NCBI GenBank assembly: GCA_034440575.1
Contig: JAOTOL010001554.1
Location: forward strand, 1,482,501-1,546,500
DNA: 64,000 nt
Origin: Imbricaverruca yamaguchii
Lineage: Eukaryota; Arthropoda; Thecostraca; Neoverrucidae
Direction: 5' to 3'
How positions within the stretch are numbered: position 1 is the stretch's first letter; each line of letters starts with the position of its first letter. The notes beneath the pieces were generated by a model. The model ran no database searches. It was not told the DNA's origin and was given only the letters and a program-made list of their open reading frames with translations. The position numbers and the translations under genes are program-made. This document shows positions 1 to 64,000 of the stretch, piece by piece.

Positions 1-1235
1 CGCGACACACTGAGACGACACATCGCATGCCGCGACACACTGATGCAACACATCACATGCCGCGACACATTGAGACAACACATTACATGCCGCGACACAC
101 TGAGACAACACATCACATACCGCGACCCACTGAGACAACACGTCACATGACGCGACACACTGATACAACACAACGCCGCGACACGCTGATACAACACATC
201 ATATTCCGCGACACACTGAGATGACACATCACATGCCGGGACACACCGAGACAACTCACCACATGCCGCGACACACTGAGACAATACATCACATGCCGCG
301 ACACACTGAGACAACACATCACACACCGCGACCTACTGAGACAACACATCACATGACGCGACACACTGAGACGACATATCGCATGCCGCGACACGCTGAT
401 ACAACACATCACATGCCGCGACACACTGAGACGACACATTACATGCCGCGACACACTGATACAACACAATGCCGCGACACGCTGATACAACACATCATAT
501 TCCGCGACACACTGAGACAAGACATCACATGCCGCGACACACTGAGACAACACATCACATTCCGCGACACACTGAGACAACACATTATATGCCGCGACAC
601 ACTGAGACAACACATCACATACCGCGACCCACTGAGACAACACGTCACATGACGCGACACACTGATACAACACAACGCCGCGACACGCTGATACAACACA
701 TCATATTCCGCGACACACTGAGATGACACATCACATGCCGAGACACACTGAGACAATACATCACATGCCGCGACACACTGAGACAACACAATGCCGCGAC
801 ACGCTGATATAATGCATTATATTCCGCGACACACTGAGACAACACATCACATGCCGCGACACACTGAGACAACACATCACATGACGCGACACACTGATAC
901 AACACAACGCCGCGACACGCTGATACAACACATCATATTCCGCGACACACTGAGACAACACATCACATGCCGCGACACACTGAGACGACACATCGCATGC
1001 CGCAACACACTGATACAACACATCACATGCCGCGACACACTGAGATGACACATCACATGCCGCGACACACTGATACAACACATCACATGCCGCGACACAC
1101 TGAGACAACACATCACATGCCGCGACACACTGAGACAACACATTACATGCCGCGACACACTGAGACAACACATCACATGCCGCGACACACTGAGACGACA
1201 CATCACATGCCGCGACACACCGAGACAACACACAT
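1..1235. repeat. 30-bp minisatellite, about 41 copies
   Basis: Tandem unit of about 30 bp with core CCGCGACACACTGAGACAAC followed by ACATCACATG. Variants (GATACAACA, ATTCCGCG, GACGCGAC) recur in blocks, which suggests higher-order duplications. The array runs off the left edge. It lies in the intron that follows InR exon 18 on the minus strand. Open frames through it are a by-product of the stop-poor unit and are not called as genes. Confidence 0.97.
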
Positions 1236-1330
1236 GTCACGGCAACACACATGACGTGAATAGCATTCTTGCACAAAATCCAACTCAACGGCTGCATACA
1301 TAGCCAGTCTCAGAACTACTTTAACAGAAC

Positions 1331-3118
1331 ACAGAGAATCTACCCGCAGCGGTCGGCCTGTCCACACACAGAGGACCTGCCCACCACGGTCGGCCTGTCC
1401 ACACACAGAGAACCCGCCCACCACGGTCGGCCTGTCCACACACAGAGAATCTACCCGCAGCGGTCGGCCTGTCCACACAGAGGACCCGCCCACCACGGTC
1501 GGCCTGTCCACACACAGAGAACCTACCCGCAGCGGTCGGCCTGTCCACACACAGAGAACCCGCCCACCACGGTCGGCCTGTCCACACACAGAGAACCTAC
1601 CCGCAGCGGTCGGCCTGTCCACACACAGAGAACCTGCCCACCACGGTCGGCCTGTCCACACACAGAGAACCTACCCGCAGCGGTCGGCCTGTCCACACAG
1701 AGAACCTGCCCACCACGGTCGGCCTGTCCACATACAGAGAACCTGCCCACCACGGTCGGCCTGTCCACACACAGAGAACCCGCCCACCACGGTCGGCCTG
1801 TCCACACACAGAGAATCTACCCGCAGCGGTCGGCCTGTCCACACAGAGGACCTGCCCACCACGGTCGGCCTATCCACACACAGAGAACCCGCCCACCAAG
1901 GTCGGCCTGTCCACACACAGAGAACCTACCCGCAGCGGTCGGCCTGTCCACACAGAGGACCTGCCCACCACGGTCGGCCTGTCCACACACAGAGAACCTA
2001 CCCGCAGCGGTCGGCCTGTCCACACACAGAGAACCTACCCGCAGCGGTCGGCCTGTCCACACACAGAGAATCTACCCGCAGCGGTCGGCCTGTCCACACA
2101 GAGGACCTGCCCACCACGGTCGGCCTATCCACACACAGAGAAACTGCCCACCACGGTCGGCCTATCCACACACAGAGAAACTGCCCACCACGGTCGGCCT
2201 GTCCACACACAGAGAACCCGCCCACCACGGTCGGCCTGTCCACACACAGAGAACCTGGCCACCACGGTCGGCCTGTCCACACACAGAGAACCTGGCCACC
2301 ACGGTCGGCCTGTCCACACACAGAGAACCTACCCACCACTGTCGGCCTGTCCACACACAGAGAACCCGCCCACCACGGTCGGCCTGTCCACACACAGAGA
2401 ACCTGCCCACCACGGTCGGCCTGTCCACACACAGAGAACCTACCCGCAGCGGTCGGCCTGTCCACACACAGAGAACCTGCCCACCACGGTCGGCCTGTCC
2501 ACACACAGAGAACCTGGCCACCACGGTCGGCCTGTCCACACACAGAGAACCTACCCGCAGCGGTCGGCCTGTCCACACAGAGAACCTGCCCACCACGGTC
2601 GGCCTGTCCACATACAGAGAACCTGGCCACCACGGTCGGCCTGTTCACATACAGAGAACCTGGCCACCAAGGTCGGCCTGTCCACACACAGAGAACCTAC
2701 CCGCAGCGGTCGGCCTGTCCACACAGAGAAACTGCCCACCACGGTCGGCCTGTCCACACACAGAGAACCTGCCCACCACGGTCGGCCTGTCCACACACAG
2801 AGAACCTGCCCACCACGGTCGGCCTGTCCACACACAGAGAACCTGGCCACCACGGTCGGCCTGTCCACACACAGAGAACCTACCCGCAGCGGTCGGCCTG
2901 TCCACACAGAGAACCTGCCCACCACGGTCGGCCTGTCCACATACAGAGAACCTGGCCACCACGGTCGGCCTGTTCACATACAGAGAACCTGGCCACCAAG
3001 GTCGGCCTGTCCACACACAGAGAACCTACCCGCAGCGGTCGGCCTGTCCACACACAGAGAACCTGCCCACCACGGTCGGCCTGTCCACACACAGAGAACT
3101 GACCCGCAGCGGTCGGCC
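1331..3118. repeat. 37-bp minisatellite, about 48 copies
   Basis: The unit is about 37 bp, GGTCGGCCTGTCCACACACA plus GAGAACCTRCCC and then either GCAGC or ACCAC. A 33-bp variant lacks one CACA. Two unit types are interspersed, and an internal block around 2600-2680 recurs at about 2930-3005. On the minus strand each unit shows GTGTGGACAG (acceptor-like) and, in the GCAGC type, GGGTAGGT (donor-like). It begins 13 nt downstream of the InR exon 18 donor. Confidence 0.97.
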
Positions 3119-3131
3119 ACGTGACACTCAC

Positions 3132-3366
3132 TTCATGACGCTGGCCTCGGTGAGGAACGCCTGTCGGTCGTACATGTTGGCGTCCTCCTGCAGCGTCTTG
3201 ATGGCCACCCTGTACAGCTGCTCGGTGTCGTCTCCGGGCTCGCGTGACTTCAGCAGCGCCGTGCCATCGTACACGCTGCCGAAGCTGCCCTTGCCGATCA
3301 GCGCGTCGAAGAACACCTTCTCCACGTCCACCTCCCACCCGTCCGACTGGTACGGCATCTGACCGA
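3132..3366 (-). CDS. InR: InR exon 18: juxtamembrane and kinase N-lobe
   Basis: The exon reads GQMPYQSDGWEVDVEKVFFD, then ALIGKGSFGSVYDGTALLK, VAIKTLQEDANMYDRQAFL and TEASVMK. W-E-V starts the kinase region as in all InR proteins. G-K-G-S-F-G-x-V-Y is the glycine-rich ATP loop, V-A-I-K holds the catalytic Lys, and F-L-x-E-A-S-V-M-K is the alphaC helix with its conserved Glu. The acceptor CTCTGCAG/TCGG is phase 1 and the donor ATGAA/GTGAGT is phase 2, at the position where vertebrate INSR also has an intron. The HRD and DFG exons are off the left edge. A 37-bp array starts 13 nt beyond the donor. Confidence 0.97.
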
Positions 3367-3563
3367 CTGCAGAGCAAGGCCCAGACCAGGTGAGCTCGCC
3401 GGCCATGCATACTCACTGGACGCTCGGTGCACACCGGAGCTGCTTCATAGAAATACGATCAGGTATCTGTGAACGAGGGTTCCGAGGAAACTGATGCCTG
3501 AGAAGGGGCTGTCACGCTTTGCGTTAGTAAATACCTTGAGGTTTTTGTGGAGTGGGGTTGGCA

Positions 3564-3791
<228 letters not shown>

Positions 3792-3950
3792 TATGCGTGC
3801 ATATGTGTATGCATGCGTGTGTGTATGCAATGAGTGAACAGTGAATCACTCGTCTTGCACATGACTATGCATTTTACAGCAGCAATGGTTGCCAGCACCC
3901 TACCAATGTACACCTCACCGGCCCGCCCGTCGCTGACCACGACAGCTCAC

Positions 3951-4107
3951 CATAGTACGGGTTCCAGCTGGTGTAGATGGCGTCCACCTGGCGCTTTTCC
4001 AGCCGGCGGTAGAGGAAGACGGCCACAGCGGCAGCTACCAGCAGCACCAGCAGCACGCCCACCACAACACCGACGATAGCCTCCTGGGAGACCTCACCTT
4101 CGGGAGC
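3951..4107 (-). CDS. InR: InR exon 17: transmembrane helix and NPxY juxtamembrane motif
   Basis: The exon reads APEGEVSQEAIVGVVVGVLL, then a run of Val/Leu/Ala ending AVFLYRRLEKRQVDAIYTSW and NPYYG. It has one strongly hydrophobic helix of about 22 residues, a basic stop-transfer RRLEKR, and then N-P-x-Y. In this family N-P-E-Y is the juxtamembrane docking site for IRS and Shc PTB domains; here x is Tyr, so two adjacent tyrosines are present. The donor is TATG/GTGAGC (phase 1). Two in-phase acceptors are possible, one at 4107 and one 21 nt inside (TCTCCCAG); I chose the first because a CTGAC branch-like motif precedes it. Confidence 0.93.
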
Positions 4108-4893
4108 CTGGCCGTGGCGGTACACAGCGCCGGTCAGTGGCAGCCAGGTGCGACACGTCAAACAATCGGTGTGCATTGGTGCGACACGTCCAACAATCGG
4201 CGTGCCCTATGTGTGTGGGTAAGGTGTCTTCTGGGCTGGTGCGGCGCAGTTGGTGCCACGGCTATATATAACTAACATAATATTCACAATGCGTGCTTTA
4301 AAACAACGCTCCTTACAATGATGCAAAAATCCGATTATCATCAGCTGTTGAGAGACGTGGACGTGGAGGTGAAAAGCTGTTGCATGATTGCAAGGTCATT
4401 CTAGAAGGAAATACTGCTCATAGTGATAATGCATCACTTAGAGCAAACACTAAGATAGTTTAGTGTAATATTGGTAGTATTATCTGCCAGATATATCTAC
4501 TCGAGTGCAATAGACAATTTGTCCCAGAATCATAGGCACCCAGAATTTGTCAACATACCATTGATTTGGCCAACAACTGAAAATGGAATTCAACCTATCT
4601 TTGTCAACGCCTGTCGCATATACAATAAGCATCGACACATGGTACCCTTGGCCGTATAACGTATTCAGAGTGCTTGATGAGCTGCATGAACCGACTTGAC
4701 TGTAGCTGTTATTTTCCGATATTTTGTCCTACATCTGCAAGATTGCGTGTTGACCATGCTGAACGAAACATCATTTCACCACGTGCCATTGGCGGCCGTC
4801 ACACGAGGCAGCACGTGTGCACTAGTCGTCAACAACAGGCGCGGCCCTGCCTCTGGCGCGACTCGGCAGCAGCGCGTCAGGTGCACCACTCAC
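4108..4893. other. InR intron 16-17, no further gene seen
   Basis: Between exons 16 and 17 I see AT-rich unique sequence. Around 4140-4205 there is a short direct repeat (GCGACACGTC...CAACAATCGG, two copies). No coding exon, RNA gene or recognisable transposon is apparent. Confidence 0.6.
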
Positions 4894-5061
4894 CGCCACC
4901 ACGTAGAACACCATCTGAGAGGGCTCGCCCACGCCGGCCAGCGTGCGGGCGCGCACCCACAGACTGATGTTGCCGACAGGCAGCCACTGCCTGGTCTCTC
5001 GCTTGCACGGCTGCACCTCGCACGGCTCCAGCGGGCACAGGTGCACCTTGCCGGGGATCTC
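4894..5061 (-). CDS. InR: InR exon 16: FnIII-3 second half
   Basis: Fifty-six codons start EIPGKVHLCPLEPCEVQPCK and continue WLPVGNISLWVRARTLAGVG to MVFYVVA. The L-x-x-G-x-x-x-x-x-[VI]-R-A-x-[ST]-L-A-G-x-G strand followed by a membrane-proximal strand ends the ectodomain. The C-x-L-x-P-C-x-V-x-P-C cluster has more cysteines than I expect for this position. The acceptor GTCCGGCAG/GAG and donor GGCG/GTGAGT are both phase 0, so the exon is symmetric and could be skipped in frame. Confidence 0.94.
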
Positions 5062-5622
5062 CTGCCGGACGGGGAGGGCAGGTGTCAACAGACGGCCCAG
5101 CAGCGGTACAAAGTCTCACTACGTGCTCCACCACGGCGGCACTGCACACTCATATGGCAGGCTGCCCGCATGGTATGTTGGCGATAGCACCAAACGGCGA
5201 CCATACAATAGCGTTGTGCACAAATAGCCATCACGACTCCGCATAATATTTATAATAGCATCGGTACAAGGAGCGCAGCATCGGCTATCTCTGGTTATGT
5301 ACCGGCCAGTCACACCGGCACTCCCTGGGCACTGTCCCGGGAATTGCTAGTGTGCACGCTGTGCAAGAACCCGGGTAAATTATCGAATATGGATAAAGCG
5401 CTCATAAAATGCTAAAAAACGACTGCAAGTTCACAGGACCGCTCACGAAGCGTTATAAAACTAAAGTAGTCCTTAGAGTCATGTTTCCTGGGCGGCATCT
5501 GGAGCCACAGCCGACACACGGACGGAGTGAGGGTCAGGTTTCAATGTGACATGTTACACAGTCGAACGGAACTAAGGTGGAGTGGTCGGCCACTGGCGAG
5601 ATGACTGACACCACGTACTGAC

Positions 5623-5774
5623 CGCTTGCTCGCTGTCCATCCGCTGCTTGTGGAAGATGTAGCTGAGCACTCTGCCACCGTTGGGGTCGGGCGGGTCGAA
5701 CCAGGTGAGTGTGACATGGCCGCCGGCTGTCTGGTTGGAGATGGTCGGCCTCTGGGTGAGTTGATCGGCCGCGG
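5623..5774 (-). CDS. InR: InR exon 15: FnIII-3 first half
   Basis: The exon reads AADQLTQRPTISNQTAGGHV, TLTWFDPPDPNGGRVLSYI and HKQRMDSEQ. The V-x-L-x-W-x-x-P-x-x-P-N-G-x-[VI]-x-x-Y strand pair is the FnIII-3 signature. The acceptor CCCCGGCAG/CCGCGG has entry phase 1 and the donor AAGCG/GTCAGT is phase 0. The frame is short of start codons and easily missed, but it is fixed by the neighbouring exons. A 10-bp repeat (about 5791-5840) lies just upstream of the acceptor. Confidence 0.93.
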
Positions 5775-5790
5775 CTGCCGGGGCCAGCCG

Positions 5791-5842
5791 TGGCGGTCAT
5801 GGCACGGCATGGCACGGCATGGCACGACATGGCACAGCACAC
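5791..5842. repeat. 10-bp tandem repeat, about 5 copies
   Basis: The unit ATGGCACGGC is repeated with small changes. It lies 20-70 nt upstream (InR sense) of the exon 15 acceptor. Confidence 0.85.
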
Positions 5843-6429
5843 CACGCTACGGCACGTGTACGCCATGCCAACATAACGACACATCATATTACTACTGTGG
5901 TAACATCGCAACTTACTCCATCACGAGCCCCGGAATGCAGGGGGAGGGGATTTGCAACTTTTGGCGGCCCAATAAGTCCAGCTTCTGAAAAATATATAGT
6001 GTATTTACGGACTACTGATTGCCTGTTAATCATCTGGACGAGGATTCACTAGTTATGTATGATGGCAGCACCACGGTGCAGCCTGCTGTGGTGGCACCAG
6101 GGTGTACCCTCTGCAGCGACAACAGTGACATCATGGCGTAGCATCCTGCAGCGCTTGCCCGGTAGTTTTGGTTGGCTACTTGAGTTTTAGGGCGCATCGA
6201 CTAGGTTTGGTCATTTGGCGCCCATTGGTAGTTTTGGTCCATACCGACTAATACATGCACACGATCCGACACTACGCGCATCCGTTCACAGGTAACAATT
6301 GCAGCGCGAGTGAATGACATAGGCTGTCCGGATTTGTCACTGGAGTTCAGTGACGGACAAGCTGGTGTCACTGTATTGGGCCAACGACAAGCATCTGCAA
6401 AGGTGACACAATCCCAGCCAGCCACCCAC

Positions 6430-6633
6430 CGATCTTCTTCGTCTTCTGGCTGGCGATAGCGGCTGGGCTGCAGAGGCTGTTGAGAAGAGTCCCGTTGTGA
6501 GAGAGCCCCTCCATGTTGCTTTGGCACGCTAACACCTCAACGGTGTACTCGGCAAAGTAGCGCAGGTTGGTCACCATGGTGCCATTTTTGGTGTGGTTGG
6601 CCAACACGAAGCCCTCGTAGTCCATGCACCACT
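6430..6633 (-). CDS. InR: InR exon 14: end of FnIII-2 (beta chain)
   Basis: Sixty-eight codons read WCMDYEGFVLANHTKNGTMV, TNLRYFAEYTVEVLACQ and LCSPAAIASQKTKKI. The L-R-x-[FY]-x-x-Y-x-[IV]-x-[VL]-x-A-C strand and C-S-x-A-A-x-x-x-x-[KR]-T match the C-terminal half of FnIII-2 in the beta subunit. Several sequons (NHT, NGT) are visible. The acceptor GCTCCTCAG/AGTGG and donor ATCG/GTGGGT are both phase 1, so the exon is symmetric. Confidence 0.95.
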
Positions 6634-7245
6634 CTGAGGAGCATAAAATGGCATCAGTGCACTGCTCGCCTCCACCTGGGGCAGGTCAGCTGTAATGACA
6701 ATGTTCTCTGGGATGATACCGGCTCGAACACAGCGTATACAGTGGACTGGCGACAGGATCAGGCAAGTGGGCGGGGCGCAACCGGACATAACCGAATAGC
6801 TAGCCCAAACAACATGCGCTCAATCGCCGCCATAGGTACGGGCTGACGTACGCAAATGAACACGAGTTGAACGCATCACATACGGTGTCCTGAGGTGAGA
6901 TTATCGACAGACACGCTTGAAGGAGAAATGAGCAGCTGTGGAGATACCTGACAGGGTTCAGACCGTTGGCGCACCTGGCTCACTGATCAGACTGATTATA
7001 TCAGAAACAACATAACTTGTGTCCATGTTCGGTGCCAGCTAGTTAGCTACGTGCATCGGACAACAGAGCATGCTGGCTCACGAGTCACCCCACCGTACGC
7101 CGGGCGATGGCCGCCGCCTCTGAAGCCACACCAAGTACGCGCGAGCTGCGCACACCCAGCGCCGCACACAAAACGTCGCCGAGGCAAGAACAGTTCAGTG
7201 GCGGTCAGAACGACGGGGGCCCGTCGGCCGCTCGGCGGCACCTAC

Positions 7246-7370
7246 TTCCGTGCGCCGACGTGGTGTAGTGTCGACATGGCGACGGGATGCTGGTGCCGTT
7301 GGGTGAAGATGACGAGTTTTCCGGCGCCGAGCCGTTGATGCTCCGTCGGCCGCGACTGCCCGGCGCCCGG
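7246..7370 (-). CDS. InR: InR exon 13: alpha/beta cleavage site and start of beta chain
   Basis: This exon was found by phase matching, because its frame is not the longest over the region. After GATGTTGCAG it reads RAPGSRGRRSINGSAPENSS and ends near YTTSAHG. R-G-R-R before Ser is a furin-type site at exactly the expected place (vertebrate R-K-R-R-S), followed by a Ser/Thr/Asn-rich beta-chain start with NGS, NSS and NGT glycosylation sequons. Entry phase 2 and exit phase 1 (GGAA/GTAGGT) join exons 12 and 14 without a stop. The exon lies in a GC-rich patch. Conservation is low except for the cleavage site, as usual in this segment. Confidence 0.8.
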
Positions 7371-7823
7371 CTGCAACATCACACAGTGGGCTGAAGATCG
7401 CGCAGAGAAGCACGCGTGACGCCAACGATGACGGGTGGCGACGTGACGTCCCAACGTGACGGTGCCCGCATCCGCTATCGGCACACTCCGGAGTGCCGAC
7501 ACATCACTATCTTTCGCACCTGTGCAATCACTACTTCACACTGCAATCACACTGAATCACTACTTTCGGACCTGTGTAAATCAGTCACAACAGCTTGATA
7601 CAATAAACATACAGATGACGTACGCACAGCGACAGCATTTACAAGTGATACGACCTAACTGTGCACCAATTATTTATCGCTGGACACTTTTAGCTGCAAT
7701 GCAGTCACGAACAGACACGGTTCCTGCCACACTTCGCCACACTGCCTGACTCAGAGTCCAGCGTATGCCATATTCCACGTCACTTCACTTCGCCTTATCG
7801 TACTGCACAGACGAACCACTCAC

Positions 7824-8046
7824 GTGGTCTTCTTGACAAACACGGCGTTCTGGAGTAAGTTCTCGAACAAGATCTGGTCCTTCTTCTGGACGGCGTCGAT
7901 GCCGGCACGGCCCGCCCCACCACGCCGTTTGCCGTCTGCGGCAGTGCACTCGCAGCACTCGGAGCCGTCGGCGATGTCACTCAGGATGGACACGTTCCGC
8001 AGCGGCGGCCTCGTCGTGGTGGTGACCTTCGGCGGGGACTGAACCG
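7824..8046 (-). CDS. InR: InR exon 12: insert domain with alpha-CT-like helix
   Basis: Read from the acceptor CTTCACAG/CGGTTCAG (phase 1), the exon gives AVQSPPKVTTTT, NVSILSDIADGSECCEC, a Lys/Arg/Gly-rich linker and DQILFENLLQNAVFVKKT. The S-P-P and C-C-x-C elements match the insert domain. F-E-N-x-L-x-N-x-V-F-V matches alpha-CT, the alpha-chain C-terminal helix that contacts insulin together with L1. The donor ACCAC/GTGAGT is phase 2. The frame stays open upstream through 17 tandem 81-bp copies of this same acceptor and exon start, up to about 9496. If an upstream acceptor is used, the exon becomes longer by multiples of 27 residues. Confidence 0.93.
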
Positions 8047-9485
8047 CTGTGAAGGCGCGGGTCACGTCAGACGGCAGCCGCCTCACAACACACTGGCGGT
8101 ACGGCCACAGTGGCGGGGACTGAACCGCTGTGAAGGCGCGGGTCACGTCAGACGGCAGCCGCTTCACAACACACTGGCGGTACGGCCACAGTGGCGGGGA
8201 CTGAACCGCTGTGAAGACGCGGGTCACGTCAGACGGCAGCCGCCTCACAACACACTGGCGGTACGGCCACAATGGCGGGGACTGAACCGCTGTGAAGACG
8301 CGGGTCACGTCAGACGGCAGCCGCCTCACAACACACTGGCGGTACGGCCACAGTGGCGGGGACTGAACCGCTGTGAAGGCGCGGGTCACGTCAGACGGCA
8401 GCCGCCTCACAACACACTGGCGGTACGGCCACAGTGGCGGGGACTGAACCGCTGTGAAGACGCGGGTCACGTCAGACGGCAGCCGCCTCACAACACACTG
8501 GCGGTACGGCCACAGTGGCGGGGACTGAACCGCTGTGAAGGCGCGGGTCACGTCAGACGGCAGCCGCCTCACAACACACTGGCGGTACGGCCACAATGGC
8601 GGGGACTGAACCGCTGTGAAGGCGCGGGTCACGTCAGACGGCAGCCGCCTCACAACACACTGGCGGTACGGCCACAGTGGCGGGGACTGAACCGCTGTGA
8701 AGACGCGGGTCACGTCAGACGGCAGCCGCCTCACAACACACTGGCGGTACGGCCACAGTGGCGGGGACTGAACCGCTGTGAAGACGCGGGTCACGTCAGA
8801 CGGCAGCCGCCTCACAACACACTGGCGGTACGGCCACAGTGGCGGGGACTGAACCGCTGTGAAGGCGCGGGTCACGTCAGACGGCAGCCGCCTCACAACA
8901 CACTGGCGGTACGGCCACAATGGCGGGGACTGAACCGCTGTGAAGGCGCGGGTCACGTCAGACGGCAGCCGCCTCACAACACACTGGCGGTACGGCCACA
9001 GTGGCGGGGACTGAACCGCTGTGAAGGCGCGGGTCACGTCAGACGGCAGCCGCCTCACAACACACTGGCGGTACGGCCACAGTGGCGGGGACTGAACCGC
9101 TGTGAAGACGCGGGTCACGTCAGACGGCAGCCGCCTCACAACACACTGGCGGTACGGCCACAATGGCGGGGACTGAACCGCTGTGAAGGCGCGGGTCACG
9201 TCAGACGGCAGCCGCCTCACAACACACTGGCGGTACGGCCACAGTGGCGGGGACTGAACCGCTGTGAAGGCGCGGGTCACGTCAGACGGCAGCCGCCTCA
9301 CAACACACTGGCGGTACGGCCACAGTGGCGGGGACTGAACCGCTGTGAAGACGCGGGTCACGTCAGACGGCAGCCGCCTCACAACACACTGGCGGTACGG
9401 CCACAGTGGCGGGGACTGAACCGCTGTGAAGACGCGGGTCACGTCAGACGGCAGCCGCCTCACAACACACTGGCGGTACGGCCAG
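8033..9485 (-). repeat. 81-bp array of duplicated exon-12 acceptor sites, 18 copies
   Basis: The units are nearly identical and exactly 81 bp. Each contains, on the InR strand, GTCTGACGTGACCC (branch-point-like), CGCCTTCACAG (acceptor) and CGGTTCAGTCCCCGCC, the first 16 bases of exon 12. The last copy is the real exon boundary. Eighty-one is 27 codons and the InR frame is open across all copies. Each unit would encode LWPYRQCVVRRLPS then DVTR[AV]FTAVQSPP. Variable positions are few: A/V, one R/K, and a synonymous Leu change. The homogeneity suggests recent expansion or gene conversion. Confidence 0.97.
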
Positions 9486-10425
9486 TGTCGGCGCACCGCC
9501 GGCCACCAGACTGGTCACGTGGTCGTCGGGGCGTGCACGATGCTGCAGAGCTTGTGTGGTTCACAACTGCCGTTCAGCATGCGCTTACGCCCTGAGCCAG
9601 TAGCGAATTCAGAGTACAATCCCGATCCAAGAACGATTAATACCTTCCATATTAATCTGATACGCTTATTTTACCAATTATGGGCTTCAATGCTGCAGAC
9701 CAAGCATCGGATACCCCATCGCGGCCGAAAAGTTGACGACAGAACGCAACTGCCACATCTTGGTTGACCCTGTCGATATGCACCTGATTGTGTTCAATTT
9801 TCGTGCAAGTGGAGTAATTTCAGAAATAAGTAAATCTACTTCGAGCATGTACATACAATTCGATGTTGCGCCTTCAAATTTTGAGTCCCTGCTCTGTGTT
9901 CAGCAGCAAAGCAATCGATTGCGTAAATAAACTCGATTGCGTTTTTCGATTGCGATAAAAAAACGAAAATCACCGACGTGATCAAATCGTATATTCACCT
10001 CGCTGATAGGTGTGATCAGTCTAGACATTTCGTATTGGCGTAGTTTCATGTGTAAAATCGTAATAAATACGCCAAAAGTGTAAGGGCAAACATGTTTGGT
10101 CCGTCCCATCGTCGCCTAAGATGCGCCGAGAGCTGACGAACGTGAAAACGGAAGGCGGCTCCGCCAGAAGAAATTTAGTCCAAATTAGCGAACGTATTTG
10201 CTTGCGAAACCGCGGAACCGCTAACTTTGTATCGGTTAACACTGCTAACATTGTAATCGGTTCCATTCACTTGGCACTGAACCCGGATGCTGAAAATAGG
10301 CATGGATCACTACTCGTCTTACCAAACAACAGACGTTCTTGGTAAGCGCTGACAATGTTTACATCATAGAACTGGTGTCCTTTGATTGAAAAGCCATCAC
10401 TTGCAGGATGATCATCCTCAGCATC

Positions 10426-10545
10426 GCGTCCAAAACCGTCAGCATCGCGGTCATTACCATCAGCATCGCGGTCGTTACCCTCAGCATCGCAGGCATTACC
10501 CTCAGCCTCACGGTCATTACCCTCAGAATCGTAGTCATTACGTCG
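10426..10545. repeat. 21-bp minisatellite, about 6 copies
   Basis: The unit is CATCAGCATCGCGGTCATTAC with variants. It sits about 100 nt past the InR exon 11 donor. On the InR strand it reads as acidic heptads (G-N-D-R-D-A-D), but no splice signals place it in the receptor, so I treat it as intronic. Confidence 0.9.
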
Positions 10546-10645
10546 TGTTTTGTGATGATTCAATTGCCAAAAGAGATTACCTTACCATCCTACACTGAGA
10601 CTACGCACTCACTTTCGGTCGCCCACCCCGTTGACGTTCACTTAC

Positions 10646-10843
10646 CGGTGGTATCCTGGCAAAAGTCAAAGTTGGGGTCGAGCTGTTCGGGATTGTTGTG
10701 CGCACGCACGATGTACTGCACTATGATGCCGTTGGGACGCGCTGGAGGATCCCACTTGATGAGTAGAGAGGCTTCATTCTGACCAGACGCGTCGACCCGC
10801 GGCTCGATCGCCACCACCTTGAGGTTGCGGGGAACCGTTGGCC
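10646..10843 (-). CDS. InR: InR exon 11: FnIII-2 first part
   Basis: Sixty-six codons starting PTVPRNLKVVAIEPRVDASG and continuing ASLLIKWDPPARPNGIIVQY, AHNN and DFCQDTT. The P-x-x-P-x-x-x, L-x-I-x-W-x-P-P-x-x-P-N-G-x-I-x-x-Y core is the FnIII-2 signature. D-x-C precedes the insert domain as in vertebrate InR. The acceptor CGTCTGCAG/GGCC and donor CACCG/GTAAGT are both phase 1, so the exon is symmetric. The following intron contains a 21-bp minisatellite and, at its far end, the 81-bp acceptor array. Confidence 0.96.
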
Positions 10844-11869
10844 CTGCAGACGGAGTCCTGTGACGTCATCGGTGGACACACGCTCGCTTGGGAGCCACAC
10901 CAGTCGCACGGACCCAAGGAACAGCTGCGCGCCATTCCCGGTGGGGCTTTTCCTGAGCGATGCAGACAGGGAAGTTGATTTCGGAAAATTATTGAGGGTG
11001 GGTGAACATATGGAAGCCATGGGCTGGCGGAATGCATTGGTGGATGGTCCTATGTTAAGGTTACATGGCAAAAGGTGAAACTATTGGGAAGAAACGCAAC
11101 ATTGGTGGGGAAGGCAGGACGCCCTCAAAAGCATACGAATCGACATCCATGGTCATACCAATCGACATCCATGGTCGCAGACTCATTACAAAGGGACAAA
11201 GCAGGAGTTAGTCGTAAATCAAGGTTGGCTGAAGTTCATGTTTTCCTCAGTTACCTCCGTTTTACAATCATACAGCGCAACGAATGCTTGATGACCAGAT
11301 CAGTGTGTTTCCATTGAGAAATTTCCAATGGGATGACGGCACAAATGAGGTTGGCATGTCAAAGAAGTACAGAAGAGTAGAAAAGCCAGGGTTTCTTGCT
11401 ATGGGGGCATGGGCCTGTGTTGGGTGACTTAATGCGTTCGGCAATAAATACTACGTGGAATAGGCTTCCAAAATAGCTTCATTTCAATGGCCCAATTTAT
11501 TGCACAATAGAACTAAGTCACCGGGTGGACGAAAGCGGGAAGACCACACAATGCGCAACGTTTCCATGCTCTCAAAACGCAAACCATCCCTAGGTGGGAG
11601 TTCAAGCAGCCACGCAAGCAGTCAAAGAAGCAAACAAATCATCTCCAGCCAATTGCAAAAAGCCAATTGTTAAAGACATTCGCCGAATATCAGCCAGGCT
11701 CGCTGCTTGCATTTCAATGCAGATCGACCGCACTACATCGAACCAACTATCATCGAGAAGGATGCGGTAAAACCATCCTGGAGCACATCTACAAGACAAC
11801 ACAGCTTCACACAAGAAGAGGGCAACTCAATCACACGGTATACATATTCCAAGAGGAAGTGTGACTCAC
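10844..11869. other. InR intron 10-11, no gene seen
   Basis: Unique sequence of average composition. A short direct repeat (GGTCATACCAATCGACATCC) occurs at about 11150-11172. I see no exon, RNA gene or clear transposon. Confidence 0.55.
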
Positions 11870-12051
11870 TCATGGGCAATGTGGTGAAGTAGGTGATGTT
11901 GGACTGGCCAGTCTTGGCATTGGGCCCAGCATCAGCCATCAGCGTCTCCACATAGAAGGCGTACTGGGTGAACGGCTCCAGCTTGACGATCATCTGGGTC
12001 AGGACGGTGTTGTTCGCCGAAAGGTCGTCGCTGAAATCCAGCATCTTCCAC
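11870..12051 (-). CDS. InR: InR exon 10: second half of FnIII-1
   Basis: Sixty codons starting WKMLDFSDDLSANNTVLTQM and continuing LEPFTQYAFYVETLM to SNITYFTTLP. They match the L-x-P-[WF]-T-Q-Y-A-[IF]-[FY]-V-x-T-L motif of FnIII-1 and the terminal S-x-I-x-Y-x-x-T strand that leads into FnIII-2. NNT and SNIT are candidate N-glycosylation sites. The acceptor TGTCCACAG/GTGG is phase 2 and the donor ATGA/GTGAGT is phase 1, consistent with exons 9 and 11. Confidence 0.96.
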
Positions 12052-13202
12052 CTGTGGACAGATGAGCAGGCACTGGATACACGCACGTCACCGCCGGACC
12101 AGCAGTTTCTGTTGGGATCAAGCAGCAGCACGCCATTTGTCCGGGCATCCTATCTTGCCATCTGTGCACCGCGTCCGGGGTGTCAAAAACTAATGTTTAA
12201 GGTACGTACCGGTTCACTAAAAAACATAGCATTATATCCCATATCACGGATAATAATAGACGGATATGAAATTCTCCGGAATCGGCGACCAAGAATGGCT
12301 ACCTGCTGGTGGTAGGCAGAAACTAATTATGGATAGAATATTGATTCCAGCGGCACATTCAGGCGTTGCAGAGTAACGGGTCGTTCAGTTTCAGCCAAAT
12401 TCCGCTTTTTAGAGAAGCCAGGTAACCGTGATTCTGCTGCATGAAGCCATGTGGCGGTTAAGAATTGATTAAAAACATCTATGCCTCCATTTCTTTGTTT
12501 CAGAAGACATTTCAACACATGGCGTGGTGTACTATGTTTAAGGAGCATTGTGTGTGCTTTTGGAAGTAACTTATCGGTTTTGGGTCAAGTAAAGCATGCA
12601 ATTCCCAATTGCTTTGCCCAGTTATTAACTACAAATCACGAGAAAATCTGAATCAGTGGTATTTAGTCTGCTTGTGCTTTTGTTTGGCTTGAAACACTGG
12701 TCAAAAGTGTACCGTAAATGTACCCATTTTCACTTTCGTATGCGGCTCTGAAACGAAGGGTTTTGGCTGGAGGATGTCTGATTTGAGTCTGATGAGCAGT
12801 CAGAGGGAGCAAGTGTCTGACACAAAATATTACAATATTTGCCTAAGGTACATGGCTTAATATTTTGATAGGTTGCCAAGTCAGCTGTTATCATCCTTTC
12901 CAGAAATCCACATCCTGCGTACTTTTACATCAAAGGTAAGCGGGCAACCTTCATCTCACGACATAATGCATGCAGGCTGCATGTTTTTGGAAATAGTGTA
13001 AACACAAGAGTTCGGTGCTACAACATATAACGCGCCCCATGGAAAATTCACGCCCCCCCCCCGGTCAGCAAACCTTCCAGTGTTTCCCGGGCCGCAAAGT
13101 GCCCCGGGAGCCGGCCTAGTGCCCTTTTCGGTCCGGGCTCCACATGGGACAATCCTGGGTGCGTGCCTGGCGGTGTGACAGATGAGAAAATGCGGCAGCG
13201 GC
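12052..13202. other. InR intron 9-10, mostly unique sequence
   Basis: AT-rich unique sequence up to about 13020, then a GC-rich stretch with a C9 run near 13055. No exon or RNA gene is recognised. The left-hand minisatellite of this intron is listed separately. Confidence 0.55.
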
Positions 13203-13212
13203 AGGCGGTTAC

Positions 13213-13427
13213 CTGTCGGCGGTCCACGTGACTACACCCCGTCGGCGGTCCACGTGACTACACTCTGTCGGCGGTCCACGTGACTACACCCTGTCGGCGG
13301 TCCACGTGACTACACCCCGTCGGCGGTCCACGTGACTACACTCTGTCGGCGGTCCACGTGACTACACCCTGTCGGCGGTCCACGTGACTACACCCTGTCG
13401 GCGGTCCACGTGACTACACCCTGTCGG
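13213..13427 (-). repeat. 26-bp minisatellite derived from the exon 9 acceptor, about 9 copies
   Basis: The unit is CTGTCGGCGGTCCACGTGAC plus TACACC (plus strand). The left edge (13203-13240) matches the real exon 9 acceptor region (13704-13740) at about 33 of 37 positions, including the exon-derived GGCAGGCG. On the InR strand each unit repeats CACGTGGACCGCCGACAG, that is, the acceptor. The array lies in the intron after exon 9, about 100-315 nt past its donor. Confidence 0.9.
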
Positions 13428-13527
13428 CATCTATCAATGTCGGCCGGCACGCCCAGCGGCGCACCGTCCTAGCCGCGGTCTCGTGTCAACACCGACACAC
13501 ACCTGTGGGTGTCTAGAGCGTACTCAC

Positions 13528-13714
13528 GAGTCTCCGCCGCACGCGTTCCGCTCTGTGAAGAGGTTGATGTTGCGTTCTGGCGCCTCGCGGTAGTACACGT
13601 AGTAGCCGAGCACGTTGCGATAGTCGTTGACCTGGTCGCTGAAGTTCTCCCATCGCAACACAACTTTTGTTGAATACAGCTTCTCGACCTCCACCCAGAG
13701 CGGCAGGCGTTTGC
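13528..13714 (-). CDS. InR: InR exon 9: first half of fibronectin type III domain 1
   Basis: The exon reads KRLPLWVEVEKLYSTKVVLR, then WENFSDQVNDYRNVLGYYVY, YREAPERNINLF and ACGGDS. It matches FnIII-1 of insulin receptors: the L-R-W strand, L-G-[FY]-x-x-[FY]-Y-[KR]-E-A-P and D/N-A-C-G-x-x-S, whose Cys is used in the alpha-alpha disulfide in vertebrate receptors. The acceptor GCCGACAG/GCAAACG is phase 1 and the donor GACTC/GTGAGT is phase 2. The acceptor and first exon bases have a near-copy at 13203-13240 at the edge of a 26-bp tandem array. Confidence 0.96.
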
Positions 13715-13776
13715 CTGTCGGCGGCACACGTGACTAGCTGTCAGCACCAGCCGACGGCTGCCTCCGTACACAGGCA

Positions 13777-14180
13777 TGGGCCGGCACACCGACATCGGGG
13801 CATGGGACGACACATATACACCAGAACATGAGACGGCACACCGACATCGAGGCATGGGCCGGCACACCGACATCGGGGCATGGGCCGGCACACCGACATC
13901 GGGGCATGGGACGGCACATATACACCAGAACATGAGACGGCACACCGACATCGAGGCATGGGACGGCACATATACACCAGAACATTAGACGGCACACCGA
14001 CATCGGGGCATGGGACGACACATATACACCAGCACATGAGACAGCACACCGACATCGGGGCATGGGACGGCACATAGGCACCAGAACATGAGACGGCACA
14101 CCGACATCGGGGCATGGGACGGCACATAGGCACCAGAACATGAGACAGTACACCGACATCGGGGCATGGGACAGCACATT
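13777..14180. repeat. 52-bp minisatellite, copy A, about 8 units
   Basis: The unit contains GGCACACCGACATCGGGGCA, TGGGACGGCACATA and CACCAGAACATGAGAC. It starts about 60 nt upstream (InR sense) of the exon 9 acceptor. The same family recurs at 16101-16566, at the other end of the same intron. Confidence 0.95.
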
Positions 14181-14196
14181 GGAGACGGCACAAGAC

Positions 14197-15000
14197 ACCA
14201 CTATCAAGTGACAGCCCATTTTAAACCATCGAGTAACATTTTTGTACAGAAATATGTGAAGGTCAAACCTCCAGGTCAAAGGCTAGTTTGCATTTTTGAA
14301 GTCGTCGCGATTCGTCGCATGGGTTCGATTCGCACCAAGCGGGTTTCATTCGACGTGGCTTGTGCCGTATTATAATGTTACCAAATAGAAGTGATGTCTA
14401 AGGCCAAAGGTGGTCAAACTGATTTCATTGGTTGCATCACATTCTTTGATCCGCCATAACCTACCTGCATCTGGTACCAAGCAATAGCCCGTGTTACCTA
14501 AAAAATGTTACCTCAAGTAACATTTCAAACCGGGACATGTCAATGTCAAACCACAAGGCCGAAGGTTAGCTTAAATTGTTCGAAGTCCTCGGATCTCGTC
14601 GCTATCTTCAATTCTCATCAAGTGCAGCCATATGACGTGCCGCGTGGTACACTAGCAAACTGTTCAACAATCACCTTAATTTTCAGTCAAAGGTCGAACT
14701 CATTTCTTCGGTCGCCCCGCATTTATTCGTTTTATCCCAAAGCTACCCATATTTGGTATCAAGAGCTACACTCCTACCCTCGTGGGCAATCCTCGAGTAA
14801 ATTTTATATCCGGGACATGTCAAATGTCAAATCAAGCCTCAAGATCAAATGTTTAACTTTCAGAGTCCTCGCGTTTTGTGGTTATGGCTTCAATTTGCAT
14901 TATGTGGGTATCATTGCACGTTGCTTGCCGTACAGTATCAGAATGTTGATATATCAAAATAATGTCAAGGGCATCGAAGGTCCGGCGTGCGTACTATGAT
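14197..15000 (+). repeat. Interspersed repeat with ~280-bp internal monomers, copy A
   Basis: Three degenerate monomers share TCGAGTAACATTT, CGGGACATGTCA and a CTCGCG...CGCTATGG...TTCAAT block. Homologous monomers occur at 32205-33395. No coding potential is seen. Several monomers carry AAGGTCA nuclear-receptor half-sites. Confidence 0.85.
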
Positions 15001-15369
15001 TCAGTGTAATAGAAATAGGAGGGTCAATTCTATTTTTATTTGCAACCGTTGTGATAGCAAGCACTCGTATCCTATGTGACTAGAGGCTTCCCAAATAATC
15101 TGTCATAACCTGCTCGAACCTGTGCACATACGACATACGCCCATACGACAGCCTGCACATACGACATAAAGCTCATCGCTGGTTTTTAATTTACGATGCT
15201 ACATTGCTGGTCCGCACATATACAAAATATAACTTTTTCCGAATTGTTTGCTGGTTAATGGTTCAACGGAAGTTCTCAAACTTGCAAGAGAATTTACAAG
15301 TTAATGCGTACAATTGTACAACTTGCCAGAGTTCATAACCGAGAGAGAAAAAGAGGGCAATGTTGTAGT

Positions 15370-16101
15370 CAGGGGTAGATCCAGGATTTGTCATGGAGCA
15401 CTTGTCTGGACGGGCGCCATTTATTTGGAGTGGCGCCATTGCGAAAACACCCGGAGGGGCGCCTCTGGCTGTAAAATTCGATGGATTAGGTTGCAGTCGG
15501 CCTTTCCTTCCAAGCGGGTGCCTCCAGCCGAAAAAAAAATTTGAGCGGGTACACTGGGAGCGGGTATTCAATCTTTTCAGTGGGACGCCACTTCTCACGT
15601 GGGGGATACACGCCCTCAGTACCACACCCTTTATCCACCCTGGCTGTCATGGCATCGAAATATGTATCTATAGAACAAGAAATCATGGGAAAAGTATTTG
15701 TACGTCAATATTTGCTACCATAAAACTGTCGTCCAATATTTTGTTTTTTCCTGCTACAAGGGGTCAACGTTTAACATACTCACATCATGGTTTTATGATT
15801 ATTGTAAAATCGGCTCCAGCACATACGACACAAAGCTAGATTTTCATGGGCTGGATTCATTAATAATGAAACCTGCTAATCTTGGCAGACATTTCTGTCC
15901 CCAAAATATCATTTTTAATAATGGTAAATCTGACAAAATTGAAGCATAATGAACATTTAATTGAAGTGGCTGAAAATTACATTGAAAAAGGTGGCCGAAA
16001 TCCAAGGAATTTTGTTTTGCGGGGGAGGGCCCCTCTATCCTGTTCGAACTTACCGCGTTCCTGGTTTGCCCCCCTCCCATTTCGAATCCGTGGCTACGCC
16101 C
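15370..16101 (+). mobile_element. Non-autonomous DNA transposon-like element, copy A
   Basis: Homologous to 33400-34035 in the same order and orientation, including the AAAAAATTTGAGCGGGTACA block, the ACTGTCGTCCAATATTTTG block and the 3' end CCCATTTCGAATCCGTGGCT. The left end GGGGTAGATCCAGGATTTG and the inverted right end GGGCGTAGCCACGGATTCG are imperfect inverted repeats. No open frame for a transposase is seen, and no convincing target-site duplication. It always follows the ~280-bp monomer block, so the two may form one composite element. Confidence 0.7.
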
Positions 16102-16566
16102 ATGAGACAGCATACCGACATCGGGACGTGGGACAGCACATAGACATCAGAACATGAGACAGCACACCGGCCTCGGGGCATGGGACAGCACATAGACACC
16201 AGAACATGAGAAAAGCACACAGCCATCGGGGCATGGGACGGCACATAGACACCAGAACATGAGACAGCACACAGCCATCGGGGCATGGGACGGCACATAG
16301 ACACCAGAACATGAGAAAGCACACCGCCATCGGGGCATGGGACGGCACATAGACACCAGAACATGAGACAGCACACCGCCATCGGGGCATGGGACGGCAC
16401 ATAGACACCAGGACATGAGACAGCACACCGCCATCGGGGCATGGGACGGCACATAGACACCAGAACATGAGACAGCACACCGCCATCGGGGCATGGGACG
16501 GCACATAGACACCAGAACATGAGACAGCACACCGCCATCGGGGCATGGGACGGCACATAGACACAC
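16101..16566. repeat. 52-bp minisatellite, copy B, about 9 units
   Basis: Same family and orientation as 13777-14180, with the unit GGCACATAGACACCAGAACA, TGAGACAGCACACCGCCATC and GGGGCATGGGAC. It starts about 130 nt past the exon 8 donor, so the single exon 8-9 intron is bracketed by two arrays of one family. Confidence 0.95.
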
Positions 16567-16697
16567 CGGACCCCCACGGTCGGTCCTGCCACCCACATCG
16601 TATCAGCACTGTTCTACATGGCAATACGATGGCCACTCCCTATTCTACTCCCCCTCACAGGCACATAATGTGGACAAACATCGTGGTCGCCACTCAC

Positions 16698-16912
16698 AGG
16701 GCATCTTGTCGCCGTTGGTCAGCTCCCCCACGTCGATGGTTCCCTCGTCGGCGATGGTGATACTCAGTCGCTTCAGAAGAGCGTCGATCTTATCCTTACA
16801 GAGCCTATGGTTGAAATGGAAGAAAGCGCGGCCTTTCTCCACCTTGAAGTTGGTTGAGTTTGGCCAGAGTGACACTAGGTTGTGGTTGTTCAGGAAGTAG
16901 AGCGCATAGTAC
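16698..16912 (-). CDS. InR: InR exon 8: end of L2 domain
   Basis: Seventy-one codons include YYALYFLNNHNLVSLWPNST, KVEKGRAFFHFNHRLCKDKI and GDKMPC. They match the family stretch Y-A-L-x-x-x-x-N-x-x-x-L-W, G-x-x-F-F-H-[FY]-N-x-x-L-C and N-G-D-x-x-x-C that ends L2. The NST is a likely glycosylation site. The acceptor GGGCAG/GTACTA (phase 2) lets a K codon bridge from exon 7. The donor CCCT/GTGAGT is phase 1. A 52-bp minisatellite begins about 130 nt past the donor. Confidence 0.95.
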
Positions 16913-17485
16913 CTGCCCACGTCAACATAGACATTAGAATATTGCGCAGGTAGCTGTGGAGGAGGCACAAACGTCAGCGTCCACCGGCGTCCACGTCATG
17001 ACACAACAATAGCCTGAGCTTTACTATTCAGCTAAGCACGCACACCAACAGGCCTAACCATACAATTGTACGTTTGACTAGCACACGCTGGTCGTACAGC
17101 ACACTACCCACCAAGGCATATTCCTGCAGCTAAAGGTGTATATTTCTGGAAATTATTGGTGGTGGGGGCACAATACGTGAAACCAAAGGGCCGGCTCAAA
17201 TGAATTCAGCAGCATACCTCATAGAGTCCCATGTTAAAAGTTCAACTTATTTTGCGATAGAGGGAGGCAAGCCAATATTGCTTGAGCGGGGCGGGGTGGG
17301 GATGCAAGTGGCCTCCCAGAAGGACACAAAGCTACACCCTTGCCTGCAGCAGGCTTCACATAACTGAAGATGCTTACTGTAGCTGATGCGCCGATATCTA
17401 GATCAGCATCACTGCCCTTGTGTAGACTTACACCCTGACTAAGTAGCTCATAAGGGTTGCATCATGTCATTCATCAGTGACTTAC
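16913..17485. repeat. InR intron 7-8 with interspersed repeat R3 (17150-17320)
   Basis: The segment AAATTATTGGTGGTGGGGGC to AGCCAATATTG, with CATAGAGTCCCATGTTAAAA inside, recurs at about 25435-25605 and 36600-36800 and in part at 28625-28745. It is therefore a low-copy dispersed element of about 170-200 bp. The rest of the intron is unique. Confidence 0.7.
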
Positions 17486-17630
17486 TTGGATTCAAGTTTT
17501 TCGCCTTTGATTAGTTCGAGATTGCGGAGGAAGTCGAGGGACACCAGAGGCTCGGAGTAGCTGACACGCAAGTAATGGCGGATAACTCTGACCTCAGAGA
17601 GATTCTCCTCCAACTCCCGTACGATGTTCT
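17486..17630 (-). CDS. InR: InR exon 7: L2 domain, middle
   Basis: The exon reads ENIVRELEENLSEVRVIRHY, then LRVSYSEPLVSLDFLRNLELI and KGEKLESK. It aligns with the L2 segment L-E-x-N-L-x-x-I-E-x-I-x-G-Y-L-x-x-x-x-S-x-x-L-V-S-L-x-F-(F)-x-x-L-x-x-I-x-G of the family. The acceptor CTTTGACAG/AGAAC (phase 1) follows a good pyrimidine tract and the donor CCAA/GTAAGT is strong (phase 2). Confidence 0.95.
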
Positions 17631-17921
17631 CTGTCAAAGGAAGCATTGTAAGCATTGTGCTGTGCATGGTCGAGGGGGGGGAGAATCTCAGACTTGGCCA
17701 GCAGTCTCATGACAGGGGAAGATAACAGTCAGTGGGTGTACAAAGCGAATGCTTAAAAATTATACACCAAAGCGATGGGAATTGTTTCAAGTTAAGTAAG
17801 AGAGGACAAGGCGTAAGGTACTGTGTCCGAGTGAATGGTAAAGATTATGATCGGAAGTGTTGTGCTGAACCGGGTGGGAGTGGCAGGGTTCATGGTGCTA
17901 TGAAGACGGGCGGATGGCAGG

Positions 17922-18296
17922 GCTCAAGGTGCCGTCAGGACAGGCGGAGGACAGGGCTCAAGGTGCCGTCAGGACAGGTGGAGGACAGGGCTCAGGGTGC
18001 CGTCAGGACAGGCGGAAGACAGGGCTCAAGGTGCCGTCAGGACGGGTGGACAGGGCTCTAGGTGCCGTCAGGACGGGTGGACGGGGCTCAAGGTGCCGTC
18101 AGGACGGGTGGAAGACAGGGCTCAAGGTGCCGTCAGAACAGGTGGACGGGGCTCAAGGTGCCGTCAGGACGGGTGGAGGACAGGGCTCAAGGTGCCGTCA
18201 GGACGGGTGGACAGGGCTCAAGGTGCCGTCAGGACAGGCGGAGGACAGGGCTCAAGGTGCCGTCAGGACAGGTGGAGGACAGGGTTCAAGGACGGA
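17922..18296. repeat. 31/34-bp minisatellite, about 11 copies
   Basis: The unit is GTGCCGTCAGGACRGGYGGA followed by (GGA)CAGGGCTCAAG. The two lengths differ by one GGA triplet. It lies in the exon 6-7 intron starting about 20 nt past the exon 6 donor. Confidence 0.95.
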
Positions 18297-18315
18297 CGCC
18301 GAGCTGTTGACTTAC

Positions 18316-18426
18316 CTCCAGCTACCTGGATGCGCAGCGCTCCATCAATGATGGTGCATCCCTTCAGTGATCGGGCACGCTCAGCCGAGTCCACTAGCTT
18401 GCCGGGACACTCCTTGGGACATTCTC
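18316..18426 (-). CDS. InR: InR exon 6: start of L2 domain
   Basis: Thirty-seven codons reading GECPKECPGKLVDSAERARS and LKGCTIIDGALRIQVAG. The C-P-K-x-C junction and the L-x-G-C-T-x-I-x-G-x-L-x-I strand mark the start of the second leucine-rich L domain. The acceptor is GGCGCAG/GAG and the donor is TGGAG/GTAAGT, a near-perfect consensus. An earlier GTAGCT inside the exon could be a weak alternative donor. Entry and exit phases are both 1, so the exon is symmetric. A 31/34-bp minisatellite begins about 20 nt past the donor. Confidence 0.93.
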
Positions 18427-18769
18427 CTGCGCCACACACAGCAGACCACTGGTTGGTACATGATCGCATGAGCAGAGCCGCACATGGGGGCTATTGGGAG
18501 CACTCGAAGTAGCATTAGTGTACCCAGGCCCTATGGGCGCAGAGGCGTGTGGCGAGTTTTATGATCTAAACCATCAGACAACCCATAAGAAAAATGGTGC
18601 TGATCCATACTTTTCACCAGCCTTCTTACACCCCCGGGATGGCAAATCCTGCAACCGCACGTGGCGTCCTTCATTTGCGCGCCATACTTGTCCGATGCAG
18701 GTCATATCCAACCCGCTTAGACGGCCGTACATAGAAAACATCACGGAAGCAGGTCTTAATACTACTGAC

Positions 18770-18926
18770 CTTTGCATTTTTCGCAGGAGTTTCTCGTTTC
18801 CGTTGGGGTAAAACCGGAAGGGCACTTCTCTCTGCATTCGCCGTCAAAAGCCATGTAGTTGACTTTGCCATCGGCAGACCGTTCGGCGATGCACTCTTCC
18901 CTTCCGATGCAGCGCCAGCCCTCATA
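18770..18926 (-). CDS. InR: InR exon 5: end of Cys-rich region
   Basis: Fifty-two codons start YEGWRCIGREECIAERS and continue MAFDGECREKCPSGF to SCEKCKG. The family pattern W-R-C-(V)-x-x-x-x-C and C-x-x-x-C-P-x-G-[FY]-x(8,10)-C-x-x-C is clear. This region sits between L1 and L2 in the alpha chain and contributes to ligand specificity. The acceptor TCCGTAG/TATGAG is phase 0 and the donor AAAG/GTCAGT is phase 1, which fits exons 4 and 6. Branch and pyrimidine signals upstream are modest (TATCCTTTTGTCCGTAG). Confidence 0.94.
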
Positions 18927-19406
18927 CTACGGACAAAAGGATACCTGGGATTACCTTCATTTACCTTGGGGTTACTTTGTGACTACCTTCATCGGGCATT
19001 GACATCAGACGTTCTTCTCATCTGATGTCGCACATTTCCGACACTTGAGGCTTCAACCTTGTATTATGTAGAAGTTCCCCCACTCAAACACCATCCTCTG
19101 GTACAGTGGCGACTCTCGCTGCACAGCTGGAACTCTGCTACATAGATGGTATCGTCAACATTCTCGGGTGTGCTTCTGCCCCCCCCCGTGCTACGAGTAG
19201 ACAACTCCTGACATCTACTGACGACGGCTGTAACTCTGCAGTCCAGGCCAGCTGGCGCCAGCCGTTCTCCCGACCAACGGAAGCAGCGCCCAACACTACA
19301 GCATGGGATGGTAACGCTAAAGTCACCGGGATAGTTGGACACCACCTTTTCTCGTGGTCAGTGCACGTCCAAACATCTACGACGTCCGTAGTGCTTGATA
19401 CCGTAC
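18927..19406. other. InR intron 4-5, no gene seen
   Basis: Unique sequence with a C9 run near 19180. I see no exon, RNA gene or transposon. Confidence 0.5.
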
Positions 19407-19528
19407 CAGGTAGGTGTCCGACGGGCAGGCATCCATACATTCGCCATCGAACTCGACAGCTCTGCAGGCGGTGCAATCATGCGGCGAGTTTTCTTTAGAG
19501 CAGCCGCCCTCACATAGTCGGTGGCACC
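19407..19528 (-). CDS. InR: InR exon 4: furin-like Cys-rich module
   Basis: Read in the frame set by exon 3, the exon gives CHRLCEGGCSKEN, HDCTACRAVEFDGECMDACP and SDTYL. This is the classic furin-like repeat C-H-x-x-C-x-G-x-C ... C-x-x-C-R ... G-x-C-x-x-x-C-P of insulin and EGF receptors. The acceptor GTCGACAG/GGTGCC has entry phase 1 and the donor CTG/GTACGG is phase 0. The frame carrying the domain is not the longest open frame over this stretch, so an ORF-only reading would miss it. The donor is weaker than the others in the gene. Confidence 0.9.
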
Positions 19529-20487
<959 letters not shown>

Positions 20488-20554
20488 GCACGTTCACGCT
20501 CACTACGCTAACGTTCTAAGTCCAACGTCTACGGTTGGTTACCGTAAGCCAACG

Positions 20555-20870
20555 TCTACTGTTTCTGCTAGGCCCCCTACGATTTGCTAATTGCTACCAC
20601 ATTGTGGCGCCATATTTCACGCCATGGAATGCTTCGCCTGGGGTTCGCTGTGAAAAATTCAATAAATAAATTTGAATGATTAGTTCTCTTCTACCCACAT
20701 TTTCTTGTAGCTAAGAAATCCTGATACGCGCTGAGCTTTGATGCACTTAGTCTCTTTAGCCAAATATGCTCCCAGATTGGCTATAGAACCGAGGCACTCG
20801 CTAGGTGTTTTTTATCCATTTCGTTTTTATTCGGCTACGGATGTGTTTTAGGGCCCGAACCAATTTCTGT
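20555..20870 (+). repeat. Interspersed repeat R1, copy A
   Basis: The stretch from TTTCTGCTAGG through GCTAATTGCT, GCGCCATATTT and TCAGCTTTGATGCAC-like sequence to AACCGAGGC recurs at 29885-30215 in the same orientation. It is an old dispersed element with no coding capacity seen. Confidence 0.8.
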
Positions 20871-21993
20871 TAGGGGCCCGGCACATCTGTAAAACCTCGG
20901 TTCTGGGGAAAGGGGGGTAGTGTGGCAGAGAAAACCCCATGAACATTCCACCACGTTATACACCTTGTCTTTTTTACGACATCTAAATTCATCTGTCTCT
21001 TCATTTTAGCAGCATTGAAGAAAAGCCCACACATGAAACATAGCTAAGCTCTCGGCACTCATATCATACGGCCTGGGTCGCGTCGCCCCACTCTTTTGTG
21101 GTGTGGGTAAATGTCTAGTTTTTTTTTGTAATACCACTGCTAATAGACCCAATTGCTGGCTTTGTAGCAGGCATTTTTAACACAAACATTTCACATTTGA
21201 GCATTCCTCGTTGCTTTGAGCTCAGTATAAGTGATGCAAACTTGCTACCACCTTTCTTCTGGATAAAAATGCACCTTTCCAGGGAAACAAAATTCGCTAT
21301 CGGAACTTCTCCATTGGATCTCCCTTTAACTACATTGGATTTTTCACTCCACTAGGTGGAATTTCACGGCACTAGGCGAGACATCTCACCTAGTTAACAT
21401 GTTAGAGGAGGCCTTGCGTAACCCAGATGAACACGTAGCTCACCAACTGATCACAGCCGGCAGGGACTTCAACAAGCCCAAATCACCGGCCGATTAATGC
21501 GTGCGGAAGAGTCAGTTACCGTTGCACCCGGCGCCGACGGCCAGGCGGCATGGCGGACGGCAGTCGGAACACGGCAACGGCGAGGTAAACCCAACCGGGA
21601 CGAAGGAGAGCGGGTAACCGCATCTCAATGGTAAAGGCTGCATCACAAGCAGTGAAGGCAGAAAATCCGCAGGACGGGCTACGGATGCACCAAGACAAGG
21701 GCGAAATGCGGTGGGATAGGAGTGTGGGAGGTGGGTACGATACATCTCTGTACAGTTCGGAAAGTGGTTGATAAATTTACTTTCCGTTTTGAACAAGCAA
21801 CTTAGTGGGAGCAAACTAATGGTCATGCTGTCTTCGGAAGTATTTCTGAGAGCTCAATGAAAAGGCTGTAGATATGGGAACAAAAAGAGAGTGAAGACAA
21901 AAAGTACTGAACGAAAAGAGGCAATCCGTATTCTCTCCATTAGCAAGGCATTTGTACAACTGTCGAGCGGTCTGAAGGCCAGGAGAAGATTGT
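20871..21993. other. Intronic sequence without gene
   Basis: AT-rich to about 21450, then a more GC-rich stretch (21490-21740). No exon, RNA gene or clear mobile element is recognised. Confidence 0.5.
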
Positions 21994-22384
21994 TCTGCAT
22001 GATCGGAGCCGAGTGGTCTGTAGGACCGGAGCCGATTGCTCGGTAGGACCGGAGCCGGGTGGTTTGTAGAACCGGAGCCGAGTGGTCCGTAGGACCGGGG
22101 TCGATTGCTCTGTATGACCGGAACCGATTACTCTGTGGGATCGGATCCGAGTGGTCTGTAAGACCGGAGCCAAGTGGTCTGTATGACCGGAGCCAAGTGG
22201 TCTGTAGGACCGGACCCGATTGCTCTGTAGGACCGGAGTCGAATGATCCGTAAGACAGGAGCCGAGTGGTCTGTAGGACCGGAGTCGGGTAGTCTGTAGG
22301 ACTGGAACCAATTACTATGTGGGACCGGAGCCGAGTAGTCTGTAGGAACGGAGCCGAGTGGTCTGAAGGATCGGAGTCGTTGAG
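21994..22384. repeat. 23-bp minisatellite, about 17 copies, degenerate
   Basis: The unit is GGAGCCGAGTGGTCTGTAGGACC with many substitutions (GATTGCTC in place of GAGTGGTC). It lies in the exon 3-4 intron. Confidence 0.93.
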
Positions 22385-22800
22385 TGGTTTCAGTCATCAC
22401 TCAACGCCAGCCCCTTTACGGCACTCCAGATCTGCGAGCCGCCAACCGTACCCGATAGAGTCGGTCCGTGAAGTTGGACGCTACATCTTTGCAAGGGAAC
22501 AGAGGCGCAAACGTGACGGTGGGGCGGGCACGGGTTCAGATGGCTCCACCGCCAGTCTGGGGGCTCAGACAACTTATGACAAATACATATGGGTGCTCAG
22601 TCCAGTTCCAAATCCAGCTGGAGGAAGTTGATTGAGCTTCTGTAGTTTAGGGGAACATCAACTACATAGGCCATATGGAGACAATTTAGCTTAGTCTTAT
22701 CTCGGCGATATTTTGCAAACGCCTTGCAGTGAGGGTCGCAGAAGACGCGATGGTGTAAGAGCCGGTAAGCGCTGCATGCCGAGCATGTGACGGTGCTTAC

Positions 22801-22951
22801 TGTTTGTGTTGGGGAAGATCTGGCAGTGTTTAATGTTCCAGCAGGCCGAGCGCGTGGTGCCGTGCACGGTGAAGTTGTTGCACGTGTTGAGGCAGTTTCT
22901 GGACGGACACTCTCCCGCGTCGGCCAGGTCCTGGCTGCTCTCGTGGTTGAA
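22801..22951 (-). CDS. InR: InR exon 3: L1 C-cap and start of furin-like Cys-rich region
   Basis: Fifty codons starting FNHESSQDLADAGECPSRNC, followed by Cys-rich sequence with NNFTVHG and CWNIKHCQ. Cys spacing and the CW..(K)HCQ element match the start of the insulin-receptor Cys-rich region after L1. NNFT is a possible N-glycosylation site. The acceptor GCTGCTGCAG/TTC is in phase 0, matching exon 2. The donor is AACA/GTAAGC, phase 1. A short 24-bp minisatellite rich in CTGAC (branch-point-like) lies about 100 nt upstream of the acceptor. Confidence 0.9.
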
Positions 22952-23047
22952 CTGCAGCAGCGGCCCGTCAGAGCGTGAGAACACGGCCGTCGGCCAACAC
23001 CAGCCGGCCAGTGACGTCACACCGGGCTGGCGGTGGTCCGGCGCGGC

Positions 23048-23262
23048 TGAATCAGGCTGAGTCAGGTCGAGTCAGTCGCCGACCCTAGCATAGTCAGATT
23101 CTGGTCGCAATTGTGCCAGGTTTGCTGACTTCAGCAAAGTCAGACGCTGATCCAATCTGAGTAAGGCGCTGACCTCAACTGGGTCAAGCGCTGACCTCAG
23201 CTGAGTTTTGCGCTGACCCAACTGAGTCAGGCGCTGACCTCAGCCGAGCTAGGGTGGGTTTG
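23048..23262. repeat. 24-25-bp degenerate minisatellite
   Basis: The repeated motif is GCGCTGACCTCAACTGAGTCAG. It sits about 100-310 nt upstream (InR sense) of the exon 3 acceptor. It contributes several CTGAC/CTCAG motifs to the branch-point region. Confidence 0.85.
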
Positions 23263-23424
23263 GCCCGGTCTGGCAAAATGACCCGATCGTGCCAGCACAT
23301 TTGGCTATATAAAAGAATCGCCATCAATGCAGGCCGTAATTGGTGCTACATACGTTAGTTTTTGCACTACCTAGTGCTGTTCTGAGAATGGTCGCTATGA
23401 TTTTATAACGAGTTCACCTCCTGC

Positions 23425-23763
23425 TCATGACACATTAGACATATGAATACAAAACTCGATTAAAATGACTAAGTAGGCAACTAATGTTGTGCATCTACTG
23501 CGTAGACTACTTTTGATGTCATGCACTGGTGTAATGAAATTGTCTGTTGTTGATTTTTGACGGTAAAAGCCGCACTGAAATTCGTTGAACAGGTCGCTGT
23601 GTTCCAGAATATTTCTCAATCGTGTGTTGACCATGCCCTCGACTACCTTACTAGCACAGCTAGTAAGTGAGATGGGTCTATATCCTTTTGAGGTGGAGTG
23701 AACTCCGTGCGACTTTGGAAATACAATGAGTACACTTTCCCGCCAAGAGGCGGGCCAGTTCAT
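23425..23763 (-). pseudogene. Non-LTR retrotransposon reverse transcriptase fragment
   Basis: This 113-codon open frame includes WPASWRESVLIVFPKSHG, KGYRPISLTSCASKVVEGM, NTRLRNILE and FQCGFYRQKSTTDNF. These are the N-terminal RT blocks of jockey/I-type LINEs (W..A.V..I.K, YRPISLTSC.SK..E, Q.GFR...ST.D). The frame stops before the catalytic YADD region and the element is truncated, so it is a dead relic inside the exon 2-3 intron of InR, on the same strand as InR. Confidence 0.9.
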
Positions 23764-24118
23764 TTATGGCCGTTTATAGATACATTAAATAATTGTGCTA
23801 GAAGTTTTAAAAACTGGCTACCATCGAACATGTACGGTTAAAACCTATTTTCAATTATATCGTGCTTACATATATTTAGCTTTTCACATGTCCAAGACAT
23901 ACATGTGTATATGTGATCACATATATACATCAACATACATATATATCATGAGATCATTTTGATTCACGATAGACGCCAGCCTACACGTAAACAATGAAAC
24001 AAGCAAAAAAAACATGATTGAAGAAGAGAAGTACAAAAAGGATTGATGCTGGCTAAGCAAGCCTAAGAAAAAGCGGAGGCTTCGACACGACCTCTTTGCT
24101 CAATCGGGAACCCAAAGC

Positions 24119-24880
24119 GTGCGAAACTTAAAGTGCACGTCTTGGGAGGGCGGGTCTTTTACGCTTCCCTCCCTGAATTATTCCGCCGGTAGAGGAAAAA
24201 GGTCCGCGGCAGCATGCCGAAACTTTGCTCACATTTCCCACAACAATTTCACATATTCTGTGACCATTTTGAAATCAGGTTATCTGGGTTCGAGTTATTT
24301 TAATGGCAAGGGAGGTAGCCTCCGAAGAAGTTCAATCAGTCGTTGCGCTTTAACGGATAGATATTTGAATGAAACTTTCAGCATTTGCTTATCTTTAGGG
24401 ATGCAATGAAGCGCACTAGATGCATTTGTTAGTTTTTGATCACGTATGAGTTTTGAATATTTGCCAATTGGGGTTAAAATCAAAGATTCTCGCTAAAGTA
24501 ACCATTCTCATGGGAGCCAGTCGCCGTAAAGCCACTTGTGCTCAAATTGTATGGTCCGCGATATCCATTATGAAACAAACAAAAAAGAGCTAAAATTGGA
24601 AACTCAACATTTTGAAAATTTCACAAAATAAACATTGATTGTTAGAGGGCAAAAAAGCTAAGGTCATGGTCCATATCATCTTCTTTTTCTGATTAATTTT
24701 TTTTTTCTTTCTAAATTGCCACAAAATGAACTGCCAGGGCCAAAAGCATGTCAGTCGTAGTCACATAGACCCCCTAGTAACGTAACTTTTGGGGGATACA
24801 ATTCTTGGGGCGGATTCGGGCCCTACTCGTCGAGCGTGTTCCGATGACGCGTCTTTCGTTTTAGTGCCGCGCGTAGTTTG
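24119..24880 (+). repeat. Interspersed repeat R2, copy A
   Basis: Matches 52735-53490 in inverted orientation. Shared blocks include CTTTAACGGATAGATATTTG...AGCATTTGCTTATCTTTAG and CTCGTCGAGCG, plus a CCCCCAAAAGT-type end. No complete open frame is seen. It is a diverged, probably old transposon. Confidence 0.75.
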
Positions 24881-25434
24881 AAAATTAGAGGGCCATAAAA
24901 GGACACCCCTCCGAGACGGAGTGCGAGGATCCGGCCTGAAAGACGGGTTAGGTGCCTTGGGTCTGTGGCAAATGCAGTAATCTTGCCACTTGTCTGAGCA
25001 GCGCCAATTAACTTGAGGATCATTTTTGGAAGCGCAGTGCACTCGAGCGTTATGTAGGGGCGTCTTTTCGACCGAGGGCCGACTTTTCAACTCAGAAGAG
25101 CACCATGCAGCGATTGAAAAATGTGTTGAACGTTGATGTGGTGTACATACAACATAAGGATATGTGAAGGACAGAGAAGCAACGCTGATAAGGTTCTCCA
25201 GGTCGCCAATGATCGTCATCGATACCAGTCCATCTAAAAACGAGTGACATTACACGGCCTTGCAATGGTCGATCGGGCGTCAGGAGTAGAGAAAAAAAAC
25301 TCAGCAGAGTTCAATGTACCGTGCATGGCAAGCTATTCACAGCTCGGTGCGTCTTTTGCGTCTCCAGTATGTCGCCATTACCACCAGGATATCCAGCGTT
25401 CACAGCAGTAATACAACCACCTACATCGGTGTTC

Positions 25435-25605
25435 ATTTCTGAACATTATTGAGGGGGAGGGCAAAATGTACGAACGTAATGAGCGGGACGAAATGGATTG
25501 AGAGCACTATCTATAGGGTCCCATGTTAAAAGTTGAAATTTGGGGGGGGGGACAAAGCCAACATTGAGGCGGCACCGGTCTCCTCAAAAGCATATAAAGT
25601 AACAG
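25435..25605 (+). repeat. Interspersed repeat R3, copy B
   Basis: Contains GAACATTATTGAGGGGGAGG, TAGGGTCCCATGTTAAAAGT and GCCAACATTGAGGCGGCAC, matching 17150-17320 and 36600-36800. It ends only about 10 nt from the exon 2 donor. Confidence 0.7.
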
Positions 25606-25615
25606 CTCTGCCCAC

Positions 25616-25856
25616 CTGTATCACACCGTCCGTCTGTCCCATGATGAGCTGCCAGTCGATGGTCCGCAGGTAGCAGAGGAACGGGTTCTTCTCGATGCGC
25701 ACGATGCCGCTCATGATGCGCTGTAGCGCAATCAGTCCAAGGTCTCGCAGCTGGTGGTTCTCGTACACAATCAGCGCGTAGCGGTCGAAAAGGCGATACC
25801 CACGGATGACAGACAACGACGGGAACATCTCCGAGAACGACTGCAGACCTTGCACC
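25616..25856 (-). CDS. InR: InR exon 2: remainder of L1 domain
   Basis: Eighty codons starting VQGLQSFSEMFPSLSVIRGY continue L1. The family hallmarks are the FPxLxVIRG strand, the YALxV strand, the LGLxAL strand and the signature IEKNPFLCYLRTIDW close to the end of L1. The acceptor is GTTGCAG/GGTGC (entry phase 2, completing an Arg codon with exon 1) and the donor is ACAG/GTGGGC (phase 0). The intron separating it from exon 1 is 15.4 kb, by far the longest here. L1 folds as a right-handed beta-helix in the extracellular alpha chain. Confidence 0.95.
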
Positions 25857-28624
25857 CTGCAACGGAGCGGGCACGGCGTCAGAGGTCGGAGTCGCTGCAT
25901 GCAGGTCAGATCTAATCTACTCCGCCGACTCTGCGTCCTGTACCGGAGCCCGCATGGTGTCAGAGGTGGGGGTCGTCACATATTGGTCAGACGAAGTCGG
26001 GTATCGGGCCCTGATCAACCGCATGTCAGAGCTACGGGGATGCAAGCAGGCTGCATGACAGTTCAATATCAAAAGTCATGGTTCACGGATTAATCTTCCT
26101 TCGTTCAGCCACGGCAGCGCAGGTCAATGCCAGGCTACCACGGACACAACCCAGCTTCAGGCCAGCCACAGGTTACAGGTCAAAGCCAGGTTACCCGCCG
26201 ACAAAATCCAGTTTCAGGTCAGCGACAGATGGTTACAAGCAGCGTCGGAAAAGTAGCCCTTTTTGGAATTTTTCCCATCCAAAGAATTACACACTCCTAA
26301 AATAAATACACTCCTTGCATTGCTGGATGAAGACATGCTTAACTAACAATAGACAGCTAGATGTCATTATACAATAGTGATAAGTTGGATGAAGTTGGAA
26401 GCAGCATGCTATGGGGCCTATAACATTTGGTGATCTATGGCTGATAATAAGATCCTCTTCCAGTCCTAGTAATCACTATACTGTTCAATCACACTGGGTC
26501 CCCTACCACATAAACTTTCCAACATAATTGATGAAAATGCACACTTGTTACTCCAGGTGATCTGCAGGAAGATTCCAAGATGAGGCAGTTGAGGAGACGA
26601 AAATGAGATGCCGGCCAGATTGGAAGAATACCAGCTTGCTAGCATGCACAAGTACAACAAATGTCAAAATATGGATCACTGCAGTCTGCATATGACCTCA
26701 ATGCCACTGAATATTCCATATTCGATAACACTCATAGCATTCCATTTGTGCATGATGTGTAATTGTTTGGTGCAGTGCAGGTGAATTAATAAACAGCCAC
26801 CCATGCCTTCATGTGTATGTTCTTCATTTGTGGAAAAACTTCAGTACAGAGTCCAGATGTGCCCAGAAGAATGCATGGCTGAACACTGAGAGCCAGAGTG
26901 GCATCCACACAACTGGTCAGTGTAAAATAATTGACAATGTGGCCTGGAAATTCACAGTTAATGGAATTGTGCTATTTCATCCTTGTCTTAGGTTTTTACC
27001 ATTTTGCCACATGATGTGTGGGCAGTTATTATCACCTGACAGCTAAATAATGTAAAATGCATGTGACTGAAGTGAAATATGTGTATCACAACAGCATTCT
27101 GCTTTTTTAATCCTTAAGTGGAGATCCTTTATTTTCTTCCAATCTTTCACTATTCCCAAGCAACTTCTTTCTTCATCCACACAGTTAATGGTGAAGTAAT
27201 TTTAGGACACTGCAACTGGTAAGCCACAAAAGGTAGCATTTTCCCCAAAAGTACTTGTGGATGAGCCACGTTTTGCCATGGCATAGGAATTTTCATGGAC
27301 ATTATTGCTTGTCCACAAGACAAGTTTTACACACATTTTACCACCATGAAGCATACAAAGGTATTAGGTTTGGCAGGTTATGTTAGATTAAGGTTGTTTT
27401 GTAAGTTAGACAATTATCCAATTTCTTTGGGGATCTTTCAGGATTAAAAAAGAAGTTATTGAATTAAAAAATTGTCCAGGCTAGCATAGGCTAAGCTAGG
27501 TTAGAATCGGTTGCTTAGTTTGAATTTTTATGGAAAAAATTGTTCAGAAACTTTTCATAAAAATTACTTACTTGCATCCAGAGCTAGGCTGCATCTTTTT
27601 TCTTAATTTTGAACATTACGTTCCATGCTACATTGCCCAACCCAGTGGCGTCGCCACGAAATGCTTCCAGGGGGCAAGATCGAAAGGGGGCCTCCTGCTC
27701 CCCGAAAAGGGGCCTCCATTGTGTTAGGGTCTCCTGTTTTTGGGCTCTTAGTATGAGTTAGGAAGGGAGACATGATTTCATGTTGATGTCCTGTTTGTTC
27801 TGGCGTGGTGCATTATTTACCCAAAACGCAATAACAATAATTTTTTGCTGAAAACTGGTCCATACCAGGGTATGGCCCAGTTTTCAGTTATACAGAAGTA
27901 ATATGTGGATAAATACCTAAGTGTCAAAACCGACCAACGTCTCAATGCTTTCTCGAACAGAAGAATTCTTCCCTGGCCTCTAGATTGCAACGAGTTGGCG
28001 GGGCTGATGCTAAGCATATCTTACAGATATCTCCCATTGATCAACCTACCCTTATGTCCTCCAAGAATGACTGAATATAGCTAGCTTCATCACTGTTATT
28101 CATTACCATCAGCTTGATGTCCTAAGCAAAGCTTAAGCGATCATTTATCAGTCCTAAGACAACAATTTCGCAAAGGTGACAACAAGAAGTGGGTTACATT
28201 GGTCTTCTGATCGCCATCTTAGGAATTTGTGAATTTTTCCAACATTTTGTGCTGGTTGCAAGGCACCTGTCACACAAGCTAAAATAACGAATTCCTCGCG
28301 AATAAATTAACGGCAAGAACAGGCATTGAACCACAATGCATAAATGCCAATGCAACACTGCATAGATGTCAATGCAAAAATGCAACAATGGCGATGCATA
28401 CATAACGCAAAATGTGTAAATTCCACGCAGTCACGCCCATGGTTTCACTGTGCTGTACCGTATTGCAAATGATGTTGATAATGCATGGAAGCTGGGAACC
28501 TCTAATCATACAGGCTGTAATAACAGAAAGGAAGTTTGTAGGCAACAAATGCATTTGTGGGGATGGGTGCTGTTTTATATGCTTGTGAGGACTAATTTGT
28601 CCCCTCAATGTCGGATTTGCCCCC
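25857..28624. other. Intron 1-2, right-flank unique region
   Basis: GC-balanced near exon 2 with weak direct repeats (CGCATGGTGTCAGAGGT, CAGGTTACC), then AT-rich unique sequence. A short transposon-end-like segment (CAGTGGCGTCGCCACGAAAT and a GGGGGCCTCCTGCTCCCCG stretch) lies at 27640-27720. No exon or RNA gene is supported. Confidence 0.5.
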
Positions 28625-28959
28625 ATGGGCGCATATTTCTGAAGATTATTGAGGGATCAGTGGGATAACTATATTTGCATCAAGGGGAGGGGAGAAACGG
28701 ATTTGCAAGGGGTCCATCTATGCTCATTTAAGTCCTGGGATTTCGGCCGGTATTTTGTCAAAGGGGACCTTTCGAAAGGAAATAATTAGTGATCAACTGA
28801 ATTTTCCTGTAGAGGTGCCTAATCTACCACTATCGTTCCTGATTAGTCGGATTTTAACCCTAACTCCGCCACCCAGATCTGCGTTTTTATTTTGGTATCC
28901 CTTGATAAATCAACTCACACTGCTGAAATTACACCTATACTACAACACCAGGATCCGTA

Positions 28960-29700
28960 TCCGAAAATAGCAAGCTGGAGCCCTCCAAAATCAGGAGGGA
29001 TTCCCAAAAAAAGATGTCCGGGTCAGTAAAAATGGCTCTGGAGTACAGAACACAGTACCAGATGCCTTCAAAAATGGTGTACGCCACCGAAAAATATACT
29101 GAATCTCGAAAAAAAAAAGATTGGATACAAATGCATGGCGCCAGGGTCTCGAAAAGTCAGGCTAGAATTCTGACTTTATTTTTCTCTCTCAGAGAGAAAA
29201 ATCAGAAAACGATCCACAGAAACCGTGTTGAGCCCAGAAAACTGGCGTTGGGTCCCCGGAACTATGCGCCTGGGAGCGATAAGTCAGGCTGGGACACAGA
29301 AAAATCGCACTGAAGCCAAAAACCGTACTAGGGACCCAAAAATGTGCGTTAGAGGCCCAAAATGAACACAGTGAGACCAGACCCTAAGAGCACACTGGGG
29401 GCGAATATACAACTGACGCTCTAAAGCGCACAATGTCCAAAAAAGCGACAGGGCTTTAAAAGATGCGTTGCAGCCCCAAATAAACATGCATGGAGCTCTA
29501 AAAATATACACTGGAAGCTCTCAAGGCCCACGGGACCATGCCAACGCACAATGATTCGAAAAAGTGGCTGGGGCAACAAAAGGCAAAATGGTTCCAAAGA
29601 GAACAAAAAGACCAGGAGCTAAATAAGCACATCGGGATCTTCTAAAACGCCCGGACACGTAAAATATCTTCGGTGCATACAAAGCAACAATACCCTAAAA
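28960..29700 (-). repeat. Highly degenerate ~30-bp tandem array
   Basis: The loose motif [CTGGGNCCCAAAAATGCGC] recurs roughly every 28-32 bp. It resembles, in reverse orientation, the blocks at 53930-54190 and 55120-55840. Units are too diverged for an exact consensus by eye. Confidence 0.6.
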
Positions 29701-29884
29701 CGAACAGGAATATATAAAATGTATTAAGCCCCTAACTTTAATCTAAAATATATTACCCGTCACTTTAAAATGTAAAATTTCCCAATTTCCGGCATTCCAT
29801 TGCATACTACCCGGTCGCCACGACGCCAACGTCCGTGCACGTGCACACTCATCGTGCGCATTCGGCGTATACTCCACACTTCGT

Positions 29885-30215
29885 GCGATACTACGGTTTC
29901 TGCTAGGCCTTCTGCCTTTTGCTAATTGCTGCCACATGGTAGACTTGCGCCATATTTGATGTGCTGGAACGCTTAATATGGGCGTTCGCTGCGAAAAGTC
30001 GAGTAATTAAATTCGATCATTAATTCTGTACTTCCCACATTTTCTGGTGGTTATGAAATGCGGATTCCGCTCAGCTTTGATGCACCTGATATCTCTGCTG
30101 CTATCCTCCCAGAATGGCTGTCGAACCGAGGCCCATCCTCATTGCTTTATTTTTACCCGCTGCGTCTTTCTTGGTCTACGGTCTGTGTCTTATGGCTCCA
30201 AACCTTTTTTGTTAG
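29885..30215 (+). repeat. Interspersed repeat R1, copy B
   Basis: Same orientation as 20555-20870. It shares TTTCTGCTAGGCC, TTTGCTAATTGCTGCCACAT and TCAGCTTTGATGCACCT, ending near AACCGAGGCCC. Confidence 0.8.
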
Positions 30216-32204
30216 ATGCATAATGCATTTTCGAAACGCCTCCTCGTTTTAGTGTGTTGCTTTTTTGGGCACCGATGATTCTTTGCGTGTCAGGGCGTTT
30301 TCGAAGATCTCGATGTCTTTATTTAACGCTCGTTTTGTTCGCTTTGGAACCATGTTGCCTTTTTCGGCCACAGCCTCTCTTTCAGGCCTTTGTGCGTTCT
30401 TATGGCCTGTGTGTGTCATAAGAGCTACTTGTGTATTTTTTTAGAGGTCCAGGTATGTTTATTCATGGCTGCAACGCACATGTCAGACCACACATTGGCT
30501 GCACGAAGCCAGCAAGTGGGTGGGTGGGTCGCGGCTTTCTGAGAACATAATGCCATTGGAAAGCGCTTGCTTATATCTAAAAGGATTCAGCAAGTTAATG
30601 TATTTAATAGCAATTTAATGCATTTTAAATCAATGTAAGTTTACCTGGAGTTCGCTTCCGCTTGCCGTTCATTTTAATTTTCAGTTAGCTAACTTATATG
30701 CGCAGTGGCGCAGCCAAAGAATGAAAGGGCCACAGATCACTCCCCATTAGAGCTGTATGGAGTCCAAGGTCAGTGATCTTGGGCCAGGGACGCAGCCAAA
30801 ATTGTCTGAATGGGCGGAACCAAGAAATGCGAAGAAACAGAGACCTCTTTCGACGCGCGCGCCGAAAAATTATGGTCATGCGTGATGAAAATCTGAAAAT
30901 TCGTTTGCTCTAATGCATTTTTGGTTGCTGAGGTAGGGGGCAGGCCCCCGGCTCCCGATAAGGGCAAGTTGCCTGTGCTTCTGCTCTCGGCACTAACTGT
31001 GCGCGGTCCTTACAGGCAGGAAGGCAACCACTTTTTAAGGGTCAATGAGAGTCAGGTGTTTTCCTCGGCTACCGTTTCAAGCACACCAGACTCTTTGGTA
31101 GGGGCCAAAATTGGATATGACGCCAGGGCCAGTTATGGTTTGAGGTCCATCTCGGCAGGAATCTGTTGCAGAGATAAAATTCCCGAACAGTGGTAACAGT
31201 GTCGGCTTGGGTTGGCGCGCAGGTCAGAAAATATGCCGTTCAATATTTACACGTCAATATTACTCAGATTCATCACACTATGATATGATTGGTCAGATTA
31301 CATACCGATCGACGTTACTAAGTATGCACACAGCCAATAGGCTAACTCAGACTCGGAGATCCAATCTGGATAGGCTGGTGTGGTGGTCAGTGGATTGAAC
31401 AAGTTTGCTTACGCCGCGAATGCATTGTTAAGCTTCACGGCTTATGAGTGGTGTGGGGAGCGTTTTATATCTGTCATTACCATGGATGTAACACTGGGGG
31501 GATATGTGCCCGAATTTGTGAAAAGTGGCGATTTGTCCCCCTCAATTTTTTCCTGTCCCCTAGCCCGAGTGTCATCGCCGCAAATTTATACTTAATTATA
31601 CAATCATTTATGAAGTAGAAATATATATATACAAGATAATCACATTAAAAAAATATTAAAGCCGATCTAGCCAATCCACGGGCTTTACAGGCTACCTGTC
31701 ATCACAAAATATCCGATCGGTGAATCAGCAGACGTTAGAAATTTCTGTTTCCAGGCCATTCTTTAATGAAATGAACCTTGACCATCATATGCTTTCGCTT
31801 GGGTGGAAAATTATGCTCTGCTAGGCAACAAATTTCATTATCGCAAGACTTTTATACGTCTTAGGTTGCATTCCCTTGCTCGTACATTAATATACCTTGA
31901 ACAAATGCAACTCTGGGTGTCCTTGGGTATCTTCAAGACTATTGAGGGAAGTCATGGGCAGTCTTAAGCACGCATGTCAAGTTAACGTAGTATTCGTATT
32001 CGTATTCGTATTCAGCGACGATTTAGCCAGAGGTGTATTTTTATTGGCATCGGCATTCAGCGACGAGTTTATGATAGTTCGAATCGATCACCACAAATGC
32101 TTCTGCCTGTACTGACCACGATGGAAGGAACTACGTAGGTCTCACTTTACCACTTTAACCGTCAAGGTTCAACGCAAGCTGTTTCTTCGGCTGCCTCCAA
32201 TTTT
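30216..32204. other. Intron 1-2, transposon-like debris
   Basis: Includes a segment with MITE-like ends (GCAGTGGCGCAGCCAAAGAA at 30702 and CAGGCCCCCGGCTCCCGATA near 30950) and a short GTATTC repeat near 31990. No intact open frame or exon is recognised. Confidence 0.45.
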
Positions 32205-33395
32205 TGGGGGTTTCACCCAGACATGTCCAAAGATGGTATCAAACAAAAGCCTATGGTGAACCATCTTGTAACAGTAACATTTCAAATCGGTACATGTCAA
32301 GGTCAAACCTCCAGGTCAAAGGTTACATTGAAATATTAGATGGCGATAGAATCCATATCGACCGAACGCGGGGTTCGGTTGCTATCGCTTCAATTTCCAT
32401 CAAATGGACGTCATTCGACGTGGCTTGCTATACAGTATCATAAAGTTAAATACTCAAAAAAAATCAGGACAAAGGCCAAGCTAGTCCTTCAGTCCACTAA
32501 TTTTTTAAATCTCAAACCTGTTCAATTATGGTATCAAGCAATAACCAGTGGTGAACACTCCAGTAACACTTCAAATCGGTACATGTCAAGGTCAAAGGTT
32601 GAATTCTTCGATGTCCTCGCGTTCCATCGCTATGGCTTCAATTTGAAGAAAATTGGTGTCAATTCGTGTGGTGACATTCGTGTCGTATTGTGCAGTATCA
32701 GAATATCAATATTTTAAAACAATATCGACGGGTCCAAATTCAAGCTGATTTCCTGGGTCGCTTCACATTTTTTTATTCTTTTTTTTTCTTTAAGCCTACC
32801 CAGATCCACTATCAAGCGACAGTCCATAGGGAACCCTCGAGTAACATTTTTAAATCGGGATATGTCAAGGTCAAACCTCAGGGTCAAAGGATAGTTTGAA
32901 TTTTTCGAAGTCCTCGCGATTCGTCGCTAAGGGTTCAATATGTTCCACGTGAGTGTCATTCGACGCGGTTTGTGCACTATAATGTTACGAAATATAACCA
33001 ATGTCCAAGGTCAAAGGTCAAACCAATTTCTTTGGTCACTTCGCACTTTTTTCTTCGCCCTACCCTAACCACACCTGGCACCAAACAATGGCCGTGGTGC
33101 ACCTCAGGTAACATTTTAAACTTGGACATGTCAATGTCAAACCACAAGACCGAAGGTTAGATTAAATTGTTCGAAGTCCTCACGCCTAGTCGCTATGTCT
33201 CCAATTTTCATCAAGTAGTCATTCGACGTGCCGTGTGGTACTCTAGTACTCTGTTCAGAAATCACATTAAAGTCACATTTTCAAAGTCAAAGGTCAGACT
33301 CATTTCTTAGGTCGCCCCGAGTTTCTTCGTTTTCTCCCAAAGTTACCCATGCCTGATATCGAGATAGCCCGTGGGCATCCATCGAGTAGCATTTC
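32205..33395 (+). repeat. ~280-bp tandem monomers of an interspersed element, copy B, about 4-5 units
   Basis: Monomer starts are near 32252, 32547, 32827, 33093 and 33371 (spacing 266-295 bp). Shared landmarks are a GAACCCTCGAGTAACATTT-type block, ACATGTCAAGGTCAAA and TCGCTATGGCTTCAATTT. It carries TCAAGGTCA at 32297-32305, 32586-32594 and 32865-32873, and a perfect AGGTCA-A-AGGTCA direct repeat at 33008-33020. Homologous to 14197-15000. Confidence 0.88.
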
Positions 33396-33399
33396 AACC

Positions 33400-34035
33400 A
33401 GGGATTCCTTCCAATGGGTGCCTTTCTATTTCATAGGGGCGCCTCCAGCTGGAAAAAAAAATAGAACGGGTACACAGGAATCTTCTCAGAGGGACGCCTT
33501 TCCCGGCCTTCCTGGAACGCCACCTTCCGCTTGGGGTCCACACCATCAGTGTCAGACCCTATATCCGCCCTGGTTGTCATGAAAATGAAATGTGTCCCCG
33601 TAAAACAGGGAAGCATGGGAACGATATTGCATGTCCATACTTTCCACCATAAAACCATCATCCAATATTTTATGTTTTTCCTGTTACAAGATGGCAACGT
33701 TTATCATATTTACAGCATTGCTCTCTGGTGATCGTGAAATCGTGTTTAGCGCAAACGACATAAAGCTAGATGTTCATAGATAGTGATAAGTCGTGAAAAT
33801 TACCAATTTTGGTGAAACTGTTAGTCCCCAAAATATCGTGTGAACTTGGTAAAACTGAAAAATTGAAATAGATCGAATATTGAATTGAAGTGTCTGAAAA
33901 GGACATTGAAAAAGAAGTGGCTGATTTCCAAGGATTTTGTTTTCTGGGGAGGCGGGGCTAGGCCCCTCTATCCTATTCAAACTTACAGCGTCCCGGGTCC
34001 CCCCCCCATTTGGAATCCTTGGTTACACCCATGCT
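33400..34035 (+). mobile_element. Non-autonomous DNA transposon-like element, copy B (5' truncated)
   Basis: Homologous to the element at 15370-16101, from GGGGCGCCTCCAGCTGG through CATCCAATATTTTATGTTTT to the end CCATTTGGAATCCTTGGTTA. It lacks the left inverted repeat seen in copy A. No coding capacity. Confidence 0.75.
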
Positions 34036-35072
34036 CCTCCCCTCTGACGCCGTCGAAGTACGCAGGAGATGCACTTTTGTATGGCCATTGCGGGGAAATG
34101 GTACACTATTAAGGACCGATTATCGGTCAGCGAGTATACTTCATTAGTAGTCATTTGCGCCTTGCCTTATTTCTTTACATTGAGTGCATAACTTGAATGG
34201 CATCGGTAGACAAAAGGCTGTTCTTGTAAACGGGCTTTACACCCATGTGTTTGTGATAGTGTGATGCCATAAGTGATACAATATAATTGCGTTATTGCGT
34301 TATAACCATAAGTTTCGGTGTTATTCTGAGCGAGCCACCAAGCTACAAGTGACCTGTGGACAATTAGGTGAGTTTTTTTCCTTGAATCGGCCCCACGTAG
34401 TGAAATGCCTGTGTCGGTTTTATGCTTCATCCTCGGTAAGCAACATTTTGCAGGCCAATTAATCAAAATTAGCTAAATACAGGAGCCACGGTCATAAACT
34501 TTTTTGGTATCTTACACTTGCATCCTGCCTGATATCCTGACAAGTCGGTGCGATTACCACGTATCTTGTCCTGCAAGCACTGCGTAGTCTGAAACTTTAT
34601 GTTTGACATTGGGAAATTGGTCATGAAGTTGGGAGAGGGGAACACATTAAACATGTGTTTCCCTACGTTAGCAAGATGCTGGCTGCGCTGCTGAAAGAGA
34701 GCTTGTCCACGCACCACGTAAAGCTGGGTGTTCGTAGCTGCTGTCAGGAGAACTAATAAATCCATTATATTTATGCATGAGGTTGTCGGGCACGTCTGCA
34801 GTAGATACTGGGGATGAAGAGGGGTAGGTCATGGCCGGGTGCACCAGTCCACCTGGCTGCTCTGGGCCCCTACACGGTGACAGCACGCGAGAGATGCCGA
34901 AATTGGCACAGTTAGCGGCAGCTGGCTCAGCTACCCAAGTCCTGCACAGTTGTGCTCACCCGTGTGCCCGAGAGCGTGTCAAATCTTGCTGGCTCGCTAC
35001 CGCACCGGTCGGCGGCGCCAGAATTGCAACAAGGCACCTCAGACGTCTTACCGCTGACCGATCGACCTAGGT

Positions 35073-35485
35073 GGACATCGAGGGGCGTCGTCGAGGGGCG
35101 TCACGCGTTAGGCATCGACTGGCCGGGGGACATTGAGGAGCGCCACGCGTTAGGCACGGCGTCACGCGCTAGGGGTCGACCGGCCTGGGGGACATCGAGG
35201 AGCGTCACGCGTCAGGCACGGACCGGCCTGGGCGAACATCGAGGGGCGTCACGCGTCAGGCACGGACCGGCCTGGGTGAACATCGAGGAGCGTCACGCGT
35301 CAGGCACGGACCGGCCTGGGCGAACATCGAGGGGCGTCACGCGTCAGGCACGGACCGGCCTGGGTGAACATCGAGGAGCGTCACGCGTCAGGCACGGACC
35401 GGCCTGGGCGAACATCGAGGGGCGTCACGCGTCAGGCACGGACCGGCCTGGGTGAACATCGAGGGGCGTCACGCGTTAGACACCG
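35073..35485. repeat. 44-bp minisatellite, about 8-9 copies
   Basis: The unit is ACATCGAGGGGCGTCACGCG then TCAGGCACGGACCGGCCTGG and GCGA. Units alternate between GGGGCG/GGGCGA and GGAGCG/GGGTGA types, giving an 88-bp higher-order period. It is very GC- and CpG-rich. Confidence 0.95.
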
Positions 35486-35499
35486 ACCGGTGCACGGGT

Positions 35500-36035
35500 C
35501 CGAACCTGGCTAGCCGCCATTGTGCCAAACCAGCCGCGGCCGCTCCAGTTTTGCGCGACCCAACATAAACCGGCCCACGCTCATGGCCGGTGCCGAACCG
35601 CCCTCACTCGCCACCCCGAACCGGCCTCCGCGGGCAACAGCCGGCAGCAGCACGCCGCGCAATCCGGCCGCCGCTCGCGGAATCACGGTCACCTACGCAG
35701 GAGCCTGGCAGGCCACACGGTCGCCATGGCGACCGACGGCGCGTTTCGCCACCTGTCCCGGCGGGCCTCTGGCAGCGCGGGCGGCTGCCGGCCATGTTGA
35801 AAACGGAGAGGCGGCGACGGCAGCGCCACGGCCGGAGAGTGGAGCCATCGCCGAACCGGTTAACGGACCGGGGCGGCGCGGCCGGTGCCGCCCGGGTCGG
35901 GTCTGCGTCACCCATGGCGCACCCGAGCCGGAATCGGCTGCTGTGGCGGCGGCTGATGATGTTACTACTGCTGCTGCTGCTGCTGCTCCCCCGATGGGCC
36001 CCATTGAGCGACAACGAGTCACCCAGCTAGTTGTC
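35500..36035. promoter_or_regulatory. GC-rich island inside the large InR intron (candidate promoter)
   Basis: Base composition switches sharply to GC- and CpG-rich, ending in a (CTG)n run at 35960-35985, and returns to AT-rich past 36150. It lies about 10 kb inside the exon 1-2 intron. Candidate roles are an alternative InR promoter or the promoter of a plus-strand transcript. Composition is the only evidence. Confidence 0.4.
35914..36030 (+). CDS. Possible signal-peptide-like small ORF
   Basis: An ATG opens a 38-codon frame MAHPSRNRLLWRRLMM followed by nine Leu, then PRWAPLSDNESPS and a stop. The arrangement (basic start, Leu core, Pro/Arg exit) looks like a signal peptide. The Leu run is simply a (CTG)n repeat, though, and no strong donor follows, so this may be chance. 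It is opposite in strand to InR and within its intron. Confidence 0.2.
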   Translation: MAHPSRNRLLWRRLMMLLLLLLLLLPRWAPLSDNESPS

Positions 36036-36599
36036 TAGGGGTCGGTTCCCGCGACCTCATCCGGAATAGGTCGAGCATCCATTTCCTCTACCGGCCGTTC
36101 CGGCGCCTCATCCGGAATAGGTTTACCCTCATCCAACCTCAATCGGATGAGGAAAATCTAATCCGGCCGGTCGTCGGTTGAGGAAGCGCAAACTCTGGAT
36201 ACGACAAACGTGGATTGGCGTTCAGAATGAAATAGTTTTTAACTTCACTTAAGACACGAGCACAGTCATTAGGTTGTATAAGGCGCACTTTATTTATTTC
36301 ATAACTATTTTCTGGAAGAAATCCAAGAAATATGGAATATGTGAGGAATATGAGCAGGCACCCATGTTTTATGTCACCAACTTCATAACTTTGTCTTCGG
36401 TGCACTTCGGGAGCATCAAATGTCCAAGTTGAAATTGGAGATTGGCGTTTTAAATTTGATGGGTAAATTGTAGGTTCAGACATGCATGCCAACTTACATG
36501 CCTTTCAGAGGGCATGCTTACTGGTATGCATCCACGCTTTTTCTGCATGTATGTATCAGTGGCTGATGGAGGAGCTCCGTATGCCCTCCACATGGGAAG

Positions 36600-36800
36600 G
36601 TGGTTTCCCTCTGACACACGGGCTTTGAATGTTAATGAAAATTATTTCGAGGGGCATGTGAAGGCAATGGCCAAATAAAAATGGATTGGATGGTACGCTC
36701 CATAGGGCTCAATGTTAGCAGTTAAAATTATTTGGGGAGGGAAAACCAACATGGATTGGCACTTGCCCACTAAAACAAATGTATAAAGCAACACATCTGC
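36600..36800 (+). repeat. Interspersed repeat R3, copy C
   Basis: Contains AAAATTATTTCGAGGGGCAT, CATAGGGCTCAATGTTAGCA and GGGAAAACCAACATGGATTG, matching 17150-17320 and 25435-25605. Confidence 0.65.
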
Positions 36801-37309
36801 TCAAACGGGTAACCCGTCGAGTACACTGTAATACTCAAATGGCCCTCGCTAAATGGTCTTTCGTCCCGAGGTGCCCTCCTCAGCGAAAAAGACGCTCATG
36901 CAGCATGCTCCAATGCAGTCCCCCTTCTTCGCTTAATTAATATGGTACTACACGAGAGCGCCGAGGGATTACCGCAACAGCGCCCTTCTGAAGAAATGGC
37001 TCCCCTCCAGACGAGTACCTACCTACTCATCATTTGAAAATCTCTAGATCTTCACCCCTGAAATATATGATTTTGGAGCTACAGAAGCAGCACAAACCAT
37101 CGCCATCCACTGTGCGTCAGATTCCCGGTCGTAGTCAGAATCAGAAAACAACTTGCAGCGTGTTGTATTCATCCTCCAATAACTGCTGCACAACATCGAT
37201 TCATCGGGCTTTCACAATATCAAGCAAGTAAATCCATCAATAAAACATCGACACCACTTTGTGCAAGATCGGAGCAAGCGGCCGAGAATGCCACCGATCT
37301 GCACATATG

Positions 37310-37540
37310 ACGACCATTGCTTCACGCGAGGAGGTAGGCAGCTGGCGCCAGACGTGGCGGGGGTCGGTGCTGGCCACGACCTCACTGGGACGACGGTCAC
37401 GACCTCACGGGGAACACGACCATTGCTTCACGCGAGGAGGTAGGCAGCTGGCGCCAGACGTGGCGGGGGTCGGTGCTGGCCACGACCTCACTGGGACGAC
37501 GGTCACGACCTCACTGGGAACACGACCATTGCTTCACGCG
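37310..37540. repeat. ~106-bp tandem duplication
   Basis: Two full copies of a block beginning GACCATTGCTTCACGCGAGG and containing GCAGCTGGCGCCAGACGTGG and CACGACCTCACTGGGACGAC, plus a partial third. They are almost identical, so recent. Confidence 0.92.
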
Positions 37541-40260
37541 AGGACCGGCAAGACCACAAACAACGCCAGGGCTGAGTGGCACGACACATGGTGAAGAGCA
37601 AAACACATCCTGGAGTCTTTGTCTTCATGAATCGCCATGAGCCATAAGTGCTTGCGAAATCCACACCCAACTAACTGCTTCACTGCCTGAAAACGTCGCG
37701 AACCAGTGGGGTCCGAAACCACAACCAGTTCCGACGACACAACAACCAGTTGTGTCATCGGAAAGCGCTTGACCAGTGGGGTCAGAAACCACACCCAAAA
37801 TGTATCTCCACCAAAAGTGACGTCACAACGCCACTACGTCAAATGAGGATCACCAGCGAAACCGCTTCGTATTTGTTCTCAAGCTGGTGATACTTAACAC
37901 GTGGATATAACCGCCGCCAACGATACCGCAAACGCTTTTGACTGGAGCAACACTCAAAATTGAACTTCATCGTGTGGAAAATTAATCGTGTAAAAAGCGA
38001 ATAACCGATATTGACAATATAAACGGCCGACACGATCGATGCTCGTCGACTTGAGGTCTCACCTGTATGGTAATCGTGCACTGAGCTCAAGATGATCGTT
38101 TGCGAGCGCAGTGCTCTGGCAGACCATGTGCTGAACAGCACAATGTACCTCGTAGCTCGACTTCCTTTCCGTCCTGCGTCCTATCCCACACCTAACAACC
38201 TTCAATCATGCCGTTTTCTAACCTGAGTTCCCTTTGTGTTGCTCCCACGCTTATTATCATCTTATCATCGTCAGTCCCAGAATGGGCGCCAACTACTTAT
38301 GAACTGTGCATGTACTGCACATCAAAATAATAACAACAATAAATAGCGAACCATTTGAACAAAATAATCGTGCTGATCACAACAGTTAGGCGTAGCTTAG
38401 CATATTAACACGTCATCAATGGACGGTGGAGCCTAGTGACATGTGAGGTGAAGTGAAATAAGGAATCGATATAGACACCATCCTGGTGCTTGCCTGCCTA
38501 GCTAACGATACAGTGTGTTACAAACACGCACTCAAAGCCCGTTCCAAGCTCACAACAGTCCGCTTCCAAACGTGAACGTCACGGGTCTTACCTAGGAACT
38601 GGCCTCATAACTTTGGGAGCCGACAAAAGTCCACATTTTGCTGTATTCACGAAAGCAGAAGGCACGAGGGGCAACAACAGAGTGTGAAGCCGTCGAGAAG
38701 GGACAGGAAGACGCACACGCTCTGCAGGTAAGCGATGAGCCAATGGTTGAATTTTTCGATGGTATGTACACATTTCGGTTCAAGGTTTTATTATCGCCGG
38801 GTTACTAGGATGTCCAATCAAAAGTATTGCATTAAGCCTTGGCACTTGCAGAAAACGTCCTGTGCCCAATAGCAAACGAAGTGCCGGATGCTCACAAAAC
38901 TAGGTGATACATTCATGTAGAATATAAGTTTGTTGACATAATATGATGTGGTGTCCTGACTTCTGGACGATCAAGAGCACCCTCAACCATCAACAGCACA
39001 ACCCTGTCGAGTTGCGCGGTTGTGTTAACATTTGTGCAACATGCAGTAAAACTGACGGAGCCGACTTTGTGTGTCAACTGCATTTTTGCATATTATACAT
39101 ATTTTTGCAGTCAACTGCATAGGCGCACATTTGTTAACCCATATGCACTGGGCGTATGGCTCATCTCGGAACTGGATGGTCTGCTCCAGCCCCCCTCCCT
39201 ATGCAACTTCCAAATATTTCAACGAAGTATGACAACACTTGGACACATACGTTATTCACGTGACCTGAGAAGATAACCTTGATCCGTAATCTCTGGAGGT
39301 CACAGTGTAGGAAAAACTAGGTCAATACCCAGCAAATAGAAAATGTTAACTTCCCCGCAAAACTCACATTTGAGTTAGGAAGGGGCTAAATGCGTTCTGT
39401 TTTATAATATACAAGATTTTGGCCACAAGTCACCCTACGCCATGTCAGGTCGCGCAATATTCGACATTTTCTACGTGAATCATGCGTAAATGACTACTTC
39501 AGAAATATGGTCACTTGATGACAAAGATATCGCTCGATTTTCAAATTGTGGATGCCAAATTATTCCAAATTGATGTAGATAAACAGCCCCAAAGTCACAA
39601 TGGCTTCACTCGCTTATTTCAAGAGAGAGTATGCTTCCCAATAGGGGAGTAGCTTCCCCCCACCCACTCGGAGCTGACAGGCTTATAACTATATATCAGA
39701 CGATAAAGCAGGCGATGGGCAATGCGATCATTTTTGTTTTATAACTCTAGCTCAACTACAAATAGAAAATGACGCGCTGACAGCACGTACTACTTCCGAG
39801 TCAATGGCAAATCAACCTACTAGAAGGGACTTTGAAGCGATACCTTCATCTGCTGCTGGGAGGGCTCTAGGTCAGCGGGTTCAATCCTGAGTGAGATAAT
39901 TAGGACGTGAAGCAAGGTAGCAAAATGCAAGTTACTACGGTCTCAAAACTGTGCCATCGTCTCCGGGCGGACTCGGTCGGCTCGCTCAGATCAGTTCTTC
40001 CCTGGTATAAATGGCAGTGGATTCGATAGTGCTTTGCCGCTACTCGCAATCGGAAGAGCCAACGGTTTGTTGTTTCTTTTTGGACAGCAGCGCGCACCTG
40101 ATACTCGAATGTGAACCTGATAATGTCTCCAATTTTAATCGACAAGAACTCCCGTCTGTGTTCTTTACAGTCAACAGCTGCACTGCGGATGTATGTACAG
40201 ATGTAAGCATGGCTGTCGTACCAGTCACGGCTGACATCTGATGCGACTGCACGTCAACAA
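37541..40260. other. Intron 1-2, no gene seen
   Basis: Mostly unique AT-rich sequence. No exon, RNA gene or clear mobile element is supported. Short open frames show no recognisable domains. Confidence 0.45.
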
Positions 40261-40262
40261 TA

Positions 40263-40465
40263 CCAGACGGACGTCAGCCACTACGAGCTGGTGACCCTCC
40301 GATAGACTTCAGTGACTGCAGGTCAGTGACACCAGATGGACGTGATGACTACATATCGGCGACCCCTGATAGACGTCAGTGACTGCAGGTCAGTGACACC
40401 ATATGGACGTGATGACTACATACCGGCGACCCCTGATAGACGTCAGTGACTGCAGGTCAGTGACA
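40263..40465. repeat. 67-bp tandem repeat, about 3 copies
   Basis: The unit contains GTCAGTGACTGCAGGTCAGT, GACACCAGATGGACGTGATG and ACTACATA. Related fragments continue at 40910-41200 (GATGACTAC runs), just downstream of InR exon 1. Confidence 0.88.
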
Positions 40466-41242
40466 CAGAACGAGTACAGCAGGATTTCGAAATAGTCATG
40501 GAAATAATGACATTACAAAATGTGTTAAGTCCCGTAAACCCAGTGTTGAGGAAATTGCGTACATATTAATGTTCCCGCTTTGCGTGCTTTGAGAGGTACC
40601 TAATTTGGTGACAATGATCAACGACAACGACGCAAACGCCCATGTCATAAACTCGGATTATATAACATAGCACATCATAGGTAATACTTTCACCTGGAAC
40701 TGTGCTACGGAGTGTTCGCTATCACGATCTCGGATCCGTTATAGTGAGCATAAGCATGACACTTGTAAAAGGAATACAGTTAGAAATGAGAAATGAATGA
40801 TTCACAAGCATGCACCAAGAAACAAGATATGGATACGCCTTTGTGGAGGATGTCGATTCAGCGTTCAGTAAGTGGGAGATTCCACCCTACTTCGCGAATA
40901 ATGTATCACTGCGTCAGTGATAGCAGGTCAGTGACACCACATGGACGTGATGACTAGTGCATATAGTAGTCATCACATACAGTATTCACTGATGACTACT
41001 GCTGACTACTGATGACTATACTGATGACTATACTGATAACTATATAGCAATCACTGATCCCACCAGATGATTAATGACTACTACATATAGTAGTACCTGA
41101 CCCCTGATAGACGTCAATTACTGTAGGTCAGTGGCATCAGATGGAGTTTAGTGACGGTAAGTCTGTCATCAAAGATGGACGTCAGTAACACCAGATGGAC
41201 AATGACACCAGATGGACCGTCAACGGCCAGCACACGGCTCAC

Positions 41243-41420
41243 CTGTAGAAAAGCACGTAATGCGTGACCTGTTTCAGTCTCGGGAAGCTGATATTCTTGA
41301 AGGTGGCTTGCGTACGGTTCTGGTTGATCAGGATGAGGTGGAGGTAGCCCTCGATGACGTCACAGTCGGAGAGAGACGTATCCATGGAGATGCTGTTGCG
41401 AATGTCGATCGACCCGCAGA
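41243..41420 (-). CDS. InR: InR exon 1 (visible): start of L1 ligand-binding domain
   Basis: The exon encodes 58 codons beginning VCGSIDIRNS, then SLSDCDVIEGYLHLILI, ending near FPRLKQVTHYVLFYR. These match the opening of the receptor L1 domain: the first conserved Cys, D-I-R-N, C-x-V-I-E-G-x-L and the FP-x-L ... Y-x-L-x-F strand. L1 supplies much of the primary insulin-binding face. The acceptor is TTTACAG before TCTGCGGG (entry phase 1) and the donor is ACAG/GTGAGC (exit phase 2). The acceptor is the last member of a 78-bp tandem array just upstream whose units copy this same acceptor, so the true 5' boundary could be elsewhere in the array. The preceding signal-peptide exon must end in phase 1. 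Confidence 0.93.
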
Positions 41421-42216
41421 CTGTAAACGGAGTGGTGACGGGTGAGTGGGTGTAGGACGGCGCTTCACACACCCTACCTAATGACAGCGACCCACAGACT
41501 GTGAACGGATTGGTGACGGGTGAGTGGGTGTCGGACGGCGCTTCACACACCCTACCCAATGACAGCGACCCGTAGACTGTGAACGGAGTGGTGACGGGTG
41601 AGTGGGTGTCGGACGGCGCTTCACACACCCTACCTAATGACAGGGACCCGCAGACTGTGAACGGAGTGGTGACGGGTGAGTGGGTGTCGGACGGCGCTTC
41701 ACACACCCTACCTAATGACAGCGACCCGCAGACTGTGAACGGAGTGGTGACGAGTGAGTGGGTGTCGGACGGCGCTTCACACACCCTACCTAATGACAGC
41801 GACCCGCAGACTGTGAACGGAGTGGTGACGGGTGAGTGGGTGTCGGACGGCGCTTCACACACCCTACCTAATGACAGCGACCCGCAGACTGTGAACGGAG
41901 TGGTGACGGGTGAGTGGGTGTCGGACGGCGCTTCACACACCCTACCTAATGACAGCGACCCGCAGACTGTGAACGGAGTGGTGACGGGTGAGTGGGTGTC
42001 GGACGGCGCTTCACACGCCCTACCTAATGACAGCGACCCGCAGACTGTAAACGGAGTGGTGACGGGTGAGTGGGTGTCGGACGGCGCTTCACACACCCTA
42101 CCTAATGACAGCGACCCGCAGACTTTGAACGGATTGGTGACGGGTGAGTAGGTGTCGGACGGCGCTTCACACACCCTACCTAATGACAGGGACCCGCAGA
42201 CTTTGAACGGAGTGGT
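41409..42216 (-). repeat. 78-bp array of duplicated exon-1 acceptor sites, about 10 copies
   Basis: On the InR strand each 78-bp unit holds an acceptor (TTCACAG), then TCTGCGGGTCG as in the true exon, then CTGTCATTAG and a donor-like GTAGGG. The acceptor-to-donor segment is 21 nt and the remainder 57 nt, both multiples of three. All copies are open in the receptor frame and read V-C-G-S-L-S-L-G-R plus VCEAPSDTHSPVTTPFT. The last acceptor is that of InR exon 1. Units differ by very few bases. Confidence 0.96.
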
Positions 42217-43261
42217 GACCTACACCACCGACTACATCTACTCGAAGTTGCCATCCTTTGCAGACTGGCATGTTGCGATTTTCCCAGCTCAATAAACGTT
42301 CCATCGACGATTATTGATGCTACATGAGTGGTACAGATTGGTCAGTACTATTATCTGCATCTTGAGCAAAATTCGGACACTCATCATCTAAATAATAAAG
42401 TGCTACTTGTTCATCAAGGTCAAACTCAGCGCTATATTGTCCTGAAGCTCGAAATATGCGACTACTAAATACATGAACAAACATCATGACTGTTGAAAAG
42501 TAGTTCACCCTTGTGCCATGAATTCAACTAGGACTCGTTTTAAAAATGAAAGAATTGGCAGCAGTGTTTAGCATTAAAGCGATAACAGTGATACAATAAA
42601 ATAATTACCTTTGGGAGCTGACAAAAAATAACTTCCCTCTACCGTGTGAAACGAAATCACAGTTTTCACTCCCTTCATCGCAACAAATTATATTGCACGT
42701 GATGTACGCACGTCACCTGACTACCTATGGTCAGAATCAGACCAGATTATAAACTACACTCAGCTTTAATCACTAGCATACTCCGAAAGCACCCTTCAGG
42801 AAAACCGAGCTGGCGACCGAGTTGGCTATCAACCCAATTGTATTGTGCCCTGATTTACTGGTGCCGCGAAAACATCCAGACATCAGACAAGTTTAAAGGA
42901 TGAAAAAGCTCATCTAATATATGATCAGTAATCACAACCGTTGGCAATGCTTCCCACCTACTTATGGGTGCTTCAGCATCGCAAACTTTTCTTATAAAGT
43001 GCCTGTAACTTCACAAGAGATCAGCCTATGAACGCCCAAAAGATGATAAGGCTTTTCTGAGTTAAAACCACAGTTCAGAATATACTTATGAAAAACTCCT
43101 CTTAAAAACTCCTCATAAAAATGATATGGAAAAATCGTAGAACCCATTTACGATCAGGGTGTTACTTGGTTCGTTCCGTGGGCGCTTGGGCGTATCAACT
43201 GCAGTGGCCGCTCTGCCTCCTTTGATCAAAGATGCGGCACACAAATGGTCATGTAGCTGCC
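42217..43261. other. 5' flank or first intron of InR, no exon recognised
   Basis: AT-rich unique sequence. The missing signal-peptide exon must lie somewhere upstream (to the right), but no candidate with hydrophobic core, ATG and phase-1 donor is convincing here. Confidence 0.45.
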
Positions 43262-43420
43262 AGTTAGTTATTTTGTGGTCTTACGACGTACTTAGCACCC
43301 GAGGCGCATGGCGTCGCCCGCCTCTCGCCCTGGCAGGAAGGGGGTGGGGCATCCCGGGGAAACGAACTCCGTACCTCTGGCGTGTCAGATGCTCAGCTTA
43401 ACCATTGCGCTACCGGCACC
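43262..43420 (-). mobile_element. tRNA-derived SINE, copy 1
   Basis: The minus strand reads GGTGCCGGTAGCGCAATGGT (A-box-like), then a B-box-like GGAGTTCGTTTCC, then a body with TTCCTGCCAGGG and GAGAGGCGGGCGACGCC and a tail ACGTCGTAAGACCACAAA. It is homologous to the SINEs at 47633 and 49529. Confidence 0.88.
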
Positions 43421-44143
43421 CAATTGTGAAGCTGCAAGGAACAGGAAGGGAAGCGTTATTACTCAGTCCAGAAAGCATGCCGGAGAAGGATTGGTGGCCT
43501 GTGCCGGCGATTGCAACAACCGGGGAAGCGAGGCTCCCCGGCGCACAAGCGTTTTTGAATAGCTTGAGTGAGAATTGAGAGTTGGGTGCTGGGTATAGGA
43601 TTGCACGGGATTATGCAACAAAAGAAGGCTATTTTGAAAAGCATTTTGTTGTCACGTTAGGTACATGGCAGATTAATAACTTGGATGTTTTATCCTCGAG
43701 TTTGCATTTCATTTTTGTTATCTTGGTCAAAGGAAAACACGAGTAACACTAAGGAGAGTTAGCATGTGGTTATTTTAAAGGCGATTATATAAGGCAACCA
43801 AATGCTCTTCTTAAGTAGAATAAAATTACACATTGGTCTCATATATTTCAGCCATGGCCCCACTTTGGAGACAGAGCATATACGCAGATACATTTTACGC
43901 ACAGGATTCGCAGCATATACTTAATGTGTCAGGACGCCTACCAATATTGACGAAGGGGTTTTAATCCTCGTCTAAATCCAAGTATGGCACCAACATAACA
44001 ATAGCATTGCAACAAGTGCATGTGATGCGGCCCTACCAGTGTAAGAATGTTCGTCGCTTCCCTTTGGACCTTTCCTATCCGAATATATCAGACCAATTTG
44101 TTCTATTTTACTTAATATGAGCATTTGCTTACTTTATATAATC
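43421..44143. other. Unique AT-rich spacer
   Basis: No gene, RNA gene or repeat recognised. Confidence 0.5.
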
Positions 44144-44151
44144 GGCTTAAT

Positions 44152-44258
44152 CAGGGATGCGGAGCCGGGCAAATTTTGGACGGCTCCGGCTCCGACTCTG
44201 GCTCCGGGGAAGTATCCCGGCTCCGACTCCGACACCGGCTCCGAGTAAAATGTCCCGG

Positions 44259-44291
<33 letters not shown>

Positions 44292-44832
44292 GTCCATCTC
44301 CGGCTCCGGCTCCGGCTCCATCTCCGGCTCCGGCTCCGGCTCCGGCTCCATCTCCGGCTCCGGCTGGGGCTCCGCCCATCCCGTGAACGGTCCAGGGAAC
44401 ACCATTGTTGTAAATTGTGATGCTTGACCTCATCTCTAATAAGGTACAACAACCCGTTGATGATGGAAACAATGAACTTAACTAAACTAAACATGGAACT
44501 ATTGCATTGACTACTGAGGCTAGAATATGGTTATTTGCTATTCTACCATTATTTGATGATATTTTTACATGTTACCCGTATTTAAACATTTTGGCTTTTA
44601 AAAATGCGTTTTCATACCATACCATACCATACCATACCATACCATACTAGGTACACTGTGTTCATTTCACGTTTGCTAATTTTGTTTAATTTACACGTCT
44701 TTCGGAGTCGGACCCGCCCTGCTTTTGACGGCTCCGGCTTCGACTCCGGCTCCGAGTAAAATGTCCCGGCGGCTCCGGCTCCGCCTCCGGGCAAAATGTT
44801 CCGGCTCCGGCGGCTCCGGCTCCGCATCCCTG
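44152..44832 (+). mobile_element. hAT-like non-autonomous transposon with GGAGCC-repeat termini, copy 1
   Basis: The ends are inverted: CAGGGATGCGGAGCCGG on the left and CCGGCTCCGCATCCCTG on the right. They are flanked by 8-bp near-identical target duplications GGCTTAAT (44144-44151) and GTCTTAAT (44833-44840). Inside the termini are long GGCTCC hexamer runs. The core has TTTGTTTAATTTACAC and an ACCAT pentamer run near 44620-44648. CAGGG ends and an 8-bp duplication indicate the hAT superfamily. No transposase frame is present. Confidence 0.92.
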
Positions 44833-45028
44833 GTCTTAATTGAGCAATGGTCAGTACAGCCTTCCGCAACACTGCATGGCCACTTTTCAATGATTTATAC
44901 GACTATTGCAGGGGTAGATTTTATGAAGATCAGGAGGCCCGCTAGGCTGACGCACCAAGTCAACAGACTGAGATCACATCGCCATCAGCACGCAACTACG
45001 GAGAGCATTTGCTTGGTTGTTACCTGGG

Positions 45029-45484
45029 TATCCGCCAGAAAAGCAAGTTGTGTTTTTCCGTCGTCCTTACGCCAAGGACATCCCACTCGATACGCTGGCG
45101 GATACTGGCTGCAGCCGTACTTATCGGCGTCATCGTGAATGTGCAACTCGTAGCAAACTTCCCAATTCAAAAATAAACAAGACATGGATAAGTAAATTAG
45201 TGTGGATACAAGGTACAAGGTGAAAGAACGAAGCAAGCATAAATGAACTGAATGAAAATGTAATATCACCCAGATTTAAATAATGACATACTTCAGGCAA
45301 GACGTACTGGATGGGCCCGTACGGGATCGTCGAGGACGGAGAGGGGTGGGGCACGGGTTGAGGGATGGGTGCTGCGTGCAGCTGACTGCGGAGTCGGCAG
45401 GCGGTATTTCCTATCCGGGCACAGGGAGCACATGGCTGTGGTGTCGCGGCGGACTTTTGTGTTAGCGTGGGTCGGGGCGCCTGC
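45029..45484 (-). other. Two weak candidate exons of unknown product
   Basis: On the minus strand, 45305-45484 runs from GATGCTGCAG/GCGCCCC to CTGAA/GTATGT, and 45029-45168 runs from a T-rich tract to ACCCAG/GTAACA, with a frame reading YELHIHDDADKYGCSQYPPA. Splice signals and composition are suggestive only. The second exit phase (0) does not fit InR exon 1 (entry phase 1). I do not recognise a family. Confidence 0.2.
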
Positions 45485-45499
45485 AGCATCACAGGCGTC

Positions 45500-46330
45500 G
45501 GGTGGGTCTTGAATAGTCACGAACCACACATCACATTCCGGCCCACCCTACTCGTCCACCGTGGCACCACACCACATCCCGCCGCCGGCGGGCCTACGCC
45601 ACGCAGACGCTCAGTGCGAGCATGGGCAGCTCGCTGCCCTGCCGACGCGGACGTGCTGCATAGACGTAGGGCGGCGTCGACATCACGCCGCCGCGTCGGC
45701 TACTACGGCCGGCCCGACGCCGGCTCGGCGCGTGCCGTTTGTTATGGTAATGCCGGCGGTGGTGGGCCGGCGATGCGACGCCCGACGGCGGCCGGCCACG
45801 CCGTCTTCTGACGCACGCCGAGCCGCCCCACCCGTAGGTTATTGACACCGGCGCATCTGACTACACGCGGCGGCGGCGGCGGCGGCGGCGGCGGCCGCCT
45901 GGCCGAGTACGAGCGCGCGAGCACACGTGACTGACTACGCGTCGGGCGGCGGCCGGCGCCGATCCTGCCGCTGCGGGCAGCGCGAGCGCCGGCGCGCCGC
46001 CAGCCCGCTCTGCCCGAGCGGCGAGAGCGGCGCACTTTATCGACCGGCTGGTCGGCCTTCACGAGCAAATCCATAGTTGACTGGCCGAGGCCAAACTGGC
46101 GGGCGCCTGCAGCCAGTGCGGTGCCGCCGCCGGTCGGATCCCGGCCAGATGCCGGCCAGCGTCGCCGCCCCGACTGAGTCGTAGTGGCAGGTATCGCAAG
46201 TGTCGCGGCTCGCCAGTAGCGGCCGTATGGGAGCACCGATCGCCGCCCGGTGCGGCCACAGTCGCACCTGCACAGGCACACAGCCACACAGAAAGCGGTG
46301 CACACAGGCGAGACCACGTGCAGCTCAACA
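45500..46330. promoter_or_regulatory. GC-rich island with (CGG)n, candidate promoter
   Basis: About 800 bp of strongly CpG-rich sequence between AT-rich flanks, with a (CGG)n run at 45868-45896. It is a plausible 5' end for InR (about 4 kb upstream of exon 1) or for another gene. Minus-strand frames here are long but have no recognisable domain. Evidence is composition and position only. Confidence 0.4.
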
Positions 46331-47632
46331 AACCGTTCGAAAGGAGACTAGTGATAATCCTGGCGGATCCAGGGGACGGCGACGCTGGAACACCAGAAAT
46401 ATTGGGACGTGCGACGAATCACTTCTCAAGTAGATTCGGTTCAAGCAACAGAATACAGTTCATGATGAAGGGTGTTTTCGCAGCTATCCGGACAACAAAA
46501 ATTGCATGCTGCCTACGTCACAGATGACATCATTCCAGAACTATTCTGTGTTTTGGTGTTCGCAGAGCCGGACAACGTAGAGCATTTATGATGTCACACT
46601 AGGTCAAACGTATACAATCTTTTCCCGTACTTGGTGGAAATTAGACACAAATGGCGCGATAGTTCTGAATGGAAACTTCACCAGGTTGTGTGCGAAGCAA
46701 ACATATTTATCGTCGATGGCTTTACTAGACTTATGTCAATCGTGAATGCCTTCATTGCGATGAGCTACGTGTGAACAAAATGAAATCGGAGATACCTAGG
46801 CAGAGCGAAATAAACGGTATGGAAATCTATGTATTGTACAGTGCTTAATCCAACATTCCAGAATGAAGCTCTATAGCAGAATGTCCACCAACCGTCGCAC
46901 TAGTGCAGTGGCCCCCGCACCGAAACTAGCTTTCGTCGCAGTCGACGCACATGTCCCTCCCCAGCAAGCCAACATATCGCCATCCAGACACTGACACCGA
47001 GCCAAGATGGCTGCGACGCCCCCACCAGCTGCATGAAGAGAATCGCACCGCTGCGACAGCGACGTGGTGTCCGCTCCCTCCCTCCGCCGCGGTGTCACGT
47101 GACGACCCGCTGCAGCCGGCGGAAATGCGACGTTGGACTTCCGCAATCGACTGTCGGTGACGTCACACAATACGAGGATCAGACTCGTGCTCGTGAGGCG
47201 ACAGTGTTGTTTGTTTGTTGTCAAACATGTCCGACACAGCATTTATTATAGCATGTCACCGCAATGATGATATCCGCCTCATGTCGGAAGAGTGAACATA
47301 ATCATGGTGACACGCTACATCAAGCTTGAAATGAGCTTGCATTTCACCGATATGATGAACTGCTAGATCAAGATTTAAAACGTTTTCAATTTATCAGGTC
47401 GATGGGTACCTGTGACATATTGTGAAGTGTGGTCATGATTGTCGTTAGGGAAGAAGTGATTTGGAATGATTTTGCCGGTAATTCACCAATCCACTACACA
47501 ATGAACCAACTTACTACACATTCAAGATTCCTTACATTTTAAATAAATCCACTACACTACACTGCGGTGCTGTGTGGCATGGTAAATTTTGTGTCTGGAC
47601 TTTGTGCATTTGGTGGAGTGAATGGGTTTGTC
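46331..47632. promoter_or_regulatory. Spacer with a promoter-like cluster (46900-47170)
   Basis: A GC-rich patch carries CAAGATGGCTGCG (YY1/Pho-type) at 47003-47015, CACGTG (E-box) at 47096-47101 and a perfect CRE palindrome TGACGTCA at 47158-47165. Such motifs cluster at animal promoters. The flanks are AT-rich and unique, and I see no exon beside it. Confidence 0.35.
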
Positions 47633-47791
47633 ACTAACCTGGCTAATTATGGATTTACGATGCACTCAGCGGCTCAGGCCATACGGCGTCGCCTGCCTCT
47701 CACCCTAGCAGGAATGGAGCACCGTAGGGAGTCGAACCTTGCACCTCTGGTATGTCGGACGTTCAGCTGAACTACTGAGCTACCGACGCCC
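47633..47791 (-). mobile_element. tRNA-derived SINE, copy 2
   Basis: The minus strand reads GGGCGTCGGTAGCTCAGTAG (A box) and a perfect B box GGTTCGACTCC, then TTCCTGCTAGGGTGAGAGGC, AGGCGACGCCGTATGGCC and a TCGTAAATCC tail. It folds as a tRNA head, but the anticodon arm is not that of a clear functional tRNA and the body matches the other SINE copies. Confidence 0.9.
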
Positions 47792-48062
47792 ATGTGCATG
47801 CTGCATGTCATTAACCGTACAAGATAGTTTGCATCCGTGACGTGTTGCCCTTTACTGTCCGCAGGTGGGTGATGTATTCGCATCAGTTGTTCGAGCGATC
47901 GATGCCATACGCGTGATGTTTGATGGTGTTGCCTTAGATGTCGCCACCATTCGGAATGATGTGGAAATTATCCGCTTTTGCATAACTACTCCAAATTAAT
48001 CCTGTTTGCTAAAATCCATTGCTTGAAAGACGGTTAGTCCATCGGCCCCGACACACGACAAA

Positions 48063-48579
48063 GCTCACCGCTTCACTCTTGGTGTCGTGCGTTGGTTCCG
48101 CTTCACTCTTGGTGTCGTGCGTTGGTTCCGCTTCACTCTTGGTGTCGTGCGTTGGTTCCGCTTCACTCTTGGTGTCGTGCGTTGGTTCCGCTTCACTCTT
48201 GGTGTCGTGCGTTGGTTCCGCTTCACTCTTGGTGTCGTGCGTTGGTTTCACTTCACTCTTGGTGTCGTGCGTTGGTTCCGCTTCACTCTTGGTGTCGTGC
48301 GTTGGTTCCGCTTCACTCTTGGTGTCGTGCGTTGGTTCCGCTTCACTCTTGGTGTCGTGCGTTGGTTCCACTTCACCCTTGGTGTCGTGCGTTGGTTCCG
48401 CTTCACTCTTGGTGTCGTGCGTTGGTTTCACTTCACTCTTGGTGTCGTGCGTTGGTTTCACTTCACTCTTGGTGTCGTGCGTTTGTTTCACTTCACTCTT
48501 GGTGTCGTGCGTTGGTTTCACTTCACTCTTGGTGTCGTGCGTTGGTTTCACTTCAGCCTTGGTGTTGTGCGTTGGTAAC
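48063..48579 (-). repeat. 30-bp minisatellite, 17 copies without indels; possibly coding
   Basis: The unit (plus strand) is CTTCACTCTTGGTGTCGTGC plus GTTGGTTCCG, repeated with no insertion or deletion. On the minus strand one frame reads THDTKSE[AV][EK]P per unit, a charged, probably disordered decapeptide. The last unit runs into GAAGCG/GTGAGC, a good donor. No clear acceptor or flanking exon is found, so coding status is open. Confidence 0.9.
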
Positions 48580-48599
48580 ATGTGTCAGCCGACATTGAA

Positions 48600-49528
48600 G
48601 AACCAGTTTTGATTGAGCAGTGTTCAATAGGCTGTTTTTGATAGCTGCGTTGGCATAGATGATTCCATATAGATTGGCGACCCCCGCGTATTAACTGGAA
48701 CAATGAGCTAGAGTGGGCTGGATTGCATGTGACAGTCATCACCACCTACGCCAATCAGCATAGGCGGCGCCACGGTCTTTGGATCGGGGGTGAGGGAACA
48801 GACCGCTTTTAATCTATTCTTCCCATGGCGCAGAGGTACAATACTAAGCTACACAATGTTTAAGGAACATGTCTCTTTTGGCACCGCCTCTGAGAAACAA
48901 TGTGTGATTAGTCAGATAGTGGGCAGCACGCAGATTAAATTGAACTCGTGCCTGGGTGTAGTGCTTGTACCAACTCCGGAAGTTATCACGTTGGCCCTAC
49001 GACGTTGCAATAGCCTTACAGAAACGGGAGCATTCAACATCGGGCACAACTCTACCGACTTCCAAATTATTTACCTAACTCGTCTACACGCGCTTCTAGC
49101 CTGCATCAATCCTGGAAGCTGTGGTACTACTTTGCACGACCTCACCGATTTTTTTAAACCGAAAATCACATGATATTTTATGCATTAAGGCTTTTACTTG
49201 ATTTGGGTTGTTTTCCATAGTCAATATCCGCTTATCGCTTCCACCAGCTGTTCGACGCTTGTCACTTGCAATCAGGAGCCTATAGTGAACAATGGTAATC
49301 GTCGCGTGGGTATCTCCGATTCTTCCCTCACTGCAGACCTATGAAAACACTTACACTTAGGCCCAAATCGCAGTCGATGCCCAATTTCCATGCGCCTGAA
49401 CTGTGGCTGTCTTCCAGACGGTGGAGCGGCAATAAGTGTGATGTGTACGTATTACATGATTCACCATACACAATACGTATTAGCCAGAAGAATGAGCCCC
49501 TTATTGGCAGGCATCACGGGCATCATCG
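48600..49528. other. Spacer without recognised gene
   Basis: Unique sequence. A plus-strand open frame of 127 codons (48790-49173) has no recognisable domain, so I do not call it. Confidence 0.45.
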
Positions 49529-49688
49529 GGGCGTCCATAGCTTAGTGGTTAAGCTGAGCGTCTGGCACGTCAGAGGTACGGGATTCGATTCCTTGCGGTG
49601 TCGCCATTCCTGCCAGTGTGAGAGGCAGGCGACGCCATATGACCTCCGCTGCTGAGTGCGTCGTAAAAGCCACAACCACCACCATTGG
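49529..49688 (+). mobile_element. tRNA-derived SINE, copy 3
   Basis: The A box TAGCTTAGTGG is at 49538-49548 and the B-box-like GGATTCGATTCC at 49581-49592. The body reads CATTCCTGCCAGTGTGAGAG and GCAGGCGACGCCATATGACC, with the tail TCGTAAAAGCCACAACCACC. Same family as copies 1 and 2. Confidence 0.9.
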
Positions 49689-49800
49689 TATCACCACTCG
49701 GTAGTTGTCGCGGGCACATAAACAACACTAGATACACATTTCAGGTGGATGGACGCCTGATGCGCGGGTGCAACAGTGCGACGGAGAAGCCGGCGCGCAT

Positions 49801-49905
49801 CGCCCACGAGCCACATCAGCATGCCTCGCCCACGAGCCACATCAGCATGCCTCGCCCACGAGCCACATCGGCATGCCTGGCCCACGAGCCACATCAGCAT
49901 GCCGG
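49801..49905. repeat. 26-bp tandem repeat, 4 copies
   Basis: The unit is TCGCCCACGAGCCACATCAG plus CATGCC. Confidence 0.93.
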
Positions 49906-49967
49906 CATGAGCTGGGTCGGCCCGGCGGCGAGCCGCCAGTGCCGTCAGTGCAGTGAGTGTGCGGACC

Positions 49968-50132
49968 GGGCCTGGCCCACCGACCTGGCCCGCCGACCTG
50001 GCCCGCCGACCTGGCCCGCCGACCTGGCCCGCCGACCTGGCCCGCCGACCTGGCCCGCCGACCTGGCCCGCCGACCTGGCCCGCCGACCTGGCCCGCCGA
50101 CCTGGACCGCCGACCTGGCCCGCCGACCTGGC
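49968..50132. repeat. 13-bp tandem repeat, about 12 copies
   Basis: The unit GACCTGGCCCGCC is almost perfect. It is G/C-skewed and CpG-containing. Confidence 0.96.
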
Positions 50133-50337
50133 CAACCGGGCGGCCGCGTCTTCTACACTCGCGTGTCGGCCTGTTTGTGCCGGACGATTTGAACGCTTGA
50201 ATGGCACCGGTACCGCTGGTCGGTAATATCTCCCAATGAATGAAATCAGCTAAATAAACCGGCCGCCACGGCCGGCGCCGGCAGCGGCCACCCGTGGCGC
50301 CGCGGAGCGCCGCTGGACACTGGTGTGTGCACTGTGC

Positions 50338-51602
50338 ACGTGGCCGCCGACACGGACCAGACCGCAGCAGCTGTGCCGACACGGACCAGACCGCAGCAGC
50401 TGTGCCGACACGGACCAGACCGCAGCAGCTGTGCCGACACGGACCAGACCGCAGCAGCTGTGCCGACACGGACCAGACCGCAGCAGCTGTGCCGACACGG
50501 ACCAGATCGCAGCAGCTGTGCCGACACGGACCAGACCGCAGCAGCTGTGCCGACACGGACCAGACCGCAGCAGCTGTGCCGACACGGACCAGGCCGCAGC
50601 AGCTGTGCCGACACGGACCAGACCACAGCAGCTGTGCCGACACGGACCAGACCGCAGCAGCTGTGCCGACACGGACCAGGACCGCAGCAGCTGTGCCGAC
50701 ACGGACCAGACCGCAGCAGCTGTGCCTGCACGGACCAGGCCGCAGCAGCTGTGCCGATACGGACCAGACCGCAGCAGCTGTGCCGACACGGACCAGACCG
50801 CAGCAGCTGTGCCGACACGGACCAGACCGCAGCAGCTGTGCCGACACGGACCAGACCGCAGTAGCTGTGCCGACACGGACCAGACCACAGCAGCTGTGCC
50901 GACACGGACCAGACCGCAGCAGCTGTGCCGACACGGACCAGACCGCAGCAGCTGTGCCGACACGGACCAGATCGCAGCAGCTGTGCCGACACGGACCAGG
51001 CCGCAGCAGCTGTGCCGACACGGACCAGACCGCAGCAGCTGTGCCGACACGGACCAGATCGCAGCAGCTGTGCCGACACGGACCAGACCGCAGCAGCCGT
51101 GCCGACACGGACCAGACCGCAGCAGCTGTGCCGACACGGACCAGACCACAGCAGCTGTGCCGACACGGACCAGACCGCAGCAGCTGTGCCGACACGGACC
51201 AGATCGCAGCAGCTGTGCCGACACGGACCAGACCGCAGCAGCTGTGCCGACACGGACCAGACCGCAGCAGCTGTGCCGACACGGACCAGGCCGCAGCAGC
51301 TGTGCCGACACGGACCAGACCACAGCAGCTGTGCCGACACGGACCAGACCGCAGCAGCTGTGCCGACACGGACCAGGCCGCAGCAGCTGTGCCGACACGG
51401 ACCAGACCGCAGCAGCTGTGCCTGCACGGACCAGGCCGCAGCAGCTGTGCCGATACGGACCAGACCGCAGCAGCTGTGCCGATACGGACCAGATCGCAGC
51501 AGCTGTGCCGACACGGACCAGACCGCAGCAGCTGTGCCGACACGGACCAGGCCGCAGCAGCTGTGCCGACACGGACCAGGCCGCAGCAGCTGTGCCGACA
51601 TG
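50338..51602. repeat. 29-bp minisatellite, about 43 copies
   Basis: The unit is CCGACACGGACCAGACCGCA plus GCAGCTGTG. Because 29 is not a multiple of three, all frames stay open and long open frames on both strands (over 450 codons) are artefacts. The variant pair CCTGCACGG then CCGATACGG occurs at 50725 and again at 51421, exactly 696 bp (24 units) apart, so a block of the array was duplicated. Confidence 0.98.
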
Positions 51603-51609
51603 TCGGTCA

Positions 51610-52734
51610 GGGCGGCACATGCGGCCCGATGCGGAGCCAACTCAGCCGGCCTGCGCAGGGTCCGCAGAGGGCGCACGCTTTGTCAATATTTGATGTAGGT
51701 CTTGTCTGACATACAAGCGGTCGGGATTAAACCCCACTTGGGCGGCGCGCTAGCCGCTTGTGCATAATAATCGCCGCCGGAACCCGACTGAACTTGCGGC
51801 CACAGGCTCTCCGGATTGGTACAGCCACGTCACAACTCGGTCCCCAGACCCAAGAGGGCCGGTGGTAATGTCATGCAATGCAATGCAAAGTAATGCAATG
51901 TATTTCGGATCCTACCGAGCATTGTTTGTCAGCTTCTGTTACCGTTCACTAATGTACAGCACAAACCAGCATCACGAGCATGAACGATAACAACGAGTGG
52001 CATCACAGTGCTAATGTAAGCGATGTTCCGGAGGCCGAAAATTAGAGCTTGGACATACGCAGCATGACAGAAAGTGTCCGTCTGAAAACATTGTGTAGTC
52101 ACCTGAGTTCCTGACATCTGGAGGCAGGTTGTTTCACGTCCAGGAAGCTCTCTGCATGAAGGAGCGGCGCGCGAATTCTGTGCGGCATCGTGGTACCTGA
52201 AGCTCACCGTTATCCGTGGCTCTGGTGCTCCGTTGTGACACAGTTGAGCGACAGTTTAGTTGAACGCAAATTAGTTCTGAGCCAGTGAACTCATTCATAA
52301 TTTTGAAAACTGAATGACCATCTGCCTCGGATGTGAAGTCGTCGAATTTGGCCCATCCTAGTTTTATCGATGTTGGCGACACATGACCTCGGTAGTGCAA
52401 GTCGACGACAATCCTTGCATCAAAGGTCATGCATCTATTTAATTGTATCAGTACAAAGCACCGGCAGTGTCGGGGGTCGGGGAGGGTCACCATGCAAACC
52501 AGCTAGACGAACGAGCGTTGGGCGGGGAGTGGGCGGCTGGTTAGAAGAGTCTGATGACACAAACCCTCCCATGAGAAAGCATGGATATGGTGAACCATTG
52601 ATAACAGGGAAAGAAATGGTACAAATGTGGCGGATGCAGCGCTCTTAACCCGCGCCGTCTTTCCGGTCAGATCCTCACACCCCGTATCGGGGGGGTGGGG
52701 GCGGTTAGTAACCACCCTTTAAAATCCATGCTAA
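51610..52734. other. Spacer without recognised gene
   Basis: Unique sequence. Short minus-strand open frames (for example 52134-52493) show no domain I recognise. Confidence 0.45.
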
Positions 52735-53490
52735 ACATAGCACGAAAACGAAAGAGGTGTTCTCGGAAAGCGCTCGACGAGTATGGTCAGGATCCACCCC
52801 CTAAAATAATTTCCCCCAAAAGTGACGTCGCCAGGGGGCTAAATTTTCACGACTTTTCACGACTTTTCACGACTTACATTATGTTTTTGGCTCTGGGGGA
52901 TATGTGAAGAAAACGAATTATTTGGAATGAGGAAAGGACAGCGAAATCGACCAGGGCTTTAATTGTTTTTTGCCCCCACCCCCAATTTTTTTCTTCTAAA
53001 TTTTGAGTTTTCAAGTATTAATTTTCCTTTTCCAATGGGTAGAGCAGACCGAGAAACGTTGTTGGAAGTCAACTTGCCCTAATAAAAAATGCTTACTTTA
53101 GCCAGAATCCTCTATTTGAACTGCAATTTGGCAAATACGCAAAATTTATATGTAGTCAAAAACGGGGAAAATCCACCCGTACGTTTGGCGCATCCTTAAA
53201 GATAAGCAAACGCTGAAAGTTTTATTACAATATCTGTATCCCTTAAAGCGTGACGACTGGTTTAATTTCTTTGGATGTGACCTCACTTGACCTTAACTAG
53301 CTCGTTGACCCTAGATTACCTGACTTAAAAAATTTTGAAACAGCGTGCCAAATTCATGTGGAAAAAGGTATGCAAAATTTGGGAGCGCTGCCGCGCGCCG
53401 TTCGTCCACTATCCGAGAAAAACCTGAGGGGGGCGGTTGAAGACCCCCCGAGACGGGACGGGTTAAAACAAGACTGAGACGGAAAAGAAG
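52735..53490 (-). repeat. Interspersed repeat R2, copy B (inverted relative to 24119-24880)
   Basis: Shares AACGAAAGA, CGCTCGACGAGTA, CCCCCAAAAGT, TAAAGATAAGCAAACGCTGA and TTAAAGCG with the reverse complement of copy A. Confidence 0.78.
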
Positions 53491-53929
53491 AAGTGTGATC
53501 TTAAGGGTGCGCAAGTGCAGCTACTTAAGGGTGCGCAAGTGCAGCTACTCAGCAATAAATTATAATTAGTGCACTCATCCCATTCTCATATCATTCCAAA
53601 GTGCACTTTTTGACCGTAAGTTGCAAACTGCAAATTGCAATTTTCAACACATTAGGAGCCTTCATTCCGTAACGCAATGATGCATCACCACCTGCACGTG
53701 CATATGCAGGGACGTAAACATAGGGGAGAGAAGATTCGCGCGGGATGCCTTCCTCAAGCATGATCGACTTGACTGATTGATTATTTGGGCTTAAGGGCGC
53801 GCCGACTATACGGTCATTCGGCGCCCATGATCTACTTCACTATGTAGGCTTGAACGCAATGAACACACTCAAAATACGCAATGGATTTTGCTTCCATTTT
53901 TAGGGAATACCTGTTTATTATGGGTTTCA

Positions 53930-54190
53930 ACGTAAATTTCTGGGGCGCAGCGCGATATTTGGAGTTCTGGCACGATTTATCTGGGGCTTGACGCGATTTT
54001 CCGAGTTCTCGTCTTACTTTTCGAAGCCCAGGTCCCGGCGTAATTTGCCTGGCCCACGGCGCCATATTTGCATGCCTCATCGTAGCTTCTCAAACCTAAA
54101 TAGGTTTCCTTTGTGACTACACGCGATTTTTGGAAGACTGACGCAAGTTTGGTGGCTCTAGTGTGATCTTCCGGGCCCGGAAATTTATTT
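53930..54190 (+). repeat. Degenerate ~30-bp tandem block, left part
   Basis: Loose repeats of the form GGGCNC.GCGCGATTTTC occur about every 30 bp. The block is interrupted by the hAT element at 54199-55102 and resumes at 55120. Confidence 0.55.
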
Positions 54191-54198
54191 GTTAGAAT

Positions 54199-55102
54199 CA
54201 GGGATGCGGACTCGGAGCCGGAGCCGGAGCCGGAGCTGCCGGAGCCGGAACATTTTGCCCGGAGCCGGAGCCGGAGCCAGAGCCGCCGGGACATTTTACT
54301 CGGAGCCGGAGTTGGAGCCGGAGTCGTCAAAAGCTCCAGCTCCGAAAGAGGTGTAAATTAAACAAAATTAGCAAACGTGAAATGAAGACATTATACCTGG
54401 TATGGTATGGTATGGTATGAAAAAACCTACTTTTAAAAGACAAAATTTTAAAATACGAGTAGCATGTAAAATATCATCAAATAATGGCAGAATAACCAAT
54501 AACCATATTCTAGCCTCAGTAGTCGATGCAATAGTTCCATGTTTAGTTTAGTTAAGTTCATTGTTTCCATCATCAACGGGTTGTTGTACCTTATTAGAGA
54601 TGAGGTCCAACATTACAATTTACAACAATGGTCTTCTTTGGACCGTTCACGGGATGGGAAGTGTTTTTGATTTGAGTCTCCACTCTTCTGATTTCCCCAA
54701 TACGGCACGAAGCGAGCGTCAGTTTAGGAGGGCATAACACCGAAAAGTGATTTTGGCAGGGGCGGGTGTTTAGGTAAAGATAGATGCAGGGTTTATATGG
54801 GAAAGCTGCTTATAATTGTCTGAAGTTTGCGCCTCTGAGTGGTCGCGGCTAACTTTTTTTAACGTCCCCTAGCTTTTACTTAATAGATCGATCACGTTTT
54901 GGATGCACGGAGCCAGAGCCGGAGCCGGAGCCGCCGGAGCCGGAGCCGCCGGAGCCGGTATATTTTGCCCGGAGCCGGAGCCGGAGCCTGAGCCGCCGGA
55001 ATATTTTATTCTGAGCAAGAGCCAGAGCCGGAGCCGGGATACTTCCCCGGAGCCGGATTCGGAGCCGGAGCCGTCCAAAATTTTCCCGGCTCCGCATCCC
55101 TG
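54199..55102 (-). mobile_element. hAT-like non-autonomous transposon with GGAGCC-repeat termini, copy 2
   Basis: The ends are CAGGGATGCGGACTCGGAGC and CCGGCTCCGCATCCCTG, flanked by 8-bp near-identical duplications GTTAGAAT (54191-54198) and GTTATAAT (55103-55110). The core is homologous to copy 1 in the opposite orientation, with a TGGTA pentamer run, GTGTAAATTAAACAAAATTA and AACGGGTTGTTGTACCTTAT. It has additional GGAGCC blocks near the right end. No transposase. Confidence 0.92.
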
Positions 55103-55119
55103 GTTATAATTCGGGGCCA

Positions 55120-56480
55120 AGGTTTCATGTTTATATGGTGACGATGTGACATTTTTGGACCAGGTTGTATTTATCTGGGGACCCAACGATAATGTTTGGT
55201 GCTCCGACACGAGTTATTTATTGACCTCATCCAGAAGTTTAAAAAAAAAAATTATCTGTGGCGCCTGGCGCGTATTTTGTATTTGACCGGCGCGAGTTTC
55301 CTGGGCCTCACTGTCTTTACGTGGAGCTTCGACGCCAATTCGTGTGGGCTCTGATGCGAAATTTGGAGCCCCAGTGCGGTTTTTTCGCGATTTGTTTTAC
55401 CTTTGCATTTCGGTGGGACCCCGATGTGGATCTTCTAATCCCCTAGGAGACGTATGGGGCTAACGAAATCTTGGGGGACACCGGCGCGATTTTCCGGGCC
55501 CATGCTGGAGTTTTCGGGAGCGTAGGCGCGATTTTTTTTGGTGGTCCCAGTGATATTCCCAGAGTTTTAAAAGCGGTCCCACTTTTGGAGTCCCAACGTC
55601 AGATTTATGGGTCCGGAAACGATTTTTTGGGTCACCAATGTGATTTGCAGGGGCCTTGTTATAACTTTGGGGCTCAGCGTCATTTTCAGGGGCCCCTGTG
55701 AGCCGTTTTTGGCCAAAGCATACTTTTCGTGGGTCCAGGTGCGATTTCTGGTGGCCCTATCCGGATTTTATGGGACCTTGCGCAATTTTTCCGAATCCCG
55801 GCGCAATTATTGGTGGCCACACAACCTATCGAAGTGGAAACTGTCCTCTGCCCCCTCCCACATCTTTACGCTACTGCCCTGGGTCCAGGAATGCACACAT
55901 GATTTTCCTAAAAGGATGCACACATTCTAAAGGGCCTCAGATAGACTGGACACATATTGAGTTATATGAACCCTCTCACTACTCAGGAGCCCTCACCGTT
56001 GGCTCAGGTGGTCTCTTCACTTCCAAAGCCATCCCCGTCAGGCCGAGTGCCTTTTCTCACCCGATGCTCCCTCCGTTAGTCCCGGGCCCTAAATATGTTC
56101 TTGTTCTCCTCTGACGACCCTGGAACCCTTTACAGAGGCTCGGACTCCCTCCAATGTCCCTGGGTCCACCCAGGTGTGCAGGGGCCAGTTCCGACGGTCC
56201 AGGGGTCCTCTTCGTTGGCTCAGGAGGCCTCTTTTGTGGCCGAGTCCCTCTCAGTCAGGTCGATAGCCCTCTCAACGATCCGCTTCCCCCGTCAGCCCAA
56301 GGCCCTTCATAAAGGCTTGGATCCCTCTGTCGACAGGGGTGCCTATCGTGTCGGCTCGGAGCCCTTTCCAATGGCCCGGGATCTTTTCCGGTGGCTAGAG
56401 TCCTCTCTGCCGGGTAAGGGACCTTCTCCGCCTGTTCAGGTAACCCTTTCGTCACCTCAGGACCACTCCTCGTTGACTCA
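55120..56480 (+). repeat. Degenerate ~30-bp tandem blocks, right part
   Basis: From 55120 to 55840 motifs like GGGGCCCCAGCGCGATTTTT recur every ~30 bp. From about 55930 to 56470 a second degenerate motif (GGCTCAGGAGCCCTCTCCGT-like) recurs with similar spacing. No unit is well preserved, so this is an ancient array or a low-complexity transposon interior. Confidence 0.55.
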
Positions 56481-57746
56481 ATGATTCCTTTTATCTGCCG
56501 AAGCTCTCTCTGTCAACCCGATGGCCTTACACCAACTCGGGACGCGCAGCGGCGAAATAGTCGAAAGAGCCTCTTTCGGTTTTTGTCTATAAGTTGTATA
56601 GAGGGAGGATATGGTACAATTTGAAAGAGTGAGAGCAACTTTGGATGGGAGTGATGTGATTAGATGATATTTGGATTTCGTGCCCTTTCTCTCAGCCAGA
56701 GAAGAGACACTAAAGTCCAGCGGGCACCGAAGCTTCAGATGGCCCCTCACTCAAGTCCTCACTTCGTCACTGATATCACGTTAGCTGCAGAATTCATCTT
56801 CTCCAAGCCGTTTGGATTTCTTTTAAAAATATGCGGTGCAAACTGTCTACATGCTACGAAACCGACGAAGACCAGCGCTAGCTGTGGGGCGATACCGCCT
56901 GCAACGAAGCACAGATATTTTCGGAGCGCCCTCCCCCCCTAGTCACAATAATTTTATGTGGTGGGCCCTCAAGTCTAGGAGGCAGCAAACTTCTGGATGG
57001 CCCACCTGACGAACTCCTGGATCCGCCACTGTTTCACACCCAGTTGAATGGCGTCAAAGTGTATCTTCCATAGGTACTTGTAGTGCATCCTTGTATCTTC
57101 CATCTTAAAAAGTTTATCTTCCAAATGTCATGCCCTACACCGACCTCTTCCATGGTTGTATGACGGGATCTGGAGTCAATTGATTCAAAAGGTCATCAGT
57201 GGAGTACCAGAAGGTCCCCTTGTTTGAGTTAGCAAACGTTTCTGCTGGGCTCCTCTGTGACGCTCATTACACCCACTGGCGGATCTAGGATGGGGTGGGG
57301 TCGGTGGCCATGCTCCTTCAAGAATGCTACTTCTTCCAATTTTGTGCAACACGAAATTTTCTTGAAATCTCAAAACATTCTATTTAAAAAAAAAAACATT
57401 TTGCCTTAAACGGACCTACCGAAGGTCAGCTGTTCAAATCCGAAGACATTCTTTGAAATGGGGGAGGGGGTGATGAGAAATTTATCGGATCCCATCCGGT
57501 CGGAAACTCGCTGGATCCGCCGTTGATCGCACTTCAAACATATGTGGTATCTGATGCGTGTCACGAATAGTTTCTCGCACAACCAGAGAGCATCTAGCTT
57601 CAGCTTCCTTATCCACAGGGTTCAGACACACACACACTCCAGTCACAGTCACGCCACACCAACACTTTGCCACGTACCAAAAATGAAAATTAGTCAGGAC
57701 CGCGAACCACGATCTGGTTCACCTACATAAACAACGGCACGAAAGC

Positions 57747-57792
<46 letters not shown>

Positions 57793-58980
57793 CCATCCAG
57801 GGAAGAAACAGTGACAGACCCGACCTAAGCTTCGGGACCAGAGACCGACCTGACCTCTGCTTTTGGAACAGTGGCTAACACGGCCTCGGCTTTGGGGAAC
57901 AGTGGCCGCCCCGGCCTCGGCTTTTGGAACAGTGCCCGACACGGTTATGAATAAAAGGGTGAGCAAGGCATGCGCGAATTGATCATCATACAGGTAAAGG
58001 AGGATGACAGATGCGGAATCGATAAACTTGAAAATTTCACCTCCATTCTTATTGTGCAATGTTTCACACGTACCTTCTTCGGGTGGATGAAAGCTGATGT
58101 AAACTAAACTGAACTTCGATTGCAAGGTTACTAGGTGTGTATTGGGGATAAACGTTCCCCATGCCGTATTATTTCAATACATCAGCGCTCGCGCTGCAGA
58201 TGGATCCGATCCGAGTGGCTTCTATGGCAAGCGAATCTTGTATGTCAATGTGCATGTCAGAAACACGAATCGATGTCGTCTGGCATCCACCGCCGTCTAT
58301 TGTTTTGCTGATGCTCATTGTGCGGGAAGGTGTGTTCTGCGAGGCTTTCCCGGTCGGCACTATTGATACTACCTACCCTGAAATGTGCTGTCTGGATAAA
58401 TCTGCTAATCTCGATAAATATGTTTGCTTTTTCGTTACGTCTTGTGGCCCGTTCGTCAGTTTTAGGGCGTTGTGTTCTGATGCGTTTTATTTAGTGATGG
58501 AAGTGGTCCTGGCCCGTATGAATCACTTTTCTTCCTCAAATACATGCGTATCTGCAAATATGTATCGCATCGATACATTTTAATCACAAAAGGGTTTGTG
58601 TTTGTGAAAGCCAACTTGGCCTCAACTGCAGGTGCCGTTTTTAGTGTTTGTTTCAAGCCCGAAATATCGCCGGTGGGTTTGACAATTGGACAGGGTTGAG
58701 CCGCGGAAGAACGGGTAGGAGCGCGGACGACGAGCAAGTCATCGGCACAACAGCATAATCATCGTGCCGATGCGTGGCATGAATCAACTCAAGCACCGCT
58801 TCTCCCTTTCCACTTCTGTGTGACGAAAGCATACGGGTCACGAGCTGTGGCGAGACTGATGGTGGGCGATGAGTAGGTGGTCAGAGACGAGGGCGTCGTC
58901 GCGCGGCTGGACAAAGCGTACTTCAAGGTCGCCGTGCTTGTGTAGGTCGGCAGGATGGCCGCCGGATGGGACGATGGATC
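56481..58980. other. Spacer with transposon-like fragments and a (GT)n(AT)n run
   Basis: Fragments resembling MITE ends (CTCCTGGATCCGCCACTG near 57015, CACTGGCGGATCTAGG near 57271, CTGGATCCGCCGTTG near 57510) suggest nested small elements. A (GT)n(AT)n microsatellite is at 57748-57792. A ~36-bp degenerate repeat (GGAACAGTGGC..CGGCCTCGGCTTT) is at 57805-57940. No gene recognised. Confidence 0.45.
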
Positions 58981-58985
58981 GATTT

Positions 58986-59690
58986 GATCTGCGGAACGGA
59001 GGTGTGACCTGCGGACTGGAGGTGTGACCTGCGGAGCGGAGGCGTGACCTGCGGAGCGGAGGTGTGACCTGCGGATCGGAGGTGTAGACTGCGGAGCGGA
59101 GGTGTGACCTACGGAGCGGAGGTGTGACCTGCGGAGCGGAGGTGTGACCTGCGGAGCGGAGGTGTGACCTACGGAGCGGAGGTGTGACCTGCGGAGCGGA
59201 AGTGTGACCTGCGGATCGGAGGTGTGACCTGCGGAGCGGAGGTGTGACCTACGGAGCGGAGGTGTGACCTGCGGAGCGGAGGTGTGACCTGCGGAGAGGA
59301 GGTGTGACCTGCGGAGAGGAGGTGTGACCTGCGGAGCGGAGGTGTGACCTGCGGAGCGGAGGTGTGACCTGCGGAGCGGAGGTGTGACCTGCGGAGCGGA
59401 GGTGTGACCTGCGGAGCGGAGGTGTGACCTACGGAGCGGAGGTGTGACCTGCGGAGCGGAGGTGTGACCTGCGGAGAGGAGGTGTGACCTGCGGAGAGGA
59501 GGTGTGACCTGCGGAGCGGAAGTGTGACCTGCGGATCGGAGGTGTGACCTGCGGAGCGGAGGTGTGACCTACGGAGCGGAGGTGTGACCTGCGGAGCGGA
59601 GGTGTGACCTGCGGAGAGGAGGTGTGACCTGCGGAGAGGAGGTGTGACCTGCGGAGCGGAGGTGTGACCTGCGGAGCGGAGGTGTGGACT
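58986..59690. repeat. 20-bp minisatellite, about 35 copies
   Basis: The unit is GGAGCGGAGGTGTGACCTGC, with variants GAGA, GATC and CTAC. On the minus strand each unit gives CTCCGCTCCGCAG, a good acceptor-like string, followed by GTCAC. Open frames are an artefact of the unit length. Confidence 0.97.
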
Positions 59691-60622
59691 GGCTGTAGCT
59701 CCGTCACGGCCCACTTGACAGACTTTTTGCCACGGCTGCTTCGAGGTGGTATATTTAGACCACACGCACACGGGGCCTCCTCGGACTCTTTGTGTGTCGT
59801 GTGTTCGTGGCGACGCTACGAATATGATTCCGTGTTATTTCCGGAAGTGTGTTGAGATTCTGCAAGTGGCTCCACGAGTTTGTGGTCTGTTTGCGTTGGA
59901 ACAAAATACCGTTGCTGCACCGGACAGAGCATATTTTTTCAAGCCGACATATATCCACAGGCCTCTGCAAAATGCCGAGCAAACACGAAACTCACGCTGT
60001 TGTAAGGAAAGCATGAAATTTCTTCAACTCGGAAATGTACAGGATTGTCCCACGCCCTCCCTCCAGATGGTCTGAATTTGGAGCAACACGCCTTCATTGA
60101 CAATTTGCAGAACAACTGTTATTATTTTATGCGAAATATTCTTTTAAACTCAAACTTAGATAATGATCAACCAAATCCGATGAGTTTGGAGATGTACTGT
60201 ATCTGTGCCTTCCAACCTTCAGCGGGTATCTGGGTCCATCTCTACCCTCAAGTGTCGAGCATGGATCGCAGGCTAAACGTGGTCGTCATGTAAATCAGCG
60301 ATGACATGTATGCAAATCCACAGCGGCCGGTACAAACTTTGGGACAGACATTAATTGCTGAAGACTGACATGGTGACTTATAAAGGAAGCGACGCAGTGG
60401 CAATCCATAGCATATGCAACGTAATATTACTAAGTAGTAGAAATGGCGAAATGACGCCTAATTCTGCTCAAGAACATCGGCGGCATTATATGCAAAAGGG
60501 TCATGCCTTCTCGAAACGTGGTAATCTCATGGACAACACGCAGTTGTGGTATTGTCATGGACCATTTCAAAATCATGGACTTTTCTTCGTCCATGAATTT
60601 CAAACTAGACGTAGCTAACCAG

Positions 60623-60654
<32 letters not shown>

Positions 60655-61830
60655 CCAGTTATATTATCGAACAATATCTGGTTATCTGGTGTACACACCT
60701 GGACACTAAAGGAATAGGCTAGGAAACATAAATGGATGGGTGACGAAAATCGTCCATGAATCACACTGACGCTTCCCACTTTGTCGACTAGGTTCGTATT
60801 TTGACACCAGTTGGCAACTCCATGGACTTGAGGGGATGTTGCAAATCCACGCACCAATCAAGCTTCGTCTATAAGTATGTATGTATGTACATGTATGTGT
60901 ATATAAAGGCATATAAATATATATTTTTTCATCATACCGGCACCAGTGAAGTGCTGAGATTGACTGTGTGTAATCGCTGCCGATGTGCACCGCCGGTCTA
61001 AAAAGAGTATTTATAAAAGGTCGTGAAATGTTAACGGAAATTGTTAAAAAAGTAAAAATAATTGGTGGTTTCCGATAGGGAACAGCAAAAATAAATTGGG
61101 ACGGTTTGTGTGCGTGGTTGAAATATTTGGGCATGTCCGCTGCATCAGATATATTGCGCCCATAGCTAGCATGTCAGAAATGCTTCAGGAGTTACGGGGA
61201 CGAATTGATGTCAGTCTGGAGAAGACAACACTAAACGTCAGACGGGCGATCAGCGGTTCTTCGAAGATCTGCAGGACCTTTTATGAATATTACATTCGTG
61301 GTGCTGGCGAAAAAGAGTGAAACCTCTGGTCATCCACGCACACCCATTAAACCGTTTTATAATCATCAATCCAAACCGGTGATACATTGGTCGTAAAATA
61401 GTGGCATATAACACTTCCCGTAGCACATCCCGTAGCACAATTCCGGGTAAATTGATTTCCTACGTTATACAATACTGCTTTATAGCATGGGTAATTATAT
61501 CGCTATGGCTGATGCCAATATCCCAGAAATAGGTACCTCTCAACAAACGCAAAACAAGTGAGGTCATATGTACAATTGTTTCAAAACTGTGTTTGAAGGA
61601 CTTGGCAAGTATTTGGACTCACATTAGTTCCATGGCGTTTTCCTACTGAACTCAATTTGACATCTCACATCTAACGAAAAGCCATAATTTTAGCACTGAC
61701 CTGCGCCCATTAAACTTCCAGGTTACCCTGAAAAATGCAAACCCAATAGTTTCAATTTTAATTTACCCGTGCGGACAAGCATCTTAATTCTGATTCGAAG
61801 CTAGGCAACATTTTACCGAACGACACAGCA
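59691..61830. other. Spacer without recognised gene; (AT)n at 60623-60653
   Basis: AT-rich unique sequence with a pure AT run and a TATG-rich patch near 60880. Small open frames have no recognisable domains. Confidence 0.45.
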
Positions 61831-62200
61831 GCGATCAGCGCACATGTGATGCGACTGCTGGGCCGCGTGGGGCCCGGCGGCCAGCAGGCCACCGACGCCG
61901 CCGTCCCGTCCGTGTCGGCCGACGCCGCTCGCCTAGGTAGTACGCACCGCCGCCAGCACCACCTATCGATTTCGCGGCGGTCGCGCGCGCCTCTGAGCCG
62001 GCACGCCAGGCCGACTACGCAGTTAGCGGTCTGGCGCCTGATGCTGTGCAGCCAGCTACCTGCGGCAACTGGCCGCTTTTGGGCTGACTCAGAGCCGGCA
62101 GCCGCCGCGCCGCCCACCGCCCCGCCATTGTAGATGGACGCGGGAGCTGCGGCGGGGAGTGGCCGCTACGGCGAGCGGCGATCAGTGCCTTGTATGACTA
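61830..62200. promoter_or_regulatory. GC-rich island, candidate promoter or first exon
   Basis: Sharp CpG-rich block between AT-rich flanks. On the minus strand it ends at TCGTTCG/GTAAAATG (61819-61826), a plausible donor, so it could be a non-coding first exon of a minus-strand transcript such as InR. This is position and composition only. Confidence 0.3.
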
Positions 62201-62587
62201 ACGGGTCGGGCCGAATCATACGAGCCGTTCACTGTGGATGCCAGCAGCACATCACCGCGATTGTGGCTGGGGAGGAGAGTTGCCAGTCACAGTTCAGAAC
62301 ATGCCGTATAAGTCAACATCATAGGATTAATGTCAAATGTGTTCCCTTAATGCTAGGGTGCGCTCGAGGGAGAAGGGGAAGGGGCACCATACAATGACTT
62401 AGCGCTCAGATGTCCTCCTACCGCCATTGGTGGAGGAATTTCAGACGGCGAGTGTGAAAATTGTATCAAAATAAGCTGCGTGCCATGGAGGGGGGGGGGC
62501 TAGAGACAAGGGGTAGCCAGCCGGTCGTCGCCCCAAGCACACATGTGGCATCATTCGCATTTGTTACTGATGGTTTGATTTAGCGTC

Positions 62588-63600
62588 CGGTGGCCATCAG
62601 TGGCGGGGATGGAGCGCCTGCGCCTGCTGTCGGCCATCAGTGGCGGGGAGGGAGCGCCTCCGCCTGCTGTCGGTCATAAGTGGCGGGGAGGGAACGCCTC
62701 CGCCTGCTGTCGGCCATAAGTGGCGGGGAGGGAGCGCCTCCGCCTGCTGTCGGCCGTCAGTGGCGGGGATGGAGCGCCCGCGCCTGCTGTCGGCCATCAG
62801 TGGCGGGGAGGGAGCGCCTCCGCCTGCTGTCGGCCGTCAGTGGCGGGGATGGAGCGCCCGCGCCTGCTGTCGGCCATCAGTGGCGGGGAGGGAGCGCCCG
62901 CGCCTGCTGTCGGCCATCAGTGGCGGGGATGGAGCGTCTGCGCCTGCTGTCGGCCATCAGTGGCGGGGAGGGAGCGCCTCCGCCTGCTGTCGGCCGTCAG
63001 TGGCGGGGATGGAGCGCCCGCGCCTGCTGTCGGCCATCAGTGGCGGGGAGGGGAGCGCCCGCGCCTGCTGTCGGCCATCAGTGGCGGGGATGGAGCGTCT
63101 GCGCCTGCTGTCGGCCATCAGTGGCGGGGAGGGAGCGCCTCCGCCTGCTGTCGGCCGTCAGTGGCGGGGATGGAGCGCCCGCGCCTGCTGTCGGCCATCA
63201 GTGGCGGGGAGGGAGCGCCCGCGCCTGCTGTCGGCCATCAGTGGCGGGGATGGAGCGTCTGCGCCTGCTGTCGGCCATCAGTGGCGGGGAGGGAGCGCCT
63301 CCGCCTGCTGTCGGCCGTCAGTGGCGGGGATGGAGCGCCCGCGCCTGCTGTCGGCCATCAGTGGCGGGGAGGGAGCGCCCGCGCCTGCTGTCGGCCATCA
63401 GTGGCGGGGATGGAGCGTCTGCGCCTGCTGTCGGCCATCAGTGGCGGGGAGGGAGCGCCCGCGCCTGCTGTCGGCCGTCAGTGGCGGGGAGGAAGCGCCT
63501 CCGCCTGCTGTCGGCCATCAGTGGCGGGGATGGAGCGTCTGCGCCTGCTGTCGGCCATCAGTGGCGGGCGGCGCCTACGCTTTCCGTCGGCCATCAGTGG
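62588..63600. repeat. 40-bp minisatellite, about 25 copies
   Basis: The unit is TGGCGGGGAGGGAGCGCCTC plus CGCCTGCTGTCGGCCATCAG. GAGGGAGCG and GATGGAGCG types alternate, as do CTC, CCG and TCT, giving higher-order periods of 80-240 bp. Open frames of 300-400 codons result from the unit and are not genes. Confidence 0.98.
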
Positions 63601-63656
63601 CTGGCAGGGGGGGGGAAGCGCCTACGCCTGCCGTGGGTCATCAGTAGCAGGCGGGG

Positions 63657-63815
63657 GGTGGACGAGTAGTCTGTGGGTATGTTGCTCGTCTCACAGTCGA
63701 AAGGTTGTGGGTTCGAGTCTCACCTGCCGCTACTCTTCGCCCGCAACCGATCGGCGTGAGAGATTGGCGACGCTACTCAACGGTCGCTGTGTCGTAAAAC
63801 TAATAACCAACCAAC
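63657..63815 (+). mobile_element. tRNA-derived SINE with 15-bp target-site duplication
   Basis: A tRNA-like head with B box GGTTCGAGTCTC, then CGTGAGAGATTGGCGACGCT, a TCGTAAAAC stretch and a CCAA-repeat tail. It is bracketed by CAGTAGCAGGCGGGG at 63642-63656 and 63816-63830. The insertion is in degenerate flanking units of the 40-bp minisatellite, so it is younger than that array edge. Confidence 0.93.
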
Positions 63816-63830
63816 CAGTAGCAGGCGGGG

Positions 63831-64000
63831 TGGGGAGCGCCTATGCCTGCCGTCGGCGGCCATCAGTGGCGTTGGCAGGCGGCGCACGCGATGTCGCAGC
63901 AGCGTGGCCGGTCCGTTTGCGCGCTAGATAACGCCCGCCGGCGACGTAGCGCGCCGGAAGCGACAGCCGCGTCAGCACTCGGTGCGCGCGCCGGCGAGAA
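63831..64000. promoter_or_regulatory. GC-rich right edge (possible CpG island)
   Basis: Very CpG-dense sequence (GGCGCACGCG, GCGCGCCGG, GTGCGCGCGCCGGCG) running off the window. It may be part of a promoter island. No gene can be assigned. Confidence 0.3.

Follow-up and report, generated by a model that had tools for sequence, protein, structure and literature searches.

A 78-bp minisatellite spanning the L1-domain acceptor of an insulin receptor gene in a barnacle-like crustacean

Mirages of amphioxus are minisatellites whose tandem units run over an exon boundary, at either the acceptor or the donor, and for which AG or GT in many units and, from RT-PCR, undisturbed splicing have been reported (PMC3087553; PMC3902484). 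The mirage units are in the same size range as those of the present study (10-72 bp in Adh3 and 150-160 bp in globins), and their authors suggest that exonic portions of the units could become new exons. In a potato gene, duplication of an intron end with the following exon start woke a cryptic donor and created an intron (PMC4974935). Further reported cases are a minisatellite with multiple splice donors in IFI6/6-16 (Turri 1995, as cited in PMC4526556) and, in human duplicated genes, internal tandem repeats situated at exon boundaries, with an average unit of 30 bp and four copies (PMC2812944).

An array of 78-bp units at the L1-domain acceptor of an insulin receptor gene can be compared with each of these systems. 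It is like the amphioxus mirages in that tandem units extend over an exon boundary and many of them carry AG or GT. It is unlike them in its host, a barnacle-like crustacean instead of a cephalochordate, in which 6 of the 80 kinase-exon ends sampled have such arrays. The unit also differs, as its donor is in frame, its period is a multiple of three and it contains no stop. In amphioxus, both splicing and length instability were tested, whereas the present array is known from the sequence of one assembly. As in the intron gain in potato and in the AGGT model of Rogers, the duplication supplies a branch site, a pyrimidine tract and AG, and a cryptic GT within the copied segment might act as a donor, although the potato event was a single duplication with an annotated transcript and the present one comprises ten copies in DNA. 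The units of IFI6/6-16 also offer alternative splice sites; those are donors, and the human gene concerned gives rise to several mRNA species, whereas the present units offer acceptors and potential donors in genomic DNA. The repeats of human duplicated genes are likewise minisatellites at exon-intron boundaries, for which cryptic splice sites and exon retention have been discussed, but they lie in recent human segmental duplications.

The window, i.e., the whole 64,000-nt stretch of Imbricaverruca yamaguchii DNA that was analysed, contains the host gene on its minus strand. The insulin receptor-like proteins of two barnacles match best, that of Amphibalanus amphitrite at 46% over 100% and that of Pollicipes pollicipes at 51% over 74%, and the minus-strand exons also match solved chains of the insulin receptor and IGF1R. 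A tblastn search with the two barnacle proteins mapped pieces of ~18 exons from L1 to the kinase start, and the order of the segments (L1, Cys-rich, L2, FnIII, transmembrane and kinase) is that of an insulin receptor. A PF01030 search of the genome (767 Mb, 1430 contigs) revealed at least four matches, two of them in this gene and two elsewhere with weak insulin-receptor resemblance that look EGFR-like by eye; judging from these matches, the gene appears to be the sole insulin-receptor gene found in the genome searched. Beyond the residues ..EASVMK at 3132 (first kinase exon, 3132-3366), a tblastn search of 100 kb downstream (L013-L018 and L027-L030) gave no further kinase exons, and the missing remainder reflects either a huge next intron, a truncated gene or an assembly break. 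Two repeats flank this first kinase exon: a 37-bp array of 49 copies at 1329-3118, starting 14 nt beyond its donor, and a run of 112 TG dinucleotides at 3564-3788 in the intron upstream of it. A stretch at 43260-43430 has the look of a tRNA-derived SINE by eye; ARAGORN and Rfam were negative there, and tRNA and Rfam scans of the whole window returned nothing.

The L1-domain exon, placed by homology and splice sites, occupies 41243-41420 (178 nt, minus strand). It encodes the start of the insulin-receptor L1 domain, CGSIDIRN...THYVLFYR, and ends at the donor CTACAG/GTGAGC at 41243, which is strong (11.2 on an approximate weight matrix). The exon start TC-TGC completes the valine codon G/TC and matches ..TVCPSIDIR of the A. 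amphitrite orthologue, in agreement with the phase 1 entry proposed in an earlier note on this DNA. Upstream of this exon, TRF detected a tandem array at 41410-42219 with a period of 78, 10.4 copies and 96% matches. Unit-by-unit listing resolved it into ten complete 78-nt units on the minus strand, from 42200 to 41421, which abut the exon. This result, together with the barnacle insulin-receptor matches, confirms the proposal of about ten 78-bp copies ahead of the true L1 exon; of the span originally given for the array, the upper end at 42219 is correct, whereas the lower end at 41243 is the end of the exon and the array ends at 41410.

The array and the real junction have in common a 30-nt core (41410-41439, minus strand), so that each unit contains the last 19 nt of the intron and the first 11 nt of a homology-supported exon, joined to 48 nt of unmatched filler. 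Because this intron/exon core repeats in tandem, the acceptor is duplicated in every unit. A partial upstream copy at 42201-42219 (minus strand), consisting of 19 nt of intron end up to the first acceptor TTCAAAG, forms the border between the array and unique intron. The units start with TCTGCGGGTCG, with rare variants, and end with ..CGTTCACAG or a close variant. In each unit, the first 21 nt, TCTGCGGGTCGCTGTCATTAG, constitute a potential microexon and the remaining 57 nt, GTAGGG...CACAG, a potential intron; on the minus strand these lie at 42180-42200 and 42123-42179 in the first unit, and the remaining potential microexons follow at 78-nt steps down to 41478-41498. AG is present at all 11 junctions, and the claim of an acceptor in every unit holds at this level; the exact string TTCACAG is found at only 7 of the 11, with TTTACAG at two (including the real acceptor) and TTCAAAG at the two most upstream. 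Similarly, GT occurs at +21 in all ten units, as TTAG/GTAGGG in nine, while the unit at 41576 has TTGG/GTAGGG instead of the donor that had been ascribed to every unit. The distances of 21 nt from acceptor to donor and 57 nt from donor to next acceptor were confirmed in every unit as multiples of three without an in-frame stop.

The unit matches the genome 11 times, always inside 41410-42219. A search for the origin of the 48-nt filler in the window and ten neighbouring 10-kb stretches (L009-L018) yielded nothing convincing, the best E value being 1.3, for the unit. Derivation of the filler from the following exon was rejected, as there is no similarity and 72% of shuffles score equally high.

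Donors and acceptors were scored with approximate weight matrices. Eight of the ten duplicate acceptors score 1.4 to 2.8, compared with 2.84 for the real one, and the two TTCAAAG sites score lowest. The in-frame donor TAG/GTAGGG at 21 nt scores 7.23, higher than 4 of the 12 real donors of the gene, and with it each 78-bp copy that carries it offers a 57-nt GT-AG interval of the kind involved in intron gain; the variant TGG/GTAGGG of one unit scores 4.91. A branch-like CTCAC lies ~23 nt upstream of AG in the 78-bp units. Since most duplicate acceptors are close to the real one and the donor exceeds a third of the real donors, the use of the duplicate sites is not forbidden by the sequence. The 78-bp unit also contains a rival donor, AGG/GTGTGT, at 26 nt, which scores 7.03 and breaks the frame. 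The statement of the earlier note that splicing of any unit keeps the frame applies to the 21-nt donor and fails for the one at 26 nt.

The reading frame is open back to the upstream edge of the array, where a TAG lies, and a listed ORF at 41239-42174 (311 aa) runs continuously from the array into the L1 exon. One retained 78-bp unit corresponds to 26 residues, VCGSLSLGRVCEAPSDTHSPVTTPFT, as had been predicted, and the frame stays open through all ten units. An in-frame extension of the exon is conceivable, in which upstream acceptors would be used, unit donors ignored, and 26-residue repeats of variable copy number (up to ~260 residues) added to the amino end of the receptor. The open frame through ten units, the eight acceptors that score near the real one and a second array in the gene that is also open across 18 junctions speak for this reading, as does the report that, in humans, transcripts retaining the repeat are often seen for variable tandem repeats at exon boundaries (PMC2812944). 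We nevertheless consider it unlikely. Each retained unit would place two additional cysteines ahead of the first conserved Cys in L1, and exon definition would be expected to favour the nearest acceptor. The A. amphitrite orthologue, the one relative compared, reads NNMTVCPSIDIR without an insert, and the P. pollicipes match does not include the region around the insert site. Changes among the units show no clear synonymous excess that would indicate selection (6 of 14 in the 78-bp array and 4 of 12 in the second array, with 30% expected). Moreover, the amphioxus mirages are described as leaving splicing undisturbed (PMC3087553).

Microexons are known as transcribed and often conserved exons, and the 21-nt segments, which are potential microexons here, resemble them in size and frame. 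Exons of 21 nt usually depend on special enhancers, which counts against a functional cassette in which a variable number of 21-nt units would be spliced in and tune the N-terminal edge of L1. The arrangement of 21 + 57 nt in frame throughout, the strength of TAG/GTAGGG relative to the real donors and the branch-like CTCAC before AG are what such a cassette would require, and potato offers a precedent for a duplication that woke a cryptic 5' site and gave a real intron (PMC4974935). A cassette is nonetheless improbable, even more so than an exon extension, as the comparably strong donor at 26 nt would disrupt the frame, one unit has the weaker TGG/GTAGGG, one additional cysteine would be brought in per unit, A. 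amphitrite has no insert, and the design is absent from the second array of the gene while junction-spanning arrays are common in the kinase sample.

How often such a unit would arise by chance was estimated by replacing the 48-nt filler with random intron sequence (40,000 draws per setting). The full design, defined as a period that is a multiple of three, a best donor that is in frame and of at least real strength (threshold 7.22), and no stop, was reached by 0.25% of units with fillers of 20-120 nt and by 0.65% with a fixed 48 nt. These low frequencies favour a functional cassette and stand against a tolerated by-product, as does the more exon-like character of this unit compared with the other arrays. 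In the same simulation, ~13% of units per array combined a period that is a multiple of three with the absence of stops. The 78-bp design is unusual per array, yet it was chosen post hoc, and junction-spanning arrays are frequent in the genome.

A second acceptor-spanning array in the same gene, at 8031-9484 (minus strand), has an 81-bp unit and 18 junctions (17 copies and the real one). It leads without stops, in an open frame, into the insert-domain exon at 7824-8046 (minus strand; acceptor CTTCACAG/CGGTTCAG, donor CCAC/GTGAGT). A single GT of the unit is in frame, at 36 nt and with a score of -1.77, and the strongest of all its donors, at 41 nt with 4.72, would break the frame. The argument that two arrays of the same design in one gene speak against chance is thus not sustained, since a usable in-frame donor is missing from the 81-bp array. 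A third array, of 26-bp units (8.3 copies, 13212-13428, minus strand), lies downstream of the FnIII-1 exon (13528-13714, minus strand), and its units echo part of the acceptor region upstream of that exon despite their downstream position; at its end, 36 nt of the FnIII-1 junction recur at 89% identity, and the last copy runs on into exon-like sequence. Array copies of the junction were detected at 3 of 14 probed acceptors of the gene (L1a, insert domain and FnIII-1) and at none of 12 probed donors. Matches of 11-20 nt at nine further junctions were read as chance; they include 14 of the L2c acceptor, of which the four listed all lie in the 37-bp array. Among 36 mapped boundaries of the gene, several of which are tblastn ends and hence inexact junctions, two are spanned by arrays, four have an array within 30 nt (1.0 expected, P 0.012) and two have one within 10 nt (0.6 expected, P 0.12). 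The 163.5 kb around the gene contain 50 arrays with 12.9% coverage; periods divisible by three, in 17 of the 50, are at chance level, and a frame preference of arrays was accordingly rejected.

Junction-spanning arrays, i.e., arrays whose units carry exon bases together with a splice site, were also sought at kinase exons elsewhere in the genome. A PF07714 profile search listed at least 151 matches, from 147 scored of 518 candidates, and 40 kinase exons (80 sides) of up to ~330 nt without stops were taken from the 151 listed matches down the ranking. The first 20 were taken one per contig; among the next 20, contigs may recur, rows within earlier stretches were omitted and two fitting rows were passed over. 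Reading of the sequences revealed junction-spanning arrays at 6 of 80 sides (7.5%), in a small sample of one domain family with exon ends placed by kinase motifs and AG/GT. Four are at acceptors: a 34-bp array with 19 upstream copies and AG in all (L035), a 43-bp array with AG in seven of seven recognised copies (L051, C694:113575-114975, minus strand), a 39-bp array with AG in five of seven (L060), and three copies of 32, 31 and 36 nt with a nominal period of 31 (L065). The other two are at donors: 8.4 copies, with a period of 31, of the last ~27 nt of an exon and its donor (L032, C1273:1207361-1208961, minus strand), and a 32-bp array (L053). In addition, 18 of the 80 sides have the edge of a merged array between -30 and +49 nt relative to the match end, compared with 2.6 expected from the density 100-589 nt away (16 edges), a ~7-fold excess (Poisson P 4e-10) for sides that are non-independent, in stretches that partly overlap, and for match ends that approximate exon ends. 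One of two EGFR-like paralogues, assigned by eye (L023-L026; C1355:2222000-2241999 and C694:118000-137999), is similar in this respect: in the C1355 copy, a 47-bp array with 38 copies begins ~29 nt beyond the final aligned base of an exon, and the TRF list of the other copy contains no counterpart of it. The C1355 copy also has a 20-bp array ending ~7 nt before another exon.

None of the four kinase acceptor arrays is open in frame. The one with a period divisible by three (39) has a stop within 21 nt, and the other three reach a stop within 0.4-2.5 units. Across all 36 of their units (19, 7, 7 and 3), the score of an in-frame donor never exceeds 0.1. In L051 a donor of 7.9 coincides with the acceptor in four of seven units as the AG/GT site CAG/GTGTGA, and in L060 a donor of 6.06 lies one base past the acceptor in two of seven units. 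The joint AG/GT site of L051 is arranged as in the AGGT model of intron gain. Of the six acceptor-spanning arrays examined, one, the 78-bp array, has the full microexon design. The periods of the junction-spanning arrays (78, 81, 34, 43, 39, 31, 31 and 32) are divisible by three in three of eight cases, and units elsewhere in the genome, such as 31, 32, 34 and 43, contain stops. The rate of 6 of 80 at kinase-exon ends, against 2 of 36 in the insulin receptor, also removes the force of the earlier argument that such a design within one gene speaks against chance.

Tandem arrays are prone to assembly error, and a single assembly was examined. False tandem duplications are nevertheless highly improbable as the source of the array, given 14 changes among ten units at an exact spacing of 78 nt and the presence of similar arrays elsewhere in the genome.

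Taken together, these observations indicate that the 78-bp block is probably a mirage, i.e., a minisatellite spanning the L1 acceptor, and that its ten extra acceptor-donor copies are likely to leave with the intron, with splicing probably at 41420. Such arrays recur at acceptors and donors of the sampled kinase exons, and array edges cluster at exon ends. Tandem duplication may have been seeded at the exon end or have crept toward it, and unequal exchange and conversion would have kept the units alike. The surplus junctions could be tolerated as redundant, each retained unit adding 26 open residues here, and exon definition would favour the acceptor closest to the strong donor of the 178-nt exon. 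Occasionally, the neighbouring acceptor might be used, with a gain of 26 residues, or a 21-nt microexon might be spliced in, with a gain of 7 (V-CGSLSL), in either case as noise or rare variation and not as the default. No purpose specific to the receptor is needed, because the 2 of 36 boundaries in the gene are close to the 2.7 predicted from the kinase rate of 7.5%. A constraint particular to this receptor is possible, because the design is found in one of six arrays and both arrays of the gene are frame-safe, at ~13% each. A broader proposal, that exon ends seed minisatellites that keep renewing spare acceptors, donors and microexons, frame-safe at two insulin-receptor exons and with an N-terminal edge that would differ between alleles, appears quite unlikely.

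No report of junction-spanning arrays in barnacles was found in the literature searched, which took in a minority of subscription journals. The literature found on junction-spanning minisatellites as mirages describes cephalochordates, and the 78-bp array is the same kind in a crustacean, although its unit is unusually exon-like. More interesting than the array itself is that minisatellites cluster at exon ends in an animal that is not a cephalochordate. The 6 of 80 kinase-exon ends and the ~7-fold crowding of edges suggest a recurrent process, not a lancelet oddity, and the insulin receptor is a gene with two junction arrays that are frame-safe by happenstance. If the sample holds for other genes, this one genome would contain a very large number of natural junction duplications that differ by degrees in age, frame and splice strength, and tandem duplication as a source of new exons and introns could then be tested directly.
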